Positions 1-64,000 of a stretch of DNA of 64,000 bases are shown here, one piece after another. Position 1 is the stretch's first letter, and each line of letters begins with the position of its first letter. The translations under genes were made by a program, and so were the position numbers. A model generated the notes under the pieces. That model was not told where the DNA came from and made no database searches. It worked only from the letters and a program-made list of their open reading frames with translations. Origin of the DNA: Fistulifera solaris (taxonomy: Eukaryota > Bacillariophyta > Bacillariophyceae > Naviculales > Stauroneidaceae); NCBI GenBank assembly GCA_030295235.1, contig AP026129.1, positions 1,302,001 through 1,366,000 on the forward strand. Direction: 5' to 3'.

Positions 1-2
1 AA

Positions 3-776
3 GACCGGTGCATTCAACCTTTACTATCGAATTGCTCACATATTTTAATTGCGTTGCCTCCACCCCGAGAAAAGGATGACGAACTGGAGGCAGTCCTCCA
101 ATCCATTCAACAACAGTTTCCTCGAAACGGCTGGATCGGCATCATTTCAACCACCGGTGTTTATGGCGATCATCAAGGTTCTTGGGTGACGGAAACATCC
201 GTCTGTTCTCCGTCTTCCGAAAGTGCATCACGATTTCTTCAGTGGGAACACGAATGGCGAAAAAATGTCAACACAATGGATATCAACTGGCCATTTTTCG
301 ATGTGCTGGTATTTACGGGCCCGGTCGATCGGCATTGCATACCGTGTACCGAAACACGGCGTCGGAAGGAGGAGGAATCACCAATCGGATCCATACGCAC
401 GATCTGTCACGAGCAGTGGTGGAGTGCATGAGAAAAAAGTCGTATTGGTGATGAATCAAGTATGGGCGATTGTGAAATCTTCAATCTGGCCGATGATCTA
501 CCGGAATCACGTGCAGTCGTTCTGAAATATGCCCGTGATCTGTTACAATCAGGAGGTCTTTGGGACAACACGACGGATAACATGGTCCTTCCTTCCAAGA
601 CGTCGAATCGAGCGCGACGACGGGAAACGGAGGAAAAGCGTGTTTGTAACCGAAAAATGAAAAAGATTTTGTTGGATGGAACAAATCTGATCTTTCCGAC
701 GTATAAGGAAGGGTTACGGCACATCCTAGAACAGCCGTCGGAGCCGTGGTGGGAAAGGAAAGTATATCATCCTTAG
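3..776 (+). CDS. Extended SDR / NAD(P)-dependent epimerase-like protein, 5'-truncated, frameshifted
   Basis: Only the C-terminal two thirds is present, because the gene runs off the left edge. The reading frame is open from base 3 with no start codon. Family blocks appear in order: HILIALPPPREKDD, the active-site block SSTTGVYGD-like ISTTGVYGDHQGSWVTE with the catalytic-type Tyr (near 150-200), CAGIYGPGR (near 300-335), NRIHTHDLSRAVVECM (near 380-430), IFNLADDLPESRAVVLKYA (near 478-530) and KRVCNRKMKKILL...FPTYKEGL near the end. This order matches YeeZ-type SDR proteins that act on nucleotide-sugar or similar substrates; the substrate is unknown. The blocks lie in three frames: one shift falls near 295-300 and one near the A-run at 430-437. 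No stop interrupts a block, so sequence indels are more likely than decay. Confidence 0.7.
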
Positions 777-2695
777 TTTCTTGTGATATATATTCGCATG
801 CTGGTACCGACAATGGATTTCCAGAATCTTCGACGGAATTCCAGATTGTGAGCGCACCGCATCTCTGCCTTTTTCCATCGTTTTGCCATCGACCACCAGT
901 AGCACTTTCATAATGGCAAACGCAGAAGGGAGGTATTCTGGAGAAGACGAAACCCATGGAGGTACAATTCGAAAGCACATGGAGCTGGAAATAAGAACGA
1001 TGTATGATGACCATGCAATCAAGGAAAGAAAGGCTTGAATGATAAATAGCAATGCACAGCAGTACCAGGGTAAAGCAGGCGAGTTGATGAGTCTTTCTAA
1101 TTTCAGTCCCGCCCACACCGGACTTTTTTGAGTCACGCCCATGCGTGAATGCATTAGAGTAAACTGATTATAACGAAGCCAGCAGAGGACGGTGAGGAAC
1201 GATGAATTTACTTTCATGACCAGCAAATCCTCTAGCAATCGACGCTTATATATATATACAAATTAACACGGTGTTCTCTTTTAATTACTTTGTGCGCTGC
1301 TTTCATCCCATCTTAACGACTGAAGCAGAGGCCACTACTAGAGTATTCATGGAGAAATGCTTTTCGCACAATTCTAGCACCAAATCTAAAAGCTGTGCTT
1401 TTGCGTCCTTTACCTTGTTGCCGTGGTGGGAGCCAGCTTTTCCATTGAGTTGCACACTGACAAGGTCAGAGAATAAATCTTTCTCGAGACAAAAGGCCGA
1501 TTCGAAATCCGAACAGTCTTTCCAACAACAGATCGTTGCCCCGAATTCATGGATGCGCAAAACATACAGGGCAACGATGGATCGGCTTGCTATTTGCAAG
1601 CATGGAACAAAAGAAAAGGCAGCAAAAAAGCTGTGCTGTTTACTGGAATTATCGTATCTTCGACGCTCCAAGCGCGATGAGCGATTCCGATGTTCACTGT
1701 CCTTCATGCGCGACACGCGACATGGAAGGATACTGGTAGGAGGTTCGGCCTCATTCCCTACTAGTATGCTAGAGCTGCTAGAGACTCTAGAGAATGCAAG
1801 ATAATTCTGTGCACTGTTTTTCACTTTTCTGTATTTTTAGATTTTCGGGGCTGAAGGGTAGTGTGGATGAACGATGTATGAAATGTGAAAACGTTGGCGA
1901 GGAACGGAACTCCCCAGAACTCCGAACTGCGAACTCCGAACTCAAACGTCTTGTTCCATTGGCTCGAAGCTCGTAGCCGGTAGCCTTGAAGACAAGGAAT
2001 AAAGAATAAAGAAAGAAGCTCACTTGGTATTTGATAAGTACCAAGAACAAAGAGTGTCATGAAGCAAACATCGTTAAATCCCAAGATGTCATGTGGCACC
2101 CAGCAATCACGAGTCGTATTTCTTAAAGTGTTATTTAGACCTCTAGAGGCATAAATATTCTTCACAAAAAAACTTCGTACTTGTAAATTCAACAAAAATA
2201 AACCTAGTCTGTCTAAGTTCTAATCAATGAAGAATGAAAAACGAAGAACGACGAAACAATGAAGAAAAACGTCTGCTCAAAGCGAAAGTGGACAGCGATA
2301 GCGAATTTAGAAACATCAAGGAACACTGCAAAGTTCGCCTGACGCAACACCCAATCCACAATTAACAAATCTCAATTAAGCCTGGCGGTTTCTTCACCGC
2401 TAAAGAATCAAGTGGGAACTGAAAACGACTTCCAAAGCAAATCCGCGAATAGCCAGTCCGGATTCCGGATCCTCGTAACTGCTGCAGTTTTTCTACGTGG
2501 TAAGGTGTCATGGAATCTGCGAACTCCTGCAGAGCCCATCCTTGGACATTTTGGATCGCCAGTTTCCGCAGAACAGAGATGCTCATAAATCAGAAAAATC
2601 CAAAGTTGCTGGAAAGGTAAGATTGATGATGCTGATTCAATACGCATTCCGAGCTTGGAACTAAATCAACACTGTGTAAAATACCCACAGATATC
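777..2695. other. Intergenic region, no gene supported
   Basis: About 1.9 kb between the SDR gene and the vWA/HYR gene. It holds a TA microsatellite (about 1246-1258) and a short imperfect direct repeat of the unit GAACTCC (about 1908-1942). Two opposing open frames of about 175 codons overlap at 1271-1824; neither resembles a family I know and neither has supporting context, so they are not called as genes. 2610-2695 should hold the promoter and leader of the next gene. Confidence 0.5.
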
Positions 2696-4513
2696 ATGAA
2701 AATCACAACCTTCGCAACCTCTCTCCTTCTGGCAAGTGTGCTAGTTCCAAATCAAGCATCTCAGGTCGACGAGGCGCTTCCTCATTTTCGTGCTCGCTCG
2801 CTTCTCACGGCTGTTGAGCTCGGAAACGGAGCACAGCTGAGTGTCAACATCAACGCACCAGCAACTGGCTCGTCAGTTGTCGTTGACGACACATGTGCTG
2901 CTTCCACACCATTCGACGGGTCTGCCAGTGTCGGTAAAGGCAATCCAGATGTTACTTACATCTTCATCATTGACGAATCCGGTAGCACTTCCGGTATTAT
3001 TGCGGGCATCAAGGCTTTCTTTGAGGATCTCACAGATATAGTGTTCAGCGAAGGCTCTGCTCTCAACGCCGGTGTTGTGCGATTCGGGAGCAGCGCAATC
3101 AGGATGTCTGCCCTGACCGACGATATCGCTGCTATCAAAGACGTCATCGATAATCCGTTTTTGAATGGGCCGAGCACCAACTGTGCTGACAGTCTGGTCA
3201 AGGCTCGCGAACTAGCTGAGACGAGCACGGCTGCCACCACTATTGTTTTGTTTGCTGGGGATGGCGCGTGTAATTCGGGCGGCTCTTTTGTTGGACCAGC
3301 GAATGACCTAGCGGGGTTAGCGAACACCAATGTGATCGTCGAAACCATCGCCATTGGCATTGGATGCCAAGGCGATCTTGGGTCTATTCCACGAAATGGT
3401 GGTAGCTGCAAAGCCGTCACCAGTGTCAATGATTTCGACATCACGACTGTCATCGGAACCACACTCAAGGACGTTGCGTACAACCTCAACGCAGGCGCTT
3501 TTGCAAGTCTCACCACTTCTCCGAGCGGCGACACTGCTGGTCCAGCGACCAAGACGTTCGTGCAAGCCATCCCCATCAACTTGGGACCGAACGATCTTTG
3601 CGTCAAAGCAACCGGAAATGACGAAGTCGGCCAGCAAGATGTTGACGTCTTGGAATGTATTTCCATCGTCGGAGTTGACGCATCCGCACCAACAATCACG
3701 TGTCCAGCAAACATTATCACAGCTACTGATGCAGGACTTTGCGAGTCATCCGTGGCCACAGGATCGGCCACGGCGATTGACAATTGCAGCGATGGTTTGA
3801 GTCCACAGGCAAGTGCAACTGGTCCCTTTCCTCTTGGCATCAGCACAGTCACTTTTAGCGTCGTCGATGCTTCTGGTAACCCCGCGAGCTGTGATATGAG
3901 CGTTGAGGTCTATGACGGTGAAGAACCAATTCTTTTGTGTCCCGCCGACATGACCGTTAGCACGGATGCTGGCATTTGTACGGCGACCATTGAGATCCCC
4001 GTCGCTACCGTGACCGACAACTGTGACCAAGGATTGACTCCCAGCACCACCGCCGTCAACCCCTTCGCGCTCGGAAGCACCACTGTCGAGTACACTGTCG
4101 CCGATAACGCAGGAAACACCGACGCTTGCACCTTTGCTGTCGTCGTTGAAGACAACGAAGCTCCCACGGCAACTTGTTCGCCGGCAAACAATCCTGGCGG
4201 CAATGTCCCGAAGGCAAACAACCAAGATGGATTCTTCGTTTTGGGTGGCGAGGACAATTGCAGCGTATTAAGTTATCAAGTTGTTGACTCGGTTTCGGGA
4301 TTCGTCTTCGGCCCTTTCCCATCTGGAACTGTTTTCAAGTACACTGAAGCCCCGGGCAGCACACCGTCTCAAAAGCCCGGAACAGGGAACGTCAATTACT
4401 TTCTCAAGGGTAAAGGAGACGCGTACGTTCTCGTGACGGACGGTGCTGGAAATACGGCGATGGCGCCCTGCTTGGTTCCTCCGAAACCTTCTCGTCTCCT
4501 TCGAGGCATCTAA
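2696..4513 (+). CDS. Secreted vWA-HYR domain protein
   Basis: A complete 605-residue frame without introns or frameshifts. Residues 1-22 are a signal peptide ending near PNQAS. A von Willebrand factor A domain covers roughly 83-270, with the MIDAS metal-binding motif DESGS at 93-97. Two clear HYR domains follow (about 328-408 and 409-489). Each starts with a TCPA/LCPAD-type segment and contains the paired-Cys pattern DNCxxG and a TVTFSVVDASGN or TVEYTVADNAGN strand. A third, more divergent Cys-containing module (about 490-595) ends the protein. HYR domains have an immunoglobulin-like fold linked to cell adhesion; vWA domains bind ligands through a divalent cation. An extracellular adhesion or matrix role is inferred. 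No transmembrane anchor is visible. Confidence 0.85.
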   Translation: MKITTFATSLLLASVLVPNQASQVDEALPHFRARSLLTAVELGNGAQLSVNINAPATGSSVVVDDTCAASTPFDGSASVGKGNPDVTYIFIIDESGSTSGIIAGIKAFFEDLTDIVFSEGSALNAGVVRFGSSAIRMSALTDDIAAIKDVIDNPFLNGPSTNCADSLVKARELAETSTAATTIVLFAGDGACNSGGSFVGPANDLAGLANTNVIVETIAIGIGCQGDLGSIPRNGGSCKAVTSVNDFDITTVIGTTLKDVAYNLNAGAFASLTTSPSGDTAGPATKTFVQAIPINLGPNDLCVKATGNDEVGQQDVDVLECISIVGVDASAPTITCPANIITATDAGLCESSVATGSATAIDNCSDGLSPQASATGPFPLGISTVTFSVVDASGNPASCDMSVEVYDGEEPILLCPADMTVSTDAGICTATIEIPVATVTDNCDQGLTPSTTAVNPFALGSTTVEYTVADNAGNTDACTFAVVVEDNEAPTATCSPANNPGGNVPKANNQDGFFVLGGEDNCSVLSYQVVDSVSGFVFGPFPSGTVFKYTEAPGSTPSQKPGTGNVNYFLKGKGDAYVLVTDGAGNTAMAPCLVPPKPSRLLRGI

Positions 4514-5166
4514 GTATCGACATCATCAACAAAAGAATGCGATGATACTCTTCTTTGCGTGAGAAATACATGTGTTACATGATCTGCATGAAATTCAGAT
4601 GCAAACCGAACCAGTCGAGACGTATTATCAATCATAGTTTTCATTATGCATAGCGAAATTCACTTTAGACAGTAGTCTTTCTCTCTCTAGTCTACCATCT
4701 CGTGCGCTGCCTTCCTTGATCCTTGAAATCAATGTTTGTCAATGGGGTGCTGGGGTCGGTAGTGCCATTTTAAGTGGCGAATTGTTGTGGGGCGACTTCT
4801 TTTCATGTTTTGGGGGAATGTGAAAGGAGAATAACGGTTCACGGGCTGCCGGGCTGCCGATACAATGATGTACTTGCACGTACAACTGTTCGTCACGTTC
4901 AGAAGTAGGGACAGATTTGAAACCGATACTGAAAAGTACCCCCAAACACCTAAAAAATCAGATCGTGTTTCGAAGTTCGCACACAAAATCACAAGGTCCT
5001 CCTCTTTCTTTTCTCATCTTTAGGACGAATCTTATCGAAGATTCATGCAAGATGCACATCTCACAAAACTCATTTTTGATCGATAAGAACGATCGCCGAC
5101 GCCATAAAGGCTCATTTTTTTGTTTCACCCACCCCCACGAGGCAAACATCACCGATTTTTTTTAAC
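4514..5166. other. Intergenic region
   Basis: Between the vWA/HYR gene and the secreted nuclease gene. It contains a pyrimidine-rich stretch near 4678-4690 and a duplicated GGGCTGCC (about 4843-4858). The last 20 bases before the nuclease ATG are T-rich. No coding signal is convincing on either strand. Confidence 0.5.
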
Positions 5167-7734
5167 ATGAAGCTTTGCATTCTCCTGATATTTTTCTTTG
5201 CTGCGGCAACAACGGTAAGAAGCGTCAGACGCGCAAACTTTCTTTGATGTCAACTACCTCGGGCTCAATCTCTCTTTGACTTTCCTTCAATAAAGGCCGA
5301 GCTCATCTTGACGGGAGCCATGGATGGTCCTCTAAGCGGAGGAAATCCCAAGTTCATCGAGTTGTTTGCGACCGCTAGTATTGCAGATCTCAGTATTTAT
5401 AGCATCGAAGTGGCATTCAACGGGGCTGCCGCGAGCGGAACTCCGCAGTACACCTTTCCCGCGGATTCCGTCGCACAGGGAACCTACATTTATTTGGCTT
5501 CCTCCAGCAACAGCGGAGAAGCCGGTTTCCTCGCTTACTTCGGGTGCCCTCACGATTATCTCACTTCCGCTTCGTTCAGCAATGGCGATGATGTCTATTT
5601 GCTCCGCAAGAACGGAGCCGTGATTGATGCTATTGGTGAGGTGGGCGTCGATGGAACTGGCCAAGCATGGGAGTACTTGGATGGATGGATCAAGCGTAAC
5701 AATGTGAGCACTTCATCGACACCTTCTGTCACATTCAACGTCGCCGATTGGACTGTGAGTGGTATCAACGCTTTGGATGCATGCACAGTGACCAACGCTT
5801 TGTGCACATCCGTTTATAACTTTCAAAAGGCCAGCTGTACACCCGTCGAAGAAGAAGAACCTGCTACGACAACCCTTATTTCAGCCGTTCAAGGAAGTGG
5901 CAGCGTCGACGCCTTTAAACAATGTTGTCGGTAAAAATTCAAGGAATTGTTGTTGGTGACTTTCAAGACGGCGATAGTGATAATAAACGAAACTTGGCCG
6001 GCTTTTTTGTTCAAGAAGAAGACGCGGACGGCGATAGTGACCCACTCACATCCGAAGGTATCTTTGTTTACGACCCCACTCTACTGGCCGACGTGAGTGT
6101 CGGTGACGAAGTGATTGTCGTGGGAACCGCCAGTGAAGCATTCGGCAACACGCAAATCAAAGATGTTACTCGTATTACAATTGTTTCGAGCGGAAACACT
6201 CTCCCAACTCCAGCATCAATCACATTACCTCTCGCAACTTCGAATGGCAATAATCCTGACCTTGAACCGTTTGAAGGTATGCTTGTGACTGTCACCAACA
6301 AATTGCTGATCACGGAGATGTTTCAATTGGATCGTTTCAATGAAATTAAACTTGCCACAGAACGTTTCTACCAATACTCGCAGCAGAATATTCCGAATGC
6401 GCAAGGCAACGCCGATTATCTGGATCTCGTCTACCGCAGTACAATCACCTCGACGACGGTTTGACGACTCAAAACAGTGACATTCGTCTCTTGGATGGCT
6501 TTCAAAATTGGCCCGCCACACCGATTCGTATGGGAGACAGTGTCACATCGTTGACCGGTGTCCTGTTTTATTCCTTTTCCTTGTACCGCATCCTAAGTAC
6601 TGCTGATGGAACCGTGTCCTTTGTGAGCGAGAATCCTCGTCCACCGGCTCCATCGATCCAAGGAGACGTCAAAATCGTCACCCTCAATGTACTGAACTTC
6701 TTTACGACGTTGGACATCGGCAGTGCGGAAACCTCGAATGGTAACGATCCTCGTGGAGCCGACAGTCAAGCCGAGTTCGATCGTCAACTGCAAAAGCTTC
6801 TCACTAGTCTTTTTACAAGCGAACGGTGACATTTTCGCCTTGATTGAAATCGAAAATGATTTCCTGTCTGGATCTCCGGGTAATGCGTTGGAGTTCTTGA
6901 CCAATGCATTGAACAGTGCGACCGCGGCTGGAACGTCACGATTGGGTTGATCCTGGTCAACAATGCGTCGATGGCAGTGATGCTATCTCCAATGGATTCA
7001 TTTACAAGACGAGTGGCGCCCGATTGAAGGTGTCGCTATTCTGAATGACGCGGTCGTCGCAACACTCGATAGCACCCTGTTGACGGAAGATTCGACTATT
7101 TTTGATGGCCCCGATACCAACCAGCCGCCTTGGCGGCGACCTTTGTCGTGGGTCCCCCGAAGAATTGCCTCACGATTGCCAACAATCACTTCAAATCGAA
7201 GGAGGTAGTGGAACCGGCCCGAATGCGGACCAAAATGACGGTGCCGCTAGTTTCAACAATCGCCGCTTACTAGCCGCGAAAGCCTTGGATCAATGGCTCG
7301 TCACTGATCCGACCGGTGTGGCTTGTGACAATGTGGCCATTGTGGGAGATTTGAATTCGTATGTGAAGGAAGATCCCATTCGGTATCTGACGGACACGAC
7401 GTTCAATCCCAACGCGAATTTTCGCGATATTTTCGATGCTCCAGAAAATCAGTACAGTTACGTCTTTGATGGCATGATCGGAACGCTCGATTACGTTTTA
7501 GTGAATGATGCCTTGTCAGAGTTGGTGGTAGACGCTCAAAAATGGCACATTAATGAAGACGAACCCGATGCGTTGGATTACAATTTGGATTTTGGACGTC
7601 TCGTGACGTATTTTGATGGTGCGAATGCGGCGCGGAATTCGGATCACAGTCCCGTGTTGATGGGAATCGATTTCACTCCTCCGCGTCGTAGAAATGGACT
7701 ATGTCCTCCCTCATTTGCAAATAATCGTGCGTAA
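5167..7734 (+). CDS. Secreted lamin-tail + endonuclease/exonuclease/phosphatase protein (ExeM/NucH-like), many frameshifts
   Basis: Exon 1 (5167-5214) encodes a 16-residue hydrophobic signal, MKLCILLIFFFAAATT. An 81-base GT..AG intron (5215-5295) follows, and exon 2 opens with AELILTGAMDGP. First comes a lamin-tail-type domain (to about 5830, ending near VYNF). Then there is an OB-like segment (IQGIVVGDFQDGD, about 5935-6450). Last is an EEP-fold nuclease: VKIVTLNVLNFFTT (6670-6715), FALIEIEND (6833-6860), NNHFKSKGG-like (7180-7200), VAIVGDLNSYVKEDP (7335-7380), GTLDYVLVND (7490-7515) and NSDHSPVLMGIDF (7635-7675). These match secreted bacterial-type nucleases that break extracellular DNA, plausibly for phosphate scavenging; this is an inference. 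At least seven frame changes lie between 5910 and 7200 while the family motifs survive, so indels in the sequence are likely. A recent pseudogene cannot be excluded. Confidence 0.8.
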
Positions 7735-8212
7735 AAAGTAATGAATGAATGAATGAATGAATGCATCATGAAATAAATACAGCAGATTTTTTCGTCAAAA
7801 CAACAACAAAGAAACGCCTGGAGCTGTTTTTTTTCCTTTCTTTCATTTTTTGCGTGCGGTGCGTCGGGGACTGACGTCCAGACGCATGTTACGCAAACTA
7901 TTAGGGTTCGAGTGTACCCGTTGATCACAGACACAATGACAGACCGACGCAATAAGATAACACGCAGCTTTTTTTTCTCGCTTTTTCTCCATCATTTTTC
8001 ATTCAGCGCCATCCTTTCAGATATTTCATTCGTCGTTTTATAAATAATCATTGTATTCATTGTATCATCATCTTAAAACTATCAATTCCGTCAACAGCAC
8101 CGGATTTTCTATCGCGAGCTTATTGCGCGTCTTGTCCTGTTTTTGTTTCTGGTAGTACACTTTTGCTGTGATTTTCCCTTCCTTGCTTTGCAAACTTGCG
8201 TGAGTGAAACAA
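7735..8212. other. Intergenic region with GAAT microsatellite
   Basis: A tetranucleotide run of GAAT units at about 7741-7764 directly follows the nuclease stop codon. A palindrome-like CTGACGTCC lies at 7870-7878, similar to the TGACGT elements of diatom CO2/cAMP-responsive promoters; by itself this is weak. No gene is seen. Confidence 0.5.
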
Positions 8213-9317
8213 ATGACCGAAGCTTTCGTCGGTCGCCCCGTTGCTGTCAATGCGCATCAGCCGCAGCGATCATCCTCAATCAAAAAGAAACTGTTTCGAG
8301 GAGGAAAACAGACAAAAGCGCACAGCAACAGCCAAAGAAAACGCCCCAAGAACCATCGAACATTGACGACCCGAACACTCCTCACATTTCCGATCCTCGT
8401 AATAATAAAGACACAACAACCGACCAACGTTTGACGACGAAAGCAACGAAACGAGGGAATGGTCGCAATACCGAATCGTTTGATCCGTCCAGTACGCTGG
8501 TACGTCCGGCGTTCGCGGATCCGGGTCGGGTCTTCTGCGGTGAAACAATTCACACAGCCGCTGCGTCATGACGATGTCGTCATTGTGCCAGAACTCTTTG
8601 GTCCTGAAGAGAATTGGAATCTGTATTATCAACTGTTAGAGGAAATGAAAGATCGCCACGATTGGACGTCGTGGCATGAAGGAGCGCATCTCATTGTCAA
8701 GCATCCCGATCCTTCGCCGACCTTTCAAAAGGTCGTACAGACTTTGTGTGAGTACTTTCAGATCCGTCCGCAATCACTGGGAGTCCGCTTCAATTGGTAC
8801 AAGGATAGTTCCGACTGGAAACCCTTTCATCATGATTCCGCTGGCCTTCAATCCGCGAACGGAAGCAGACCCAAAACATTACCGTCGGTGCGAGCTTTGG
8901 GGCGTGTCGGAATTGGCCTTTCTCTTGGCGTCCTCACAAGACGAAGACACGCTGGTTTATTTTCCGCAACCCAACAATGGCGTCTTTTCGTTTGGTCGGG
9001 ATGTGAATATTCGATGGAAGCACGGGATTAACGCTGTTGCTGAGAAATCGGATCAAGGACGCATCAGTATCATTGTGTGGGGACTCGCACAGAATGTGAT
9101 TGAAGAAGAGGATTCGCCAGCACTTTTAGGTTCCGATGGACATGGACCTCATGCGGCGAAGAAGAAGAATCATCATCATCATCCGGGAAATGACAAAAAG
9201 AATGGACGTCGCAATCATCATCATCGTCACAATCATAAGAAAATCCCGAACATGGAGACGGCTAACACTGCCAAAGAAAGCAACAGCCCAGCGGCCGACA
9301 AAGAAAACAAAGCTTAA
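8213..9317 (+). CDS. AlkB-like 2-oxoglutarate/Fe(II)-dependent dioxygenase, frameshifted
   Basis: ATG at 8213 begins MTEAFVGRPVAVN, followed by a low-complexity basic region. From about 8480 the frames give SSTLVRPA, then FTQPLRHDDVVIVPELF (8555-8605), WTSWHEGAHLIVKHP (8665-8710), GVRFNWYKDSSDWKPFHHDSA (8780-8845, with the HxD iron ligands), QNITVGASFG (8875-8905), LVYFPQPNNGVFSFGRDVNIRWKHGINA (8950-9035, with the distal His in WKHG) and GRISIIVWGLAQNVI (9058-9105, with the Arg that grips 2-oxoglutarate). This is the stramenopile/fungal AlkB-like family. Nucleic-acid demethylation is possible, but the substrate is not known. The C-terminus is a His-rich, charged tail (9150-9317). Four or so frame changes occur (between 8340 and 8400, near 8520, near 8845, near 8905), and the conserved blocks are otherwise intact. 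Confidence 0.8.
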
Positions 9318-9401
9318 TCAATCAATCAGATAATACTAGTTTGCAATTTACTGTTACAGAGGCTGTTTGCTACCGCGAATTCGCCAGCGTGAGTATTTGT
9401 A

Positions 9402-10472
9402 TCATCCGCGAGGATTCTTGCTCCAAACAATGATGGTGCTTCGTTCCACGTGTGCCGCTTTCAACAGAAGGAAAGCTTCTTCATCGTCCCAAGGGAGTGG
9501 AACAAAGTGATCGATCCAGTACCAGCACTGGATAGCAAACGTGGCTTCCTGAGGATGCTCTTGCACTCGTTGAAGCGTTTTGTTGAATGGCTCGTTCAAG
9601 TGGCATTCACGAAGCATCGTCTTGTCAATCACGATGCGTTCCGGATCCTCCCTCGTACTGAGCAACAGTGGCCAAGGCCTTGGCCAGGAATTGCCACGCC
9701 AGAAACGATAACGTTTCATTCGCGGTCCTCGACGCAACTGTCCTCGTGGTATATATAATTCTGCAAGTACTTCATTAGCGCATTTTCTTGAAAGACTCTC
9801 TTGCACATTTCGAGCGGTTCCTTTCGTAGTAAGTACAACATTTGCTCGAGTCCGCGTTGATTCTGTCGGTGGCAACTGCTGTTTAAGAGGCTTTCGACCT
9901 GCGCAAAGCCCGCCGTTTCCTGCACCGTGGACAACATGACGGCATGGGCTTTGCACGATTCCGGAACACCCGGAAAATCGGGAAATTCCAAGAGATCACT
10001 GCTGCACGAGGATGGTTCTGACGGTTCGATTACAGCACGAAACAGCCGGCGGCGACACCATTGCGTGGCGACACTACATCCTTGTTGACGTTGCAATTCG
10101 ACCAGAGTTCTATTTTCGTCATCATCGTCGTCGTCGTCATCGACGCGCCAGAGAAAAGATCGATAATTTGCAATTTTCTTTCATAATATCCAATTGACCT
10201 TCCCCATTCCAATGGCAATCACAGGACGCGTGCCGCAAGCGCCGTCCCAATCGCTCGAGGATCGTGTTGGCCGATACGTTGGCGACAAAGGTCGTGTGAC
10301 GCTGCAAGCAAAAATCCGGAGGAAACGGTCGCAAAGGTTTTTGTACTTTCCAGTCGTAAGTAGTGGCGCGTGGTGTCGTTATTTCATGGTGCCGGATGGG
10401 TGTTTCGGGCCCTTTTTTCATTTCCATGGTGGAGGAAAGTGCCGGAAGGGATACCGTTCCACTGGTGCTCAT
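9402..10472 (-). CDS. Uncharacterised protein, frameshifted
   Basis: Not recognised with confidence. Reading the minus strand from an ATG at 10472 (another in-frame ATG lies at 10520), the blocks are: YDWKVQKPLRPFPPDF, TFVANVSANTILERL, a DDDDDDDEN acidic run (about 10115-10145), VELQRQQGCSVATQWCRRRLF (from about 10095), then a long helical segment with TAGFAQVESLLNS and LEQMLYLLRKEP. The final frame contains EDPERIVIDKTMLRECHLNEPF and IVWSKNPRG at the C-terminus. The middle part faintly resembles the KA1-type domain at the end of some protein kinases (a weak inference). Frame changes near 10220, 10100 and 9760 split it. A TATA-like stretch (10533-10544) lies just upstream on the minus strand. 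It converges on the dioxygenase gene, with 84 bases between the stops. Confidence 0.5.
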
Positions 10473-10520
10473 GGGTACGCTTCGTACGTTTGGTTTGCTT
10501 TCGATTGTTTCTTCTCTCAT

Positions 10521-11134
10521 ATTATTGTTGCTGTATATATAGAGTATTCGTGTTTTTTTTTTTGTTTTATGAACTCATTCAAGGCAATAATAAAAGAAGG
10601 AAAGCACACGATAGTAGTCAGAATGGGATCGCCTAGAATATACACGGTGATGTCGCCGTCACGTTTGTTTGTGTCAGCTGCCCCCCGAAAATAAAGCTAA
10701 AACAACGGGTGTTCTATCAGGGTTCCTGGAACATCAAAGAAGTGCTCACCCGTCTTGCCGTCGTGTACTTTGTACTGTCTCGTCTCTCTCGCGTACTGTT
10801 CTCGAGTCTGAGAGATTGACCCTAATAAGAACCCTTCGTCCGTAGACCTTTCAAAAGCAGTTACTCCGTGAATTGCAGTACCGGTACCGGTACTAGAGTA
10901 CAAAGGACTCACACACACAATGCCAAGGACCAATGAGAACCGAGAATTTCATGATGATGACACACGAAACAGAGGACACGAAACGGCACCCGTGCGCCGT
11001 CGGCTGTCGGCTGTCATCTGTCATCATCAATCCCAGAAACCAGCCAAAACAAGAACTCGGCACACGGCACCCTCACAACCACAAACCGAAGCGACATTTT
11101 ATGAGAATACATCTCTCGAACCTGAATAAAAGTA
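10521..11134. other. Intergenic region with GTACCGGTAC repeat
   Basis: It contains a T-run (about 10552-10562) and a tandem palindrome of the type GTACCGGTAC at 10878-10893. The same motif recurs in three other intergenic regions of this window. No convincing gene is present. Confidence 0.5.
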
Positions 11135-11211
11135 CTACCTCCCGGGGGCGATAATGGGCCCACGATAGCCCGTGTTAATTTTTGTACGGCGTTTCAACGT
11201 AAATTCACGTA
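11135..11211 (+). repeat. Left terminal inverted repeat of the TIR element
   Basis: About 77 bases beginning CTACCTCCCGGGGGCGATAA. It pairs as an inverted repeat with 12168-12244 and is preceded by TA. Confidence 0.75.
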
Positions 11212-12167
11212 GCGGAGCAAGGACGCACGCAGAAACGCAACGAACTCGACCATTACACAATCAACAAATGAATGCATAAACCAGTCAAATACAGAGAAAT
11301 AGAGGTTTTACTGACGCCCGAGGGAGAGAAAAGGATAATGAAGGCGATCCTTCAAGGACGTTTAGAAGCCCGTTAAGAAAAAAAATAGAGCCTTTTGGTG
11401 TTAATCGGCGGACGACGGTGAGCAAATGACGAGCGCGACAATGAATGAATTTTGCTGCTAGAGAACGCTTGCCTGTGTTTTTCGAAGGCGTTCAAAGGTC
11501 TTTCGTTACGTAACAATGCAGCAATCAGACACGCAAGCAGGATTATTGAGAGTTTTGACGAGTTTTGACGAGTTTTTGCCGCAGCAATGTTCCGCTCGCA
11601 AAACAATGACAATGACACCAATGATGAGGAATTTGAAGAATGCTTCGACACGATGAATTCCGATGTCGACAAGTTGAATGAGCAAAATGTCTATTGTGTA
11701 AAAGGCTTCTTTTGGGATATTTTACTTGACTCTTCTAAGCTGCTTGATTACGAAAGCAATCAACTTTCCCCTTTCGAAGAATGGCATTGGTGATGACGGA
11801 AATGGATCAGCAAAGGCAGTATTGAACTTCTCTTGATTGCGTCGCGCAGGTAGAGTTACGGCTGATTCGAGGAATTCACCGCAGCAGGATATAACGTTTA
11901 CGGGACAGCAACAGACACCTGCCTTCAGTGTCGTCGTTGTCGTCCGTGGTCGCGCTTCATCTTTTGGCTAAAACGAAAGAGAAAGACCACTCCAACGGCT
12001 TAAACCGCGCACTAGAAGTAATAAGAGGTTCTAAAGTCATTTTTGTATGTATTTATTCTATTGAATGGTTCTTATTGTCATGGAAATCACCATGGTGATG
12101 GCTCCATCGTGAATCGTGAGTAAAAATGCTCGAGACGGAGGGAAATTTTATGTCCCCTATCCCCTAT

Positions 12168-12244
12168 ACGTGATTCCACGTAGAAACGCCGTGCAAAAAA
12201 ACAACACGGGCTTTCACGGGCCCATTATCGCCCCCCGGAGGTAG
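12168..12244 (-). repeat. Right terminal inverted repeat of the TIR element
   Basis: The inverted partner of 11135-11211, with about a dozen mismatches, followed by TA at 12245-12246. Confidence 0.75.
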
Positions 12245-12391
12245 TAGTTTCGTCTCGTTCCACAGCGTCGATCGTCGCGCACTTGCATCATCACATCAAA
12301 AATCACACACCACTACAACATGCACTCCTAGTACATACCAGGGAATCATAAATAGCATGTTCAGAACCCCCCATGGAACTGTATTACCAAG

Positions 12392-13491
12392 ATGAAACGA
12401 TTCCTCATGTTATTTGTGACCATTTTGTGCCAGTTGGTGGAACCAATTGGTGCGTTTGTGCCCTTCTTTCGAAACCTCGACATCATTGCACGTGTCTCGC
12501 GACGAATAATACGCCCATCATCACCATGGATAAAATTCAAGGTGTGCGCGACATGGTCGATTCATACGATGTTTTTTTACTGGATATGTGGGGTGTATTG
12601 CACGATGGTCACACACCGTATCCGGGTGTGTTGGAAGCAATTTCCCGCTTGAAACAGGCGGGCAAAGAACTCATCATTGTATCGAATTCCAGCAAACGAC
12701 AAGACCATGCGGTGCAAATGTTACAAAAACTCGGTTTTGATCCGCAGGATTTTGCACAAATTATTACGTCCGGGGAAGTTACCTTCCAAATGATGCAGGG
12801 GAAATGGTCGAGTCGAGGATTTTTGCCGACCACCAAAAAGGTTTGCGTCTTGGGGAGTGGTGACGGGGATGTCGAATATTGCACCCGTGCGGGATGGGAA
12901 GTGGTACCCGTCGAAGAAGCGGCACTCCTTCTGGCACGGGGAACGTTTACCGTCCATGATGGTAGTGTCGAAATTCACAAACGAACCAATCCGGAGGCCT
13001 ATCATCAAGCGCTCGAAGCAACACTCCAAACAGCGGCACAGCGGAAATTACCCATGATGGTGGCAAATCCCGATAAAGTACGGCCCGATTTTGAACGTCC
13101 TCCAATGCCCGGAAAACTAGGAGATGATTATGCTCGGTATTTGAAACAACAACAACAACAAGAAGAAGAAGAAGACTTGTTAATTAAACGGATTGGGAAG
13201 CCATTTTCTGATGTCTATGAGTTGGCGCTGCAAGACTCTTCCGTCGACTTGCAACGGGTGGTAATGGTGGGAGACGCATTAGAGACGGATATCACGGGTG
13301 GCAATAGTGTCGGATGTCACTCTCTTTGGGTTTTAAGAGATGGGATTCATGGTCCGGATTTGTCCACGGAGGAATCGTTAGAAGAAGGCGCGAATACAAT
13401 TTTGAACTCATTCAACAACAACTCAGCAAACACCTATGCTCGAGGGAAACGGATCCAACCACAGATGATCATCGAACATTTTGTGTGGTAA
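12392..13491 (+). CDS. Plastid-type HAD-superfamily class IIA hydrolase (TIGR01459-like)
   Basis: The catalytic part reads from about 12520 (MDKIQGVRDMVDSYDVFLLDMWGVLHDG). It has HAD motif I DMWGVLHDG with the nucleophilic Asp, motif II IVSNSSK, a cap domain, and motifs III/IV in VMVGDALETDITGG. The position two after the nucleophile is Trp, as in TIGR01459 proteins, so the exact reaction (phosphatase or otherwise) is open. The start is chosen at the ATG at 12392, because that frame gives a hydrophobic signal peptide ending in EPIGA followed by FVPF. This is the ASAFAP-type motif, with Phe at +1, that directs diatom proteins into the plastid. A single frame change between about 12490 and 12530 joins this leader to the enzyme. 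The alternative ATG at 12373 is in the enzyme frame but gives no targeting signal. A Q/E-rich insert (about 13145-13175) looks like replication slippage. Confidence 0.75.
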
Positions 13492-13568
13492 CCTTACTAC
13501 AGTGCAAGACATGTTACGATAACGAAGCAGGATGAACAAATAAGAACATTTTTTAGCACAACAAACGT

Positions 13569-16500
13569 TTAACCAGTATTTCCCATTCCGTTCGAGATTC
13601 CCGTGATGGTGGTCAAGAGAGCGTCTTCCAGAACTTTTTCCTCAGGATTGGCTCGAATTCTCTTTAACGTTTCGGCCTGGAGCACATTCAAACAATCAAC
13701 ATAAGGATTACGGACTCCTAGTGCACGCTGCAAAATGAAGTTGTTCTCTCCAAGATTCGTGTGACCGGTCAAATCCAAGACAGCCTTTTCTGTATCCAAA
13801 TGGTATTGACGCGTAATTTCGCCAAGTTCCTTGGCTTTCGGATCGGAGCATAACAATTCCTCGTAGTGCTTTGCAATGGCGGGCTCGGATTTGCTCAAAA
13901 TCATTTCAACGAGATCCACCATTGTTCGGAAACTATCCCATCCTTCATACATGTCTCTCAGAATCGGTGCTTTCGTTTCATCTTTCAAGCAATGATCGAT
14001 CGCATGGCCCACACCAAGCCAGGTGGGCAAATTGAAGCGCGTTTGCGTCCATGCAAAGTTCCAAGGAATGGCTCGCAAACTTTCGACACCACCACCAGCT
14101 TTACGTTTGGCCGGACGGCTACCAATCTTGAGACTAGCAAACTCGGATTCCGGAGTGGCGGCACGGAAATAAGGAACAAATCGTTCGTCACCACGAACGA
14201 CCGCACGGTATGCGGCGCAACTAATATCACTCATTTCTTGCATAAGAGCTCTCCACTCTGGCTTGGGCGCCGGTCGCTTCTTCAAACGCTCCGCCAGCAC
14301 AGCGGCTGTGTAAATGTCGAGAGTGCGCTCTGCGCGTTGGTAGTGGCCGAAATTCTGATGAATCATTTCTCCTTGCTCAGTTACACGGAATTTGCCATTG
14401 ATCGTGTTCGGAGCGTGGCTCATGATCGCAAGGAAGGTCTGAGGATTGCCACCACGTCCAACCGTACCACCTTTTCCATGGAAAAAAGTCATGTCGACAT
14501 TGAATTCTTCCGCTAAATGTCGAAGCGACTCCTGAGTTTGATACTGCGCAAAGATAGCCGAGAGGCGGCCAGCATCCTTGGCACTGTCGCTGTAACCAAT
14601 CATGACCTCCTGTTTTCCTTGAATGATACCCATGTAAACGGGCAGAGAGAACAACTTTCGCATGGTGTCGGTTGCTCCATTCAAATCATCAAGTGTTTCG
14701 AACAAGGGTGCGACACGGAGTGGCTTTTTGACGCCAGCATCCAACTGCAAAAGAAGGACGGCGAGGACATCGCTAGCGCTGGTAGCTTGGCTGATTACGT
14801 AAGCACCCAGCGAACCCTCGGGTTGTTCTGCAATCATGTCATGGATTTCTAGAGTATCACAGCATGTTTCGCTGAAGAACTTGGGGTGCTCTCTCCATAT
14901 TCCCTTACGTAGTAAAGGGCGCTTTGACGCAATCTGCTGCGACAACCATGAAATCTTAGTGTCTTCATCCCAATCACTGTATGATCCGGAGTCCCAAAAA
15001 GCGAGTAATAGAGTCGATCGCTTCCTCATGGCGTCCGCTTTCTTGACGGACATCAAGAGGGATTAACGTCAATCCAAATGCTGTGACTTTGCGAATAATG
15101 TCTGTCAACCGTCCATCAGCGGTGACCGCATTTCCTGTATCACACAAAGAGCGATGCAACACCAGTAATTCCTCCATGAATTCTTCCTTCGACACATAGA
15201 CTCCAGGTGGCGGAGCCATTTCGGGAGACTCGGCCCAGGCTTGTGTTTTTTTCAACTTTTCGATCATGGGACGTAGATACGCACGGTAAGGCTCGCGCGG
15301 ATCGTCTACCTTACTTAGAACTTCGTCTGTTGCAACTGTTATGCTAAGCTCAGAGTACAAGCTTTCTAGGTCCGCAGCAAACAAGCGGGCTGCTTTAGCG
15401 CGGTTTCGTTTGCACACTCGTCGAGTGGTGTCCGGCTTCACATTTGGGTTACCATCGCGGTCCCCTCCCATCCACGATCCGAACTTCAGTACTTGTGAAT
15501 CTAAAGGCAAAGGTTGTCCCAAGTACTGTATGCAGGTAGCATTCAATTTGCGTAAAAAGAGGGGTACTGTGTCCCACAAAACGGTTTCTACCACAAGTGT
15601 TCCGCGCTCAGCTTCGTCTTCCGGTGTTGGCTTGAAGCGACTAACCTCATCTGAGAGCCAAAGACTCGAAATTTCACGCAACAGAGCGTCGTCTAATGCA
15701 GCTTGCTCAAATCCTGATGCATTTCCTTGATCGCGAAGCTTGTCGGCTTGAGTCAAAATGTCCTGGATACGTCTCTGCTTCGAAAGAATTGTTCGGCGGT
15801 TCACTGTAACAGTAGACCAAACCAAGAGTTAGTCAATAATAGAAAAAAAACTGTCAGTGATGTCATTTCATTATCATTTTGCACACAAGTTGTGAAAGCT
15901 TGCGTAAGAAATGTGAGTAAAAACGACAGCCCCACGATCGGCTACAGTAGGCGAAGCCATCACACTACACAAACATCGAGGAGAATGACAAAACGGCAAC
16001 AAATTTGTTTTAACAAACCTTGTGTGGGGTGGGCCGTGAGGATTAGCTCTGTCATTTGGCTTGTTAAGGCTTCGAAAATCTCTTCCGGCTCATGTTCTTT
16101 GAGAAGAGCCGGTAAAACACCACCGCAAGAATCTGGCTTGTTGTACAATCCGGAAGATGCTGTTGTGTATCCCAAACGGCGCACACGATGATGTTGCTCA
16201 GCAGCATTCGCCAATGCCATGAAATGAGTGAAAGCTCGACTCACTCGCTGGAGATCTTGGTTGTCCAAGTTAGCCGCATAAAGAGCCAAGGCTTGGAGCG
16301 CTTCCGGGGTCTTATCGGCGCGCCACTTTTTCGCCAAGGCACGCATCCCTTCCACTTGATGAAGTGTCGATTCTTCCATCACTTTTCCCAACAAACTTCC
16401 CATAGTTCGAATATCACTACGCAACAAAGCATCCGGATCATCCTTTTCCTCGGCTGCCGCTGGCGGAACGAAGAGGGTAGGTTCGGGCTCAGCAAATGAG

Positions 16501-16728
16501 GACAACCTGTAATTGTCGGACGAGGAGAAAGCACGCGTCTGAAATCTCAGCAATGGAGAATGACGAGCGAAAGTCGTAGATTCAGCCGAAGAGGACAGCT
16601 TGTTGCTATTGTAAGACGAGAACGTCGAAAAGCCGAGGGACGAGGCGTAATGAGTCGCCCAAGGGCTGCGTTGCTGCTGTCAACGAGCGAGCGAAGCGGC
16701 TTCGACGAAGTAACAAAGATGAATGCAT
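13569..16728 (-). CDS. ppc: Phosphoenolpyruvate carboxylase, probably mitochondrial
   Basis: PEPC adds bicarbonate to phosphoenolpyruvate to form oxaloacetate. Exon 1 is 16728-16019, an intron of 215 bases (16018-15804, GT..AG) splits TAHPTQ from VNRRTIL, and exon 2 runs to 13569, about 981 residues in all. Diagnostic blocks: TAHPTQ, GGDRDGNPNV (catalytic His/Arg region), VMIGYSDSAKDAGR, FFHGKGGTVGRGG, GEMIHQNF and the C-terminal MGNTG. The ATG at 16728 starts MHSSLLLRRSRFARSLTAA, rich in Arg and Ser with no acidic residue, typical of a mitochondrial presequence. Two frameshifts are needed: near 16640 in the leader, and at the T/A-run near 14993-15000, where FLGL meets GSYSDWD. Without these the enzyme is complete and should be active. 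Plant-type N-terminal phosphorylation motifs are not seen. Confidence 0.95.
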
Positions 16729-17535
16729 GTTTCTTTTATTACAAAACAATTTTTTTGAATGCAAAAATGTTCGAGCGAGAAAGATACACTCTTTAGTGTG
16801 CGTCCTTCGCTTTTGGGAAAATAAAATCAAAATGGAGGGCGAACAAAACGTCGGCAGCGAAAACAGAACTTCTACGAGAATGAGGGAAGATTGACCAATG
16901 GCCACGAAAGGTGCTACTTATTATGTCAGAACTATACGTACGATATAAAATAAACTGTAGATTGTCACGTTGCACTGTATCATTAAATTACATTTTGTTT
17001 TACAGTTCTTTGCTGTGACGCTCTCATGATGTCAGTGTACTCGTCCGAATGACGGACAACGTCCATGAAACGGCGCGCAAGGACGGCGCGTAAAAATTTT
17101 GCCTCTTGGTTGATGCAACGTTTTTTTTACGTAGTTACTCAGAGAAGTGTCAGACTGAAATATATGTGAATGAAAAATGGAAAATTCAGTCGATTGTCAA
17201 GATTAGATTCTGACGATTAAAAAATTAGGAATAATATTAGTGGTGGTACAAGAGGCAGAATTTTAACGTCCTATTTAAACTCGTGACTGATCGCACGACT
17301 TCGGTCATAAAAGCGCGCCCTGCCATGACCTCGTTTTCTTTTGTGTCCTTTTCCATTGAGACATTGACAACAACGAAAGGACTCCTCTTCTCACCGGCAT
17401 TTCAAGTGCTTGAGATAGACCTTGCCAGGAAATAAGCATCCTTTTGCCTTCAAAAGTGACAAGAAAGCATATAAGGAGTAACTGGCGTCTCTTCAGCTTG
17501 CACATCTGCCAATATTCCCACCAACTAGCAACATC
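16729..17535. other. Divergent promoter region between PEPC and the FkbM-like gene
   Basis: An 807-base region serving PEPC (leftward) and the methyltransferase (rightward). It has no supported gene. A TATA-like ACGATATAAAATAAAC lies at about 16938-16953 and a TGATGTCAGTG at 17029-17039. Confidence 0.45.
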
Positions 17536-18714
17536 ATGGTTAAAATTATCAATCGTCCAAAGCTCAGTACAGGAAGCAGCACTTTCTATGCCGTCATCGG
17601 TGGCCTCACGGTCACCAGTATTTTCTTATTCTCGCTGTCGGGTGGTGTTGGAGTACCCGACTTTAGCAGCCTGGAAAATTTACAGGGTTCTTCTTACAGT
17701 GGTGCTTTAGTCAGTCATGCCGAGAACGGAATCGCTCTCAAAAGCTGGAGAAAGAAGCTTCGAGAGGCGTGCGAAAATGCCAAAAGTGAATCGGACGTTC
17801 TAGCCATTGAAAAGATCAATAAGCTGGGTTTTGAATATCCTTCGAATCCAGTGGCTCAACCTCGTAATGACAATGCTGTCGTTCGATGCAAGCATGTGGT
17901 GATGGACTTCGGGGCGAATATTGGTGATACCAGCGGTCACGTCATTGACTCGGGCATGATTCCGTGCGACCGAACCAAAGATCTGAAAGCGAAAACATCT
18001 TTTGTACATTTTGATGTCAAAACGAAGCGCTTTGAAAATGCCGCCAATCGCAATCCCCTTACACACAATCTAGTCAACTTGATGACCAAATTTGGGACCT
18101 TGACGGGCCCGGAAGACTACTGCTACTACGGTGTAGAGGGGAATCCGGTCTTCACACAGCGTCTGCAAGCCATTGAAGATTTTGTCATGAGTATGCGGCC
18201 GCGACCCATTCAACACATGCACTTTTTCACCGAGTCCGTGGGAGCCGGAGAAGATGGCATGACGAAACTCTATCTGGATACGGTCAACACGGATCAAAAT
18301 TTCTGGGGATCGTCCATATTCAAAGATCATCAAGATGTCCGAAAAAGTGCCGAAGAGGCCGGAAAATCAGCCGATACTATTGCGGCGGACGTGATGGGTT
18401 ACACAATTGGAACTTTGATGAGAAAGACTTTAATTGCGTTTGATCCTGCCGCATCACCCGAGGAAAGGAAAGGAAATCATCTGGTGTTAAAAGTCGATAT
18501 TGAGGGTGGCGAGTACCCATTGTTACATCAAGCCGTCGAAGAAGGAACATTGTGCGAGTTTACGAAAATGGGAAACACGGCTGACCTCTTCATTGAGTTT
18601 CATAGTGCGCGAGTGACAGGCAAACACGATTATGTAGGGAAAACAAAGCAGATGAAAGAAGCGTTGGAAAAATGCGGAGTTACATTCCGTAACTTGGCAG
18701 CGTGGTGGGCGTAA
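17536..18714 (+). CDS. FkbM-like SAM-dependent methyltransferase with N-terminal membrane anchor
   Basis: A complete 392-residue frame. Residues about 18-37 (FYAVIGGLTVTSIFLFSLSG) form one membrane segment after a short basic N-terminus, so it is probably a type II protein facing the Golgi/ER lumen. The methyltransferase fold shows motif I as VVMDFGANIGDTSGHV (about 121-136), an acidic GVEGNPVF motif that should hold the SAM ribose, and LVLKVDIEGGEYPLL near residue 325, which is the signature of FkbM/Methyltransf_21 proteins. Family members O-methylate sugars or secondary metabolites. A glycan substrate is inferred from the anchor, not shown. The spacing between motif I and the GVEGNP block is longer than in bacterial FkbM proteins. 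Confidence 0.75.
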   Translation: MVKIINRPKLSTGSSTFYAVIGGLTVTSIFLFSLSGGVGVPDFSSLENLQGSSYSGALVSHAENGIALKSWRKKLREACENAKSESDVLAIEKINKLGFEYPSNPVAQPRNDNAVVRCKHVVMDFGANIGDTSGHVIDSGMIPCDRTKDLKAKTSFVHFDVKTKRFENAANRNPLTHNLVNLMTKFGTLTGPEDYCYYGVEGNPVFTQRLQAIEDFVMSMRPRPIQHMHFFTESVGAGEDGMTKLYLDTVNTDQNFWGSSIFKDHQDVRKSAEEAGKSADTIAADVMGYTIGTLMRKTLIAFDPAASPEERKGNHLVLKVDIEGGEYPLLHQAVEEGTLCEFTKMGNTADLFIEFHSARVTGKHDYVGKTKQMKEALEKCGVTFRNLAAWWA

Positions 18715-19429
18715 TAATAATATACAATCAAACGATGAAACTGTTTTCTTAAATATGTGGTATATTTCCAAAATATGCTCGCGTGCTTTTACTCATCTGC
18801 CAAGTTTTTGTGTTACCGAAACGAATCATGACAAAGGCGTGTCCTGGAAGTGATGACAATTGGCAGAGTTATTCTCGCCACAAAGCGGACGCTCTAAACG
18901 ATCAGTGGGTTTCGGGAGCAAAGAACACTGGAGGGTCCTTGGCAAACAAGACTACCTTCATGTCGATGCTGCCGCTAATCGTGCAAATGACAGTGCATGG
19001 GACATGACGTTCACAGAGGGAACGGGACAAAAGGAAGCTGAATCAACAACTCAGGAATGAAATTCAGTCTTGAGCTATTTGCGGGGTTTATTGTCACGGT
19101 TCGCGCGGTCCGAAACGAGCCCAAAATTATGACTTTTTATATATAGTTGTGGTGTACCGGTTTTACTATGTTGTAAGACAAAAGGTTTAGCAATTGACTT
19201 CGTTCGGACAATGTTCACACAAAAACTCAGAGACCGCAGAAGCCTATTATACTCGGACAAAAGATGTCCTCCATCATCGTTGGGAGTTTTCTCTGTCCTT
19301 TTTTTCTTCATCTCATCATCGTTGGCTTCATTCTTCGTCGTCTCCATGATTATTTCTCCCTTATCGATCGCGTCTGTGTGATTTTTATATCCAAAAGGTA
19401 AACCTTTCCCCCCTTTTTTATACAAACAA
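18715..19429. other. Intergenic region
   Basis: Between the FkbM-like gene and the DUF1800/DUF1501 gene. It contains a short TATATATAG at 19138-19146 and a pyrimidine-rich, T-run leader just before the next ATG (19407-19421). Small open frames near 18783-19060 show no family features. Confidence 0.45.
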
Positions 19430-22400
19430 ATGAGAAGCAAGCGATTGGGGCGATTGCAACTTTCACTATTGGGATGCGTCCTCTTGGCACACCATTCCGT
19501 CGTTCATTCTCAACCCGAAGGCGTTATTACAATTCCTCCACGGATCCTGGAATGTCCGCAAGATGAAACAGATGTAGTGGACTGCCCTACCGTCGGTGCA
19601 TTGACCTCTTTAGAGATTACTACGGCTGTTCGACTGCGGAGAAGTTCCGATGTCTGTATGTTATTCAACAACTTGGGCGAACCGATGGCTCGCAGTTACA
19701 ATGGACATGCTTGGGAAGCCTATTTCAATACCGCCACGCCACAAGCTTCACAGATATCGTGTGATTGTTCGACTTGTATTTTGCAAGGCTTGCCGGTGGG
19801 TGAATATCAACTGATTTCGCAAGCCCATACACGGGCGCCGGTCGATGAATACGCACGATTTCTGGAACAGGCTACGTTTGGTCCTCGTATGGTCGATTTA
19901 CAATCCTTTACAACTCCCGAAGAATGGATCATGGAACAAATGAAATTGCCCATGACATCGCATCGCGCCATATATCGTAGACACTGGAATCATCGTTTTC
20001 CGCATTCGTCCTATCAAGGATTGGTGACACATCCCTGTGCGTACGGAACACGTTATCGACAAGCGGCCTTTTCTGATAAAGATTGGAAGAAATATATCAC
20101 AATAAGAAGCCTTTCCGATAGTCGGAAAGAATTGTCTATCGAAGGACATGTCCGTACCGTCATTGAAGCACGCACACTCCATATTCGGCCTCCGGAAGAA
20201 GGATTCGAAATCGGTGATGGCGAGTAAGTAGTATGCAATAGAAAAAACATTGGGCAATTTGTTTGAATCCGTCGCTGAGGCCTTTCAATTTCAACAGTTA
20301 CGCCATTTGTCAACGACTGCGTGCAATTGTGGGTTCCGAGTTGCATCTCTTGCATCCGGAATCGGGAAATTGTTTTCATTTGTATACAGATGGAGTGGCG
20401 AAAGGGGTGCCGGAAGTCCATTTGCCTGGTACCGAAAGTCAATCACAAGTGATAGTCAATTTGCCGGAAGAATTGGTGCAACCCATCGATACGCAGTATT
20501 ACAATGGGTCGGTTTCCGAATTGTTTGTGTCCACTGCTCTCAACGATCCTGTCTGTGCTACTTTACCGAATGTTACGGGGATGCCCGAAAAATCCGTCTT
20601 TGGTTTGTATCAAGGGAAATATTATATACACGATCCGCGCTATGTGGTGTTGGACAATACACTGGAATCACCGAATACAGATGGTAGTGCGGTACGTTTG
20701 ACTCAAGGTGCCACCGATGAGCTGTACCGAGTCCGTTGTAGCAGTGCACCAATTACATTCGTTAATGAAGCCTATTGCACAATAGCGCACGAATCGGCTT
20801 GTGTTTCTTCCGAATTCGATACACGCGTTTCCGTCGATTTGACGGTGGATACGTTAAGTGCCGCCTACCCCGAACGTTACGTCTATGCCGTCACTGGATT
20901 ACGGCAAGACCCGGCTGTTGTGCCAACGCCCTGTACTCCAGGCGCACTTTCACGATGGATACCGGTGGATGGTGCGATCTGTGCGAGTACATGGGTTACT
21001 GCACAAACACAGAAAGCACTGGCACGATTGCTTCGTCGATCCACCGACCAAAATGAGTTGTTGCGCGATGTTCTGTTTCCGCAGTTAAGCGAGCCCTTTA
21101 ATTGTGATCAGGCCGATGTCCAAGAATACGACTTCTCTGTTCTCGTCGATGGCACGTGTTGGCAAAACGTCCATCCTTTGCATTGGCAAATCTTCGATTT
21201 CACCGACTGGGTGGTGAATCATCCCGGTGGGGCAAGTTCAATTCAACAATTCGCGTTGGACGGAACTTTCATTTTAAAGTTCCCCGATTGGCACGAGATG
21301 GATCGCTTCTATACGACTCTCGAGAGCCAAGGAATCGTTCGTTTAGGTCGCTTGGGTGACTCGATTGTATTGGCTGATTCACCGCCCGCCGCCGATGCCT
21401 TTGCAAGTGTAACGAGTACTACTCGCGTCGGTTCAACTCTTACGTGTGGTAGTCCGTTCGAAGTAGCCAATGAACCGTCTTTAGGTGGTAGTATTTATCA
21501 AGGGGGGATTCGACGGAGCGACTGAGTACAATGACACCACTATCGAGGAAGACTTGGAACATCAGAGAACGAGCGTTTGGATGGACGTGGCTTTGACAGC
21601 GCCCGATCAATTGCGGCAAAAGATGGCTTGGGCTCTCAGTCAGATCTTTGCTGTTGGTCCAACAGCTATCGAGGCGTGGTTCTCAAGTGAAAATTTTCTC
21701 ACCTTTTATGACATTTTTGTTCGGCACGCGTTTGGAAATTATCGAGATGTGTTGAAGGAGGTGTCGTACAGTCCGCTTATGGCCGAACAATTAACGTTTT
21801 TGAACAATCAAGGGACAAATTTTGTTTTTTCAGATCAGAAAATACTGCAATCACCCGATGAGAACTTTGCGCGAGAAGCTATGCAAATTTTGTCTGTAGG
21901 AGTCTATTTGCTCAACAATGACGGGACGTGGGTGCTGGACGGGAACGGCAATCCTGTCCCAACCTATTCAAATGCAGACATTGTGGAATACTCCCGAATG
22001 TGGACGGGATTCCAGCAACAGGTGATTCGCGGGAACGTAGAGTCGTGGTCCATGTGTAAGTGTGATAGGTGCTGCGAAAGAAGAAGAAGAATCGGTGTGA
22101 AGGACTTTCTAACGTCGCTTGTTTCCAGGGAAAGGAAGTCTGGTCGATCCGATGATGATTAATATTCGTGCGCGCGACAATTTGCCGAAGGTACGTAGGA
22201 GCTGCCCATCAGCTTTCTTATGTGATCTAAAGTCGTCACTTACACCCACGACAGATGGGATTGAATCGAACGTATGTTGGCGACGGTTACCCGCTCTGCA
22301 AGCATTTGCCCGCCCAACACTTTTTGAAAATCGGAGCAACCTATCGATTACTAGGATCGACGCCAAATCCTCGTTTGCTAGCCGAGCACGAGACTTGGTA

Positions 22401-25400
22401 CAATAGCTCTACCACGAAACGTTTGAAGCTTGCGCCGGACTCGGCTTTGTTTCCGAAACTATGCCAACCTTCGGAAGATGGTTCTTGTCAATACAAAACT
22501 GTCATTGAGCTCGATGAAAACGTGGTGTGCACGGGTGTCGAATGTGAAGTAGACTCGCTACGAATCATTGAAGTCACCGATGGATTGTTTTACGAGTACT
22601 CTCGTCAACCATGCGTGGAACAGGCGTTCTATAGTAATCCTTCCATGATGCGTCTCAACTGGCACATCTTTTTCTGCGGCGACCCGGAAGTAGAGTCTGG
22701 TTCAGTGGCTTGTTGTGATGGCGAAAATGATGGAGCAACGATGGAATTCAATTTATTCGACGGAGAACGAACGACTTATGCCACTGCCGAGCAGCGTTGT
22801 ACCGAAAATGGTAAAAATCTGTGCCGAGTTCCTTGGTGGGAATGCGACAACTGCGATGTGAAACTAGGTGTATGGACCAACATGGGTTGCGCACATCAAG
22901 TCAAGATCGGTCTTGATGGCAAAGTGGGTATTGTACATCATGTGGACGTGGAGGAGGTAGATCTCGAGCATATTCATTACAATGTCCGCCAAGACACCAA
23001 AACGACCTTTCGAGTGGATTGGGAAGGGCCCATCGACGTGTTTCTAGCATCCTACGAAACGGAATGCGTAGCACATGGATGCACGCGAGATTCGTTCGAT
23101 AATCTCTGCTTATGTTCCGTTTCAGTCGAAGAAAGCCAAGTGTTTACATCGCCCCCGACCAGAGACGAAGTATTGGATCAGTTGAACATTGGATCTTTTT
23201 CTCCCGATATTTTGGACGAGACGTACCAGAAAGATGACCTAGGAAACGGCGTCCATATGTATTCCACCGATGGTCAACTTTCCGCTCGCTCGATTTTCGA
23301 AGTCAAAGATAAGCTGAACATTGTTCATTTGCGAATGAACATGAGGTCCACCGTTACGGTGGGGTCGAAGAACGCTATGTCCTTTCGAAATCCAGTTCAT
23401 TTCATGTCTTTGGTTTACCCCGAGCTGCGCGATGCGGTTTATGAGACCGATGCCGGGATTGATCATTATATGGTAAGTGGACAAATGATACCTGGTGAAC
23501 GATGATTTATACACTGGTCGCTAACTCAATCCTCTATCATGAATTCGAAGCAACACCCAAATACAGCTCCCTTTATATCCATTCGCTTGCTACAACGTTT
23601 CGGAATTTCCAATCCGTCACCTCGTCTTATCAAATCGGTAGCAGCTGCATTTGTAAATGGACGATATTATTCAGCGGATGGCATGTCTTTTGGTTCCGGA
23701 GAATACGGCGACTTGACCGCGACCATTGCAGCCATTCTGTTGAACCGTGAGTCGCGCACTGTGGCACTAGATGCGGATCCGACCCATGGTTCACTGCAAG
23801 AACCGTTCCTTCGTCTGGTTCGCGCCATGCGCAGTCTCCAATTTCAACCAACTGAAGATGCACCTTTTGTTCGCTTTGCTGTCCCCCCTGAACGATGCAA
23901 TTGGACAGCAGTCTCACAAACTTCCTGACATATTTTCTTTCTTCAAACCCGAATATGTTCCTTCGGGTACGTACTTCTTTGCGCGGCGTGGAAACTTAGC
24001 CCATCCGGCGCCTCGACGCTTACAATCGCTCGCTTGTTATTGCAGGTCCCATCGGAAATGCGCTTCTGTATTGTCCGGAATGTATGGTACAATCTGGACC
24101 CCGAGCTGTCGCATTGATGAACGGCTTGTATACGTTGGTCAAATATGGTCTCCGCTCCGACTATGGCGGTTTTGGTTTTCCAGAGGTAGGACCGTTTGTC
24201 CAAGGTGACTACAATGCATCGCAGGGCTATCTGACGCATCAGCCGGATGTCACTCTCAATTCACTTCAAGTGGTCGATGAGTTGGCCACTTTGTTGACAG
24301 CGGGTCGTCTGGATGCCGCGAAACGGAGCAAATTGGTCGAATTGTACGATACCGCCGTGTCGCGTTTGGAAGGATTTTTGTCCATCCTTCAAGTCATGAT
24401 GATTACACCGGAATTTCACACGACCGGTTTGTCGCAAAACACGGGAGGGGTCATGCCACCCGCCGATCCCGTGGTTCCCAATACGAAACCATACAAAGCG
24501 GTCATTTATCTCATGTTGGAAGGTGGTATGGACTCCTACAATATGTTGGTACCGCAAGTGTGCAGTGGGGCGAATGCGGCCGGGGTGACGGTCGATCAGC
24601 AATACCAACAAGAACGCGGGGAATTGGCGTTGGAAGAGGATGCGCGTGGCGTTACTATTGAAGCACAGGGACAGCCATGTTCGACCTTTGCCCTGCATGA
24701 CGAATTAACGTTATTTAAAGAACTGTACGACGCTGGTGAATTAATGTTTTTGGCAAATGTCGGGACAGTCGACGAATCCGATATTACGAAAGACAATTAT
24801 ATTGAAAAAACACGCTTCCAATTGTTTGCGCACAATCATATGCAAGTCGAGGTGAAGACAGTGGATCCGAAAGTCACTGACCGCGGGACGGGTGTCTTGG
24901 GTCGTCTGGCGAGTGTTTTGCATGACAAAGGATACGCTACGGGCTCCACTTCGATTGACGATGCTTCCGTGACCGTCCAAGCCGCGCAATTACGGCAACC
25001 GATGCAGCAGATTGTGAGTCGCATGGGCGTGGCGACATTTGATGAAAAACCCGAAACCGAAACGGTGAATATGAAACAATTTGCCGAAGAAGTGAATGCA
25101 CAAGCCGGAGCATACGATTCCTTGTTTGGACAAACCTGGTCGGCACAAATCGTGAATGGCATCCGTGATGCAGATTTACTTGAGAGTCAGTTAGAAACGA
25201 CGCAACTAGGAGAACACTGGCCAACAGAATCGTGGATTTTGGCCGATTTTGGATACCATTTCAGTACACTGGCGCGACTAATTCAAGCTCGGACGCAGCG
25301 TGGTGTCGAACGCGATGTATTCTATATGGAAAGTCTAGCATGGGATCATCACACCGGAATGAAAGCGGATTTACGACGCAAATTCGGTTACATGAATGAA

Positions 25401-25799
25401 GGTTTGGGATGGTTGGTACAAGAACTGAAGGAGCAAGGTGTCTGGCAAGATGTAACCCTGGTCATCGCATCGGAATTCGGTCGAACTCTCACTCCTAACT
25501 CGGGCCAGGGATCAGATCACGGATGGGGTGGTCATTATGTGATGATGGGCGGCGATGTTCAAGGAGGACGCATCGTCGGTGAATATCCTACGGATTTAAC
25601 TGACACGGGCCCTTTAAACATTGGACGGGGACGCATCATGCCGACTATGAGTTGGGATGCTGTATGGAACGGTGTAGCGCAGTGGATGGGTGTTACAGAA
25701 GAGGCCGAGCTAGAAGCCATTCTTCCGAATCGAAAAGCATCTACCGGAGGCCCGTTTATGGATTTGATGACTGAAGCCGACCTGTTCGAGGCCAGATAG
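19430..25799 (+). CDS. Giant secreted DUF1800 - cytochrome b5-like - DUF1501 fusion protein
   Basis: Six exons: 19430-20223, 20298-22055, 22129-22190, 22255-23472, 23551-23966 and 24046-25799. All introns are GT..AG, 64-79 bases long. The product is about 2,000 residues, with signal peptide MRSKRLGRLQLSLLGCVLLA. The DUF1800 part starts at ARFLEQATFGPRMVDL (from about 19855). It continues with DQLRQKMAWALSQIFAVG, NFAREAMQILSVG, YVGDGYPLC, NTAPFISIRLLQRFGISNPSPR and LPDIFSFFKPEYVPSGPIGNA. Embedded is a cytochrome b5-like piece, GTCWQNVHPLHWQIFDFTDWVVNHPGG (21151-21232), with the heme-type HPGG. The DUF1501 part follows from about 24505: VIYLMLEGGMDSYNMLVP, DHHTGMKADL, IASEFGRTLTPNSGQGSDHGWGGHYVMMGG. 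In bacteria DUF1800 and DUF1501 are usually neighbouring genes of unknown function. Frameshifts at the G6 run (21501-21506) and C6 run (about 23883-23888) look like base-calling errors. Confidence 0.85.
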
Positions 25800-26458
25800 C
25801 TTAATTTGTCGATTGAAACATTATAGAAGCATTCCATAATTTCACAAAACTCCCGATCTTTGCTCGCTAAGGTGTTTCTCCCCATCCAGGTTTCAGTTTG
25901 TACAGAAAGTTGGGCAGTTTTTGACCATACGATCAACACAAACAATCTGTGACACATCCTTTGCATCCGACACCACTGCGATTTTCCTCCTGGCACGTGT
26001 GCCAGTTTTGATGATTTACAAAGGCATCGTTCCGCCCCAGCAGTAAGTAGTCTGTCTCTCTTTTAGAAGGAGAAAACGTGCGGTTCTTCAAATGAATGAC
26101 ACAGCGTGGCAAACTGATAGCTGCGAAAGTTGTATTCGGTCGAACGCTGTTGTCACCTCCACAAGCGAAACCGTCTTCGTAATGATGAGGAGCCGTCGTC
26201 GTTTCGTGAAGACACTTCGGCTTATTTCAAATATGCTCGATTCCAATTCCATCCGCGGGATGATTTTTGCTTTTGTTGGTCCGTGATACGGAGTAGCAGC
26301 TAAATTAAAACATTGGTGTGAAAAAGAGGGCGGTGTGAAAAAGAGGGCGAATGAGAAGATTGTTCCGTGTTGCAGCTTGCAGCTTCCGTTTCATTGTTCT
26401 TTTTTTTCGGATTATGGGTATCGGTATTGGTATTGGGCATGAGTGGTAACAAAGCACA

Positions 26459-26500
<42 letters not shown>

Positions 26501-26847
26501 CAACAGAAAACAGAAAACTTGAAACAGTTTCAGCAATAATTAATTATATCACTACTACTACAAGGAACAAGTAACCCATACTTGTACTTAATACTTAGGA
26601 CTTTGCGGTCAATCCGAGGAAAAACGATATTCACCAGACTGTCGTGCTACTGTACTGTGCTGCTTTAATCCTTCTACTACGTATACCACAATTTAGTCTT
26701 GTGGGCAAAGTGTCCCGTTTTTGTTCGTACTTCCTATGTATATCTCCTCGCCTTGTTTCGCTTTTTCTTTTTTTCGTTTCATTTTTGTTTCCGACGCAAC
26801 CTTGCACATTGCCCAAGTTTGTTTCGTCATTATTTTTATATATCACC
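25800..26847. other. Intergenic region with ATG-trinucleotide microsatellite
   Basis: It holds a perfect GAT/ATG triplet run (about 26459-26499) and a TATCGGTATTGG repeat (about 26417-26437). 26750-26845 is pyrimidine-rich and leads into the next gene. Small frames here lack family features. Confidence 0.5.
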
Positions 26848-27726
26848 ATGGATAATGCCGGAAGTCTTTACACTCTCCTCGCGCGTAGCGGCATATTCTT
26901 GCAATGCCACGAGCGTTCTCCTCCTGTTTGTCCCGAGGAAGTTCGAATCTTCAACAACAAAGTTGATCTTCGGCTAGCGCTCGAGGAGTATATAGAGGGA
27001 CCATCTGGTTTGCCACCCAACTGCTGGGACGTATCGGAAGTGACAGACTTCAGCGACTTACTTCGAGAAATGCCGACTTTTAATGAACCCATTGGTAACT
27101 GGGATACGTCAGCCGTCACTAACATGGCCAATCTATTTGTGCGTTCTCCATCGTTCAACCAGAATATCGGCAATTGGGATACATCCGCTGTCACCAATAT
27201 GTATGGAATGTTTGCGGATGCTTCCTCATTCAACCAAAACATTGGTAACTGGGACACGGCTAAGGTCACCAACATGGGATTTATGTTCTTTGGTGCAAAT
27301 GCATTTAATCAAAACATTGGCAAGTGGAAAACGAAAGCTGTCACCAGCATGGAAGTTATGTTCAATGGGGCTGAAACATTCAACCATGACATTGGCGACT
27401 GGGATACAGCCGGAGTTGTCAACATGTACGGAATGTTCACTGGTGCTTCGGCATTTAATCAGAACATTGGTGAGTGGAACACATCAGCTGTCCTTTCCAT
27501 GTATCAAATGTTTTATGATGCTGTGGCATTCAACCAAGACATTGGTGGGTGGGACACAACATCCGTCCTTGACATGTATGAGATGTTTGGTAATGCTGAA
27601 AAATTTAGACAAAACTTGTGCGCTTGGAGGGGATCGCCCGCAGATAAAAGGGAAATGTTTGTCGGCAGTGCTTGTGATTTTCCTGGTACACCGACAAACA
27701 CTGAATTTTGCATACCCTGCACATAG
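26848..27726 (+). CDS. DUF285 (BspA-type) repeat protein
   Basis: The start is ATG 26848, in the good context caccATGgat; longer upstream readings are pyrimidine-rich leader. The protein is 292 residues. After about 60 residues there are eight repeats of about 25 residues with the core [25 protein letters not shown] (27027-27620 on DNA; unit 75 bases). The C-terminus is Cys-containing ([18 protein letters not shown]). DUF285/BspA-like leucine-rich repeats occur in Mycoplasma, Bacteroidetes and in greatly expanded families in diatoms and other protists, often as surface proteins. No signal peptide is seen at this start, which is odd for a surface protein; an unseen upstream exon is possible. 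Repeat DNA identity is moderate, so the array is not newly made. Confidence 0.85.
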
Positions 27727-28260
27727 CTATGGAAGGGGAGGCTGAGAGAATGAGAATGTGCAGTTACATTAAACTAGATATTTCGAATTCTGCCATAGTC
27801 TATACCCTAAATGAATCATGAGCCCTCTGTTCTTTGATGCTTGATGCGGGCTTAAATGTGGAGTTCCTTCGGATTTCAAGTCTGTACGGAGTATTTGTTC
27901 TGTGTAATTGGTAGTCTGTAGGCTCGAGTATCGATGAGTCACGAACTGCTGGACGTTCCGTATGGCCTACTTGTAAGTTGTAAGGAGTTTTTTCTTTTCG
28001 ACGACTACTCTTCACTGTCCACACGTCAAGGCATGGTGGATGGTGGATGGTGGGTGGTGGGGCGGGGGCGGGGGCACAAGTAAGTACCGGTACCAGTGCC
28101 ATTACCATCTACAATCCGTTGTCAAAAACACGACTGACTCCTGGTCAAAGATCTCACTTAGATGCGCGTCCCAAGGTTTACTTTTACATTTATTTTCACA
28201 GAAGCAAACTGAATTACGAGTATTCCAACTCCTTATCATACAAACTCGTAAGCATTGCAA
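27727..28260. other. Intergenic region with GTACCGGTAC motif
   Basis: It contains a G-rich tract with GGTGG repeats (about 28034-28074) directly followed by GTACCGGTAC (28084-28093), probably in the promoter of the next gene. No gene is seen. Confidence 0.45.
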
Positions 28261-29674
28261 ATGTTCACCATGAATTGTAAATCTGACGATGAACTAGATA
28301 ATGATTTGTCCATTGACCAGGTAAAAGCACAGCGACTTAGCGAGTTTGCTGAAGACACACAAGAACAAAGCGAAGATGATGAGGATGATTCGTCAGTCGC
28401 AATGGTAGATGAAATAATACTTAACGAATACAACCAAGAAAGCGGCAAGGAACGGTGGAAAGATTATCCGCTGAAAGATATTGAGAATCCGCATAAACAT
28501 GATGTTTTATATGGGCGTGGTGGTGAGTACAGCGTCTAGTGGAATATGGTTTGTTGGATGTTCAATTACTTGTGCTCAATTTTTTTGCCTTTCATTACAG
28601 GACATACGAATACCCACGAAGGTAATAAGCAGTTTAGGAAGATGGTTAAAGATTATCAACTGGATTACATTTTGTTGCAAAGGAGAAATGAAAAGACTCA
28701 ATTAGCCAGGGAGATTGTCTCTGCTTGGAGAAAGCAAGATCCTCCCGGACGTTTCTTGAAAATGGACGAGACGGGAAAGTGGTATGATGTGGGAAATGAA
28801 AATGCAAGAGAGAAAACAAGCCAGTTATTCCGCGAAGAGGCACCACTGATTCGGCAGCTGTTTGAGTATACCAGCTTCAAGTTCAAACAAGATGAATCCG
28901 TAAGTCGGTGTGCAAAAGAGTCTACGTGAATCATTGAAACAACAACCTGACAGACTGGTCACAATTTTATTCATTGTAAAGGGAGAACTCGAAGAGTTTG
29001 ATGAAGTACAGCTAACACCATTTAGTGAGGAAACAAACTCGCTTAATGGAGAATCCGAGGAGTCAGACGAAGTACAGCCAACTCCATGGAGTGAGGAAAC
29101 AATCACGCTTAATGGAGAATCCAAGGAGTCAGACAAAGTACAGCCAACTCCATGGAGTGAGGAAGCAAACTCGTCTAATGGAGAATCCAAGGAGTCAGAC
29201 GAAGTACAGCCAACTCCATGGAGTGAGGAAACAAACTCGTCTAATGATTTACTTGGTCTTGGTTTTGATGGAGAAGAGAGCATCCGTCGTAGTTCCCCAT
29301 TTTACTCAGCCTTCCTTGGCAATGATATTTTGGACTCGAATTCTTGCGGAGCTTCGAGCAGTTACTTGGAGAACGTTGACGACAGCCCACGAGAAACTAT
29401 ACTAGGACATGATTTGCTTGAGATTGGTATGTACTCCAAACTTGAAAATTATAAAAAAGCGTTGGAGTGGGAGGTTTCAAGTTTGAAGCGCAAAAAAGAC
29501 ACAGGTTTGGCAGTTTGTTCTATAAAACACAAATCAAAGAACAAATCATCTTTGACGGGGGTGTTGTTGGAGCGTATGGAACCAGCAATACAGAATACTA
29601 TGCTTGAAAAACCTATGGACAAGAAAATAAGGGAATTAAGTGCTGAACTTGAAAAGAAGGCAAGGCTACTTTGA
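28261..29674 (+). CDS. DUF6824 domain protein, possible transcriptional regulator
   Basis: Three exons: 28261-28522, 28601-28899 and 28982-29674, with GT..AG introns of 78 and 82 bases, giving 417 residues without frameshift. The N-terminus is very acidic. The DUF6824 domain spans the first intron: HDVLYGRGG joined to HTNTHEGNKQFRKMVKDYQ, then AREIVSAWRKQDPPGRFLKMDETGKWYDVG and AREKTSQLFREEAP. This domain is common in diatoms and other stramenopiles and is often taken as nuclear/DNA-related; its function is unproven. Exon 3 begins with four tandem copies of a 22-residue unit (NGESxESDEVQPTPWSEETN) at about 28990-29255, and ends with a basic, helical stretch. ATG 28270 is an alternative start. 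Confidence 0.85.
28990..29255 (+). repeat. 66-base coding tandem repeat (four copies)
   Basis: Four near-identical 66-base units within exon 3 of the DUF6824 gene, each encoding SEETNSLNGESEESDEVQPTPW or a close variant. The unit length is a multiple of three, so copy-number changes keep the frame. Confidence 0.85.
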
Positions 29675-30227
29675 TTTCAGAACATCCGACAAAGGTGTGT
29701 ATTTTCACTTCTGCTCCGGACGAGTTTAGGTGTCTGACCTTCTGATCAGTTGAGTCCTTAGGTACGAGTAATGATTAGGTAGAACAAAAAGTTATCCAGT
29801 TGATCTTCTTATCTTAGTTCCTAATGTTCACGGATGCTTCGGTATTTGGAATCAAAATATCGGTCAGTGGAACAGCTGTGGTATTCAACCAAGATATTAG
29901 CGGTTGCTGTATGATAGTCATGGTTTATTTTGTGTATCTTTTTAAAGTTGACATGATTGCGTCTCCTTGGGCGTGACTCAACGTGGCCGATGAAACAAGC
30001 AAGCGCGAAAGATCGAATAATGAAAAGAAGAAACGCCCGAGAAAATCATCTATACTCAGAATACTAGACAAACCTTGTGACGTTTTCGTGGCGTATTGGA
30101 CTGATTCCAAAAAAACATCCTTCAATGTATCCGTCTATAAGAAATATTATGCAATGCCCTTGTCTCCATTAGAGACTTGGGCTATCTACGTTTGTTTGAA
30201 AAAGTGGCTCTCCGGCGGAACCACAAC
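29675..30227. other. Intergenic region with a decayed DUF285 fragment
   Basis: 29824-29912 encodes, in two frames, MFTDASVF, NQNIGQWN and FNQDISG, a relic of the DUF285 repeat found at 26848-27726. An open frame at 29983-30282 lacks an ATG and any family resemblance. Confidence 0.55.
29824..29912 (+). pseudogene. DUF285 repeat relic
   Basis: A fragment of about 90 bases carrying MFTDASVF in one frame and NQNIGQWN in the next, then VVFNQDISG. It corresponds to about one and a half DUF285 repeat units, has no start or flanking repeats, and is broken by a frame change. Most likely a duplicated and decayed piece of the intact gene about 2 kb upstream. Confidence 0.6.
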
Positions 30228-32107
30228 TCACCCATCATCGGATTTACACAGAAAACCGAAAAAATCTTCAATCAAGGGCTGAATATCCTGAACCAAGGCA
30301 CGACGAACAGCCATTGTATTGGTAGCAAAGTGCGGAAAAATAAAACAATTTGACACAGACCACAAGGGATGCTCTGGGGGAAGGGGTTCCGGAGCGGTCG
30401 TATCCAAAATCGCGTATCGGAATTGTTTCGCCTGCAAAGCCTGTGTCAAAGCTTCGGTATCGACAACTCCACCACGAGACAGATTCAATAGTCCGGCGTG
30501 GGAAGGCAACTGGGAAAGAACATCATCATTGATCAGATTGCGTGTTTGCTCTGTCAGAGGACAAAGAGGTACCAAAATGTCACACTCAGACGCCATCTCC
30601 TTAAGATCGCCATAATATTGCAAATGATATTCGGCTTCGGTGGCCGCATTCCTAGATTTTTCTTGAACATGGTACAGAATCTCGGTGTTCGGAGCCAGAC
30701 AACGAATTTGGCGTACCAATTCCTTCGCAATCGTTCCCATGCCAATGAGTGCGATTCGCGATTCCTCCAGAGGCTTGCCCGGGATATTCCACGTCAAATT
30801 CCATCCTTGGGACGGAAAGGGAACACCCTGTTGCAATAGTGCATCCCGCAGTCCCAACAGAATGAATGCCAGTGCATATTGCGCCACATGCGACGTAATC
30901 GAGTGTCGACCGGCTTGTTGCACCATAATCTTGCGTTCGTGACAAGCCTTCAAGTCGATGTGATCCAACCCTGCACTCATGGTAATCAGCAACGACACGG
31001 AGGAGGGCAATGCTTCTATTTTCGAGCGTGGCATGGGCGTCAAAATGTCGACAGCGACAACGGAAGGCTGTGTCGAGTCGTCTTTTTCACAACAATCATT
31101 TCAGACGTATTCACTAAAGGAAGTGGAGGTTGACAAAGCAGTTGAAGCGCCACAGGCTTTCGAGCATAGAACACGCACCACTGAATGAGTCCACGATCAA
31201 TTTGTTCAATGCGTCTTTGAATCTGTTGACAGTATTGCTCCAACAAATCACAATCGTGCTTGTGAGTCTCCAAACTCGCCAGCACTTTTTGTAGCATGAG
31301 CTGAAAACTAATGCGCATATCTTTCGTGACATTGAGGCAATGTACATCCTTCCAACCAGCCTGTCGCATAGCTTGCATCGCCTGTTCCGGTCGCAACAAA
31401 TCCGGAATCGCATTGTCTTGCGCAAACTGCTCGACTTGGTCATCCGTCGTCGTCGGTCCCGCCATGACATCGCAAAAGACAAATGCACCACCTTGTCGCA
31501 CCAATCGAAAGGCTTCTCGAAACGCCTGTATTTTACTTTGTGCATGAATGAATGCATCTTGCGAAAAGGCCAAATCAAAAGCATGGTCGGGAAAGGGTAC
31601 TTGTTCAAAATCTCCTTCCACAATTTGAATCTGGTTGTGCAAATTCGATTTTGTGACGTTGTGTTGCGCTATACGATTTTGTTGGGGACAGACATTCAAA
31701 CAGACGACTTTGCCCTTTTGGTTCGTCGTCGAAGACGCAATACGGATGGCACTGGCACCGGTTCCGCTTCCTAAATCAATGCATTGATAGTTCGGCGCAG
31801 TGCGACGATGCGCGGGAATCAATGTCATGGCCAAGTCGTAGTACATGTAATCGGTCATTTGATGTGCTGCTTGTGAATAGGCATCCTTTTCTTGCAAAGA
31901 TACATGATCCCATTTCCCAAAATGAATGTTGTTTTCGTCATCGTGCAATATCCGCGAATACAATTTGAGTTTCAGATCTTGCGGGGGTGACCGGGAAAGT
32001 GATTTCTGAGAGGTAGCCGTCGTATCTTCTTCCTCATTCTGAGACGATTTCCAGTAGAAATGACTGAAATGAAAGTGATCCGAAGCAAAGACAATCGAGC
32101 GTGTCAT
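30228..32107 (-). CDS. SAM methyltransferase - D-2-hydroxyacid dehydrogenase fusion
   Basis: The start is ATG 32107 (MTRSIVFASDHFHFSHFYW). The first part is a class I methyltransferase: YQCIDLGSGTGASAIRIA (motif I), IVEGDFEQVPFPDHAFDLAFSQDAFIHA, and FRLVRQGGAFVFCDVM, of the sarcosine/dimethylglycine-methyltransferase-like type. After VALQLLCQPPLPLVNTSE the chain passes, through a one-base frame change at the run near 31080-31087, into a D-isomer-specific 2-hydroxyacid dehydrogenase. That part shows LLITMSAGLDHIDL, the nucleotide-binding IALIGMGTIAKELV (last Gly replaced by Ala), LLNLSRGGVVDTEAL (Arg), TAPEPLPPEHPLW (Glu) and IFPHFATNT (catalytic His). The dehydrogenase frame has no ATG that would supply a full N-terminal domain, which favours a real fusion. 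It could act as a glyoxylate/hydroxypyruvate-type reductase; the substrate is unknown. Confidence 0.7.
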
Positions 32108-33101
32108 GCTTTCTTCCAAAGTGCACGCACGAGGAGCTTTAAGTATATTAGACAAGAAGGGGAACTGTGCAGTCAATAATGAAGAAAGGAATAAGAAAAG
32201 AAACGAACAATGACGAATGAATGAAGTCAAGGCAAAATCTTCCAAAACGAAGAACGCGAAGCATAAAGTTGATTCCTTTCGTGACAATGGGAAATCAGAA
32301 TATTTTGGGATTGTTCTGCGAAATGAAAAACGACGAATGGGATGGGTCGTGATTCGTGATTCAGCCATTTGCCATTCACAGTACAGCAAGTTGCGGGAAA
32401 AAGTGTACACTCACGTAAGCCCTTGTAGAGAAATGTACCAAGCAGAGGTGCGTTCCCGTGTCTCCCATACCAAGGACGTTGAAATTATGCCCTCCAGTAC
32501 AAGATTCTACGTAGCGTCCACGGTCGACGACTTTCTAGAATTTTGACATGGTTTCCGCCTTCGGGCGTCTCTACCACCTACCGGTACCAGGTAGAGTCCC
32601 TGCGGGCGGGGAGCTTTGTTCCGTCCTGTTAAAGGAGTTTAGGAAGCGATGGAAGGGATGCCCGGTCCCCGTGTGAAAGTGTCATACCCGTGACCCAGAC
32701 ACCCGGGACAGACTTTACACACACGGACGAGATTTTCGATTGTCGATACTGGTACCGGTACCGGTACCGGTACCTGGTACCGGTACTCGATACGATTTAT
32801 GTCTTGTGCAAGAGCGTCTTGTGTCGTTGTCTTTCTGTAACCATACTACTGTACCGTTTATTTTCCTCTTTCCTTTTTCCTTTGTTTTGTCAAAGTCCTT
32901 GGAAGGCGAAGGAATCTTGACAGCTAGTGTCAAGAGAAACACAATTTATGAATTATCCTTTCTTATTGATCATTATAATAAGCTTGCAAACAGAGGGAAT
33001 TGATAAAGAGAACCATTTCATTCCATTTTGAAAAAGGCAACAGAAGCTATCGAGCCGTTCGAGATCCTTTGACGAATAAAGAGAAGAATTCTTTCGACAC
33101 G
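32108..33101. promoter_or_regulatory. Divergent promoter region with GGTACC array and hairpin
   Basis: About 1 kb between the methyltransferase-dehydrogenase (leftward) and NAD-GDH (rightward). It contains an imperfect hairpin (about 32548-32612: CTCTACC pairs with GGTAGAG around a TACCGGTACC loop, and CCGCC with GGCGG). It also has a palindromic array of GGTACC units (32751-32785) with a central ACCTGGT interruption. No gene is supported. A shared regulatory role is inferred from position only. Confidence 0.45.
32751..32785. repeat. Palindromic GGTACC tandem array
   Basis: Overlapping GGTACC units: three to four copies, an interruption, then GGTACCGGTAC. Self-complementary, so it can form a cruciform. 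Confidence 0.8.
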
Positions 33102-36100
33102 ATGACAGTTTGGTTGAAAATCACTGCCTTTTCTTTCACACGACGAGGATTGACGCACCGCAATCGCACTACCTGGTTTCGAACCTTCGCTTCGAATGGT
33201 CGTAACTCAAATCCGAACGATGCGTACCGCATTCCGGGCATGTCGCATCAGTATGGAAGTTTGGGCGAGACGCCTACTTCCCTTCACAAATCACAAGAAT
33301 CAACGGCGTGGCAAGCATCTCACAATATCGAAGTGCAGCGTGTGACCCAAAAAGCCATGATTTATGAACTCATCCATGAACAGACAAGAACGATTGAATC
33401 CGTTGTACCTTGGTTTCTCGAAAATATGCCGGCGGTGTAAGTAATGTTGAAGAGGAAATGATAAATACAGCGAGCGAGTGACCCATTGGGGAACAATCCT
33501 GCGAAAAGCACTCTACCTTCGAGCAATGTCTATACTCTGTAATTTGTTTCTCATCGACGCCTTTTATTCACTTTGCAGTTACTTCCAACAAGTACCCGAA
33601 CGCTACCGCATGGATCACATGAAAGCTATTGCGGCCGTCAAGGATGCGAACATGGATTTGTATCTCAATTTAAAGTCGCACACACTTGATGGTCGCACCG
33701 TCTTGACGTTTATTCGTCCCGGAACAGCCCCCGGTACATTGTTGCACATGGTGCAAGAATTGCCTTATAAGTATAGTCTCGAAATGCCACTCAGTAGATT
33801 GCATGTCTTTTCGACCGTCGATGAAACCATGAGTCTGAATATGTTTGTGTACGGGCATCGTCCCGTGCACGATGAAGATGTTGATATGGATCTCATGGCA
33901 TTGGCGGAACCGATATTGGAGTATGCGGCGAATGTGCAACAGGGGATTGTTGTGGATGAAGAATTGCCGCTGTCGCCTTTGTTGGAGAGAGAATCGCTTG
34001 TCGAATACATGAAAATGTGCCGACCGACCTATGTGCAGATTGGTCTCATGAATCCGGCACGGTTTTGTATGCAGCGTTTGTTGTTTGCGGAAGTTTCGGG
34101 AACCGAAGGAGTTGCAGTGCACATTGGTTTGGCGACAGACCAGACGCCCGAAATGCATTTACCGACGAGTGGACCTTTGTATTGGGTGGAAATGGCTGTA
34201 GCGAACAGTATTCCGCAAGTAGCGTTGGAAAATTTGTGTCAGTTGTTGTACCATCACAAATTTGATGTTCAACGTGCGCGTTTGGATATTGTGCCCGATG
34301 GTGAAAACGGTAGTGTGACGATATTGCGGACGTTGATCAGTCCCACCTCGTTGTTGTCGGCCGACTCCACGACCGACTGGCAAACACTGGCGCAAGAACT
34401 CAAGCGGGCAAAATGGTTGGATCCGGATACCGTCGATTTAGTTTTTGGGAAAGAGCCTTGGTTGGGGATTGCGCGCGGAGAAGTCATTACTGCCATGTCT
34501 TCGTTGATGCATCCGGTATTGACCAAAATCAATAGCATGGCGTACTCGAAGGCAAATATAGCCGAAGTTGTGCATCAGCACATTGGTCATGCTGCGTTGA
34601 TTGCGGATCTGTTCTTGGATCGTTTTCATCCCGACCATCCCTTGACTGACGAGTCGTATCACAGCAGACGTGACGACTTGACGGAATTGATTGCTAAGGA
34701 AGTTGAGGATCAGGTGGCTACATCTATTCTGAATAAAATGCTAGAAATTGTGGATTTTACGTTGAAAACGAATGCGTACATGCCGAATCGGTACGCTTTG
34801 GGCCTGCGACTCAATCCGTCCGTCATGCACGAGCCAGGGAATACCGCCGAATTGCCGTTCGGAGTATTGTTTGTTCATGGTCGTCGGTTCAACGGCTTTC
34901 ATGTACGATTCCGTGATATCAGTCGAGGAGGTCTGCGATTGGTGACGCCCGCCAACACGGAGTTGTATGCTTTGGAGTCAGCTCGACAATATGACGAGTG
35001 CTACGGACTGGCATTTGCGCAACAACTCAAAAACAAAGATATGTAAGTATGAAATTGTAGTTACAGGCTTGCGCTCTGGTTTATGCCGTAAGTCTAACGT
35101 CTTTATCCGCTTTAGCCCCGAGGGAGGCTCCAAAGCCGTGGCTCTGATCAATACCACAGGACTGAACGACTCGGGCAAGTACTTTGTGATGCGCAAATCG
35201 GTAAAAGCATTTACAGATACCATATTGGATCTTATTGTAGAAACGGAAGAAACAAAACAGTTCGTTGTGGATCGCCTAGGTCGACCGGAAGTTCTTTATT
35301 TGGGTCCGGACGAACAGATCATACCAGGGGACATTGAATGGATTGTGAGGAGAGCAGCGGAGCGTGGGTACAATACACCAGCCGCCTTCATGAGTAGTAA
35401 ACCTAGGGCGGGGATCAATCACAAACAATTCGGTGTAACAAGTGAAGGAGTGAATGTTTATTTAGATACAGCTCTTCGCCGTGTGGTGAACATAGATCCA
35501 AAGAAGGACTCTTTTACCATTAAAATGACTGGGGGTCCAGATGGAGATGTCGCGGGCAATGAGATTAAAATTTTGGTTCGCGAGTATGGTGAAAATGTTA
35601 AGATTGTTGGAATTGCGGACCATTCCGGTTGTGCAGAAGATCCTGATGGTTTGAACCATGACGAGTTGTTGCGACTGGTCAGTTCGGCACTGTGCATTTC
35701 CTATTTTGATACAACAAAGCTTGGCCCGTCGGGCAAGCTGCACACCACTGACACCCCTGAAGGTACCAAAGCCCGCAATACGATGCACAATCGGTTGGAA
35801 GCCGATGCATTTTTGCCGTGTGGAGGACGTCCGAATACAATTGACTGTTCCAATTACAAGAACTTTATAAAAGCGGATGGCCGTCCTTCAGCACCGCTCA
35901 TTGTTGAAGGTGCCAATCTGTTTATCACAAAAGATGCCCGCAAATCGTTGTTTCAAGATGCTGGTGTTGTCATTGTCAAAGATTCATCGGCCAACAAGGG
36001 GGGCGTGATTACATCGTCATACGAGATCTGCGCCGCCATGCTGTTGTCAGAAGAAGAATTTGTCGCCAACAAAACACAGATCGTACAGGAAGTGTTGGAG

Positions 36101-36597
36101 AAATTACGAATGCTGGCCAAATTGGAAGCGGAGCTCTTGTTTCGTGAATATGAAGCTCATGGAGGTTCGCTTCCCGAAATATCTCAAGTCATTAGTAACT
36201 GCATTAATGCAGCCACTGATGCGCTGGCGTTGGCGTTGGATTCTTTATCGGAAGCCGATCAAGAAGCTCTATTGCCCCTTTTCAAATGCATTTGCCCAAG
36301 ACGATTGCTGATTTAGCGTTTGATCGAGTTCACGAACGAGTCCCGAAGCAGTACATCAAGAATGCGATTAGTTCTGCTTTAGCTGCGAAAATGGTGTACA
36401 AGGAAGGGACGACCTTTATTATGTCACTTCCTAAAGAAAAGTTGGCCACAATTTTGTTCCATTATTTGGAGAAAGAAAAGGAAGTTGCCGTTTTGCTGCA
36501 ATCTCTGGAGAATGTGGAAATGTCGGAGGATAAAAAGCAGGCCGTGATTCAACTGTTGGAAAAGGGAGGCGCTCGCACGGCTTTGGGAGTTTATTAA
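33102..36597 (+). CDS. GDH2: NAD-dependent glutamate dehydrogenase, large (GDH2-type), mitochondrial
   Basis: The enzyme interconverts glutamate with 2-oxoglutarate and ammonium using NAD. Exons are 33102-33436, 33579-35042 and 35116-36597, with GT..AG introns of 142 and 73 bases, giving about 1,093 residues, the expected size for the 115-kDa class. The N-terminus MTVWLKITAFSFTRRGLTHRNR is a likely mitochondrial presequence. The catalytic domain shows FHVRFRDISRGGLRLV, the split IPEGGSKAV (exon 2/3 joint), KPRAGINHKQFGVTSEGVNVYL, ADHSGCAEDPDGLNHDELLRL, VEGANLFITKDARKSLFQDAGVVIVKDSSANKGGVITSSYEI. One frameshift near 36275-36290 separates EALLPLF from HLPKTIADLAFD; the C-terminus then reads normally to GVY. 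It diverges from the methyltransferase-dehydrogenase gene. Confidence 0.95.
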
Positions 36598-37069
36598 AGT
36601 GTTGCCAGTACAATTGTCGTTAAGGAAGAACGGCAAGGGAAACTAGTAATTATGTTATCACATGGATTTTGTCAAAAAGTTGTCTTGTGTGATTCAATTA
36701 CGGATGTGGATGCAATTAATAAACATTTTTTCTCTTGTAAAACAAAGCAAAATTGAAATGTGTTATGTCAACAAGGACGATGGGTACAATTTGCTTCGGT
36801 GGTATGTGGCATATCTGGATTCCGGATGATTCGTGATCTACTAGTTTTCCAGCGAGTAGTCAGTATTTCACTTTTCAGCGGTTTTACTTCAAGCCTCCTC
36901 GCTCGATGGCTGCGACCGAGGCTTTGCCCTTGTAGAAACTGTCGAAGGTGGTGCCGTTTGTGTTTCGTTAGACATCTACGGTTCTGGGTTCACTTCGTCC
37001 CGCAATTGCGTGAGACACCCACGTTAAGTTCCTGACACGGTAGCTTTATGATTCGGTTAGTTTGCCTGC
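36598..37069. other. Intergenic region
   Basis: The 3' flank of the glutamate dehydrogenase gene. Nothing coding is supported on either strand. Confidence 0.5.
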
Positions 37070-37074
37070 TTAAG

Positions 37075-37420
37075 GATTGGAGATTGCATTCCCACTTTTT
37101 GTGGAAAGCAAGTCCCTTCTGGTTAGAAAGTCATCGTCGAAGAATGTCATTACCACATTCGATCCTTGTTGCGCGAGGGCAGACACAACGCTTTTCCAAT
37201 TCCACCACCACCATCCGTCACTAAAGCCAATCGGCGGCATGCTTCTTTTTTCAATTTAGGAAGTGGTTTATAGGCCATGTAGATTTGCGGAATCTGATAC
37301 GCGAGAAACCAAAAGACGGCCGGAAACGCCAAGAGTAGGGCGAGTGCGGTGGATATTGGTGACGCGAAGGCTGTGACTGCTTCGCACGCCGTCTCTGTTG
37401 CTGAAATTCGTCTTATCTGC
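37075..37420 (-). pseudogene. Short-chain dehydrogenase N-terminal relic
   Basis: On the minus strand, 37420-37265 encodes a hydrophobic segment (STALALLLAFPAVFWFLAYQIP) followed by KKEACRRLALVTDGGGGIGKAL (37245-37180), the Rossmann TGxxxGIG motif of SDR enzymes with the first Gly changed to Asp. A one-base frame change then continues as ALAQQGSNVVMTFFDDDFL (to about 37110). No Tyr-x-x-x-Lys active site follows and the frame ends, so only the N-terminal fifth of a membrane-anchored 17-beta-HSD/retinol-dehydrogenase-like protein remains. Confidence 0.6.
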
Positions 37421-37564
37421 CTTAGCTAAAAAGGAAAAGCAATTGAAAACGGGTGAAAGGATAAGTCAATGGACGACAATGCACTCAATACCAGTTTTTT
37501 CAATGCAGGGATGATGATCTTTTGTGCGTGTCATCTTTTACAAGAATCCCCCAATCCAGCTGCT

Positions 37565-38197
37565 TTACTTCCACCGTCCCACACGTTGCCACCAATCCAG
37601 CTGGTCTCCAAATTGCTGTATCTTCTTCTCTTTGCGTGTATTTTCTGACTTTGGTGATTTTTCTTTATCATCATAGTCTATTGGCAGCGCTTCGGCAATC
37701 GGATAATGTTCCATGACGTGTTGGTGATTGTTGACAATGAATCCAGCCGCTTGACGATGGACCATGAGTTCCCACCGAGCCTGAATCGCCTGTTTGCGAT
37801 GTTCATTGTAGGCTAAAGCTGCTTTAGATAGTTCATTTCGAATGTGTTGTATGTCATCCCCAGCCACTGCTTGTTGCAATAGAGTCTCGTAACGTTGATA
37901 CTCTTGATGCATTAATTGCACATAGAGAAGGATTTTTTGACCTTGTTTTCCCAAAGCTTTTCCGATAGATCCTTGTAATTCTTCTTCAATTGTCTTTAAA
38001 TGTAAAGAAGGATCGTGAGTATCACGAATGAGTTCAAGATACGAATTGTTCTTTTCGGTTTCGGTGTTTTTGACACGGACGGCCGCTCGTTGCCATGTCG
38101 TTTGCGTTGCAGAAGGTCCGTTTGCGGAATAGCTGAGCGCGCGAAGGGCGCCGCGGCGCTGTCGGCTTGAATTTATCTTGAGGAAACGAAAAGCCAT
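37565..38197 (-). CDS. Conserved-looking protein of unknown function, possibly mitochondrial
   Basis: A complete 210-residue frame from ATG 38197. The first 25 residues (MAFRFLKINSSRQRRGALRALSYSA) are basic and Ser-rich without acidic residues, as in mitochondrial presequences. The body is strongly alpha-helical and charged. It has a distinctive LAYNEHRKQAIQARWELMVHRQAAGFIVNN block (residues about 128-157) and an ending rich in Trp (DWWQRVGRWK). No catalytic motif or membrane segment is visible, and I do not recognise the family. The even amino-acid composition and lack of frameshift argue that it is a real gene. Confidence 0.65.
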   Translation of the reverse strand: MAFRFLKINSSRQRRGALRALSYSANGPSATQTTWQRAAVRVKNTETEKNNSYLELIRDTHDPSLHLKTIEEELQGSIGKALGKQGQKILLYVQLMHQEYQRYETLLQQAVAGDDIQHIRNELSKAALAYNEHRKQAIQARWELMVHRQAAGFIVNNHQHVMEHYPIAEALPIDYDDKEKSPKSENTRKEKKIQQFGDQLDWWQRVGRWK

Positions 38198-38975
38198 GTT
38201 TGATTAGGTACAAGTAATATGGCTGCACATGGAATTGCACAAAAAACTTGGAGAAGAGAGTTGTTGTCGAGAAAAGCAGGATGACGACTGTACAAATTAT
38301 ACTGGTATTCCAATACGGTTAAAGATTAATGAGTGAGAACCGGAGAAAGGAAGTGATACGCCCTTCATCAATTCTCCGTCGTTCGATCGCATTGACTATA
38401 AGACTTTGAATTCCAAGGCAGTCTGTACTCAGTACTACTGACGATGATTGTTGTGAAATTTCTTCAAAAAAACTTGGGAAAGGACGATTATTAAAGAATC
38501 AACGATTACCGATCTAAGCCCTGTTTCCAACGATTAGCTGGTGGACTGCCAACGGAAAGTTCAATCGTTCAATGGGCTTAACTAAATATATATCTTCCTC
38601 AGTTTAGGAAGTATCAATCTTATAGTGCGAACAAACGAATCGACTTTCAATTATGACTCGATATTTTTAGCCACTGAAAAAACGGAGAAATAAAGAGTGC
38701 GGTTGGGGACTATTGTAGAAATAGTACAGAGTTAGAAAGAAACAAGTCGACGAAGAAGACGAAGCCGAAAGTCATCGAAATAATTTAGGTCTTTCCTTGC
38801 GAAGACACTCGTACACCGTACACCACCATTTTTGGACGCAAAAGTCTTCACAAATACATCGCCCAATTTTCCGCAGTGCGCCACCAATTTTCCTTTAAAA
38901 ACCTCTAGCTTCTTGAGCCAGAACGATAGATGCTCCCTCATTTGTTCTCGTAGGAGTGATATCATCCAGTTTGCC
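38198..38975. other. Divergent intergenic region
   Basis: Lies between the unknown minus-strand gene and the HSF gene. It is A/T-rich with TATATAT at about 38586-38593. Shadow frames near 38732-38977 antisense have no family features. Confidence 0.45.
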
Positions 38976-40043
38976 ATGACGATTAGTTCTTATCGCGACT
39001 TTTACCCGGTCGGCCTCGACGATGTAAGATCCCAAATGAATATCCCCTCGTGCAAACGCAAAGGTCCACGTGGTGGAGTCGTTAATCCATTTCCGGTCAA
39101 ACTCTTTTCGATGTTAGAAACGACTCGCGAGGAAGGATTGCATCATATTGTCTCCTGGCAAGTACACGGTCGTTGTTTCAGGATTCACAAGTCGGATCGA
39201 TTCGTTACGGATGTTCTGCCGAGGTATGTCCAATGGTCGCTTGTGTGACGAGCGAATCTTAACACCGAATCTCATCCTTCCGTATCAGATTTTTCAAACA
39301 GTCCAAGCTTGCCTCGTTTCAGAGGCAGCTCAATTTGTGGGGCTTCCAAAAAGTGATGAATGGGCCGGACCGTGGTGGCTATTTCCACGAACTATTCTTA
39401 CGAGGACGACCAGATCTGGCTCCCCCTTATGTTACGAGTCAAAGGATGTGCCATGGAAGGGGTTGTTGTCAAGGACGATCATGGAACGGAGGACCCGAAC
39501 TTTTACTCGTATCCGTATTGCGAGATGGACAAGGTCCCTACTTTGACGTCTTCGTCCGAAATGAGGGCGAATCTGATTGAACCGTCCACACCACCCGATT
39601 CGCCTCGACCTGACCCCATTATTCAATCATCATCATCATCACCACCACGTAGAGGGAAACGCCAGAAACCTACCAACACCATGGTAACACCACCCTACAA
39701 AAAGAAGAAAGCTATTGGCGTGTTGGCCGCCCCTCGAGACATGGACGAATCACGCTGGGGCCAGGAACGACGAAAGCTTGATTTTTCTCCACGTCAGAAT
39801 CTTCGCGAATTGCATCGAACGTTTGCCAAGGAGGAGGAAGAAGAGGATACGAGCGAATCCATGGAACTCTGGAACCTTTCCGTCGATGATCTGTTCGGCG
39901 GACGGACTTTTCAAACCGTCGAAGAATGCAATGCACAGGCATTAGAATCGATACTGAGTTTAGAAGAAGAAGCGTTATACGCCAAATCGGTGTTATCCGA
40001 AGTGAAAAAAATGAAACTATGTCTCAATCTGTGTTCTTTTTGA
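38976..40043 (+). CDS. Heat shock factor (HSF)-type transcription factor
   Basis: A nuclear DNA-binding regulator. Exon 1 is 38976-39223, intron 39224-39288 (65 bases, GT..AG), exon 2 to 40043; about 333 residues. The winged-helix HSF domain covers residues about 28-130: NPFPVKLFSMLETTREEGLHHIVSW, then FRIHKSDRFVTDVLPRFF (joined across the intron), the recognition-helix block KQSKLASFQRQLNLWGFQKV, and GPDRGGYFHELFLRGRPDL. A one-base frameshift at the C-run 39421-39426 connects RPDLA to MLRVKG. The rest is a Ser/Pro- and Lys-rich tail (KKKKAIG near 39705) and an acidic segment (EEEEEDTSES) that could be an activation region. No heptad-repeat trimerisation domain is evident, as in many diatom HSFs. 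HSF genes are the largest transcription-factor family in diatoms. Confidence 0.9.
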
Positions 40044-40445
40044 GAAGTAGGAAAAAGGAATCGATGATGGTCGATTGCAAGTCGACACGAGTCGAAATTT
40101 GTGCAATTCATATTTTTATTATTTATCAATGGGTTTCGCAATAATATATTTTGGTTCTTAGTTTTTAATGCTGGTCTATCTATCTACAAACACATTCTTA
40201 GTACTATTCCTTCGCGATCTTCCGTCTTCCTTCTGAGCTTACGTTATAAGACTGGACTAAGAGCCGTTCCTCCGTCACTAACAAGTAGAGAAAGTAATAC
40301 TAAAGGACAAGTTTCAAAAAAATCCTACGTAGTATTATCGTTCCTAGAGCCTAGAGCCGGAGGTTTTTTAAGCACGAACAAATCAGAGTGAATCGTGAAT
40401 CACGAAACATCAGGAAGGACAGACGAGCGCACCTCCTTTCGCTCG
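40044..40445. other. Intergenic region up to the retrotransposon
   Basis: The 3' flank of the HSF gene. No gene. It ends with the four-base target duplication CTCG (40442-40445). Confidence 0.5.
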
Positions 40446-40628
40446 TGATAAAACGTAGAGAATCGATTGAATTGCAAACAAACAAAATTATAGAAATTAT
40501 CACATGTTATATCGTTGGTATCGCGAGAGGCTTTTCACTCCTTGAAACCTTCTCTTCCACCATTCATGCCGGCACTCGTTAACCCCAATCCTAGGGATAA
40601 ACCGTGACCAACACACCACACTTTAACA
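40446..40628 (-). repeat. 3' LTR of the copia element
   Basis: 183 bases, identical to 47071-47254 except for one missing G near 40456. In plus orientation it runs from TGATAAAACG to CTTTAACA. Confidence 0.93.
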
Positions 40629-40918
40629 CTCCTCTCAAGTAGATCGTTGTGAAGCGGTCAACTTGCAACAAAAGGTGTGCCATTCATTCACATCAAATTT
40701 AAGTGGTTCACACATGCTAATCCACTCGCACATAAGATGGTTCTTCTTCCACGCTAGGAAGCTTACTTCCACCTTCACAAAAGGGGGCACATCGCACGAC
40801 CTTGGTTATTTTAACCCCGATCGAAAGATATGGTGTAACAGATTACTGACAAATCGAACTCTTTTCTCTCCATGAGGTAGTTGCTTTGTCAACAAATCGG
40901 CTTCGTTGTCATGAGTAT

Positions 40919-41743
40919 TCACATAGCACGTCGCCATTCGCTCCGCGCTACACCCTCACGGACGAAGTGGTACGCAATACTTTGCGATTTCCTTTTCAAA
41001 GTCGAATCCGGGATTGTTGTGTTAGCCAACACTGACTGATTGTCTCCTTCAATGTAACATGGCCCAACCACAGGTATTCCCATCATACGAAGCTTGTATC
41101 TCAGACCTCTGAGGTACTCGCAGCACTGTTTCATAGCAACAAACTCGGATCCAAAACTGCTGCTTTCAACACTTGTCTGTTTCTTCGAATGCCAGCACAC
41201 AAGCCATATTCAAATACACAAGAAAGCCAGTCCTCGATCGCCTGGTCAGAGAGTCTGATGCGTGGTCAGCGTCAACCTTTGCTCGAATCACGAACCCAAT
41301 CCCGCTTGGTTCGGCATATTCATTGGTATGGTCTCCTGACCCTGAACATGGCCGAATTCACTCGAGGCCCAATCTCTCTCCTGGAATTTCGCCTCATCAA
41401 CAAATGGTACAGTCGGGTCAAACACCATCTCAGCATTATGGTACTTCTTGAGGTAAGCAAAGATATGCAACACCTGCTCGAAATGTCCCTGTCTTGGCAT
41501 TGCCATGAACGAAGACAAAATCGAAACCTCAAGACAAATGTCAACTCTCCCAAGCTCAACGATCCACCGCAAGACTCCAATCAGAGACATGTAATACGCA
41601 GCAAGCGTTGAATCCAATTCTGGGCTCACATCCAACTCTGACCGATAATGAAGTCCGCATTGGAGTGTCTGCTTTTGTGGGAAGTTTCCAATGCTCCAGT
41701 TTTCCAATGTACTTTTCAACATTTGCGACGGCCGCTTGGACAT
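40919..41743 (-). pseudogene. pol: Retrotransposon RNase H region
   Basis: LAAYYMSLIGVLRWIVELGRVDICLEVSILSSFMAMPRQGHFEQVLHIFAYLKKY (about 41615-41445) is the thumb/connection block. After a frame change, WHSKKQTSVESSSFGSEFVAMKQ (about 41195-41125) and CYIEGDNQSVLANT (about 41060-41015) give the RNase H Glu and Asp residues, ending with HFVREGVARSEWR. Confidence 0.8.
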
Positions 41744-42800
41744 ACTGCGATGAAGAAAAAGACCACGCTTCGTGCGCCGTTCTCTAACTCAACTTTCCGC
41801 ACACGTCCTCCAAGATAGATCTTTGGCGGTCCAATCGATTCCTCTTTCAATTCAAAGTACTTGCCGATCTCCTCCCTTAGAACCCGCTCCGGATTCTCGC
41901 TCACACACAAAGTGTCATCGGTATAGAGAAGGATGTATTCATAGTAGCTAGAGCCATCAGCCTTCTTGGCTGGTCTCATCCAAACATCAGGATCAGCCAA
42001 ACATGAAGTGAACCCAAGATCCAACATGCCTGCACGCAAGTGGTTTCTGAAGTCTCTTCCAGCCGATTTTCCGCCGTACAAAGCGCGATGTATTAGTGCC
42101 ACACGACCAACATTCTCCAATCCAAACTCAATTCCACAAATAACATAGTGCTTTTGCGAAGAAGGTGCCTGCAGATAGGCATTACGAATATCAGCAGCAC
42201 AGATGTCAACACCGTTCAAAGCAGCATATGTGAAAGCAATCCGGACACTTTCCCTAGATACAACACCTGCATAGGTAGATCCAATTGGGTCAGCTGTCTT
42301 ATGCCCGTCCAACACCCATCGTGCCTTTCTTGTAAAGTCCATCTTCACATCAAAGACAAGGTGTCCAGTCGCAGGAGTCCACCCAGGTGGCGCTTTCTTT
42401 CCTTCTCCTAGGATCTCAAATGCTACTCCGACATTGTACATCTCTTTGGCAATTGCATCTCGCCAGAAAGTGTTACCGTTTGGTCGGTCAATCTCGTGAG
42501 CGTGTGCTACATCCCTGGGTATCTCGATCCCGTACTTATGCGTAGTACGTCAAGTCTCGTCTTGAGCGCACTCCAGGATTGCATTCCGCCCTCACGAAGG
42601 GTTTGTGGTACCCACCAGGAAAATGCAGGTTCATCATCAATGCCTCTTGCAACTGCAAATTCAGCTGTCTCAACCGGGTGGGAGTCTTTTAGATCCCTGA
42701 GATGCACCCAGGACTCATTCCCGTCACGCCATCGAACAAGAAGTTTCCATCCTTGGGTTGTCTTGCGCATTCAGCGGTTGGCCACGACAGCGTAACAACA
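41716..42800 (-). pseudogene. pol: Retrotransposon reverse transcriptase with preceding WWVP linker
   Basis: First GWKLLVRWRDGNESWVHLRDLKDSHPVETAEFAV and DEPAFSWWVP (about 42745-42600), a linker block typical of copia elements in algae. Then KYGIEIPRDVAHAHEIDRPNGNTFWRDAI (about 42535-42450) and the polymerase: RKARWVLDGHKT, ICAADIRNAYLQAP, ALYGGKSAGRDFRNHL and the catalytic ILLYTDDTLCVSE (YTDD variant of YVDD). At least two frame changes. Confidence 0.85.
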
Positions 42801-43405
42801 CGAGCTTCACTCTTACATAGAGCTGTCTCCTCCTTCTTGTAGTCAACAATCCCTTCCATGAGAGATTTAGAGAATCCATCGCCGTCGCGACTGGGCAATC
42901 ATGTTCTGAGCGATAAGGTTGGCAGAGTACTCACGAACGACCCCATCAGCAAACTCAACATCATAAACAACAGTGTTCATTGCCGGGTTATCGCTGTAGG
43001 TTCCAAACGTTTTCCCATCGTCACCAATCGTTCGTCCCACAACCCTTGCGGTCTCCATTTCACCACCATCCTTTTGAAGCTGCACTTCGGCATTGATGAT
43101 GCGGTCATATGCTGGTTGTTCATTGATCAGCAAACCGTTGGAGTCAACTGACTCTTCGATGTCAATAAATTCTCTAGGGCGTTTCGTCACCATCATGGTA
43201 CGGTTCCCACTCGCCGTTGTCGTGCTGGTTGCTATGATGATTTTTCTGTCGTACTGGTGAATCAATTGGTGGCGGTATCATTGCCGTCCCCCATCTCCTC
43301 TCAATGAGGCCGTCAAAAATTTCTCTTCGGACGCTTCTCTGTGTCACTGTGGAGCTCGGCATTGGTCAGCGAGCTGTCGACGAGGAACGACTCGACCATT
43401 CGCTT

Positions 43406-45160
43406 TTAGTACCCATTGGGCCATTTCATTCCCAGCGCCTTTGCCGGTCCAAGAACGCGTCCAAGGATCTCCTTACTGACAGGAAAATCGTTTTTCTGAT
43501 CTCGGAAGTACACCCATTCATACCACCCAAACTGACAAAGGTTGCTGATATTGCCTGTATCACCTGTGACAAGAGTGTATGGGTTCTGACCGTGAAGATT
43601 GAAACGATCTCTCGCAGTCATATTGTTAATCCGAGCGCGTCGCTCCAAACAGTAGTCCCACAGAGGCATGGGGCTGTTAGCCTCCTTCATGTCTTTCCTG
43701 ACAGCTTCCTTCAACAGTCCAATGTAGAGTTCAGCTTTGTTTGACCATGGAGTGTTCTCCTCTAAAGCACGTGAACGTCGATCCAATGTCACGGCAAAAA
43801 CGCCCGTGCCGAGACTCCTGGTTTGTTCGCCGGACGCGTCACAAATGAATGCATCGGGAGCTCCCACTTCCTTTGCAAATTCCTTCATGGCCTGCAAGAC
43901 TTCACCCTTCGACCTCATCGGTACAACATGCACGAAACCCTTGTCCGACACAAACAATTGACAACACGTGTGTCCTCGTTCAGACTTGCCAGTTTTGGAC
44001 GTAGCAAAGAGGGTATCCATGTAAAAGTACTCTTTGATGTGCTTGTAACGAAGCATGCGGTCGTTCGTTCCATAGTTGCGCCAACTTTGGGTTGTCTTGT
44101 CTTGACGCACGTTGATCGGTAACTTCAATTGTCCGCTCGGCATCTTTATATTCAATACGCCAAATTTTAGACAAGTGCGCTGCATCGACTCCCTGATGCC
44201 GAATGCCATGGGCAGCAGAGATCATCAGCTCATCCAACTCGTCACCAGATTCAGCCCTGGCAAAGTACTCTTCAACTAGATCAACAGTGTCGTCTGCAAT
44301 TGTCGCGAACGGGAGCATCAGTTGCATCACCATCATGGTATAGATGTCGCTGAGAGGAAACAGTTGTTGCGCCCAATTGCCATAGAAAACTCACCGCACT
44401 CAGCACGTTCCTCCATTCTGGCAAGCAAGCTAGAACATTCTAGTTGTGGCGAGAAAGGCAGAAAAAGCATGATCGTGATCGGCGTCCTCTGTAAAAGTGA
44501 ACTCTTTTTCAACGCTGGCTCCTCTCCAAACTGCTTATGACAAAGCGACTCCCTGTCATTGTCTTGAACAGCTGTCATGAGATAGCGAGTTTTTGGTAGA
44601 GGCAACACCATCTCTCCATTACAATCCAACATAGCCGCCTCATTTATCGCATAACTGACATTGTGAGGGTCCCATACCGTCGGTGTCAGCATATAAATGT
44701 TCTCCGACTGCTGCAGTTGGAGGAGGCTCGCTTGCTGGTTGCAAAGAAAGAGAAAACACCATGTAAAGATAGAGGAATCCGTAGTCCTGTTTCTTGAAAG
44801 TAAATCGCATGATTATCAACAGTTGGATCCATGGTCTGTATCTTTGGTGTGTCATCAACTATGACACCAGCCTCACGCATCACAAAAGGCGGTATCAAGT
44901 TGTTTTCCATATTCGGAACATAAAGTGCATTCCGAACAAGCAAAATGATTTCATCCCCACCATAGGGACACTCAGAGCAACGCGGCATCAACGAGTGAGC
45001 ACTGCATTGGTTTATAGTCTGGAGTAAACGGCTAAAACATCCACTGTCTCCCCAGTCCTAGCAACCACAAATGCATTTCGCCCGACGACTGGCATATTTG
45101 CATGTGTGTCCAATTCAGTCCTCGAAATCCCTGACGTTACTTGGTCATCAACGTCCATCA
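43406..45160 (-). pseudogene. pol: Retrotransposon protease, GAG-pre-integrase and integrase
   Basis: Protease: DTHANMPVVGRNAFVVARTGETVDV (about 45125-45045), with Asp-Thr-His as the active-site triplet instead of Asp-Thr-Gly, a variant I associate with CoDi-type elements. GAG-pre-integrase: HGIRHQGVDAAHLSKIW (about 44205-44155). Integrase catalytic core in one 268-codon frame (44209-43406): FYMDTLFA (Asp), FICDASGEQ (Asp) and PWSNKAELYIGLLKEAVRKD (Glu) give a D,D(35-ish)E triad. The segments lie in at least four frames. Confidence 0.8.
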
Positions 45161-45385
45161 CACCAGTATCCATAACGTCGGCATGTAATGATGCAATTAA
45201 ACGTGCCAGATGGTCATTTGGTGCGGTATGTCGTCCTCGGTCCCACGTTCGACTGTTCTCCGGCTCTGACTCTAAACCTACCTTCCAGTCATCATTGACT
45301 GGAGTAGTTTCAGCCGCCGGGCCCAGTCAACGGGTGTAGCGATGGCTCACAGGACGAGGGAGGACCAGCACGACGGATTGCACGT

Positions 45386-47034
45386 TCATACGTCTCCCGC
45401 CCGCGTGGCCTCAGGTCCCGCCGTTGCTTCCCCCTTTGCATCCTGCATTGGTTCCGAGGTAGACTCATCCTGTGTATCCTTGACCTCAACAGATGACACG
45501 TTTCCACCCTGAGTCGCTGAACCCGTAATCATTTGAAGAAGGTTACGCTTGTTGCTCCACAGCAGAGACTTGTGAACTTCGCACCTGTCGCCGCCGACGT
45601 CCACTTGGCCACGGCCCTCCATGTGCTTATTCACCGCCTTCTCCACTGCTGCTGCAAGTGCCTTGGTCCGCTTGTCCTTTTTCTTCTGCTTCTTAGCTGG
45701 GTTCTTGAACTCATCTGGGTTCTTGGCCCGATATTCCCGCAGCTCGTTCCTTTGCTCCGACGGTCAGTTTTGCATATTCCTTGTTCGTGTGGTAACGCAA
45801 GTGGACTCCACTTGACCCAATGCCTTGTTTTGCAGTCGCTCCGGACGGCTCAGCATGTACATCAGAGATCGACGCGTTATTTCTCTTGTTGGTACCTGCC
45901 ACATTCTGGCGTTTTGCAACAGGGTCCTTTGGGAGCAAATAAGCGACGGCCTCTTCGAAGTTGTGCCTCTTGCCTCCAGGTCCGTCATCATTCTCGATGT
46001 GTGCTATTGCGGCCTGCAATCCTGCATCATCACAAATGATCTTGCACAAAAGGTCGGTCACTCGGCGATAGCCATCAGGAAGCTGATGAGGTACGTGCTC
46101 GGCAGCAGCAGTCATCTGGATATAGGCCGTGCGGTGCTGCTGGACAAAACTCTCCAACGTAAAGTTTGAATTTCCTTTCCATTCTCTACGGGCAATGATG
46201 TCCTTGTGCTTCGCAATAATGGCGTCCCATTTATCCTTTCCAGCATACTGTGCCTTCAGCGCCAAGTAAGCTCCTCTTCCGTCTAAGGTCCGCTTGAACG
46301 GGCAATCGAGTCTTGGTACACCGTATTCCGTGTCGCCTCTTCGATCTTGAAATACACCTCCGCATTATCTTCCTTGTAGTTTGCCCGGGAATGAGAAGAA
46401 CGATGAATCAAGTCCTCCACAATAGATCCATGCTGCTCAGTGTATGGCTGACCCTGTGCTCGGGAGGGCAGTCAATGGCAACATCAACTGAATCCCTGAT
46501 CACAGCAGCCAGTGGCACAAACTTAGTGCCAATGCATTGATAGCAATGATCCTTGAAAGACTCAATCCATTTGACAAAGGAAACACCTTTTCCCAACTTG
46601 GGCACCTCAGGTTGTTCTTTTCTTCTTTTTCGCCTTCAAGGCGTCCCAAAGCTCCTGAAAGTTCTTGATAACCGGAGTATACAGCATATCCTGCGCCGTA
46701 ATCACTCTTCCAATTGTGTCATAGAAGTGGAGCAGTTCAATGGCCGCTTCTAATCGGATCTGTGACTTGATTGGGAAGGAAAAAGGCTCTCTGGGAATTG
46801 TCGCTCCTGCTGGAGGGCCGCCTTCCAGGCCAGCATTCGGGTCAGGAATGCGTCCTGTTGGGCGTCAAGGCTCTCTGCAATGCGCTTCACATCATCCCGG
46901 CTTGAATGACAGAAGGTCATCGAATGTAGAGATGCCATCCCTCTGCAGCTGCTCATGCGTCAGCGACCGGAATCCCCATCTGTTCCTCACCGGTGAAGAA
47001 CGCCCGTGTACTGTTGTTGTGTAACCACCATGGT
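45386..47034 (-). pseudogene. gag: Retrotransposon gag-like region, frameshifted
   Basis: It starts near the ATG at 47034 (MVVTQQQYTGVL). Pieces in three frames include LTHEQLQRDGISTFDDLLSF, MLAWKAALQQERQFPESLF, the main block 46265-45711 (WDAIIAKHKDIIARREWKGNSNFTLESFVQQHRTAYIQM ... GYRRVTDLLCKII) and a Lys-rich end (KKQKKKDKRTKALAAAVEKAV). No CCHC zinc knuckle is visible. The order and position match copia gag proteins of diatoms. Confidence 0.7.
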
Positions 47035-47070
47035 CACTTGCTGTTAAAGCTAAACTGGGTCTGAATAAAC

Positions 47071-47254
47071 TGATAAAACGTGAGAGAATCGATTGAATTG
47101 CAAACAAACAAAATTATAGAAATTATCACATGTTATATCGTTGGTATCGCGAGAGGCTTTTCACTCCTTGAAACCTTCTCTTCCACCATTCATGCCGGCA
47201 CTCGTTAACCCCAATCCTAGGGATAAACCGTGACCAACACACCACACTTTAACA
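47071..47254 (-). repeat. 5' LTR of the copia element
   Basis: 184 bases. It is the LTR from which minus-strand transcription should begin. Followed on the plus side by the CTCG target duplication. Confidence 0.93.
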
Positions 47255-47401
47255 CTCGCACTGCGCGTACTCGAGCATCACCGCATACTGCATCTAAAAA
47301 CATCACGACGCATTTTTTCTCATTGAAGCCCTAAAAAGTAAGAAAAGGAGCATTGTAGACAGACGTTTTTTTCGTTGATTTCACATTTTCGTAGAAAGAG
47401 C

Positions 47402-50400
47402 ATGCCGAAAAAGGGAAAGACGCCCGCAAATAATGGTAAAACAACTCCGAAATGTACTTGCCAAGACCCTTACAAATGTGAATGCGGCCATCGACCAGAA
47501 CGACCCAGCAAAGGCCACAAATGGGATCCGGAAACGCAAACCTGGGGCGGTAAAGGACACAAACAAAAAGGTGCTTCGGGACAAACGGCATCCATCGCGC
47601 AAAAGCGACCACGACGGCCGTCGGGCAAACGTCCGTGGCGCAATGGCAACGCATGCCTTCTCAACTCCTACAAGAATACTGCAAAAAGAACAAGCGACCG
47701 TTACCGAAATTGGAAAACAAGAGCAAGAATGCGAATGCAAAATGTCTGTATAAAGTAATTCTGGCCGACGGCAAGAACACACAAAAGGATTTGTTTTTCC
47801 AGCCGATGCACGCTGTTGGAAATGAAGAACAGGCACGAGAAGAAGCTTGTTTGTTGGCCTTGTTGTCGTTGACACCCAATTTGCCGCATGAACGAACGTT
47901 ACCGGAACCCTATCGGACAACTTGGTTACACGCGATTGCGTCCGTCAAGGAGAGACCGTCGTTGACGACAACACCGACACCCGAACAGTCAACAACGACG
48001 CAGAAAGCACAGGCTTCGAAAGAACTCAAATTGGCTACGACGTTTACCAGTAAAGCGGAACAGAAACGACTCTTGGAAGAAAAACGAAAGCTCAAGAATC
48101 AACGCATGCAACGACACGAAGCGATCCGTAGAGCCAATAAGGATCATGTGGTGAGCATGAGTGCGGCGATGCGGCGACAAATTGAGCGATTGTTGCGGGG
48201 AGAACACGTTGATTGGGATGAAATGAGTTCGGAGGAGGAGGAACAAGAAGATCCGGCCCAAGACGATTTGGCATACTATGTCCAAGATCGCTTGCATCGA
48301 GAGGGATTCACTCGTAAACAGGCGCGAGCGGCGTTCCGACAAGTGGAACAAGGTCGTGTAAGAGACAATCATGACAGCAATAACGAAGATGAGTGGGATG
48401 TGGCGTTTGAAGAATGTTTGCAGTGGTTACTGGTAAATGTCGATGAAGATCAGTTACCGGAGGGAATTGATCCCGACAAAGGCAATGTCACACTTGATAA
48501 TAATGTAGCTCCCACAAACGCCGCTTCGGCAGAATTGGGGGCACAATGGGGTCTTTCGAATGCCGAAGTGAAACTAGTACAAGCCAGAGTCGATGACAAT
48601 CTCAATTTTGAAAGTGTCTTGTGGTCTATGCTCGTTGAAAAGGCGGGAGTGATACTTCCGGAGACTAACTTGGCTAACATTTCACCCGAACAGAGAGAGA
48701 TCAATAAATCTTTGTTTCAAGAAGAAGTTGAGGCGCTAGAGGCTATTTACTCGGCTGATTTTAAACTGCAAATGCAGTCTTCAGGGCTACATACCATCGA
48801 AATCGTCTCTTGTCACGGCGAGATGGTGTTACGTGTGCTTATTCGAGAAGGCGTGTATCCCTTGTTCCCGCCAGAGAAGGTTTGGCTCACGGGGAGTTGG
48901 GGGTCAAGGTTAGTAGGTTCTGCATATCACATGGAATTGGTGAAATTTTTGGCAGATTTGCCCCTGAGCGATCCGATGATTTTTGAGTTGCATGGGCATG
49001 CTCAAATAATGTTTGAGACATTGGATGATCTTCCGAGCCAACAACTTATTGATGTTTCCTCTTTGAACTCAAATAAGAGAAGGCCGAATAATTTGCAACG
49101 GTTTGAAGAGATAAAGTTCGATAAAGTGGATGCATTCCACATGGACACCACCAAACATACTCGGCCACGTGAAGGAAAGCCATTCTGGTCCCAATCGCCT
49201 TCTCAAACACCGGAAGCAACACCGTTCCCCAAAATCAGCACAGCCATAGAAATGGCGCGGAAATCACTTCCTGCAGCCAAAGCTAGAGATGACTTCCTCC
49301 AACTCCTTCGCCAAGCTGGAGAATCTGGGAGAGTGCTTCTCTTGACTGGGGAAACAGGTTGTGGCAAGACAACGCAAATTCCTCAGGTACGTAATATTGC
49401 TACCACCATCAAAGAGTCACTCGTTAGCAGCTCAAACGTTCCTTCCGATTTTGTTTCACCCCTAGTTTATTTTGGAGGAGTATCCAAAGGATTCGAAAAT
49501 CGTCGTTGCTCAGCCCAGACGCCTAGCTGCCACAGGTGTTGCGAGTCGCGTCGCTGCAGAGAGAGGAGAGTCAAAACTAGGCAAAGGAAGTGTTGGCTAT
49601 GTTGTAAGAGGGGATTCAGCAATTTGCGAAAAAAGCCGCCTAGTCTTTTGTACGACGGGAGTGCTTCTTCGTCAAATGCAAAGCAACGGGGCGCTCGACT
49701 GCATCACGCATGTCGTAGTCGATGAAGTTCACGAACGTCACCTCGATACGGACGTGTTGCTGGGTCTATTGAAGCAATACTTGACCATTTACCCTCACCT
49801 GAGAGTGATTCTGATGAGCGCAACACTCGATGCTGATCGCTTTGCAAACTATTGGGTGGGTAATACACCGCGCATGCAGATACCTGGACGAACATTTCCC
49901 GTCAAAGACTACATGTTGGAAGATGTACTCTCGCTCACAGGTTATGTTCCACGTCGAAAGAATTTTGGGTTTAGAAGAGGTTTCGGACCAAAGCGATCAA
50001 CGCCTTGGGCTGACTCGGAAATGTCCGAAGACGAAGACGGAGTCCCATCGGATCTTGTCGCTGAACCGAAGGTAGATGCAACAGTTGCGCAACCAATGAG
50101 AATTGACGACATCATGAAGAGAATCGATGAAAATTACATTGATTATGATCTCCTGGCTGCTCTTGTGAGTCATCTTGTGCGAAACAAGCCTTTCGCTGAT
50201 AATGGATCAATTTTGATTTTCCTACCTGGAGCCCCCGAGATCAACAAAGCAATTGAAGCAATACAACATGCAGCTTCAGACCTTCCAATTCGACTTTTTC
50301 CTTTGCACGGAGGTTTGCAGCCACAGGAACAAAATAAAGTTTTCCTTGCAGTGGAGAAAGGTTTTACGAAAATTATTGCATCTACAAATGTGGCCGAAAC

Positions 50401-51864
50401 ATCGATTACTATTCCTGATTGCACAATTGTTATTGATAGCGCCAAAGAAAAACAATCTTCTTACGATCCAGCGAATAGGATGCCCCTTTGCTCGAACAAT
50501 TTGCTTCCAAAGCGAGCTTAAACCAGAGAAGGGGACGTGCTGGAAGAGTCAGAGAGGGGACATGCTTTAAGCTTATATCGAATACTACGTATCACAAGCT
50601 GCATGAGCACAGTGAGCCAGAGATACGTCGAAGCGCTTTAGAACAGACTCTACTTTCTCTGCTCTACTTAGGAGTTGAAAGCGGCACGGGTGATTTCTTT
50701 CGCTCCCTTATCGATCCTCCTACTGTTGAATCAATTCTCGCAGCCGAGTCCACTCTTATCCAATTGAGCGCTGTTGAGCGGGTGAACACAAACCTCCATC
50801 TGACGCCGCTTGGTCTTCATTTAGCTGGAATCCCCGCGCCTCCAATGATCGGAAAAAGTAAGTTGCTTTGCTATGCTTGTGAAAGCGAAACTTGTGTCTC
50901 ATTCCGTTACGGCGGTTATTAGTGTTGATAATGGGCTGTATATTGGGGTGTCGAGACGCTTCGTTGGCAATGGCAGCCGGTATGAGTCTTGGGCGCTCGC
51001 CTTTCATCCGTATTGATAGCAATCCAAAAACGAAGGAACCATCTAGCACGTTTAACTTGATTGCATTGAAAAATCGAACGGATCTCATCGAATCTGTTGG
51101 CGACAGTGACCACGCTGTCCTTGCAGCTGTCTATTCTCAATGGAAAGTGCCAGAGAATGACAGCTCTCGACGTCGCAGTGTTTGCGATGCGCTGGGCCTA
51201 TCTTTTTCTGTAATGCGAGATATGGATCAATTAGTCAAACAACTCGATTCTGCACTTGTCAGTTTAGGATTCCCCCCGTCTGCAGACTCGAACCAAAATG
51301 GCAAGTTATGGCGAGTCGTTCGCGCCTGCGCTGTGGCAGCGCTAGCACCAAGTCAGCTTGTGAAAGTTGTCAGACCAGCAGCAAAGTTTGAAAAGACAAC
51401 AGAAGGAGCCAAAGAGATCGAAGCACATGCTCGTGAGCTCAAGTTCTTTATCCGAGCTGTTCGCAATTTGGAGCAAAAGGACAATTCATTGTCGGAAGAA
51501 AGAGTATTCATTCACCCTTCGTCGGCGAATTTTTCGGCAGGTGATTATAGCTGTCCATGGCTCGTATTTCATTCAATGGTTAGAACATCAAAACCTTTTT
51601 TTGCGTGATGTTACTGAATGTAACTCGTATTCTTTGCTACTTTTCGGGGGCCCTTTGGAAGTAAAAGCATCCAAAAGTGTGGTATCTATCGACGGATGGG
51701 TGCAGCTTTCAGCAAATGCACGAATTGGGGCCTTAATGGGTGGTCTTCGTCGCAAAGTGGATGAGTTACTTAGCCAAAAAGTCCGGGACCCTTCGTTGGA
51801 AATCGCTAGTACAGAAGAAATGCGACTCATTATCAAGCTGATTACCCGTGACGGTCAAAACTAA
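47402..51864 (+). CDS. DHX57-like DEAH-box RNA helicase with UBA and RWD domains
   Basis: An ATP-driven RNA helicase of about 1,440 residues. The N-terminus is MPKKGKTPANNGKTTPKCTC with a Cys pair motif (CTCQDPYKCECGHRPERPSKGHKW). The next block is MPSQLLQEYCKKNKRPLP and EEACLLALLSLTPNLPHERTLPEPYRTTW. A UBA-like segment lies near EWDVAFEECLQWLLVNV (48390-48440) and an RWD domain begins EEVEALEAIYSADF (48725-48765). The core has GETGCGKTTQIPQ (motif I, 49350-49386), an intron 49387-49465, then VVAQPRRLAA, VVVDEVHERHLDTD (motif II), VILMSATLD, STNVAETSITI and NQRRGRAGRVREGTCF (motif VI). A second intron is 50858-50922. The C-terminal OB-fold ends with RDVTECNSYSLLLFGG. Frameshifts near 47620, 50485 and 51590 interrupt the reading. 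The 5' LTR of the retrotransposon ends 147 bases before the start codon. Confidence 0.92.
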
Positions 51865-52940
51865 GGTGTTGAACTAATGATCACTCGAAGGTGTCTAAGA
51901 ATTTAGTTGCAGCTATAAAAGGTTGCTTGAGAATCCCGCGCCGATGCCATGTGAACACGCAGCCTATTGCAAAGTCGAAACTCGTCATGCCGAAGTGCAG
52001 TGGCTCGTCGGAAACAAGAGCAGAGATCAAGTCACTTCACCGCTTGATTGAAATACAGCTACTGACCAAAAGACCATCAAGATGGCGTGGTCGAAAGCGA
52101 GGGAAATTTACGACAAAAAGTCTCTTTCAATGCAGTTGTAGTGTCCCGCCACTGGCATCTCCCGCGACAAAGAGCTTTCCATTGGACTTCCAAACATAAA
52201 GGCCTTTCTTGATTTGAAGAAATCTGTGAAGAGAAGCCAGTGAAGCGAAGCATGATTTTTGCTATGGGAAAGGTAGTGGCGCCTGTGAAAGCCGAAAGTA
52301 TTTAATCGTTCGATCGAGCTCAGTGGCTCAATTTCGTTTGAGTGTCGTCGCCAAGCAAACTTTTGGCTGTGGCAAATCTTTAGCGGGGATAGACAAACCA
52401 AAGTATTAACGATGCTTAAGCATGGATTTCTATTTTCGTCTCCCTTTTAATCATCATCGTTTCTCGTCACATTGTCGGGCCTCGTTTCCGTATTGCAAGC
52501 GGATGTGAATTAATGGTAAGAATCTCCTACTGATTTATCGATTTCGGGATTTCGGTGTTATTGAGATTGGTGGAATGACTATGATAGTTTTTGTATGGAC
52601 TCTACAATACAACAGCATCAATTCGGCTCATTTATGACTCTCACAAATTTGGCGAAAAGAGGTCTTTGAGCTTCTGGATTATCGCACAACCAATAGAAAC
52701 TACACAAAGAAGTAGTGTCGTCCTGTCCGACGACACCCTCCAGAGGCCCAAATATTGAAAGAAAAAAGACCGAAGGCTACTTTCTACTCGGACAAAGAGT
52801 AAAAAAGCTTCAATCCACCCAACTTTTCCTTCGACTTCTGGCACAATTGGATCGGTGTTTGGGTCATCACTGGCAACAAGGAGATACCATACACAGCCAC
52901 AACTCCAGCAACAAAAAAGCGAGGCAAACATCCAAGTGAA
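51865..52940. other. Intergenic region
   Basis: More than 1 kb between the helicase and the CBM6 cluster. Antisense frames at 52108-52401 and 52641-53042 show no family features. Nothing else is seen. Confidence 0.5.
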
Positions 52941-54252
52941 ATGAAGTTGCAATTTCTTTTGACTGCTTCGATCGCAGTCGCCATCGCTCGTGGCGAAAAT
53001 GTGCCCTCCTCTTTGCGCAAACGAGAGCTTGTTTGGGGGCAAAGTGATGCCGGAACCTTCTATACCTTGATCGCTGCCACAGACTACTCAGCTATGCAGG
53101 GGAGTCGAGGTGCAACAATCTTCGGAAGGAATCACGAACGTCGGTTTCATCGATACCGGCGATTGGGTTTCTTACCCTGTTAACTTGCCCACAAATGGAC
53201 CTTACCAATTCCATAGTCGAATCTCCTCACCCTCTGGTGAAGGAAGCTTCGAAGTGGTAAACTTTGATACACAGCAGGTGTATGCGACCTTTAGTGGATT
53301 CCCCGCCACAGGTGATTATCAGGCATTTACAACTGTCGATCAGATGTTTGATCTTCCGGCTGGGGCATTCTCATTGCAAGTCAGAGCCACCCAAAGTGGA
53401 TTCAACATGCTTTGGTTTTCTCTCAAAGCGGTTGCTCCAGCTCCTGTAGAAGCACCTATTGAAGTGCCTGTTGAGGCTCCTGTCGAGACTCCTGTAGAAG
53501 CACCCGTCGAACCTCCTGTAGAAGCACCTGTCGAACCCCCCGTTGAGCCACCTGTTGAGCCGCCTGTCGAACCGCCTGTCGAACCACCTGTCGAATTTCC
53601 CGAAACCGTCGTCACACCTGCCCCGACTACCACTCGCACTGCATCGCCGACGGTAAAACAAACTCCTTCGCCAACTTCTACACCGACCATGAAGAAGACC
53701 GCTGCTCCGACTTCCGCACCGACCGTCAAGAAGACCGCGGCTCCGACTTCGGCACCGACCGTCAAGCAGACTGCGGCGCCAACTTCGAGCCCTACTGTGA
53801 TGCAGACTCCCGCTCCTACTTCGACCCCGACTGTGAAACAGACACCAGCTCCATCTGCTGCGCCCCTACCGCCTTACTTCTCGTTGATGGCCGCCTCTGG
53901 GTACGCAGAAATGGAAGGTCTTGCTTTGGAAAACTCCAGCGAAGGTCTCCCCAACCTAGCAAACTATGATGCTGGTGATTGGTCAAGCTACGACATCACT
54001 CTTCCTTACGCTGGAACCTACCAAATGATGTTCCGTGTCAGTAGCCCCTTTGGTGAAGGTGGGTTCGACATTACGAACTGGGATACGCAAGAAATCTACA
54101 GCAACATCGACGTCATGCCCAACACGGGTGACTGGCAGTTCTACCAAACTGTTTCAGTTCTTGTCAACCTTCCAGAAGGAGGCATGCGAATGCAACTGAA
54201 GTGTTACAATCCGGGCTTCAACTTGCTCTGGTTTGTCATCAAGTCGCCTTAA
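52941..54252 (+). CDS. Secreted protein with two CBM6 domains joined by a PVE/PT-rich linker
   Basis: ATG 52941 gives a signal peptide (MKLQFLLTASIAVAIARG). A frame change near 53097-53105 (G-run) leads into the main frame, about 436 residues in total. CBM6-like domain 1: YSAMQG ... VGFIDTGDWVSYPVNLP, GPYQFHSRISSPSGEGSFEVVN, GFNMLWFSLK (about 53070-53440). Then a linker of PVEAPVEPPVE repeats (53445-53600) and of TPTVKQTxAPTS repeats (53640-53865). CBM6-like domain 2: GYAEMEG ... YDAGDWSSYDITLPYAGTYQMMFRVSSPFGEGG ... GFNLLWFVIK (53885-54250). CBM6 modules bind beta-glucans and related polysaccharides. There is no catalytic domain, so a cell-wall or mucilage-linked binding or cross-linking role is inferred. 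It is the first of four related genes. Confidence 0.8.
53445..53865 (+). repeat. Low-complexity linker repeats (PVE and PTVKQTxAPTS)
   Basis: Two back-to-back in-frame repeat tracts: GAACCACCTGTC-type 12-base units, then about 36-base units. They code for the flexible linker between the CBM6 domains. Confidence 0.8.
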
Positions 54253-54925
54253 ATTTATATTGTGATGTCCTTTCACTGATGAAAGATTCATCGATCCTAG
54301 GACTTTGTGTGTAAAGTTTCATGAATGGCTAATCCAACTTACTTGTTCTTCGACTTCTTCAATTGCTGACCACTAGGTTGCGTCAATCATTTTCTTCATA
54401 GTGTGCAGGAATCATCTAATTGGCAGCTCTTGAACATAGAAGTCCGTGACCCATGATCTCCCAACCTCGCTTTGCTTCCAAGGTCACACACAGTTTTTCT
54501 ATAAGTAAAATTGCTGGAAACAAAAAAGTAGACTTTTTTAAGAAGGGGCTCTAGCTACTTTGTAGAGAGTTAAAGACGGTTTGCTGTTGTTCGATCGGCG
54601 GTCTTTGGTCATTTGAATATTACAAAAAAATGATGTCAAATGTATTCTGTACACAGGACACAGGAATACAGTAAATCTGGGTGAACAAGTCACCATTCAG
54701 AGTAAAGACTAAAGTCAACAGGCCCAATCTGTTATTTTTGGCCCTCAATGTTCGACTATTACTTTTAATTGTAGGAAGCCTATTCGGACTTGCCATTTTT
54801 TACATCAGTACGGAGAGGTGCGACACTAAAGTCCTTCGGCGGATGACTGACTAGGCGATGAAAACGTGAAGTGAGAGCAGTGGACACAACATCGAGCGGT
54901 CTCCTTCATTCTATTTCCTTGATAA
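54253..54925. other. Intergenic region
   Basis: Between the first two CBM6 genes. No gene is supported; presumed 3' flank and promoter. Confidence 0.45.
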
Positions 54926-57259
54926 ATGAGGTTCCTTTCTATTCACATCTTAACAGTAGCACTATCTCTTCTTTTGACGGTCGAAGCTGGAAGAGAGCTT
55001 CATCTGGGTGCCGACCATGAAAACGATCATTACTATTCGCTCGTCTCGGCCGTCAATTTCGATAATTCGTCGGGCGTCGAAACGAGAATATCGTCGGAGG
55101 CACTGAAAAGTCTTCGATACATGCATATCGGCGATTTTGCGGCTTATCAAGTCGATTTGGCCGTTGCAGCGCCTTATCTGATGCAATTACGGATTGCCTC
55201 TCCCGTAGGTGAAGGAAGCATAGAGATTGTGAATCTTCAAACACAACAAGTTTTGGCAACGGTAGAAACAATCAATGCAACAGGCGATTGGAGTCAATGG
55301 ATTACAATTGAACGCGAAATCGAGCTTCCTGCGGGTCTGTCGATATTACAGGTTCGAGCAACTCAGCCTGGTTGGGAATTGCTGTGGCTTTCGTTACTGG
55401 AAATGGACCCCTTGATTACGACGGAAGCACCAATACCCTTGATCACACCGGCTCCCATGGCACCCTTGGTTCCTTCTCCCGTAGTCGATCCGGTGCCACT
55501 CATGACCATGACACCGGTAGCAACGGCGTTACCGACATCTTCGATTCCTTCGCTAGCGCCATCGTCGGTTCCGACGGCCATGCCGACGCGACAGCCGGTC
55601 CCACTGCCCGGCCCGGCGACGGGGTTTGTCCGCGCACATGAACGACTCATTGTGGGCCCGGATGGCAATCAACTGCAATTAAAAGGAATGGTTCTGGGTG
55701 GATGGATGGTATTACAACCCTATCTTGTTTTGGCTGAAAATTATACCAACACGTCGAGTGAACTCTTTGATTTGGTCGAAAAGACAGTTGGATCAGATCA
55801 AATGATGGAATTTCGACAATCATGGTTGGATAATTTTGTGACACACGAAGATGTTCGGGAACTCAAAAGTTTGGGATTCAATATAATCAAGGCCCCCTTG
55901 CATTATGAATTGTTTACGTTACCCATTCAAGAGGAGCCTGTTCGTGGACAAGATACTTGGATCATGACAGGATTCGACTTAGTGGATCAGCTCTTGGAGT
56001 GGGCGGCGGAGGAAGAGATCTACGTGTTGCTGGATCTTCAAGCCGCTCCGGGTGGTCAGAACTTCGACAATGCTACGGATTACGACCCCCGGTTTTATTC
56101 TTTTTGGCAAGATGGGGAAAATCAGCGAAAAGCGATTGCTTTGTGGCGGGAAATTGCCATTCGTTACGCCGATAATCCTTGGGTGGCGGGCTACGACCTC
56201 TTGAATTCAGTTGGGTGGAATTTTGACGAAACAGATATTACCAAACATCAAAATGGCTGCGACGAAGAGACAAATGGACCCCTTCGTTTGTTTTATAACG
56301 GAGCGATCAATGCCATTCGCGACTTCGATACAAATCACATGATTGTACTCGCTGGAAATTGTTGGGGTACAAACCACAAGGGTCTATTTCCCATGAATGA
56401 CGACAATGTTGTATTGGGCTTCCGCATGTCTTGGACGTCGTTAAAGGAAGGAGAAAAGGCGCAAAGGGATGTGCCACCAGAAGAGACCATTTTTCAGCAA
56501 CTATTTGAAAGGGAGAAGTACAACGTGCCATTGATAATGACGCACGCAGGCGATTTTCACAACAAGTGGTACTCTGATACAACGTCCATGCTGGAAGCGA
56601 ATGATATTGGCTGGACATGGTTTACGTGGAAAAAGATGAACTCAACGGATAGTCCCTTTGAAATTTACAGCACCACTTCATACAATACTCTGCTTTCGCA
56701 CTGGGATTACAAATGCGATGACATTCATGTAGAAAGCGCTTTTCGCGCGCTCATGCAAATAGCAAACAATACACAGCTCAGCAAAACAAGGCGTAACCGA
56801 CCAGTCATTGAGGCCTTGCTGAATGAAGTTCGAAATTGCGACTCAGCATTGCAATATGAAGTGACAACAGCGGAGCCTAGGCGAATTGAAGGTGAAGACT
56901 TCTGTATGTCCTTGGGCGTGGCTACAGAGCTTGGAGCAGACGTCGACTCGGTTGGATCTAATGTTGGCTGGCTAAACAGTGGATCGACAATATCCTACAA
57001 GATTGGAGTCGCTGTTCCGGGCACCTATAACCTAAAATTTCGAATAGCCAGCCCCTCGGGCGATGGTGGTCTCACCATCCAGTCAAATGGTATACAGATT
57101 GGATCGTCAAGCGGATTCACGCGAACATATGGCTGGCAAAATTGGGCAGACGTCGACACATCAGTGATTTTGCCCGCCGGCGTACAAGTTCTGGACATTA
57201 TTTCAACAGGTCCAGGTTGGAACTTGAATTGGTTGGAGCTATCGTTCGTTTCCGCTTAG
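54926..57259 (+). CDS. Secreted CBM6-GH5-CBM6 protein with altered catalytic residues
   Basis: A complete 777-residue frame, no intron or frameshift. Signal peptide MRFLSIHILTVALSLLLTVEA. CBM6 domain 1 is about residues 36-155 and a Pro/Thr linker about 156-235. A GH5-like (exo-beta-1,3-glucanase type) barrel is about 236-640: LKGMVLGGWM, LGFNIIKAPLHYELF, EIYVLLDLQAAPGGQ, NPWVAGYDLLNSVGWNF, MIVLAGNCWGTNH, VPLIMTHAGDF, GWTWFTWKKMN. A typical CBM6 (EGEDF ... VGWLNSGSTISYKI ... AGVQVLDIISTGPGWNLNWLEL) covers about 655-775. GH5 enzymes use two glutamates, one in an NEP motif and one on strand 7. Here the first is LLNS (Ser428) and the second aligns with THAG (His540). The protein may therefore be a non-hydrolytic glucan binder rather than a glucanase. 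Confidence 0.85.
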   Translation: MRFLSIHILTVALSLLLTVEAGRELHLGADHENDHYYSLVSAVNFDNSSGVETRISSEALKSLRYMHIGDFAAYQVDLAVAAPYLMQLRIASPVGEGSIEIVNLQTQQVLATVETINATGDWSQWITIEREIELPAGLSILQVRATQPGWELLWLSLLEMDPLITTEAPIPLITPAPMAPLVPSPVVDPVPLMTMTPVATALPTSSIPSLAPSSVPTAMPTRQPVPLPGPATGFVRAHERLIVGPDGNQLQLKGMVLGGWMVLQPYLVLAENYTNTSSELFDLVEKTVGSDQMMEFRQSWLDNFVTHEDVRELKSLGFNIIKAPLHYELFTLPIQEEPVRGQDTWIMTGFDLVDQLLEWAAEEEIYVLLDLQAAPGGQNFDNATDYDPRFYSFWQDGENQRKAIALWREIAIRYADNPWVAGYDLLNSVGWNFDETDITKHQNGCDEETNGPLRLFYNGAINAIRDFDTNHMIVLAGNCWGTNHKGLFPMNDDNVVLGFRMSWTSLKEGEKAQRDVPPEETIFQQLFEREKYNVPLIMTHAGDFHNKWYSDTTSMLEANDIGWTWFTWKKMNSTDSPFEIYSTTSYNTLLSHWDYKCDDIHVESAFRALMQIANNTQLSKTRRNRPVIEALLNEVRNCDSALQYEVTTAEPRRIEGEDFCMSLGVATELGADVDSVGSNVGWLNSGSTISYKIGVAVPGTYNLKFRIASPSGDGGLTIQSNGIQIGSSSGFTRTYGWQNWADVDTSVILPAGVQVLDIISTGPGWNLNWLELSFVSA

Positions 57260-57423
57260 TTTTGAATGGTTAAGACTGTTCATTGGCTTGTATCATATTA
57301 GATTCTTCAGAATCACAGCAAGAACGGTCAGTTGACCGTGAAACCGAGTTAATCGTGACAAAAATTAGCGACAGTCAGGTAAAGCGATAGATACTAAACT
57401 TTTCATTAAAAGAGTCAAACAAT

Positions 57424-59774
57424 TTAACACCTTTCCACTGTGTTATTGCCTAGCAATATTTTGACAACCGACGAAATTGGTTTTGCCTTGGATACCAGCG
57501 TGTTGTTGGCGATTTGCATTAAAGCGCGTAAGGCACTTTCTTCATGGATGTTGCTACAATTGTTGCTCCAGTAATCGGCTAGTGTATTGTAGGACGTAGA
57601 ACTACCGAACTGAAAAGGTGTCATTGTTGTATTGAGCCCTTTCCATGTCCACCACAGCCATCCCAACTTACTAGACTCCATCCTCTGAAAGACACTCACC
57701 GATGACTCATTCAGCTCGCCACTGACATGGGTCATAACGACTGGCACGTTGTAGCTTTCTCTGCTTGCAATCAATGATTCTATGGTCTCCATTGCCATTT
57801 CCATTCCGTGTAAATGAAACCCAAGCGCTACATTTGTGTCATTGACCGGTAAAGACCTCGGTGATTCGTACCCCAACAATTTCCTGCTAATATAATCATA
57901 TGATTCAAATCAACTTCCCGGATGGCGGAAATGGTTTGTTCGTACAATGCCCGTAATGGTTTATTGGAGGTTTCGTCACAGCCATTCCAGTGTCGAGTCG
58001 CCCATTCATCTTCTTGAAAATTCCAATCAACCGCGCTGAGCAGGTCGTATCCCGCTAACCACGGATGATCAGCATAGCGCCGGGCCAATTCTTGCCACAA
58101 TGCGACTGTTTTGCGTCTATTTTCCGCATATTCCCACAGCGAAGGGTATTGTACATCAAAATCTGTGATTGGATCTAATCCTTGTCCTCCAGGTGCTGCC
58201 ATTAAATCCAACATTACATAGAGTTCGTGATCCGTAGCCCATTCCATTAGTTGATCCAACAAACGGAATCCAATAGCGGACCAAGTATCATACCCGGTCA
58301 GCGACTCTTCTTGTATCGGCAACGTAAAAAGTTCATAATGCAGGGGCACGCGAATGGCATTGAAACCGGTCACCTTAATTTCTTGCAAATCATCTTTCGT
58401 GACAAATGATTGCAGCCAGACTTGTTGAAAAGAACGACGAGCGTTCATCCCTACCGTTGTTTCGACTCGTTTCCACCATTCACGTGCGGAAATGGAAGAG
58501 GAATTCATCACCAGATTCGGGGCCATCCAGCCACCCAACGCAACACCTCGTAGCAACAGAGGCTGATCTTGTGGATCACGTAAGGTGGTTCCCTGCGCGC
58601 GTACAAAGCCTGTGGCCGTATCCGTAAATGATGTGGGTGTCACTGTTGTGGGTGAGGACGAGGTAGATGTTGCTGTAGGTTCTGTTGTCGGAAGAATGTC
58701 CGCGCTGGGTCTCGGAGTTGAAAGGTTGTTGTTGGGTCTGGATGTGGGAGTCACCGTGGGAATCTCCACCTCCCAATCCCAACACCACCAGCGAAAGTTC
58801 CATCCTCCTTGTTCGACCGTCAATGTCATTGTAGTTAGAGCGGATGGCGTCAAATAGACCCATTCCGAGGATACCTTTTCGTATTGGTACCAACTATTCG
58901 TTGCGGGCAACTGAGAAATCGTGAGAAGAATACGCTTGGATGCATCCTCTTCCACATTCTCCAGTTCGACGCGAAAGGCTCCTTCGCCACTGGGGGTGGA
59001 AACACCAAAATGAAATTGATACCAACCTTGACGAGGTAACACAATATCATACATCACTAGATCCGAAGGATCCAACCAAGCCAAATTGGAAATTTCTTTT
59101 CCTTCAATGGTCATCCCTAGCATGAGACGATAATCTCGAGCCGCTTGATACGTTTGCATGCATTCGCTGGGGGGTGTAGGTGTAGTCGTCGTGTCCGGTA
59201 CAAAAACGACCTTCGAGGGACTTATCGAAGGCGTCATCGATGGTACCGTCGATACCTCCTCTTCCGGCGGCGGTGGTGGTGGTAGTTGGATTGTTCGCAG
59301 ACACAGGGATTGTAAATTGAAGCCACCTTGTAGAATCTGTAATTTCATGGGAATCATAACGGCTGATGATTGATTGCTCAGCGGAGGAATTGTGAATTGC
59401 GACGTAACGGGTTGATAGTTATTCCAGTCGCCCGTGATGGGCATTTCGAACAAATGGGTATAGTATTGCCGTGTTTCGGCATGTACGACCATGACTTTTC
59501 CTTCGCCGGTAGGACTCGCGACCCTCCATTCGATTTCGTTATAAGAAGCAGAAGGAATTTCGTACACGACCCAATCGTGTACATCCAAATATCCCAATGC
59601 ATCGGAAACCGGCAAGACACCTTGCATGGACGTATAATTTGTAGCCGTTAGAAAGAGAGTGCAATCCTGAGCCACGGCGACAGAGAAGCCGAACACGAGC
59701 ACGGAAACAACGACCGTTGTTGTTCGTTTGCGTTTTCGGCTGCACTTGTCTTGATGCCACCAAAAGAAGTTCAT
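57424..59774 (-). CDS. Secreted CBM6-CBM6-GH5 protein with altered catalytic residues
   Basis: A paralog facing the previous gene tail to tail, with 164 bases between the stops. The start is ATG 59774: MNFFWWHQDKCSRKRKRTTTVVVSVLVFGFSVAVAQ, a basic N-terminus plus hydrophobic signal. CBM6-like domain 1 (LTATNYTSMQG ... YLDVHDWVVYEIP ... GGFNLQSLCL), a PPPPPEEE/Thr linker, CBM6-like domain 2 (YRLMLGMTIEG ... GGWNFRWWCWDWEV), a Ser/Thr linker, then a GH5-like barrel: LLRGVALGGWM, VTGFNAIRVPLHYELF, ELYVMLDLMAAPGGQ, PWLAGYDLLSAVDWNF, MIILAGNCWGTNH. One frame change near 57840-57860 joins the last part (NDTNVALGFHLHG, VPVVMTHVSGEL, GWLWWTWKGLN). As in the paralog, the NEP glutamate is replaced (Ala at 58032-58034) and the strand-7 motif is THVS. 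About 783 residues. There is no C-terminal CBM6. Confidence 0.83.
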
Positions 59775-60263
59775 TGTTGCGTTGCGTTGCGTTCTCCTGC
59801 GCGGATTGATGGGACGAGGGAGCCAATAGTCTAAAAGGAATGTCAAAGGGATGCTTATCGTCAATCTTCATTACAATACTAGTGATTGATTGATTGATTG
59901 ATTGATTGATAAAGGAACGTTGTTGTTGTCGTCAATCGATGTCGCGCAAGAAAAAAAAACGTGCAAGGCGGCCGAAAAAGGCCCGACAAATTTGTGCTTG
60001 GAGTTTTTACGAAAAGTACTCTTGGGAACACCCGTTTTCACACTCTTGGGTCTTGGGGGTGCGGTCAATTGTCGCACCAGGTTTCGCTGGCGAGACACCG
60101 CGACACGCAAAACCTCTTCCCTCGTTGGAGACGCGGCAAGCCAGCCAGAAGTGATCTTTCGTTTATTAGGCTGATCGTATGATTATTGTATTATGAACGC
60201 TAGTTATGATATGAATTATAAAACCAAGATGGATGCACCAGCTTTGTGTGAGTGGAGGCTTCT
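59775..60263. other. Intergenic region with GATT microsatellite
   Basis: Tetranucleotide run TGAT/GATT at about 59883-59910. The rest has overlapping small frames (59902-60182) without family features. Confidence 0.5.
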
Positions 60264-61139
60264 TTATTTCTGATACGTGCTGGATCGAGCCATGCCGATG
60301 ATCGGATCGTAATCGTAGACGGCGGCTCCTCCGGATTTGGGGAAACGTAAGACCAAGGTTTGTTTCCCACCGATAGTTTCCACTTTAGGATATCCTGTGG
60401 GCATTTTCACAATACGACCATCTACGCTGATATTTTGTGCCAACAAGAGAGGAATGCCGGCACCGAGATCTCCGTTCTTAATTTTCTTGTTGCGGCCTTG
60501 AATTTCAATGCCGACATCAATGAAATCACCGGTACCGTCTTGGCACGGACTGCACCATTTCCAATGCAAGAGTTGGACGGAGAATTTGAAATCACCCGGC
60601 AAGACTTTCAGCAGTTCTCCGGTATTGGAAACAACTTCACCACCTTCCATCATAATGTAAGCGTCAATTTGAATGGAGCCGACATTCGAGACGTCCGACG
60701 TGAAGGAGAATGACTTGGCATCAAGACCGTACAAATCGGTGTTAAACAAAGAAGTGAAAGCGAATTTCCGACTAGCAAACGACTCGATGGTGTGTTTGAT
60801 TTTTCCGGCCTTGCCCACAACCTTAGCAGTCTTGCCGCTCACTTCACGAAGGAAACTCATTCTCATCGTGACCGCATTGGGATCGGAGATTCCCGGATAG
60901 CGATTATCGTAAAGGGTGATCTTTCCGCTGTTGCCGTGGGTAAAGGCGGACGTGTGAATAATGGGTTCAGGTTGTTCCGAGGGTGCTTCGCTCGGGCTCG
61001 CTGTAGGAGTGGGAGTGGGAGGACGAAGTGACGGTGTACCGCTGGGTACTTCGGACGAGATATCTTCAGCCTTTATTTGGCTTATTGTCCATGCGAACAG
61101 CATGAAAGCTTTCACGAGTACTGTCATTGACTTTGGCAT
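60264..61139 (-). CDS. Secreted protein resembling coral skeletal acidic matrix proteins (SAARP-like)
   Basis: ATG 61139 (MPKSMTVLVKAFMLFAWTISQIKA) gives a signal peptide and a 291-residue protein. A Pro/Thr/Ser/Glu linker (PSLRPPTPTPTASPSEAPSE) is followed by one globular domain: GKITLYDNRYPGISDPNAVTMRMSFL, HTIESFASRKFAFTS, SIQIDAYIMMEGGEVVSNTGELLKVLPGDFKFSVQL, WCSPC, GDFIDVGIEIQGRNKK and MPTGYPKVETIGGKQTLVLRFPKSGGAAVYDYDP. From memory, this block order resembles the domain of skeletal aspartic acid-rich proteins of stony corals, which also has distant homologs in algae; no search could be run. No transmembrane anchor. It sits inside the CBM6 cluster, consistent with an extracellular-matrix role. 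Confidence 0.65.
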   Translation of the reverse strand: MPKSMTVLVKAFMLFAWTISQIKAEDISSEVPSGTPSLRPPTPTPTASPSEAPSEQPEPIIHTSAFTHGNSGKITLYDNRYPGISDPNAVTMRMSFLREVSGKTAKVVGKAGKIKHTIESFASRKFAFTSLFNTDLYGLDAKSFSFTSDVSNVGSIQIDAYIMMEGGEVVSNTGELLKVLPGDFKFSVQLLHWKWCSPCQDGTGDFIDVGIEIQGRNKKIKNGDLGAGIPLLLAQNISVDGRIVKMPTGYPKVETIGGKQTLVLRFPKSGGAAVYDYDPIIGMARSSTYQK

Positions 61140-62360
61140 AGTTAAAAGAGGGCCGCAATTTGTTTCGTTTTCGAGGTGCTCGATGGAGCTCGATTGATTT
61201 TTTTTAGAACAAGTGAAAGGAAAAATAAAAATAGATCGTTCAGTTCGTGAAATAGTGATCGTGGGGCAAATCTTTTGCGGAAGAAAGGTACGGTACCGGT
61301 AATCCTCCGGCAAAGAATGTTCACTGAGACCCGGTTGGAGTTGGAGTTAAAGGTTTCAAATAATGGGTGTACAAGTACAGGCATACATTAAATCGTAAGT
61401 CGGCGCAAACGACAACGGGCTAGCGCTAACGGCTAGCGGGTGATTGACTGGTTGACTGCAAGGTACTAATTAGTTGTTGGTAATTTTCACAAGGTTACAA
61501 ATCATAGAGCACAAGAACACATGAACGCAGAGTCATGTGTCCTGTGTCCTGTGTCTTGTGCATGCACCAGTAGCAATCAAGACTAGGGTCACATGTCTTC
61601 TTGCTCTTGTCCGCATTTCTACGAACACTACTAGGAATTTAACGGATGCTTTCTTAATAAATCTAAGCAAATGACTGATGTCCCAAAATCCAAGTTGTAT
61701 GCACTGTGGAGCTGAGGAGTGGGTGATACTATTGACGTAAACTTCGGGAGTTGGCTTTTGGATCTTATCTCGAATAGGTCTTTCACGCTATTCCTAGCTG
61801 GGGAGTTTTTTTGTCGCAAATTTCTCTCTTTTACGTATGGATTTAAGGATAAGGACACAAATTTGATCTCATTCCCAAGTGGCATGTCAAAGTCTTACAC
61901 TCACGAGATGCAGATCATCGAAATGAGGACAACAACATCAGTGGCGGTGAAAACGGCATTCCATGGCAATAGAGGACCACGAATAGATAGGTAACTAGTA
62001 GAGAAGCCTAGTCAGGTCTCTTCTATAAAATGGCACACACAGATTCAATTCTTTCATTCAAAATTGAACTGGGAAATGGAGAATCCGAACGATTTATTTT
62101 GTTGCATGCCCTTGAGCTGAAATATTCTCCTTTTTTATAATACAATGTGTCTGCAGTATATATTTGATGGAACAAGCGATAAATCCCGAGAAAGCTTCCG
62201 ACTGACGAAGGATTCATGACTACCCAGCCCGGAGCCCGCGCACGGTGCTTGCTTGTACGTCAGAAGAAAACCTAATGGATGTCTGCCATAAGCGGGCCAT
62301 CAATCCACGTGCAGCTTCGTTCCTCTGTTGTTGGAATTGTTTCATTTATCTGTCAACATT
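61140..62360. other. Intergenic region
   Basis: About 1.2 kb. It contains GGTACGGTACCGGTA (61288-61302), an imperfect inverted repeat GCTAGCGCTAACGGCTAGC (61419-61437) and a tandem of CCTGTGT units (about 61540-61556). The plus-strand frame 61719-61994 has no family features. It probably contains the leader of the SAARP-like gene and the 3' flank of the next CBM6 gene. Confidence 0.45.
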
Positions 62361-63768
62361 TTAAAAGGGCGAAGAACAGTCATGAGGCGGCCGCACCGGT
62401 GCTTCGGAGCTAGTTCTCGTAAACGTCGCTGCTGTCGTCGGTTCCATAGTCGGTGGACCGGGAATTTGAAACGGAGGTACCACAGCAGTGGTTTCTCGAA
62501 AGCAAAGAGATTGCAAATTCCAACCATCACTGTAAATTTTCATTTCGAGCTCGAATGGTGTAGTTGTCGAGGCGGGCAACGAGAATACGGTACTGGCCAC
62601 TTGCCACGTTGTCCAATTCCCCGTCAAGGGTAATTCATTTTGCAGCATCAACGGTGTTTGCGATGCGGCATCGATCAACAAAAATGATCCCATTCCTTCA
62701 GGACTGGCGACCATAGTGTCTAATTGGTACGTTCCGGCTGGCAAAGTTAAATTGTAAACGACCCAATCACCCGAGTCCAAGTAACCCACGTAATCCGTAC
62801 CCGCTTCGTAGCTCACACCTGACATAGAAGCATAGTCAGATGCATTCAAGAACAAGTTGCATTCATCAAGACTGATCACAGGCGGAAGTATGGAGGTGGC
62901 TGGAACAGAGACGGGGGGTCGTTGCGGGGGCAATAGGCGTAGATACCGGAGCCGCAACCGGTGTTACAACAGGAACCATCACCGAAGGTGCCAAAGGAAC
63001 GGCGACAGGTGTCACAACTGGAGTAAATAGAGGAGGCATTGCTTCTGGCGCCATTGGAATTACCACCGAAGGGGTAACTGGAACAAGAGGAGCTGCTATA
63101 GGAGCACTTGTCAACGTTGCTGGAGCCGTGGTCAGTGATAATTTTGTCGGAGAAGTGGTTACCGAGACTGGCGTCATTACGGGAGCCATGGTTGTCGAGA
63201 CAGTAGGTGATGAAACAACATCAATCGGCAATAAATTCATCCATTGCAAACTCCATCCTCCTTGATCAACAAAAAGTTCGATGGTATGCAACCCCACGGG
63301 CAAGGTCAAATTTGTGGAAACTGTCGTCCAAGCATCTGCCGTAGAAGGCAAATTCGAAAATGTCGCCAAAACCGCACGCGTGTCGACTGAAACCACACGC
63401 ACGGATCCCCCTTCCGTCGCGGACGAAATCCTTAACGACAATTGATACAGTCCGTCCTCGGGTATGCCCACCACATAACGCAGCCAGTCATTTTGTTGTA
63501 AATTCATGACACTCTTCGTTCCTTCGGACGATACAGCTACTGTGGCTGTACTGGGTGTTTGTACAAAGGATGCTGTAGCATAATCAGCGGCCGAAATAAG
63601 ACTGGTAAAAGCAGGATGCTGGGAGCCCCATTGCAATTGTCGTGTGTGTTGTGGGGAAGATTGCGTTCGTCGTCGTCGTCGTACGGATTCTGCGTCACCG
63701 TACGGACACGTAGCATTGACTGCCAAAGCAGTAATTACAAGAATGGTTGCAGACGCAAGGACTCTCAT
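62361..63768 (-). CDS. Secreted protein with two CBM6-like domains, no catalytic domain
   Basis: The start is ATG 63768 (MRVLASATILVITALAVNA, signal peptide); upstream in-frame ATGs at 63975 would only add a leader. Then an Arg-run (RRRRR), CBM6-like domain 1 (FTSLISAADYATA ... MNLQQNDWLRYVVGIPEDGLYQLSLRISS ... GGWSLQWMNLLPI) and a long PVxTPVxxPV linker. A frame change near 62905-62925 leads to CBM6-like domain 2 (LFLNASDYASMSGV ... YLDSGDWVVYNLTLPAGTYQLDTMVASP ... DGWNLQSLCF). It stops at 62361 after SSEAPVRPPHDCSSPF, where its paralogs begin the GH5 domain. It may therefore be a naturally truncated family member; the DNA downstream holds no GH5 sequence. About 469 residues. Confidence 0.78.
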
Positions 63769-64000
63769 TCGTCGTTTTGAAAGAAGAAAAATATGTAAAG
63801 ACTTCTGGTGGGGGTTGCACTCGCGCGCGACAAGATCTATCTGGGAAATTGGGAAATGAGGATCGGCTTTTCTTGTAAGTACAACAAGAACGAACAAGCA
63901 GCTGCCTGTAACAAAGGATATAATAATATTACCGACGGTGGTGATGCGAAAGAAAAAAGCCATCGGCATCATCATCTCGCAACAATAGGCTTCGCAGGCA
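63769..64000. other. Upstream region of the last CBM6 gene
   Basis: Presumed promoter and leader of the minus-strand CBM6 gene. No other feature up to the window edge. Confidence 0.4.

What the first reader, a model, noticed from the sequence alone, without database searches (positions are those of the whole stretch)
54926..59774. Two GH5-like CBM6 proteins that both lack the expected catalytic glutamates
In GH5 the acid/base Glu lies in an NEP motif after strand 4. The plus-strand protein has GYDLLNSVGW and the minus-strand paralog GYDLLSAVDW at this site. The nucleophile site, normally GEFG-like, reads MTHAGDF and MTHVSGEL. Substrate-side motifs (LGGWM, PLHYELF, APGGQ, NCWGTNH, TWFTWK) are kept in both. 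The same loss in two diverged paralogs suggests selection for a non-hydrolytic glucan-binding role, a pseudo-glycosidase family built with CBM6 modules.
Basis: partly seen in the sequence, partly recalled or inferred. Interest (0 to 1): 0.8.

Follow-up and report, generated by a model that had tools for sequence, protein, structure and literature searches.

The report
Diatom enzyme relatives without catalytic residues
A diatom keeps a small branch of sugar-cutting-enzyme relatives that have lost both residues needed for cutting, and at least one of them is preserved by evolution as carefully as the working enzymes, which suggests a job in holding sugars or organising the cell surface rather than cutting.

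Summary
The window lies in the allodiploid diatom Fistulifera solaris. Both GH5-like barrels lack the acid/base and nucleophile glutamates: plus gene E>S and E>H, minus gene E>A and E>H. Of 19 strong GH5-like loci in this genome, 11 keep both glutamates, 7 lack both and 1 is unreadable; 80 of 80 bacterial relatives examined keep both. The pseudo rows form one clade (100/99, motif columns left out), so the loss was most likely inherited once and is not a parallel loss in two paralogs. The nearest relatives are of the GH5_46 type (CBM6-bearing enzymes of bacterial laminarin loci), not fungal exo-beta-1,3-glucanases. The plus barrel is under stronger purifying selection than four active paralog pairs (dN/dS 0.045 against 0.11-0.20). 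The minus barrel is looser (0.24), and its window copy has a one-base break that is probably an assembly error. Models of the plus barrel and of the C9 copy of the minus barrel are barrels with the substituted residues after strand 4 and in strand 7. Best explanation: exported CBM6/pseudo-GH5 glucan-binding proteins; binding and export are inferred. Non-catalytic GH5 modules are a known kind; this clade did not appear in the search rows I saw.

The parts
54926..57259 (+). Secreted-looking CBM6 - linker - pseudo-GH5 - CBM6 protein (777 aa)
   Evidence: ORF; Pfam GH5 and two CBM6; N-terminal hydrophobic segment, best other 17-residue mean 1.51
55619..56848 (+). Pseudo-GH5 barrel of the plus gene
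   Evidence: AlphaFold2 best model pLDDT 80, pTM 0.86; Foldseek to GH5 structures
56039..56041 (+). Gln in place of the beta-3 His
56207..56209 (+). Ser in place of the acid/base Glu
56423..56425 (+). Arg in place of the beta-6 His
56543..56545 (+). His in place of the nucleophile Glu
57424..59774 (-). Minus paralog: signal-like N-terminus, two CBM6, pseudo-GH5; split by a one-base frame break near 57850
58200..58202 (-). Met in place of the beta-3 His
58032..58034 (-). Ala in place of the acid/base Glu
57727..57729 (-). His in place of the nucleophile Glu

Best explanation
The two genes are members of a non-catalytic branch of the diatom's GH5_46-like family. A single ancestor lost the acid/base Glu, the nucleophile Glu and the beta-3 His, then duplicated into at least four lineages. 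The proteins are most likely exported and bind beta-glucan or a related cell-surface or storage polysaccharide through CBM6 modules and the retained, non-cutting barrel cleft, so they work as lectin-like or scaffold proteins. Shown here: loss of the residues, one clade, purifying selection on the plus barrel, barrel fold predicted. Inferred: that activity is lost, export, ligand binding, and the identity of the ligand.
For: Both Glu lost in 7 of 19 strong GH5-like loci of the genome, kept in 11, unreadable in 1. 88 of 88 active-type rows keep both. In the GH5_46 enzyme CbGH5 either Glu to Ala abolished activity (PMC5812240, passages and section 12), and 13 of the 27 bacterial rows listed with its spacing of 97 have the two Glu at exactly 215 and 312 from a candidate Met. 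Pseudo rows are one clade, 100/99, with motif columns dropped. Of 92 columns conserved in the active-type rows, 46 are kept in all four pseudo rows and 9 lost in all four (a gap counts as lost in two of the nine); losses are denser in the six strand-end motifs in each pseudo row (p 0.0013-0.015) and not in the 5 of 8 active diatom rows tried. The plus barrel has dN/dS 0.045 between homoeologs, against 0.106-0.198 for four active pairs (Fisher p 1e-4). The plus barrel and the C9 copy of the minus barrel are predicted as GH5-like barrels. N-terminal hydrophobic segments are present. Precedent: Rsi24C-GH5, a GH5 module without acid/base, binds cellulose (PMC3526467 section 31).
Against: No binding, expression or localisation data. 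The minus barrel evolves faster than the active pool (0.238, p 0.04) and C13 does not differ (0.112, p 0.22). Five of the 7 pseudo copies have a frame break somewhere in this assembly. CBM6 modules alone could do the binding, leaving the barrel a spacer. Export is judged from hydropathy only. No other diatom could be searched here, so the age and spread of the clade are unknown.
Confidence: 0.55

Rival explanations
1. The barrel no longer binds sugar and is kept as a rigid structural spacer; only the CBM6 modules bind.
For: The catalytic centre is heavily changed, and CBM6 modules are present beside the barrel. A CBM6-only protein lies next door.
Against: 46 of 92 conserved columns are kept in all four pseudo rows, including GGWM and APGGQ residues. 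The plus barrel is more constrained than its own N-terminal CBM6 and linker part (0.045 against 0.175).
Confidence: 0.17
2. The pseudo-members regulate the active paralogs or compete with them for substrate, as inactive GH28 proteins are reported to act in the pathway of active ones in beetles.
For: Active and inactive paralogs share architecture and coexist in one genome. Precedent PMC6549527 (abstract seen).
Against: No expression data; nothing here shows the two kinds act together.
Confidence: 0.13
3. Decaying genes: loss of function followed by drift.
For: Frame breaks in 5 of 7 pseudo copies (window minus and C14 in the barrel, C9 plus in the barrel, C9 minus in the linker, C5 at two places; only window plus and C13 are whole) and faster evolution of the minus barrel.
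Against: dN/dS is well below 1 in all three pairs tested, and stays so behind the three barrel breaks tested (0.049, 0.193, 0.102). Similar one-base breaks occur in active genes, and two contigs (C28, C47) differ by 11 gap openings and 0 mismatches over 3976 aligned bases, so assembly error is the likelier cause of most of them. C5 has no partner to test.
Confidence: 0.07
4. The barrel has a different catalytic centre and performs another reaction.
For: Polar and charged replacements in the plus barrel (K, Q, R, H, D at strand ends), in a barrel very strongly conserved between homoeologs.
Against: The replacements differ among the four pseudo lineages (H/H/K/Q at the nucleophile, Q/M/Q/Q at beta-3, R/H/Q/H at beta-6), so no shared new centre is visible.
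Confidence: 0.07

Closest known systems
GH5_46 enzymes such as CbGH5 of Chryseobacterium (PMC5812240, passages and section 12) and the CBM6-bearing GH5_46 of presumed marine laminarin loci (PMC6794258, passages)
   Same: Barrel sequence of the bacterial relatives (44-53% identity to the active diatom query), CBM6 partner in the 4 relatives scanned, GH30 beside three of them and GH16 beside one, glutamates at 215 and 312 in 13 of the 27 rows listed.
   Different: The pseudo-members have lost both glutamates and the beta-3 His. The diatom proteins also carry N-terminal CBM6.
Rsi24C-GH5 of Clostridium thermocellum (PMC3526467 section 31)
   Same: A GH5 module lacking the acid/base that binds polysaccharide instead of cutting.
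   Different: It is the outside sensor joined to an intracellular anti-sigma factor and a distant GH5 member; here the protein looks soluble and carries CBM6.
Other non-catalytic GH5 groups: GH5_30, a Xanthomonas GH5_1 subgroup, a GH5_8-like subgroup (PMC3526467 section 31)
   Same: Recurrent loss of the catalytic machinery in GH5.
   Different: Other subfamilies and other partner modules; the authors describe long branches for two of them, whereas the plus barrel here is slow between homoeologs.
Fungal exo-beta-1,3-glucanases (1cz1 and relatives)
   Same: GH5 fold, matched by sequence and structure.
   Different: Weaker matches than to the GH5_22 chain 9ku5 (E 1e-14 against 8e-32) and far weaker than to the bacterial relatives; not the closest family of these proteins.

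Membership tests
GH5 fold (clan GH-A barrel) | Sequence and predicted structure match GH5 | tested here: met
   Pfam Cellulase above cut-off; AlphaFold2 and Foldseek for the plus barrel and the C9 copy of the minus barrel (TM-scores of the best hits 0.5-0.8 by query length)
Catalytic GH5 | Acid/base Glu after strand 4 | tested here: not met
   S, A, A, A in the four pseudo rows; E in 88 of 88 active-type rows
Catalytic GH5 | Nucleophile Glu at strand 7 | tested here: not met
   H, H, K, Q in the four pseudo rows; E in 88 of 88
Catalytic GH5 | Other active-site residues (Arg, His, Asn, His, Tyr) | tested here: not met
   beta-3 His lost in 4 of 4; Asn in 3 of 4; Arg, beta-6 His and Tyr in 2 of 4 each (the minus row is the C9 copy, and the window copy reads His at the Tyr)
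GH5_46 | Placed in the subfamily by the CAZy/dbCAN model | not tested
   dbCAN is not on hand; assignment is indirect, from residue numbers 215/312, CBM6 and GH30/GH16 neighbours of the bacterial relatives. GH5_32 and GH5_33, listed with stramenopile members in PMC3526467, are not excluded.
Non-catalytic GH5 modules | Catalytic machinery missing in an otherwise intact GH5 module | tested here: met
Non-catalytic GH5 modules that bind polysaccharide (Rsi24C-like) | Measured glycan binding | not testable with these tools
   needs purified protein

The most novel reading that the evidence does not exclude
After losing the GH5 apparatus, the plus-gene barrel gained a different active centre or a highly specific ligand site built from the substituted strand-end residues (K91, Q141, S197, R269, H309, D312 of the domain). 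It is more tightly conserved than its enzymatic cousins because it performs a new essential extracellular reaction or recognition in diatoms.
Probability: 0.08. Interest if true: 0.8.

Novelty: new variant of a known kind. Interest (0 to 1): 0.45.

Why it matters
Catalytically dead GH5 modules are recorded, but PMC3526467 (section 31) names only one that had been functionally characterised by then. Here an allodiploid gives a built-in comparison: a pseudoenzyme barrel more conserved than its active paralogs within the same genome. In F. solaris, where knock-out of both homoeologs of a gene is published (PMC13276009, passages seen), the role of such a protein in the cell surface or in beta-glucan handling is directly testable. 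It also warns against counting GH5 genes in diatoms as glucanases without checking the catalytic residues.

Tried and rejected
Viral contigs: one scan with the family alignment found no relative (58 pattern hits, none confirmed). PDB by sequence: best match 9ku5, a GH5_22 beta-xylosidase that reads NAP where NEP is expected; I could not tell from the calls whether that chain is an engineered mutant, so I drew nothing from it. Convergent loss in two paralogs was considered and rejected because of the clade. An intron as the cause of the minus-gene break was considered and rejected: the homoeolog is open at that spot and differs by one base in the alignment. Papers: the rows listed by searches (8 to 20 rows each, 4, of up to 585 papers) showed no report of this diatom clade by title or abstract; the library holds open papers only. 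PMC7965971 (passages) treats stramenopile GH5_33. VIA-align was not on the machine.

Counts and rows left out: the genome search scored 40 candidates and its counts are lower bounds. Four weak, partial matches (C17:658844, C18:560842, C10:1135415, C9:1146379) were not examined and are not among the 19. Of the 7 pseudo loci the tree and column counts use 4; C9 plus, window minus and C14, near-duplicates with a break in the barrel, were left out. Of the 11 active-motif loci 8 are used, C13:980685, C20 and C27 in part; C28, C19 and C47 were left out as frame-broken. The active C27 row reads T and T at the beta-6 His and Tyr, probably a frame slip. Those 80 were ranked by likeness to an active paralog, which favours active-type rows. 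The dN/dS pool uses four active pairs; C29/C47 (0.180) was left out because C47 repeats C28. The three Fisher tests are uncorrected and use rounded counts. Four of the 80 bacterial loci were scanned for neighbours; a fifth, L037, was only listed for ORFs.
Full report
What the window is. The window is part of contig C10 of a 51.7 Mb genome. Two 23-base target sequences published for Fistulifera solaris (PMC13276009, passages seen) each match exactly twice, on C38 and C39 and on C7 and C8. So the organism is the allodiploid diatom F. solaris or something very close to it. It is described as having 42 homoeologous chromosome pairs (PMC5935921, passages), and C9 carries the homoeologs of both genes in question.

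The observation. The plus gene is one open frame (54926-57259, 777 aa) and carries CBM6, linker, GH5 and CBM6. The minus gene (from the Met at 59774 down to about 57424) carries two CBM6 and GH5, and in this assembly is cut by a one-base break near 57850. A tblastn look at the related loci in the genome gives 19 with a strong match to the GH5-like domain; four further weak, partial matches were not examined. Eleven of the 19 read NEP and GES/GEA at the catalytic sites. Seven lack both glutamates: the plus gene and its C9 homoeolog, the minus gene and its C9 homoeolog, the C13/C14 pair (C14 at the nucleophile read) and a C5 copy. One decayed copy (C29:296207) cannot be read at the acid/base site. 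The substitutions are S/H in the plus gene, A/H in the minus gene, A/K in C13 and A/Q in C5. The window copy of the minus gene agrees with its C9 homoeolog at both sites.

Which family. All 80 keep the Arg, His, Asn, Glu, His, Tyr and Glu of the active centre. Four relatives scanned are GH5 plus CBM6. Three of them (L046, L053, L082) have GH30 beside them, and L082 has GH16 too. This is the combination that PMC6794258 (passages) describes for CBM6-bearing GH5_46 in presumed laminarin loci; the authors say that this type has not been verified by experiment. In CbGH5, a GH5_46 enzyme, Glu215 and Glu312 are the catalytic pair, and either changed to Ala led to loss of activity (PMC5812240, passages and section 12). 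Of the 27 bacterial rows listed with spacing 97, 13 put the two glutamates at exactly 215 and 312 from a candidate start Met (78 of 80 rows had both motifs in the form searched). I therefore call the family GH5_46-type; the subfamily model itself was not run.

One loss, not two. A maximum-likelihood tree of 12 diatom and 28 bacterial barrels, with the six catalytic motif stretches taken out, puts the four pseudo rows in one clade (100/99). The clade lies among the active diatom rows, but the branches that place it there are weaker (86/75, 85/90, 86/87). Shared changes such as Ser to Gly at column 267, and Val after the lost Glu, fit a single ancestor. The likeness of the two window paralogs is therefore best read as inherited.

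Where the changes lie. Of 92 columns conserved at 95% or more in 88 active-type rows, the four pseudo rows keep 63-68 each. They share 46 kept columns and 9 lost ones (in two of the nine one row has a gap), and the lost ones include the beta-3 His, both Glu and some of their neighbours. In each pseudo row losses are denser in the strand-end motifs than elsewhere (p 0.0013-0.015), while the five active diatom rows tried, of 8, show no such pattern. The motif set was chosen because it holds the catalytic residues, so part of this enrichment is by construction.

Selection. Between homoeologs the GH5 part of the plus gene has dS 0.335 and dN 0.015, ratio 0.045. Four active pairs give 0.106-0.198; the pseudo pairs C13/C14 and minus give 0.112 and 0.238. 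Against the pooled active pairs the plus barrel is more constrained (Fisher p 1e-4), the minus barrel less (p 0.04) and C13 no different (p 0.22). So the plus protein is clearly maintained. For the minus protein the case is weaker, though 0.24 is still far below 1.

Frame breaks. Five of the 7 pseudo copies are broken somewhere: window minus, C9 plus and C14 by one base in the barrel, C9 minus in the linker before the barrel, C5 at two places; window plus and C13 are whole. Breaks of this sort occur in active genes too, many of them in or next to short base runs. Contigs C28 and C47 carry the same active gene with 0 mismatches and 11 gap openings over 3976 aligned bases. Behind the three barrel breaks tested the ratio of dN to dS stays low (0.049, 0.193, 0.102). 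I take most of the breaks, that of the window minus gene included, to be assembly errors, but only transcripts can tell.

Structure. The plus barrel is predicted with pLDDT 80 and pTM 0.86 in the best of five models (the others 56-72; twelve rows). The C9 copy of the minus barrel gets pLDDT 90 and pTM 0.91 (thirty rows; five models 89-90). The window copy of the minus barrel was not modelled. Strand 4 ends at 193 and 198, with the Ser or Ala at 197 and 202. Strand 7 spans 305-310 and 300-306, with the His at 309 and 304. Foldseek ranks GH5 structures first for both (9ku5, GH5_22; CelC within the next few), at TM-scores of about 0.5-0.8 and rmsd of 5-11 angstrom. D312 of the plus barrel replaces a second Glu that is invariant in the 88 active-type rows, three residues beyond the nucleophile. 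CbGH5 with its nucleophile removed was inactive (PMC5812240); if it has that second Glu, as all 80 bacterial rows here do (its own sequence was not seen), a carboxylate at that place does not rescue activity.

How it likely works. The N-termini of both proteins are signal-like by hydropathy and no other comparably hydrophobic segment is seen (for the minus gene only up to its break). With CBM6 modules, a kept barrel and a dead centre, the simplest reading is an exported polysaccharide-binding protein. The active relatives and their bacterial gene neighbours point to beta-glucan of the laminarin kind, but CbGH5 was measured on CMC and xylan, so the ligand is open. The precedent for a dead GH5 that binds is Rsi24C-GH5 (PMC3526467 section 31).

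Novelty. Non-catalytic GH5 groups have been described (PMC3526467). A clade in a GH5_46-type family, in a diatom, with CBM6 on both sides of the plus barrel and stronger constraint on it than on active paralogs, did not turn up in the listed rows of the searches named in Tried and rejected. I rate it a new variant of a known kind.

Noticed in passing
window 52941-54252 (+): A CBM6-only, secreted-looking protein (two CBM6 joined by a Pro/Thr-rich linker) upstream of the plus gene; read by eye, its frame is broken by one base near 53105 in a G run, a further such break in the same few kilobases.
   Followed up: partly
G000 contigs C28 and C47 (loci L019/L028 and L023/L030/L031): The two contigs carry the same GH5 gene with 0 mismatches and 11 gap openings over 3976 aligned bases, which points to a redundant contig with indel errors.
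   Followed up: yes
L036 and the diatom active paralogs: Five diatom active barrels compared are 50-56% identical to a Bacteroidota MAG sequence, and the diatom and bacterial rows part at a 98/91 branch; a lateral transfer between bacteria and diatoms is possible. L036 carries a bacterial secretion tail.
   Followed up: partly
G000:C13:142300-149000 (L033): The C13 pseudo-member is over 1000 aa with three CBM6 matches and long Lys/Pro/Thr-rich linkers, a possible wall or mucilage protein.
   Followed up: no
window 60264-61313 (-): A 349 aa open frame with a Pro/Thr/Ser-rich stretch and no Pfam match at E 0.01, beside the minus gene.
   Followed up: no
G000:C29:296207-297211 (L021): A GH5 copy with three in-frame TGA codons that keeps the nucleophile motif but has no readable acid/base site: a decayed or badly assembled active-type gene.
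   Followed up: no
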